From Treponema sp. (GTDB lineage Bacteria; Spirochaetota; Spirochaetia; Treponematales; Breznakiellaceae): a DNA stretch of 11,207 bases. This document shows, one piece after another, positions 1-11,207 of the stretch (its first letter is position 1; every line of letters begins with the position of its first letter). Location of the stretch: positions 1 to 11,207 of the forward strand of contig JAIRRF010000028.1 in NCBI GenBank assembly GCA_031256115.1, written 5' to 3'. A program made the translations under genes and the position numbers. The notes beneath the pieces are model-generated. The model did no database searches and was not told the DNA's origin. It was given only the letters and a program-made list of their open reading frames with translations.

Positions 1-31
1 TTTAATTATCTATATATAAAAAGTACTCATT

Positions 32-59
32 TTGGGGGTAATGGTCAAGTTCCTATAGT
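32..59 (+). promoter_or_regulatory. Weak candidate promoter ahead of the DUF2156 gene
   Basis: A TTGGGG (32-37) and a TATAGT (54-59) are spaced 16 nt apart, a poor-to-fair match to a sigma-70 promoter. It lies in an AT-rich 106-nt leader. A short inverted repeat, TAGTGC (56-61) with GCACTA (75-80), sits at the expected transcription start. The leader's AT content makes chance matches likely. The start of the upstream intergenic region is outside the window. Confidence 0.25.
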
Positions 60-106
60 GCATAACTTACTATAGCACTAACAATTTGCCCGGCATATAC
101 TGAACT

Positions 107-1012
107 GTGTGTCCCTTAATTCCTGAATTTCCTGACTTTGTACCTATCAGTTATGAGTTACGGACGGAAATGCACCCACAGCTTCCCATGACCGTAGACG
201 GAGTTTCGGAGTACACTTTTGCCAACCTTTATCTGTTCAGAAGGCGTTACCGCTACAGGGTATCCAGGATACAGGACAAGACCTTTATCATTTCCGGGAT
301 TCAGCCGCCGCCCAAAGACTTGTCTCAGCGGGAAAGAACTTTTTTTTATACACCCTGCGCTGTTCCGGGCCGGGGTATTTTACAGGAATTATTCAAAACC
401 CACGATTATTGGAAGGGGATTTCCGATTCTCTTCTGACTCCTAATCGGGATCGTCTGGAAGAGTGGGGGTTAATATTTGACGAAGACCGGGATAATTTTG
501 ATTATTTATATTTACGGAACGATCTGGCAGATCTGCCGGGAAAGAAGTATCATAAAAAACGCAATTTAGTAAGCCAGTTCCATAATAACTATGCTTCCTG
601 GGAAGCAAGGCCCCTGACGGCAGAACTGGTTCCCGTTGCCCTGGAAATTCTGGAAAAATGGCGGGAACAGAAAGGATTTGACGGCGATTTTCTTGCGGCC
701 ACCGAAGCGCTCCGGCAATTCGAGGGTCTTTTTCTTCAGGGAATGGTTTATTGGGTGAATGAAAAACCCGCCGCTTGGTGCCTTGGAGAACGCCTTGCCC
801 GGGGCCGGATGTTTGCCGTACATTTCGAAAAAGCCCTGGAAGAATTCAAAGGAATCTATCAGTTTGTAAACCAGCACTATGCGGGTTCCCTCCCCAATTA
901 TTATGTCCATATAAACCGGGAACAGGATTTAGGGGACCAGGGACTCAGACAGGCCAAGATGACTTATAGGCCATGCGGTTTTGTCCGGAAGTTTACAGGC
1001 CATTGGGATTAA
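107..1012 (+). CDS. DUF2156 / phosphatidylglycerol lysyltransferase C-terminal-like domain protein
   Basis: This 301-residue protein resembles the DUF2156 family, which has the GNAT-like fold of the catalytic C-terminal half of MprF (aminoacyl-phosphatidylglycerol synthase). Supporting signatures are the segment around residues 133-155 (YLYLRNDLADLPGKKYHKKR) and the C-terminal INREQDLG...GLRQAKMTYRP block (269-289). Both are typical of stand-alone DUF2156 proteins. No transmembrane flippase half is present, so it is a soluble domain-only protein and its acceptor substrate is unknown. The start is GTG at 107; an in-frame TGA at 101 blocks any further extension. No convincing Shine-Dalgarno precedes it. 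The next ATG (codon 22) would cut into sequence that looks conserved. It leads a three-gene + strand run, ending 37 nt before the PepT-like gene. The family call is fairly sure; the function is not. Confidence 0.8.
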   Translation: MCPLIPEFPDFVPISYELRTEMHPQLPMTVDGVSEYTFANLYLFRRRYRYRVSRIQDKTFIISGIQPPPKDLSQRERTFFYTPCAVPGRGILQELFKTHDYWKGISDSLLTPNRDRLEEWGLIFDEDRDNFDYLYLRNDLADLPGKKYHKKRNLVSQFHNNYASWEARPLTAELVPVALEILEKWREQKGFDGDFLAATEALRQFEGLFLQGMVYWVNEKPAAWCLGERLARGRMFAVHFEKALEEFKGIYQFVNQHYAGSLPNYYVHINREQDLGDQGLRQAKMTYRPCGFVRKFTGHWD

Positions 1013-1049
1013 ACCCAAAATGTTTCTCTAAGGAGTTAAGTGCAAGTAT

Positions 1050-2225
1050 ATGGAAAACTTTTCTGAGCTTATTATCCCCCGCTTTCTCCGCTATGTGCGA
1101 ATCTGTACCACCAGTGACAGGCGTAATGCGGAGACCCCTTCGAGCGAGGGCCAATGGGAGCTGGCCCGGCTCTTGGCAGAGGAACTTAAGGTGCTGGGCA
1201 TTGTGGATGCGGAGATCACCGATCATTGCTATGTGCTGGCTAAAATTCCGGCCTCCCCCGGTTTTCAAGATAAACCCACCATAGGATTTATGGCCCATCT
1301 TGACACGTCTCAGGATGCAAGCGGCATAAATATAAAACCCATAACAGAAAAAAACGATGCCGGAGATACGATTATCCGCAGCGATGGAACCACCCTTCTG
1401 GGGGCTGACGATAAGGCGGGGATTGCAGAGATAATTGGCGCCGCCGAATATCTTCTGTCTCACCCGGAAATCAACCACGGCCCGGTGTTGATTATTTTTT
1501 CTCCCGATGAAGAAACCGGTAAGGGGCTTCCATTTTTTCCCATGGATCGAATCAAAGCTTTGACCGGCGGCCTAAGCGCCTGCTATACCCTGGACGGGGG
1601 CCCCCTGGGGGAATTGGAAACAGAATGTTTTAACGCCATCGAAGCCAAAGTATCTTTTACCGGCAGGGTAATTCACCTGGGAACTGCCCGGGGTAAGTTG
1701 GCAAATGCCTGCCTTATGGCTGCCGCCTTTGCTGTTATGCTTCCCCGGACTGAGAGTCCGGAAGCCACCGATGGCTATTACGGCTATTACTGCCCCACGG
1801 AGATTTCCGGAAATTTACAGCAGGCCGAATTGGAAGTATTTATCCGGGATTTTGATTTAGGTCGGGTAAAAGAACGGGCTGCCGTCCTGGAGACCTTTGC
1901 ACGGGCGGTGGAAACCCAATTTCCCGGCGGTAAGGTACAGGTGGAATGGAAAATTCAATACCTGAATATGAAGGAAAAAATAGACAGCCATCCGGAAGTC
2001 CTGGCAAAATTGGAAGAAGCAGCCCGCCGGACAGGGGTGGAATTCTACCTTAAACCAATCCGGGGGGGAACAGACGGTTCCCGCCTTACGGAGTTGGGAA
2101 TTCCTACTCCCAATATTTTTATCGGTGGTCGTGATTTTCACAGCCTTTCAGAATGGGTCTCTGTTTCGGATATGGAAACAGCCTGCCGCCTGGTGGTAGA
2201 ACTTGTACGGGTTTGGGGCGCATGA
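1050..2225 (+). CDS. pepT: Peptidase T-like M20 metallopeptidase (tripeptide aminopeptidase)
   Basis: A 391-residue M20B-type di-zinc peptidase, close to the roughly 408 residues of enterobacterial PepT, expected to remove N-terminal residues from tripeptides in the cytoplasm. By alignment from memory with Salmonella PepT, the metal and catalytic residues are all present: H83-x-D85 (AHLDTSQDASG), D120 in LLGADDKAG, E154/E155 in SPDEETGKG, D182 in TLDGGPLGE, and H364 in GGRDFHS. The dimerisation-domain HPG motif reads IHLG (H209), so the substrate-side His is kept but the Pro is replaced. The substrate-binding stretch KPIRGGTDGSRL is well conserved. AGGAG at 1031-1035 is the only ribosome site; it lies 14 nt from the ATG, unusually far, and there is no better in-frame start. 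The next gene starts 12 nt downstream, so the two are probably co-transcribed. Confidence 0.88.
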   Translation: MENFSELIIPRFLRYVRICTTSDRRNAETPSSEGQWELARLLAEELKVLGIVDAEITDHCYVLAKIPASPGFQDKPTIGFMAHLDTSQDASGINIKPITEKNDAGDTIIRSDGTTLLGADDKAGIAEIIGAAEYLLSHPEINHGPVLIIFSPDEETGKGLPFFPMDRIKALTGGLSACYTLDGGPLGELETECFNAIEAKVSFTGRVIHLGTARGKLANACLMAAAFAVMLPRTESPEATDGYYGYYCPTEISGNLQQAELEVFIRDFDLGRVKERAAVLETFARAVETQFPGGKVQVEWKIQYLNMKEKIDSHPEVLAKLEEAARRTGVEFYLKPIRGGTDGSRLTELGIPTPNIFIGGRDFHSLSEWVSVSDMETACRLVVELVRVWGA

Positions 2226-2237
2226 TATAATAAGCAC

Positions 2238-3122
2238 ATGGAAACCATTACCAGTGCGTTTAAAGACATCATCAAAGAAGCGGTTATGCGGTCAAAAGCC
2301 GTAACCAAGATAACCGAAGATAATGTATACCAGCAGGGAAACGCCGAAATCCGTCCCTTGTTGGATAAAATAGTTGAAACCCTGGTTCTTCCCGGTTCGG
2401 GGATTAGCGGTATGGAAAATATCCGGGAACTGTACCGCCTTTTGAAAGAAGGTCGATCCTGCCTGCTCCTCCTGGAACATTACAGCAACCTGGACTATTC
2501 TCTTTTTGATTGTTTTCTTCGCAAGGAGGAAGGAGGAGAACCAATAGCGGAGTCTCTGGTTGCAATTGCGGGGAAGAAACTAACCGAAGACAATCCCGTG
2601 GTATCCGCCTTTACCAGCGCCTATACCCGGATTGTGATATATCCCAGCCGGTCTTTACAGGGGCTGGACCCGGAGAAAGACAAGGAAGAGATACAACGCA
2701 GTGCGATGATTAACAATGCTGCCACCAGAACCTTGATCCGGGTTAAGGAAAATGGCGGATTGGTGCTGGTTTTTCCGTCCGGCACCCGTTACCGTCCGGG
2801 AGATCCATCAACCAAACGGGGTGTCAGAGAAATTGATTCTTACATCCGGCTCTTTGATTATATGTGTCCTGTGGCGGTTAACGGCGAATGTCTTCATGTT
2901 CAGCATGGGGATATGATGGGAGATTCGGTAAGCCAGGATTTGGTCCGTCTTACGGCAGCACCAATAATGAGTTGTTCAACATTCAGAGACGAAGTCCGTG
3001 CCAAGGCAGAAGAGGCAGGAATAGAGGATAAAAAGCAAGCTGTGGCGGATGCCGTCATGGAATTACTTGAAAACCTTCACAATGCCGCCGAACCGGAACG
3101 GCAAAAACTAATGAACAAATGA
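2238..3122 (+). CDS. PlsC/GPAT-type HX4D acyltransferase
   Basis: A 294-residue protein with the acyltransferase motifs of the PlsC superfamily. Motif I is H81-YSNL-D86 (HX4D, the catalytic pair). A TRIVIYPS segment at about 130-137 takes the place of motif II. A motif-III-like FPSGTRYRPG spans 179-188, in which Ser replaces the Glu of the usual FPEGTR. The family moves an acyl chain onto G3P or lysophosphatidate in phospholipid synthesis. The FPSG form is reminiscent of plastid-type G3P acyltransferases, so G3P is as plausible an acceptor as lysophosphatidate. I see no obvious transmembrane helix; the protein looks soluble or peripheral. It starts 12 nt after pepT and lacks a clear Shine-Dalgarno, which suggests translational coupling. 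It is last in the + strand run and converges on dhaM. Superfamily is sure, substrate is not. Confidence 0.8.
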   Translation: METITSAFKDIIKEAVMRSKAVTKITEDNVYQQGNAEIRPLLDKIVETLVLPGSGISGMENIRELYRLLKEGRSCLLLLEHYSNLDYSLFDCFLRKEEGGEPIAESLVAIAGKKLTEDNPVVSAFTSAYTRIVIYPSRSLQGLDPEKDKEEIQRSAMINNAATRTLIRVKENGGLVLVFPSGTRYRPGDPSTKRGVREIDSYIRLFDYMCPVAVNGECLHVQHGDMMGDSVSQDLVRLTAAPIMSCSTFRDEVRAKAEEAGIEDKKQAVADAVMELLENLHNAAEPERQKLMNK

Positions 3123-3150
3123 AAAAAAAAGAGGCCCCGAAGGGCCCCCT
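3122..3150 (-). terminator. Intrinsic terminator of the glp-dha block
   Basis: Read on the - strand, a GC-rich stem (GGGGGCCC against GGGCCTCT, extended by an A-U pair, about 9 bp with two G-U) is capped by a C-UUCG-G tetraloop. It is followed directly by a pyrimidine/U run of nine T (plus-strand A at 3122-3130). This is a textbook rho-independent terminator placed about 50 nt past the dhaM stop. The plus-strand reading lacks the T run, so it serves mainly the dha side. The A-run begins at the last base of the acyltransferase stop codon. Confidence 0.9.
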
Positions 3151-3166
3151 GGCCGAAAAACTGCAA

Positions 3167-3201
3167 GCCATTTTCAACACTAATCGAGTGTTGAAAATGG
3201 C
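3167..3201. terminator. Perfect 15-bp hairpin between convergent genes
   Basis: Arms at 3167-3181 and 3187-3201 (GCCATTTTCAACACT and its exact complement) enclose a 5-nt AATCG loop. The right arm ends at the base next to the dhaM stop codon (3202-3204). T-runs lie a few bases away on both strands (TTTTT at about 3211-3215 on +, and TTTTT six nt beyond the stem on -). It may act as a bidirectional terminator or an mRNA 3'-end stabiliser. The structure is certain from sequence; the role is inferred. Confidence 0.65.
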
Positions 3202-3591
3202 TCAGTCACTTTTTGGCAAAAGAAATTCCTGCAATTGATCCAGAGTTTCCTGGGCGCTTTGACCGGCGGCTATAGCTATGGCTGCAATCAAAGCCCCTTC
3301 CACAAGGGCCGCATCGCACAGGTAAACCCGTTCCAGTAATTCACTATCCAGAGCTTCCCTGGCCATCTGCCCGGTTAACCGGGCAGAGCCAAGGTCCGCC
3401 AGAACTATCACTTCGCCCTGTTTGGCAGCATCTTCCATTACGGCAAAAGTTTTGTCATAATCAGCGCCAAGGGTACCTGCTTTAGTGCCCCCCACGGTTA
3501 TGATATTTGCTTCGCCGCCCATCTCAAGGGCAAGATCTTTAGCCCCTTCGACAATCTTTGGACTATGTGAAATTAGCAGTAATGAAACCAC
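3202..3591 (-). CDS. dhaM: PTS-dependent dihydroxyacetone kinase, phosphotransferase subunit DhaM (single EIIA domain)
   Basis: A 129-residue EIIA-mannose-like protein that hands PTS phosphate to the ADP held by DhaL. The phosphorylated histidine is H9 in LLLISHSP, the same position as in E. coli DhaM. The GGTKAGTLGADYDK stretch and the ADLGSARL stretch are family hallmarks. Unlike E. coli DhaM (about 470 residues, with added HPr and EI-like domains), this one is only the EIIA domain, as in Gram-positive organisms. It must therefore draw phosphate from general HPr/EI encoded elsewhere. The start is GTG (3589-3591), supported by GGAG five nt upstream. It begins 13 nt after dhaL and is the last gene before the terminator at 3122-3150. 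Identification is firm. Confidence 0.93.
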   Translation of the reverse strand: MVSLLLISHSPKIVEGAKDLALEMGGEANIITVGGTKAGTLGADYDKTFAVMEDAAKQGEVIVLADLGSARLTGQMAREALDSELLERVYLCDAALVEGALIAAIAIAAGQSAQETLDQLQEFLLPKSD

Positions 3592-3604
3592 GTTAGCTCC
3601 GATT

Positions 3605-4234
3605 CTATGCCAGGGCTTTGTTGATTATGGAGATCATCAGATAACTTGATGTGGCGCCCGGGTCAATATGGCCGATGCTGCGTTCTCCAAGATAAGAAGC
3701 TCGTCCCTTTTTTGCAAGGATGTCTTTGGTCTTTTCCATACAGGATGCGGCAATTTTTTCCGCATTGGCGAAAGCCTCCTTGCCGGAAAGTCCCGCGGCA
3801 CTGTCCTTTTCCAAAGACTCCAGGGCCGGAAGAAGTACGTCAATCATGGTTTTATCGCCCAGTTCGGCTTTACCCCGGGCCTGAACGCCCAGAATTCCTT
3901 CTTTAAAGATGGGTACAAAACCTGCCAGGTCGATTTCTGTAAGACCCTTTGCCAAACCAGCGGCTTTCAGGAATAGGCTGCCGTACAACGGGCCCGAGGC
4001 ACCGCCCACATTGGAGATAAGAGCCATGGCGGTTGTTTTTAAAACATCGCCAATATCGGCGCCGGGAGCTTCTTTTAGTTTTTGCATCACCACTTCAAAG
4101 CCCCGGGCCATATTAAACCCATGATCGCCGTCCCCTATGGCCTGATCGAGATCGCTTAAATACTGTTTCTTTTCTTCGATCATCCCGGCTATATCGCCAA
4201 TAATGGAACGAACCTTATCAATATTTATGCTCAT
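3605..4234 (-). CDS. dhaL: Dihydroxyacetone kinase ADP-binding subunit DhaL
   Basis: A 209-residue DhaL, the normal size (about 210). It holds ADP as a tightly bound cofactor, rephosphorylated by DhaM, and passes the gamma-phosphate to DHA on DhaK. The Mg-nucleotide motif is complete: D30-x4-D35-x-D37-H38 in DQAIGDGDHGFNM. The C-terminal GRASYLGERSIGHIDPGA block is also typical. Its ATG overlaps the dhaK stop by one base (TAATG), a sign of translational coupling and matched subunit levels. Lacking a second fused domain, it belongs to the PTS-type, not the ATP-type, DHA kinase system. Very confident. Confidence 0.95.
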   Translation of the reverse strand: MSINIDKVRSIIGDIAGMIEEKKQYLSDLDQAIGDGDHGFNMARGFEVVMQKLKEAPGADIGDVLKTTAMALISNVGGASGPLYGSLFLKAAGLAKGLTEIDLAGFVPIFKEGILGVQARGKAELGDKTMIDVLLPALESLEKDSAAGLSGKEAFANAEKIAASCMEKTKDILAKKGRASYLGERSIGHIDPGATSSYLMISIINKALA

Positions 4235-5247
4235 TAGCCGAAGGTCCTCCAGGCAATAGTGTTTGCCTTAGCGTCATAAAACTTTTTCAGTTCCGCATCA
4301 AGTTTAAGCACCGAAACGGAGAAGCCTGCCATTTCTATGGCTGTCATGTAGTTGCCTACGTCGGTTGAATAGATTTTTATGCCCTTTTTGGTAAGAATAT
4401 CGTTTACCTTATGGCTGACGATGAACTGCTCCATTAAGGGAGTGGCGCCCAGCCCGTTAACAAGGACGACTACTTCCTCTCCCGAATTGATGGGATTATC
4501 CTTTAATATATAATCCACCAGGATATGTTCAACCAGTTCGTTTGCTGATTTGATCTTGCCCTTGGTGACACCGGGCTCGCCGTGTATACCAAGACCGATT
4601 TCAATCTCGTCTGCGCCGAGCTCAAAACCGGGTTTTCCCGCTGCGGGAACGGTGCAGGGAGTAAGTGCTATGCCCATGGATCGTACATTGGCAATAACCT
4701 TTTCGCCGACTTTCTGTACACCGTCAAGATCAAGGCCCGCTTCTGCTGCGGCCCCGGCAATTTTGTGAATCAGAACTGTTCCGGCAATGCCCCGACGGCC
4801 AACAGTCCAGGTACTGTTCATAACTGCCACGTCATCATTGACAATGACTTTTGCAACTTTTATGCCTTCCGCTTCCGCCATTTCCCCGGCCATTTCGAAG
4901 TTCATTACGTCGCCGGTATAGTTTTTAATTACCATCAAAACGCCTTTATCTGTTTTTACCGCTTTAATGGCTTCGAACACCGGTTCCGGACTGGGAGATG
5001 TGAATACCGCACCGCAGACAGCAGCGTCAAGCATACCTTCACCTACAAAACCCGCATGGGAAGGCTCATGGCCCGAGCCTCCGCCTGAAATCAAGGCAAC
5101 TTTTCCTGTTTTTGGCTTACTGCGGACAACAACAGCCTGACCGGCTTCGGCAATAGAAATTCGCTTTACATAATCGGGATAAGCCAGGGTTAAACCGGCT
5201 ACCATTTCGTCAACAATATTATTAGGATCGTTGATTACCTTTTTCAT
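4234..5247 (-). CDS. dhaK: Dihydroxyacetone kinase DHA-binding subunit DhaK
   Basis: A 337-residue DhaK that binds dihydroxyacetone covalently as a hemiaminal and has it phosphorylated to DHAP by DhaL-ATP. Key residues are seen at the expected places: H222 in GLGIHGEPG (covalent substrate His, H218 in E. coli), H60 in GGGSGHEPSHAG and D113 in NYTGDVMNF (E. coli H56/D109). Length and full-length similarity are normal. AAGGAG lies 8 nt before the ATG. It follows glpF after a 210-nt gap that holds two large palindromes and a candidate promoter, so dhaKLM may be transcribed apart from, or in addition to, the glp genes. DHA must come from outside or from an enzyme not encoded here, because no glycerol dehydrogenase is present. 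Confidence 0.96.
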   Translation of the reverse strand: MKKVINDPNNIVDEMVAGLTLAYPDYVKRISIAEAGQAVVVRSKPKTGKVALISGGGSGHEPSHAGFVGEGMLDAAVCGAVFTSPSPEPVFEAIKAVKTDKGVLMVIKNYTGDVMNFEMAGEMAEAEGIKVAKVIVNDDVAVMNSTWTVGRRGIAGTVLIHKIAGAAAEAGLDLDGVQKVGEKVIANVRSMGIALTPCTVPAAGKPGFELGADEIEIGLGIHGEPGVTKGKIKSANELVEHILVDYILKDNPINSGEEVVVLVNGLGATPLMEQFIVSHKVNDILTKKGIKIYSTDVGNYMTAIEMAGFSVSVLKLDAELKKFYDAKANTIAWRTFG

Positions 5248-5323
5248 TAATATTACTCCTTCGCCATTTCTAAAACTTCGAACTTTCTTTCATTATTAGT
5301 TTTGAAAATAGCTTCCAAAAGAG

Positions 5324-5359
5324 ATTATAGTCAATTAATTTAATTAATTAATTGACTAT
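5324..5359 (-). promoter_or_regulatory. 33-bp AT-rich palindrome overlapping a candidate dhaK promoter
   Basis: Arms 5327-5340 (ATAGTCAATTAATT) and 5346-5359 are exact complements around a 5-nt TAATT centre. On the - strand a perfect TATAAT -10 hexamer lies at 5329-5324, sharing three bases with the palindrome edge. No good -35 sits at 17 nt for it. An alternative is TTGACT (5334-5329) followed 18 nt later by TATTTT. Either way the palindrome lies on or against a promoter about 75-110 nt ahead of dhaK, as expected for an operator. No U-run follows, so a terminator role is less likely. The regulator is unknown. Confidence 0.5.
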
Positions 5360-5373
5360 TTCCGATTGTAATT

Positions 5374-5415
5374 GTTTATCGTACAGGGAATTATGCAATT
5401 CCCTGTACGATAAAC
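5374..5415. repeat. 19-bp perfect inverted repeat downstream of glpF
   Basis: Arms 5374-5392 (GTTTATCGTACAGGGAATT) and 5397-5415 match perfectly around the 4-nt centre ATGC. It starts 42 nt beyond the glpF stop codon on the - strand. There is no U-run on either side, so it is not a standard intrinsic terminator. It could block 3' exonucleases to protect glpF mRNA, terminate weakly, or be a second operator site. The repeat itself is unambiguous; its role is inferred. Confidence 0.7.
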
Positions 5416-5457
5416 TAAATTAAAGGTGTATAGCAGTGGTTCGTGGTTAAATTAAAA

Positions 5458-6177
5458 TTAACCAAAAACTGCTACGCTTGCCAATGCTCCAAGGATAGCG
5501 CCGATTATCGGACCGCACACAGGAATCCATGCATAGTCCCAGCCTGAACCGCCTTTGCCTTTCATGGGGAGAATCGCATGCATAATGCGCGGACCCAAGT
5601 CACGGGCAGGGTTAATCGCATAGCCGGTGGTTCCACCAAGGGAGATACCGATGGTAAGGATGACCGCCCATACACGCCAGAGGCCAAGAGCTGCGAGTCC
5701 GCCGTCACCAGCCTGCGCTACGCCGGCCGTTAAGGTAAAGAGCAGCACAAAGGTTCCGATAATTTCACAGATAAGGTTCCGTCCGTTATTCCGGATTGCC
5801 GGGCCTGTGCTGAATACCGCAAGCTGGGCGCCGGGATCTTCAGTAGCATCGAAGTGATCCTTATGCATAACCCAGACAAGGAATGCGCCGGTCATGGCGC
5901 CCAGGAATTGAGCGACAATATATCCGGGAACTATTCCCCAATCAGCTATCCCCGCAGCGGCCAGAGCGATGGTAAGCGCCGGGTTAAAGTGAGCGCCGCT
6001 CATACCGGCAAACATAAGCGCCGGCACCAACACGGCTGTTGCCCATCCAACAGTAATAACAATCCACCCTGAACTGTTTCCCTTTGTGCCCTTCAAGACC
6101 ACGTTGGCTACGACACCGTCTCCCAACAGAATCAGAAAAGCAGTTCCCAGATACTCACCAAGGTATGCCATATCCAT
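5458..6177 (-). CDS. glpF: Glycerol facilitator (aquaglyceroporin) GlpF
   Basis: A 239-residue MIP-family channel, a little shorter than E. coli GlpF (281). Both half-helix pore motifs are present: NPA at 65-67 (GAHFNPALTIALA) and NPA at 189-191. The Asp directly after NPAR (NPARD, D193) and the following LGPRI are typical of the glycerol-conducting branch, not water-only aquaporins. Hydrophobic segments are spaced for six membrane helices. It lets glycerol diffuse across the inner membrane, where GlpK traps it. GGAG six nt upstream supports the ATG at 6177; a second ATG two codons later is possible. It lies downstream of the G3P-oxidising genes and upstream of dhaKLM, and is followed by the 19-bp palindrome. 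Confidence 0.95.
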   Translation of the reverse strand: MDMAYLGEYLGTAFLILLGDGVVANVVLKGTKGNSSGWIVITVGWATAVLVPALMFAGMSGAHFNPALTIALAAAGIADWGIVPGYIVAQFLGAMTGAFLVWVMHKDHFDATEDPGAQLAVFSTGPAIRNNGRNLICEIIGTFVLLFTLTAGVAQAGDGGLAALGLWRVWAVILTIGISLGGTTGYAINPARDLGPRIMHAILPMKGKGGSGWDYAWIPVCGPIIGAILGALASVAVFG

Positions 6178-6190
6178 AACCTTCTCCTTT

Positions 6191-6235
6191 GGATACTAAT
6201 GGTATCCCTCAAAATTTATTTACAGGCATAAGCCT
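6191..6235. repeat. Two small inverted repeats in the glpF leader
   Basis: The 67-nt gap between the oxidoreductase and glpF holds GGATAC/GTATCC (6191-6196 and 6202-6207, 5-nt centre), immediately next to the glpF ribosome site, and AGGC/GCCT (6224-6227 and 6232-6235, centre ATAA). A - strand TATAAT overlaps the preceding stop codon (6249-6244). These are short and could be chance. A stem beside the ribosome site could affect glpF translation. Confidence 0.3.
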
Positions 6236-6244
6236 ATAAGCCAA

Positions 6245-7915
6245 TTATAAGCTCCGGGTCGATACAAAATTAGCCCCGGAACCGCAGATATTTTTTACAA
6301 TAATTTCGCCGTTTTTAACAGGGCCTTCTATCTCCAGCCCATCAAGCAATTTCATGGCGTCAAAGATTATCTCTTTGGAGATTGACGCATCCGTTTTAAC
6401 GGGCATCCTGGTCAATTCCGTCCCGGAAATACACACCGTAGAGGTAATAACCCGCATCGGATTGGCAATCTCCATTTTTCCGTAGTTTTCACCCCGATCA
6501 CAGGTATGCCCCGTTACCGCATAGTCCCTGGCGGGATCCACCTTTAAACGGCAGCCTTTTGGGCATACAATGCAGACCAGTTCTATCCGTCCTTCCTCAT
6601 CTTTTGTTTTAAAGGTAACACTTGATCCGGGTTGTCTGGTAGTGCTGTTTACACATACGGTAATGTCCCGGCCTTTTGCCTTTTCAATCACGTCTTTTAA
6701 CAAAACGATTTTTTCCATTTCCCCCGGTGCAAGATGTTCCCGTTTGAACGAAGCAAGTACTTCATTGCCGCATAATACATCGATTTTCGATTCCTTGTAA
6801 ATCGCCGTACTGCGGAAAAAAACTTCGACGGTTTTTTCAATATTTTCGGCCCGTATTTTTTGGGGTACCACATAACCGATACCTTCTCCCCAGCGCAAAT
6901 TTACAGGTTCCGGGTTTTTTACTGCTCCCACGGCATAAAGAGCCGCAAATTTTCCCGCCTTCATGGCTTCTGCACTAACAAAATCAACCAGATCATGTAC
7001 ATGGGCGACATTGCCGCAGGCAAAAATACCGGGTACCGAAGTTTCCATATTTTCAAAAAATACCGGGCCGCTGGTCTTTGGATCCATGTCAATTCCGGCA
7101 TTCCGGGAAAGCTCGTTTTCCGGAATAAGCCCCACAGAAAGCAGAACCGTATCACAGTCAATAGTCATTTCCGTTCCCGGAACAGGTTTTAAGTTTTCGT
7201 CCACCTTGTTAATTATAACCTGTTCCACCCTTTTGTCGCCACGAATCTCTGTTATTGTGTGTGAAAGATGTAGCGGAATATCGTAATCTTCCAGGCACTG
7301 AACGATATTCCGGGTAAGCCCGCTTGAATAGGGCAAAACTTCGAAAACCCCAAGGACTTTTGCTCCCTCCAGGGTCAGGCGCCGGGCCATGATAAGGCCG
7401 ATGTCTCCGGAGCCAAGGATGACAATCCGTTTGCCGACTGTCCGGCCTTCGATATTCATGTAGAGCTGGGCGGCTCCGGCAGAAAAGACCCCGGAAGGCC
7501 GGGTTCCGGGAATACCAATGGCACCCCGGGTTCGCTCCCGGCAGCCCATGGCAAGGATTACTGCCTTTCCGGAAACCTCTACGTAACCTGCCCCTTTGTG
7601 GATAAAACGGACAATCCTGTCTTTTGAAACATCAAGAACCATCGCGCCGGTAAGCGCAGTAATGTCCGTAGCTTTTAATTGTTCGATATAACGTTCGGCA
7701 TATTCCGGGCCGCTTAATTCCTCTTTAAAAACATGGAGGCCGAACCCGTTATGTATACACTGGTTAAGGATTCCCCCCAAACTAAGGTTCCGGTCAAGAA
7801 GCAGAACATCTTTTGCACCGTTTTCTCTTGCCGAAAGCGCCGCCGCAAGCCCCGCCGGACCGCCTCCGGCCACTATTACATCGTAGCTGTCTTTTATTTT
7901 TAAATCCGATTTCAT
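6245..7915 (-). CDS. FAD/NAD-dependent oxidoreductase fused to a DUF1667 domain
   Basis: A 556-residue two-part protein. Residues 1 to about 420 form a pyridine-nucleotide-disulfide-type oxidoreductase: an FAD GxGxxG motif in VIVAGGGPAGLAA near the N-terminus, a second nucleotide site in IVILGSGDIGLIMA, the NQCIHNGFG cysteine motif, and GIFACGNVAHVHDLVDF near the FAD tail. From about residue 446 it has a DUF1667 module with four cysteines (C448, C451, C455 in CIVCPKGC, and C472 in HTCDRG). That pattern suggests a metal or Fe-S site. From family knowledge, this oxidoreductase and DUF1667 are usually separate neighbouring genes beside a GlpA-like dehydrogenase in glycerol clusters; here they are one polypeptide. 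Its ATG overlaps the stop of the GlpA-like gene (ATGA), implying a complex. It probably passes electrons from G3P oxidation to an unidentified acceptor. Its true reaction is unproven. Confidence 0.88.
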   Translation of the reverse strand: MKSDLKIKDSYDVIVAGGGPAGLAAALSARENGAKDVLLLDRNLSLGGILNQCIHNGFGLHVFKEELSGPEYAERYIEQLKATDITALTGAMVLDVSKDRIVRFIHKGAGYVEVSGKAVILAMGCRERTRGAIGIPGTRPSGVFSAGAAQLYMNIEGRTVGKRIVILGSGDIGLIMARRLTLEGAKVLGVFEVLPYSSGLTRNIVQCLEDYDIPLHLSHTITEIRGDKRVEQVIINKVDENLKPVPGTEMTIDCDTVLLSVGLIPENELSRNAGIDMDPKTSGPVFFENMETSVPGIFACGNVAHVHDLVDFVSAEAMKAGKFAALYAVGAVKNPEPVNLRWGEGIGYVVPQKIRAENIEKTVEVFFRSTAIYKESKIDVLCGNEVLASFKREHLAPGEMEKIVLLKDVIEKAKGRDITVCVNSTTRQPGSSVTFKTKDEEGRIELVCIVCPKGCRLKVDPARDYAVTGHTCDRGENYGKMEIANPMRVITSTVCISGTELTRMPVKTDASISKEIIFDAMKLLDGLEIEGPVKNGEIIVKNICGSGANFVSTRSL

Positions 7916-9349
7916 GGGCTGCCCCGCTTTGTTTCGCCGGTCACTATATACGTGCCTTTTCTGTCCTGGGGGACCTCTTCCGGCTGAATATTAAAGTGTT
8001 TGGCGATAAGAGCCAGCACTTTTGGGCTGCAAAACCCGCCCTGGCAGCGGCCCATCCCGGGCATACAGCGGCGCTTCAGGGCATCAATTGAACGGGGGGG
8101 CAGGGGCCGGTTCAGGGCGTCAATGATTTCGCCTTCCGTAATAGTCCGGCAACGGCATACTATGGTGCCATATAGAGGATTTTCCTTTATAACTCTGGTT
8201 TTTTCTGATTCGCTTAAATCTTTAAACTTGATAACACAGCGTTTTTCCGTAAAATTCGGATTTGGTGTATTGCTTAAGCCATTTGCCAATAATAGTTTTG
8301 CAATATCCTTTGCTATGGCCGGAGCGGATGTTAAACCCGGTGATTTAATGGCGGCCATGTTAAAAAAGCCGGGGCTTTCCCTGGATTCGCCTATAATAAA
8401 GTCTTCCAGGCCCGCATCGGCCCGGAGTCCTGAAAAATTCCGTATGGAGCTTCTAAAATTTATTGACGGTATGCAACGGAGTGCATTATTACGTACATAT
8501 TCCAGTCCCGCGGCAGTTGTTGAATAATCTTCTTTTCCTGAATCTTTGCTGTCCGGCCCAATAATGATATTTCCATGCGCCGTCGGAGAAACAAGAACAC
8601 CCTTTCCCAGTTTTGAAGGACAGGGGAAAACAACGGTATTTACCAGGCCTATTTCGGTGGTGTCCAGGATAAAGTATTCGCCGCTTTTGGCGTTTATGGT
8701 AAAATGTTCAGGTTCCACCATCCGGCTTATCTTGTCGGAATAAACACCGGCGGCATTTACCACATAGCGGGCTTTATAATCACCCTGAGTGGTTGTTACC
8801 AAAAAGCCTTCATCTATTTTTTTTATCGCAGTTACTTCGCAGTCAAGTTCGACTTTTGCCCCCCCCCTGTACAGCACATTCAGCCTGAGCCAGGGCAAGT
8901 TCCCAGGGGGCAATCACCCCGGCGGAAGGAGCATAAAGGGCGCAAACTACTTCGCGGCTCAAATTTGGTTCAAGGCGGAAAAGTTCTTCGCCGGAAATAA
9001 TTTTCTGGTCCGGAACTCCGTTTTTTACGCCCTTTTCATACAATTTTTCGATTGTTTTACGGTCGGTTTCGTCAAAGCCGACAACCAGGGAACCTGTCTT
9101 TTTATAGGTAATATCCAAATCGGTGCAAAGCTTTTCGATAAGGATGTTGCCCTCTACATTAAGCCGGGCCATTACTGTTCCGGGCTCAGGATCGTAACCG
9201 GCATGGACAATTCCGCTGTTTGCCTTGGATGTACCGCAGGCAACGTCATTTTCCTTTTCAAGAAGGAGAGCAGAAATTTTATAACGGCTCAGCTCATAGA
9301 GCAGCGAACAACCGCAGACACCGCCGCCGATAATGATCAGATCATTCAT
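7912..9349 (-). pseudogene. GlpA-like FAD dehydrogenase with BFD-type [2Fe-2S] domain, frameshifted
   Basis: One gene split in two frames. The N-terminal piece (9349-8843, 168 residues) has the FAD motif IIIGGGVCG and AGYDPEPGTVMARLN, typical of the LhgO/GlpA-type D-amino-acid-oxidase fold (COG0579). It ends soon after a run of nine G. The C-terminal piece continues in another frame from about 8865 to 7912, with the FAD-domain end (FSGLRADAGLEDFIIGESRE) and a BFD-like cluster domain: CRC, then RRCMPGMGRCQGGFC. Removing one G gives a continuous 478-residue protein (QGGAKVELDCEVTAIK across the junction). The roughly 310 downstream codons carry no other damage. The likely job is oxidation of G3P to DHAP at the membrane or in a complex with the next gene, which it overlaps (ATGA). 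The TTG at 8913 is not a credible native start. There is no clear Shine-Dalgarno at 9349. It is either phase-variable, recently broken, or intact with a sequence error. Confidence 0.85.
8859..8867 (-). repeat. Nine-G homopolymer at the frameshift in the GlpA-like gene
   Basis: The plus strand has nine consecutive C (8859-8867), which is G9 in the coding strand between a CA and CAAAAG. The upstream frame reads Q-G-G-G-K-S-R-T-stop. With eight G it reads Q-G-G-A-K-V-E-L and joins the downstream frame. Runs of this length are prone to slip during replication and to be miscounted by sequencers. Confidence 0.95.
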
Positions 9350-9358
9350 GTAAATTTA

Positions 9359-9412
9359 GACATAGCGATGTCCGGAAATTAATTGCCAAAACTTTGGCGC
9401 AGCATCCCGGAC
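9359..9412 (-). promoter_or_regulatory. Intercistronic stem-loop region between glpK and the GlpA-like gene
   Basis: The 89-nt gap can form alternative structures. GTCCGG (9370-9375) pairs with CCGGAC (9407-9412), enclosing GCCAAA/TTTGGC (9385-9390 and 9393-9398). Alternatively GACAT/ATGTC (9359-9363 and 9368-9372) forms and disrupts the first stem. No U-run follows, so read-through from glpK is expected. It may set relative expression or mRNA stability. Confidence 0.45.
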
Positions 9413-9438
9413 ACCGCCATCTCAATCTCCCCTATTTT

Positions 9439-10953
<1,515 letters not shown>

Positions 10954-10965
10954 TTATTTTGGAAA

Positions 10966-10990
10966 TTCTATAGAACTTTGACGGACAAAG
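10966..10990. repeat. Small palindromes in the glpK leader
   Basis: TTCTATAGAA (10966-10975) is a perfect 10-bp palindrome. Directly next to it CTTTG/CAAAG (10976-10980 and 10986-10990) flank a 5-nt centre. Both would lie in the transcribed 5' leader of glpK. They could be operator half-sites or a leader hairpin. They are short, so weight is low. Confidence 0.3.
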
Positions 10991-11003
10991 CCCTGAATTT
11001 TCC

Positions 11004-11017
11004 GTGATTATTATCAC
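11004..11017. promoter_or_regulatory. CRP/FNR-like palindromic operator over the glpK -10 box
   Basis: GTGA (11004-11007), six bases, TCAC (11014-11017), with one further symmetric pair inward. This has the layout of a CRP-family site (GTGA-N6-TCAC), though the outer T and A of the full consensus are missing. It covers the -10 hexamer and the predicted start of the glpK promoter, so a bound protein would be expected to repress. Binding is inference only. Confidence 0.45.
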
Positions 11018-11038
11018 CCGGTTTCCGCAATCTGTCAA
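11010..11038 (-). promoter_or_regulatory. Sigma-70-type promoter of glpK
   Basis: On the - strand a perfect TTGACA -35 (11038-11033) is followed after exactly 17 nt by GATAAT (11015-11010), one mismatch from consensus. Transcription would start near 11003, giving a leader of about 70 nt before the glpK ATG. This is the best promoter in the window and probably drives at least glpK and the two oxidoreductase genes. Confidence 0.8.
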
Positions 11039-11047
11039 ACTTTTTTT

Positions 11048-11053
11048 TATAAT
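11048..11053 (+). promoter_or_regulatory. Candidate divergent -10 box (TATAAT)
   Basis: A perfect TATAAT lies on the + strand after eight T. No convincing -35 stands 16-18 nt upstream. Transcription from here would start near 11060 and run rightward through the structured element at 11101-11197. In a T/A-rich stretch the match could be chance. Confidence 0.35.
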
Positions 11054-11073
11054 AAGTATAAAAAACCCAATTA

Positions 11074-11100
11074 ACCGCTGAGACGGTCATATAAATGACC
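11074..11100 (+). promoter_or_regulatory. Two mutually exclusive short hairpins ahead of the structured element
   Basis: ACCG/CGGT (11074-11077 and 11084-11087) and GGTCAT/ATGACC (11085-11090 and 11095-11100, loop ATAA) share bases GGT at 11085-11087, so only one can form. The second, a perfect 6-bp stem, would abut the closing stem of the element that follows. The sharing resembles a switching leader, but the stems are short. Confidence 0.35.
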
Positions 11101-11197
11101 CTATTAAATCCAGGAAAGGGGCGGATTAGTTCCACCGGAAAAGCTCTGGAGGAACCTGCCTCTGGAGCCCCGATTATATTGGGGGAATATTAATAGG
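11101..11197 (+). ncRNA. Predicted three-way-junction structured RNA, family not recognised
   Basis: A closing stem, CTATTAA (11101-11107) with TTAATAG (11190-11196), may gain one more C-G pair (11100-11197). It encloses two arms. Arm 1 stacks TCCAG/CTGGA (11109-11113, 11162-11166), GGCGG/CTGCC (11120-11124, 11156-11160), GTTCC/GGAAC (11129-11133, 11151-11155) and CCGG/CTGG (11135-11138, 11146-11149), with an ATTA bulge, an A-A mismatch and a 7-nt loop. Arm 2 is CCCCGA/TTGGGG (11168-11173, 11179-11184). The three wobble pairs used (11123-11157, 11137-11147, 11172-11180) are G-U only on the + strand, which favours rightward transcription. It could be a riboswitch-type leader of a gene beyond the window or a small RNA. 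I tried TPP, glycine, SAM, cobalamin, c-di-GMP, SRP, RNase P and tmRNA signatures by eye and none fit. Confidence 0.45.
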
Positions 11198-11207
11198 CTT
11201 TTTAGCG

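Follow-up and report, generated by a model that had tools for sequence, protein, structure and literature searches.

The closest described counterpart to the locus reported here is glpK of M. tuberculosis, where glycerol defects of clinical isolates are traced to the gain of one base in a seven-G run. The excerpts of that paper available to us speak of reversible high-frequency variation (PMC6667613), and a review, in the portion we could consult, names GlpK among phase-variable proteins (PMC11868660). As far as the available sections of the other papers go, the tprL promoter of T. pallidum has a run of between 7 and 11 G (PMC7864442), pilus genes of B. breve are divided into two frames by intragenic tracts of 10 and 11 G (PMC9187656), and an extra protein band of BCG Moreau frdB was explained by poly-G transcriptional slippage (PMC7835394).

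Here we analyse a nine-G run in a GlpA-like dehydrogenase gene of a Treponema draft genome, within an 11,207-bp stretch of DNA that we call the window. It shares with M. tuberculosis glpK a position in the coding sequence of a glycerol-catabolism gene, loss of the frame and of much of the protein through one added base, and an otherwise intact gene. The M. tuberculosis run, as described in the parts of the paper available, is seven G long, recurs in many isolates, affects the kinase step and has a measured phenotype (PMC6667613), whereas the window run is nine G long, is seen in one draft genome, affects the next step of the pathway and is absent from the orthologues that we read. T. pallidum tprL offers a poly-G of about nine in another treponeme but, according to the same excerpts, it is a promoter tract that affects transcription, its length variation has been measured, and the gene is for a putative outer-membrane protein (PMC7864442). 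The B. breve pilus clusters resemble our locus in having an intragenic G tract that makes two frames in a gut bacterium; unlike it, their longer tracts are described, in the sections seen, as having genus-wide equivalents and measured variation (PMC9187656), neither of which we found for the window tract. The window tract could in principle work like these known poly-G systems, yet it is neither conserved in the orthologues read nor part of an excess of such tracts in the available genome sequence. A literature search on termite spirochetes and homopolymers returned no poly-G switching, by title, among the matches listed, and one on phase variation in termite Treponema returned nothing on topic by title. 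We take the members of the window's family to be mostly termite-gut treponemes.

Results

A nine-G run divides one dehydrogenase gene

The window is contig 53 of a 1.73-Mb draft genome in 340 contigs (72% complete, 4.4% contaminated). Its minus strand carries an apparent glycerol operon that, from the open reading frame (ORF) list and Pfam matches, consists of glpK, an FAD-dependent dehydrogenase gene, an oxidoreductase-DUF1667 gene (orf556), glpF, dhaK, dhaL and dhaM:

9439..10932, minus strand: glycerol kinase gene glpK, first gene of the apparent operon (ORF list; Pfam FGGY_N, FGGY_C)
8843..9349, minus strand: upstream piece, the N-terminal part of a GlpA/GlpO-type FAD-dependent dehydrogenase, 168 aa with a short out-of-frame tail, ending at TGA 8843-8845 (ORF list; Pfam DAO 1-165 of 353; 76-81% identity to the L002-L004 orthologues)
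8859..8867, minus strand: G9 tract, the frame-change site (direct sequence reading; one base longer than in five aligned relatives)
7912..8913, minus strand: downstream open frame, the rest of DAO plus a BFD-like [2Fe-2S] domain (ORF list; Pfam DAO 161-353 and Fer2_BFD; 68-71% identity to the L002-L004 orthologues)
6245..7915, minus strand: orf556, Pyr_redox_2 fused to DUF1667, 556 aa, next gene after the dehydrogenase (ORF list and Pfam)
5458..6177, minus strand: glycerol facilitator gene glpF, MIP family (ORF list and Pfam)
4234..5247, minus strand: dihydroxyacetone kinase subunit DhaK (ORF list; Pfam Dak1)
3605..4234, minus strand: dihydroxyacetone kinase subunit DhaL (ORF list; Pfam Dak2)
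3202..3591, minus strand: DhaM-type phosphotransferase subunit, EIIA-man (ORF list and Pfam)

The frame that enters the nine G starts at 9349, runs for 168 codons and terminates at a TGA whose first base lies 14 bases beyond the tract. A second frame is open for 333 codons from 8913 to 7912, and the two overlap over 8843-8913. In each of the five loci tested, the two pieces, kept separate, align consecutively on one orthologous protein, covering, for example, residues 7-171 and 152-480 of the L002 protein, and the break cuts a single Pfam DAO domain between them. The DNA alignment has a one-column gap at the tract in all five relatives, that is, one base fewer. The proposal of the first-pass annotation that G9 splits a GlpA-like dehydrogenase is thus borne out by the frames, the cut domain, the consecutive alignment and the one-base gap. 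Its statement that no other stop follows also holds, with the second frame open down to 7912 and the BFD [2Fe-2S] domain retained. The predicted length of the joined protein, 478 residues, fits the open frames of the orthologues (478-521 codons in five loci).

Seven start codons of the second frame are listed within 420 bases, and only TTG 8802 has a ribosome-binding-like motif. We set aside a split two-subunit enzyme on the grounds that the break falls inside one domain and that there is only this one weak restart site. The protein collection lists the upstream 168-aa piece (P0121), but the 120 best matches listed include no identical record of the downstream piece, as though it had been lost at gene calling.

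The operon neighbours of the split gene have open frames and nearly full-length family matches in Pfam, and the ATG of orf556 lies in a four-base overlap with the end of the dehydrogenase gene. Across 18 related loci, several of them cut at their ends, orf556 lies near glpA in 17 and glpK in 14. DUF1667, which is fused to the glpA-adjacent oxidoreductase (6245-7915), is a domain of unknown function. Gene order around glpA varies within the genus. An acyltransferase gene lies beyond dhaM in the window (2238-3122), and its relative stands beside glpA in the same-genus loci L002 and L003.

Identity of the enzyme

The DAO and Fer2_BFD domains, together with glpK and glpF in the same gene run, mark the product as an FAD-dependent oxidoreductase with a BFD domain, encoded in a glycerol operon; these are features of GlpA/GlpO-type FAD-dependent glycerol-3-phosphate dehydrogenases/oxidases. 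The intact orthologue L004 nevertheless differs from both curated families in falling below their NCBIfam cut-offs, with 124.5 against 552.8 bits for anaerobic GlpA (TIGR03377) and 291.2 against 460 bits for type 2 GlpO (NF033460). The best solved-structure match of L004 is L-alpha-glycerophosphate oxidase 4x9m.

The genome has eight PF01266 matches, two of which are the split gene itself. A stand-in enzyme was considered and rejected, as the other six matches cover at most 53 of the 353 profile positions. gpsA (PF07479) was not found in this draft and is present in 4/4 same-genus genomes; its absence is probably a gap in a 72% complete sequence.

Orthologues lack the long tract

A family search gave a match at 1e-80 or better in 108 of 195 genomes, the window's own included. 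Outside the own genome, 24 matches had at least 60% identity, and 23 of these were taken as loci L052-L074, with G166:C97 left out. The orthologues read at the DNA level number 24 (L052-L074 and L083; L074 is partial and L052 is the query). No long G tract is found at the site in these 24: the longest run is six (L053 and L071), and the others are 2-4. The frame is continuous across the site in all of them, and the glycine pair there is mostly written GGC GGC; in more distant proteins, Gly-Gly is mostly replaced by Asn-Gly. Orthologue G003, which had been flagged with a TGA, has a frame open over 478 codons across the site, and the TGA is not inside it.

The tract is therefore not kept in the orthologues of related species, as would be expected of a poly-G phase-variable locus, nor is there a conserved slippery site with a split frame in relatives, as would be expected of programmed slippage or frameshifting; we rejected a programmed frameshift because the tract is not conserved. 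All orthologues are distant, and because the nearest DNA match to the window is only 74% identical, a young switch would escape this test. In searches for a sister allele, the upstream piece matched only its own record at 100% and otherwise 83% at best, and the downstream piece matched nothing above 80% identity among the 120 best of 7775 matches. A plasmid search with the downstream piece returned only matches below 60% identity (44 records).

G runs in the genome

The 27 overlapping eight-G matches in the draft genome resolve into 21 runs of at least eight G, of which five are nine or ten long. Under Markov models of order 2-5, chance would give 20-43 runs of at least eight and 3.8-10.5 of at least nine; under order 1 it would give many more (182 and 58). 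These expectations may be a little too high, since masked bases could still be included when the models are scaled up to the whole genome. The models were built from 35 unmasked contigs (194,060 bases), after 5 of 40 sampled contigs were dropped as masked. The available sequence thus holds no excess of G tracts over chance, a count from which long tracts at contig ends may have been lost. Several long tracts in relatives are found close to the ends of contigs, and some may likewise be missing from this 340-contig draft.

A frame break at a G run is seen in one of the 21 runs, that of glpA. The other 20 runs of at least eight G, among them the four remaining ones of nine or ten, all fall within ORFs that are continuous, as judged from ORF tables and translations, with the ORFs of L040 and L048 cut by a contig end. 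Ten runs fall within a Pfam match that passes its cut-off, and another (L044) within one that does not. The nine/ten-G tracts include one in an ORF with a cytidylyltransferase-like Pfam match (L026), which we read as coaD-like, and two in tRNA-synthetase ORFs identified by Pfam (L045, pheT; L048, valS-like). These continuous ORFs speak for an assembly that usually counts G correctly. On contig 195 (L037), runs of nine and eight G (622-630 and 855-862) lie on opposite strands in one continuous 189-aa ORF that has no Pfam match and that we read as lipoprotein-like.

A scan of the genome for split genes returned glpA and two hits that lie opposite-strand to an intact ORF. mutS and mutL were both found, and we rejected a general mutator as the cause of the frameshift on this basis.

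Two kinds of G tract in related genomes

A ten-G run is present in 36 of 39 genomes searched, the own included; overlapping ten-G matches number in the hundreds in some same-family drafts as against one in the own genome. We read the surroundings of 143 tracts of at least nine G in eleven other genomes. Their choice was non-random: in G006, 55 of about 94 were taken and most near contig ends left out; in G013, G014, G031 and G032, tracts of at least 11 were sought, and in G018 and G022, tracts of at least 10. With ORFs called by length only, 64 of the 75 nine/ten-G tracts are inside an ORF of at least 100 aa, eight are upstream of a gene and three are elsewhere, whereas the 68 tracts of at least 11 G divide into 39 upstream of a gene, 24 in ORFs and five elsewhere. 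G006 taken alone has 39/44 short tracts in ORFs and 3/11 long ones.

The family thus has one class of long tracts upstream of genes, which are reminiscent of contingency loci, and another of short tracts in coding sequence, which look like chance, although the two overlap, as runs of at least 11 G within ORFs also occur (24/68). The glpA tract resembles the short coding class and not the long upstream class. Genes beside long tracts had Pfam matches in seven of ten cases: a glycosyltransferase, a BspA-type repeat protein, a polysaccharide pyruvyl transferase, a PTS permease, an outer-membrane efflux protein, a glycerophosphotransferase and a SpoIIE-type phosphatase. The long tracts in front of relatives' genes look like promoter contingency tracts; some could be read artefacts. 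Long-tract loci include L310-L329 in G014, L224-L237 in G022, L299, L303 and L309 in G013, and L222 (46 G), L276 and L269 in G006. The 2.5-Mb G014 has 147 runs of at least 11 G after a non-G and G013 has 31, whereas three one-contig genomes have two, six and none.

A strict split-gene scan over 112 tracts in seven related genomes gave nine candidate rows. L250 (two rows) and L296 were rejected as neighbouring or continuous genes by their translations, and L256, L279, L297 and L239 as lying within longer continuous ORFs, which leaves L235 and L225 as candidates.

Constraint on the two pieces

When the window gene is compared with five orthologues, differences in both pieces are most frequent at codon position 3 (0.42-0.61, compared with 0.08-0.25 at positions 1 and 2). 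The ratio of amino-acid-changing to silent codons is 0.67-0.89 for the downstream piece and 0.58-0.89 between other orthologues, and no second stop or frame change was found in the 1.4 kb of the gene. The locus thus has a single break with the rest still coding-like, as expected of a pseudogene made by a recent frameshift. Because both pieces keep the position-3 pattern and there is no further stop, the gene does not visibly appear to have undergone long decay; a recent break could not show at such distance.

Averaged per protein, each of the 24 proteins compared is more conserved in its upstream part than in its downstream part. This gap in identity is largest for the window protein (mean 9.7 points; next 9.6 and 9.3; others 3.2-9.6), and over the 253 pairs without the window it has a mean of 6.3 and an sd of 3.8. 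The difference weakly hints at slightly faster change in the downstream piece, although the codon ratios of that piece fall in the range seen among other orthologues.

Discussion

The explanation that we prefer, with a probability of roughly 50%, is a recent +1 slippage null (OFF) allele, fixed or polymorphic, in a gene that had so far been normally constrained. Comparison shows that Gly-Gly is kept here in close orthologues, and that codon changes in this lineage joined the two glycine codons with adjacent ones in a long G run, seen in none of the orthologues read, to which replication slippage would have added one G. Read from the sequence, the frame is lost inside DAO, and the remaining DAO and [2Fe-2S] domain are not made in frame. 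Glycerol uptake and phosphorylation would then persist, and glycerol 3-phosphate would not be oxidised by the split enzyme. Translation of orf556 may also drop with the frame break, because its ATG overlaps the end of the broken gene. The tract would remain mutable and revert at some rate. Codon choice in the lineage seems to have produced the run by chance, and nothing that we found shows selection keeping it as a switch. In favour of such an allele are a tract private among the 24 orthologues, the lack of a genome-wide excess of G tracts, the absence of signs of long decay, the continuous ORFs at the other long runs of the assembly and the mostly coding position of the relatives' nine/ten-G tracts; against it are the 340-contig draft sequence, in which a miscount would look alike, the largest identity gap of the set and the lack of a general mutator. 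With orthologues this distant, a switch that is young yet selected would give the same picture.

The first-pass annotation had offered sequence error, recent mutation and phase variation as explanations. The first two fit best, and the third fails the tests that could be run. An assembly or sequencing miscount, in which the gene is intact in the cells and the contig shows the homopolymer one G too long, is the chief competitor, and we hold it to be possible but on balance unlikely. The draft genome is fragmented, the gene shows no other defect, and there is no second near-identical record to set beside it (P0121 alone for the upstream piece; nothing above 80% among the 120 best listed for the downstream one). 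Illumina reads have been suggested, in the sections seen of the B. breve study, to fail on some intragenic G tracts (PMC9187656). The continuous ORFs at the other 20 runs, two tRNA-synthetase genes among them, argue the other way and do not support systematic miscounting of G by the assembly, although zero failures in the four other nine/ten-G tracts bound the error rate at such tracts only loosely. A long-standing pseudogene on its way to loss might account for the large upstream-downstream identity gap, but it is barely credible for a gene that has no second stop or frame change and a coding pattern of codon positions in its downstream piece, with neighbouring operon genes that are open and match their families at near full length.

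True metabolic phase variation, in which the tract is an intragenic contingency locus that toggles glycerol 3-phosphate oxidation as proposed for M. tuberculosis glpK, is weakly supported, and we consider it improbable. Nine G is long enough to be unstable, judged by the T. pallidum promoter tract, which varies in vivo over 7-11 G and is mostly 9 in the account available (PMC7864442), and two frames meet at the tract, so that its length sets the frame of the gene. The glycerol-defective glpK expansions and the B. breve pilus genes governed by intragenic tracts, both known to us from excerpts (PMC6667613, PMC9187656), add to its plausibility, as do the many long poly-G tracts of several related genomes and the chance that this draft has lost some of its own, given how often relatives' contigs end near them. 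The idea is opposed by the 24 orthologues without a long tract at the site, the absence of a G-tract excess in the available sequence of the genome, the four other nine/ten-G tracts in continuous ORFs and the resemblance of the glpA tract to the short coding class. The earlier view that a metabolic switch of this kind would be unusual needs amending, in that glpK of M. tuberculosis, as far as the paper was available, is a precedent in the same pathway (PMC6667613). A long shot in the same vein is that, in this uncultured gut treponeme, slippage at a newly arisen tract turns glycerol 3-phosphate oxidation off in part of the population, a metabolic bet-hedging locus caught at birth. That the G9 allele is tolerated through RNA polymerase slippage or ribosomal frameshifting that makes some full-length enzyme seems very unlikely. 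BCG Moreau frdB, with its poly-G insertion, its extra band and, in the extract available, transcriptional slippage as the proposed cause (PMC7835394), is a model for it. The 24 orthologues without a long tract point to no conserved programme, and restart is not favoured with a ribosome-binding-like motif at TTG 8802 alone among the seven listed starts, observations that bear on a programme and on restart and are not a test of slippage itself.

If the break is a mutation, as in the slippage null allele that we prefer, or a miscount, then a single frame broken at G9 in draft sequence is a weak ground for proposing phase variation, and simple tests are at hand in recurrence among orthologues, the tract richness of the genome and the distinction between a long upstream and a short coding class. 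If it is a true switch, homopolymer switching would extend to glycerol 3-phosphate oxidation in a symbiont, and this would be a second such locus in glycerol catabolism beside M. tuberculosis glpK. The wider point worth study is the long poly-G tracts in front of genes, of which some relatives have many.
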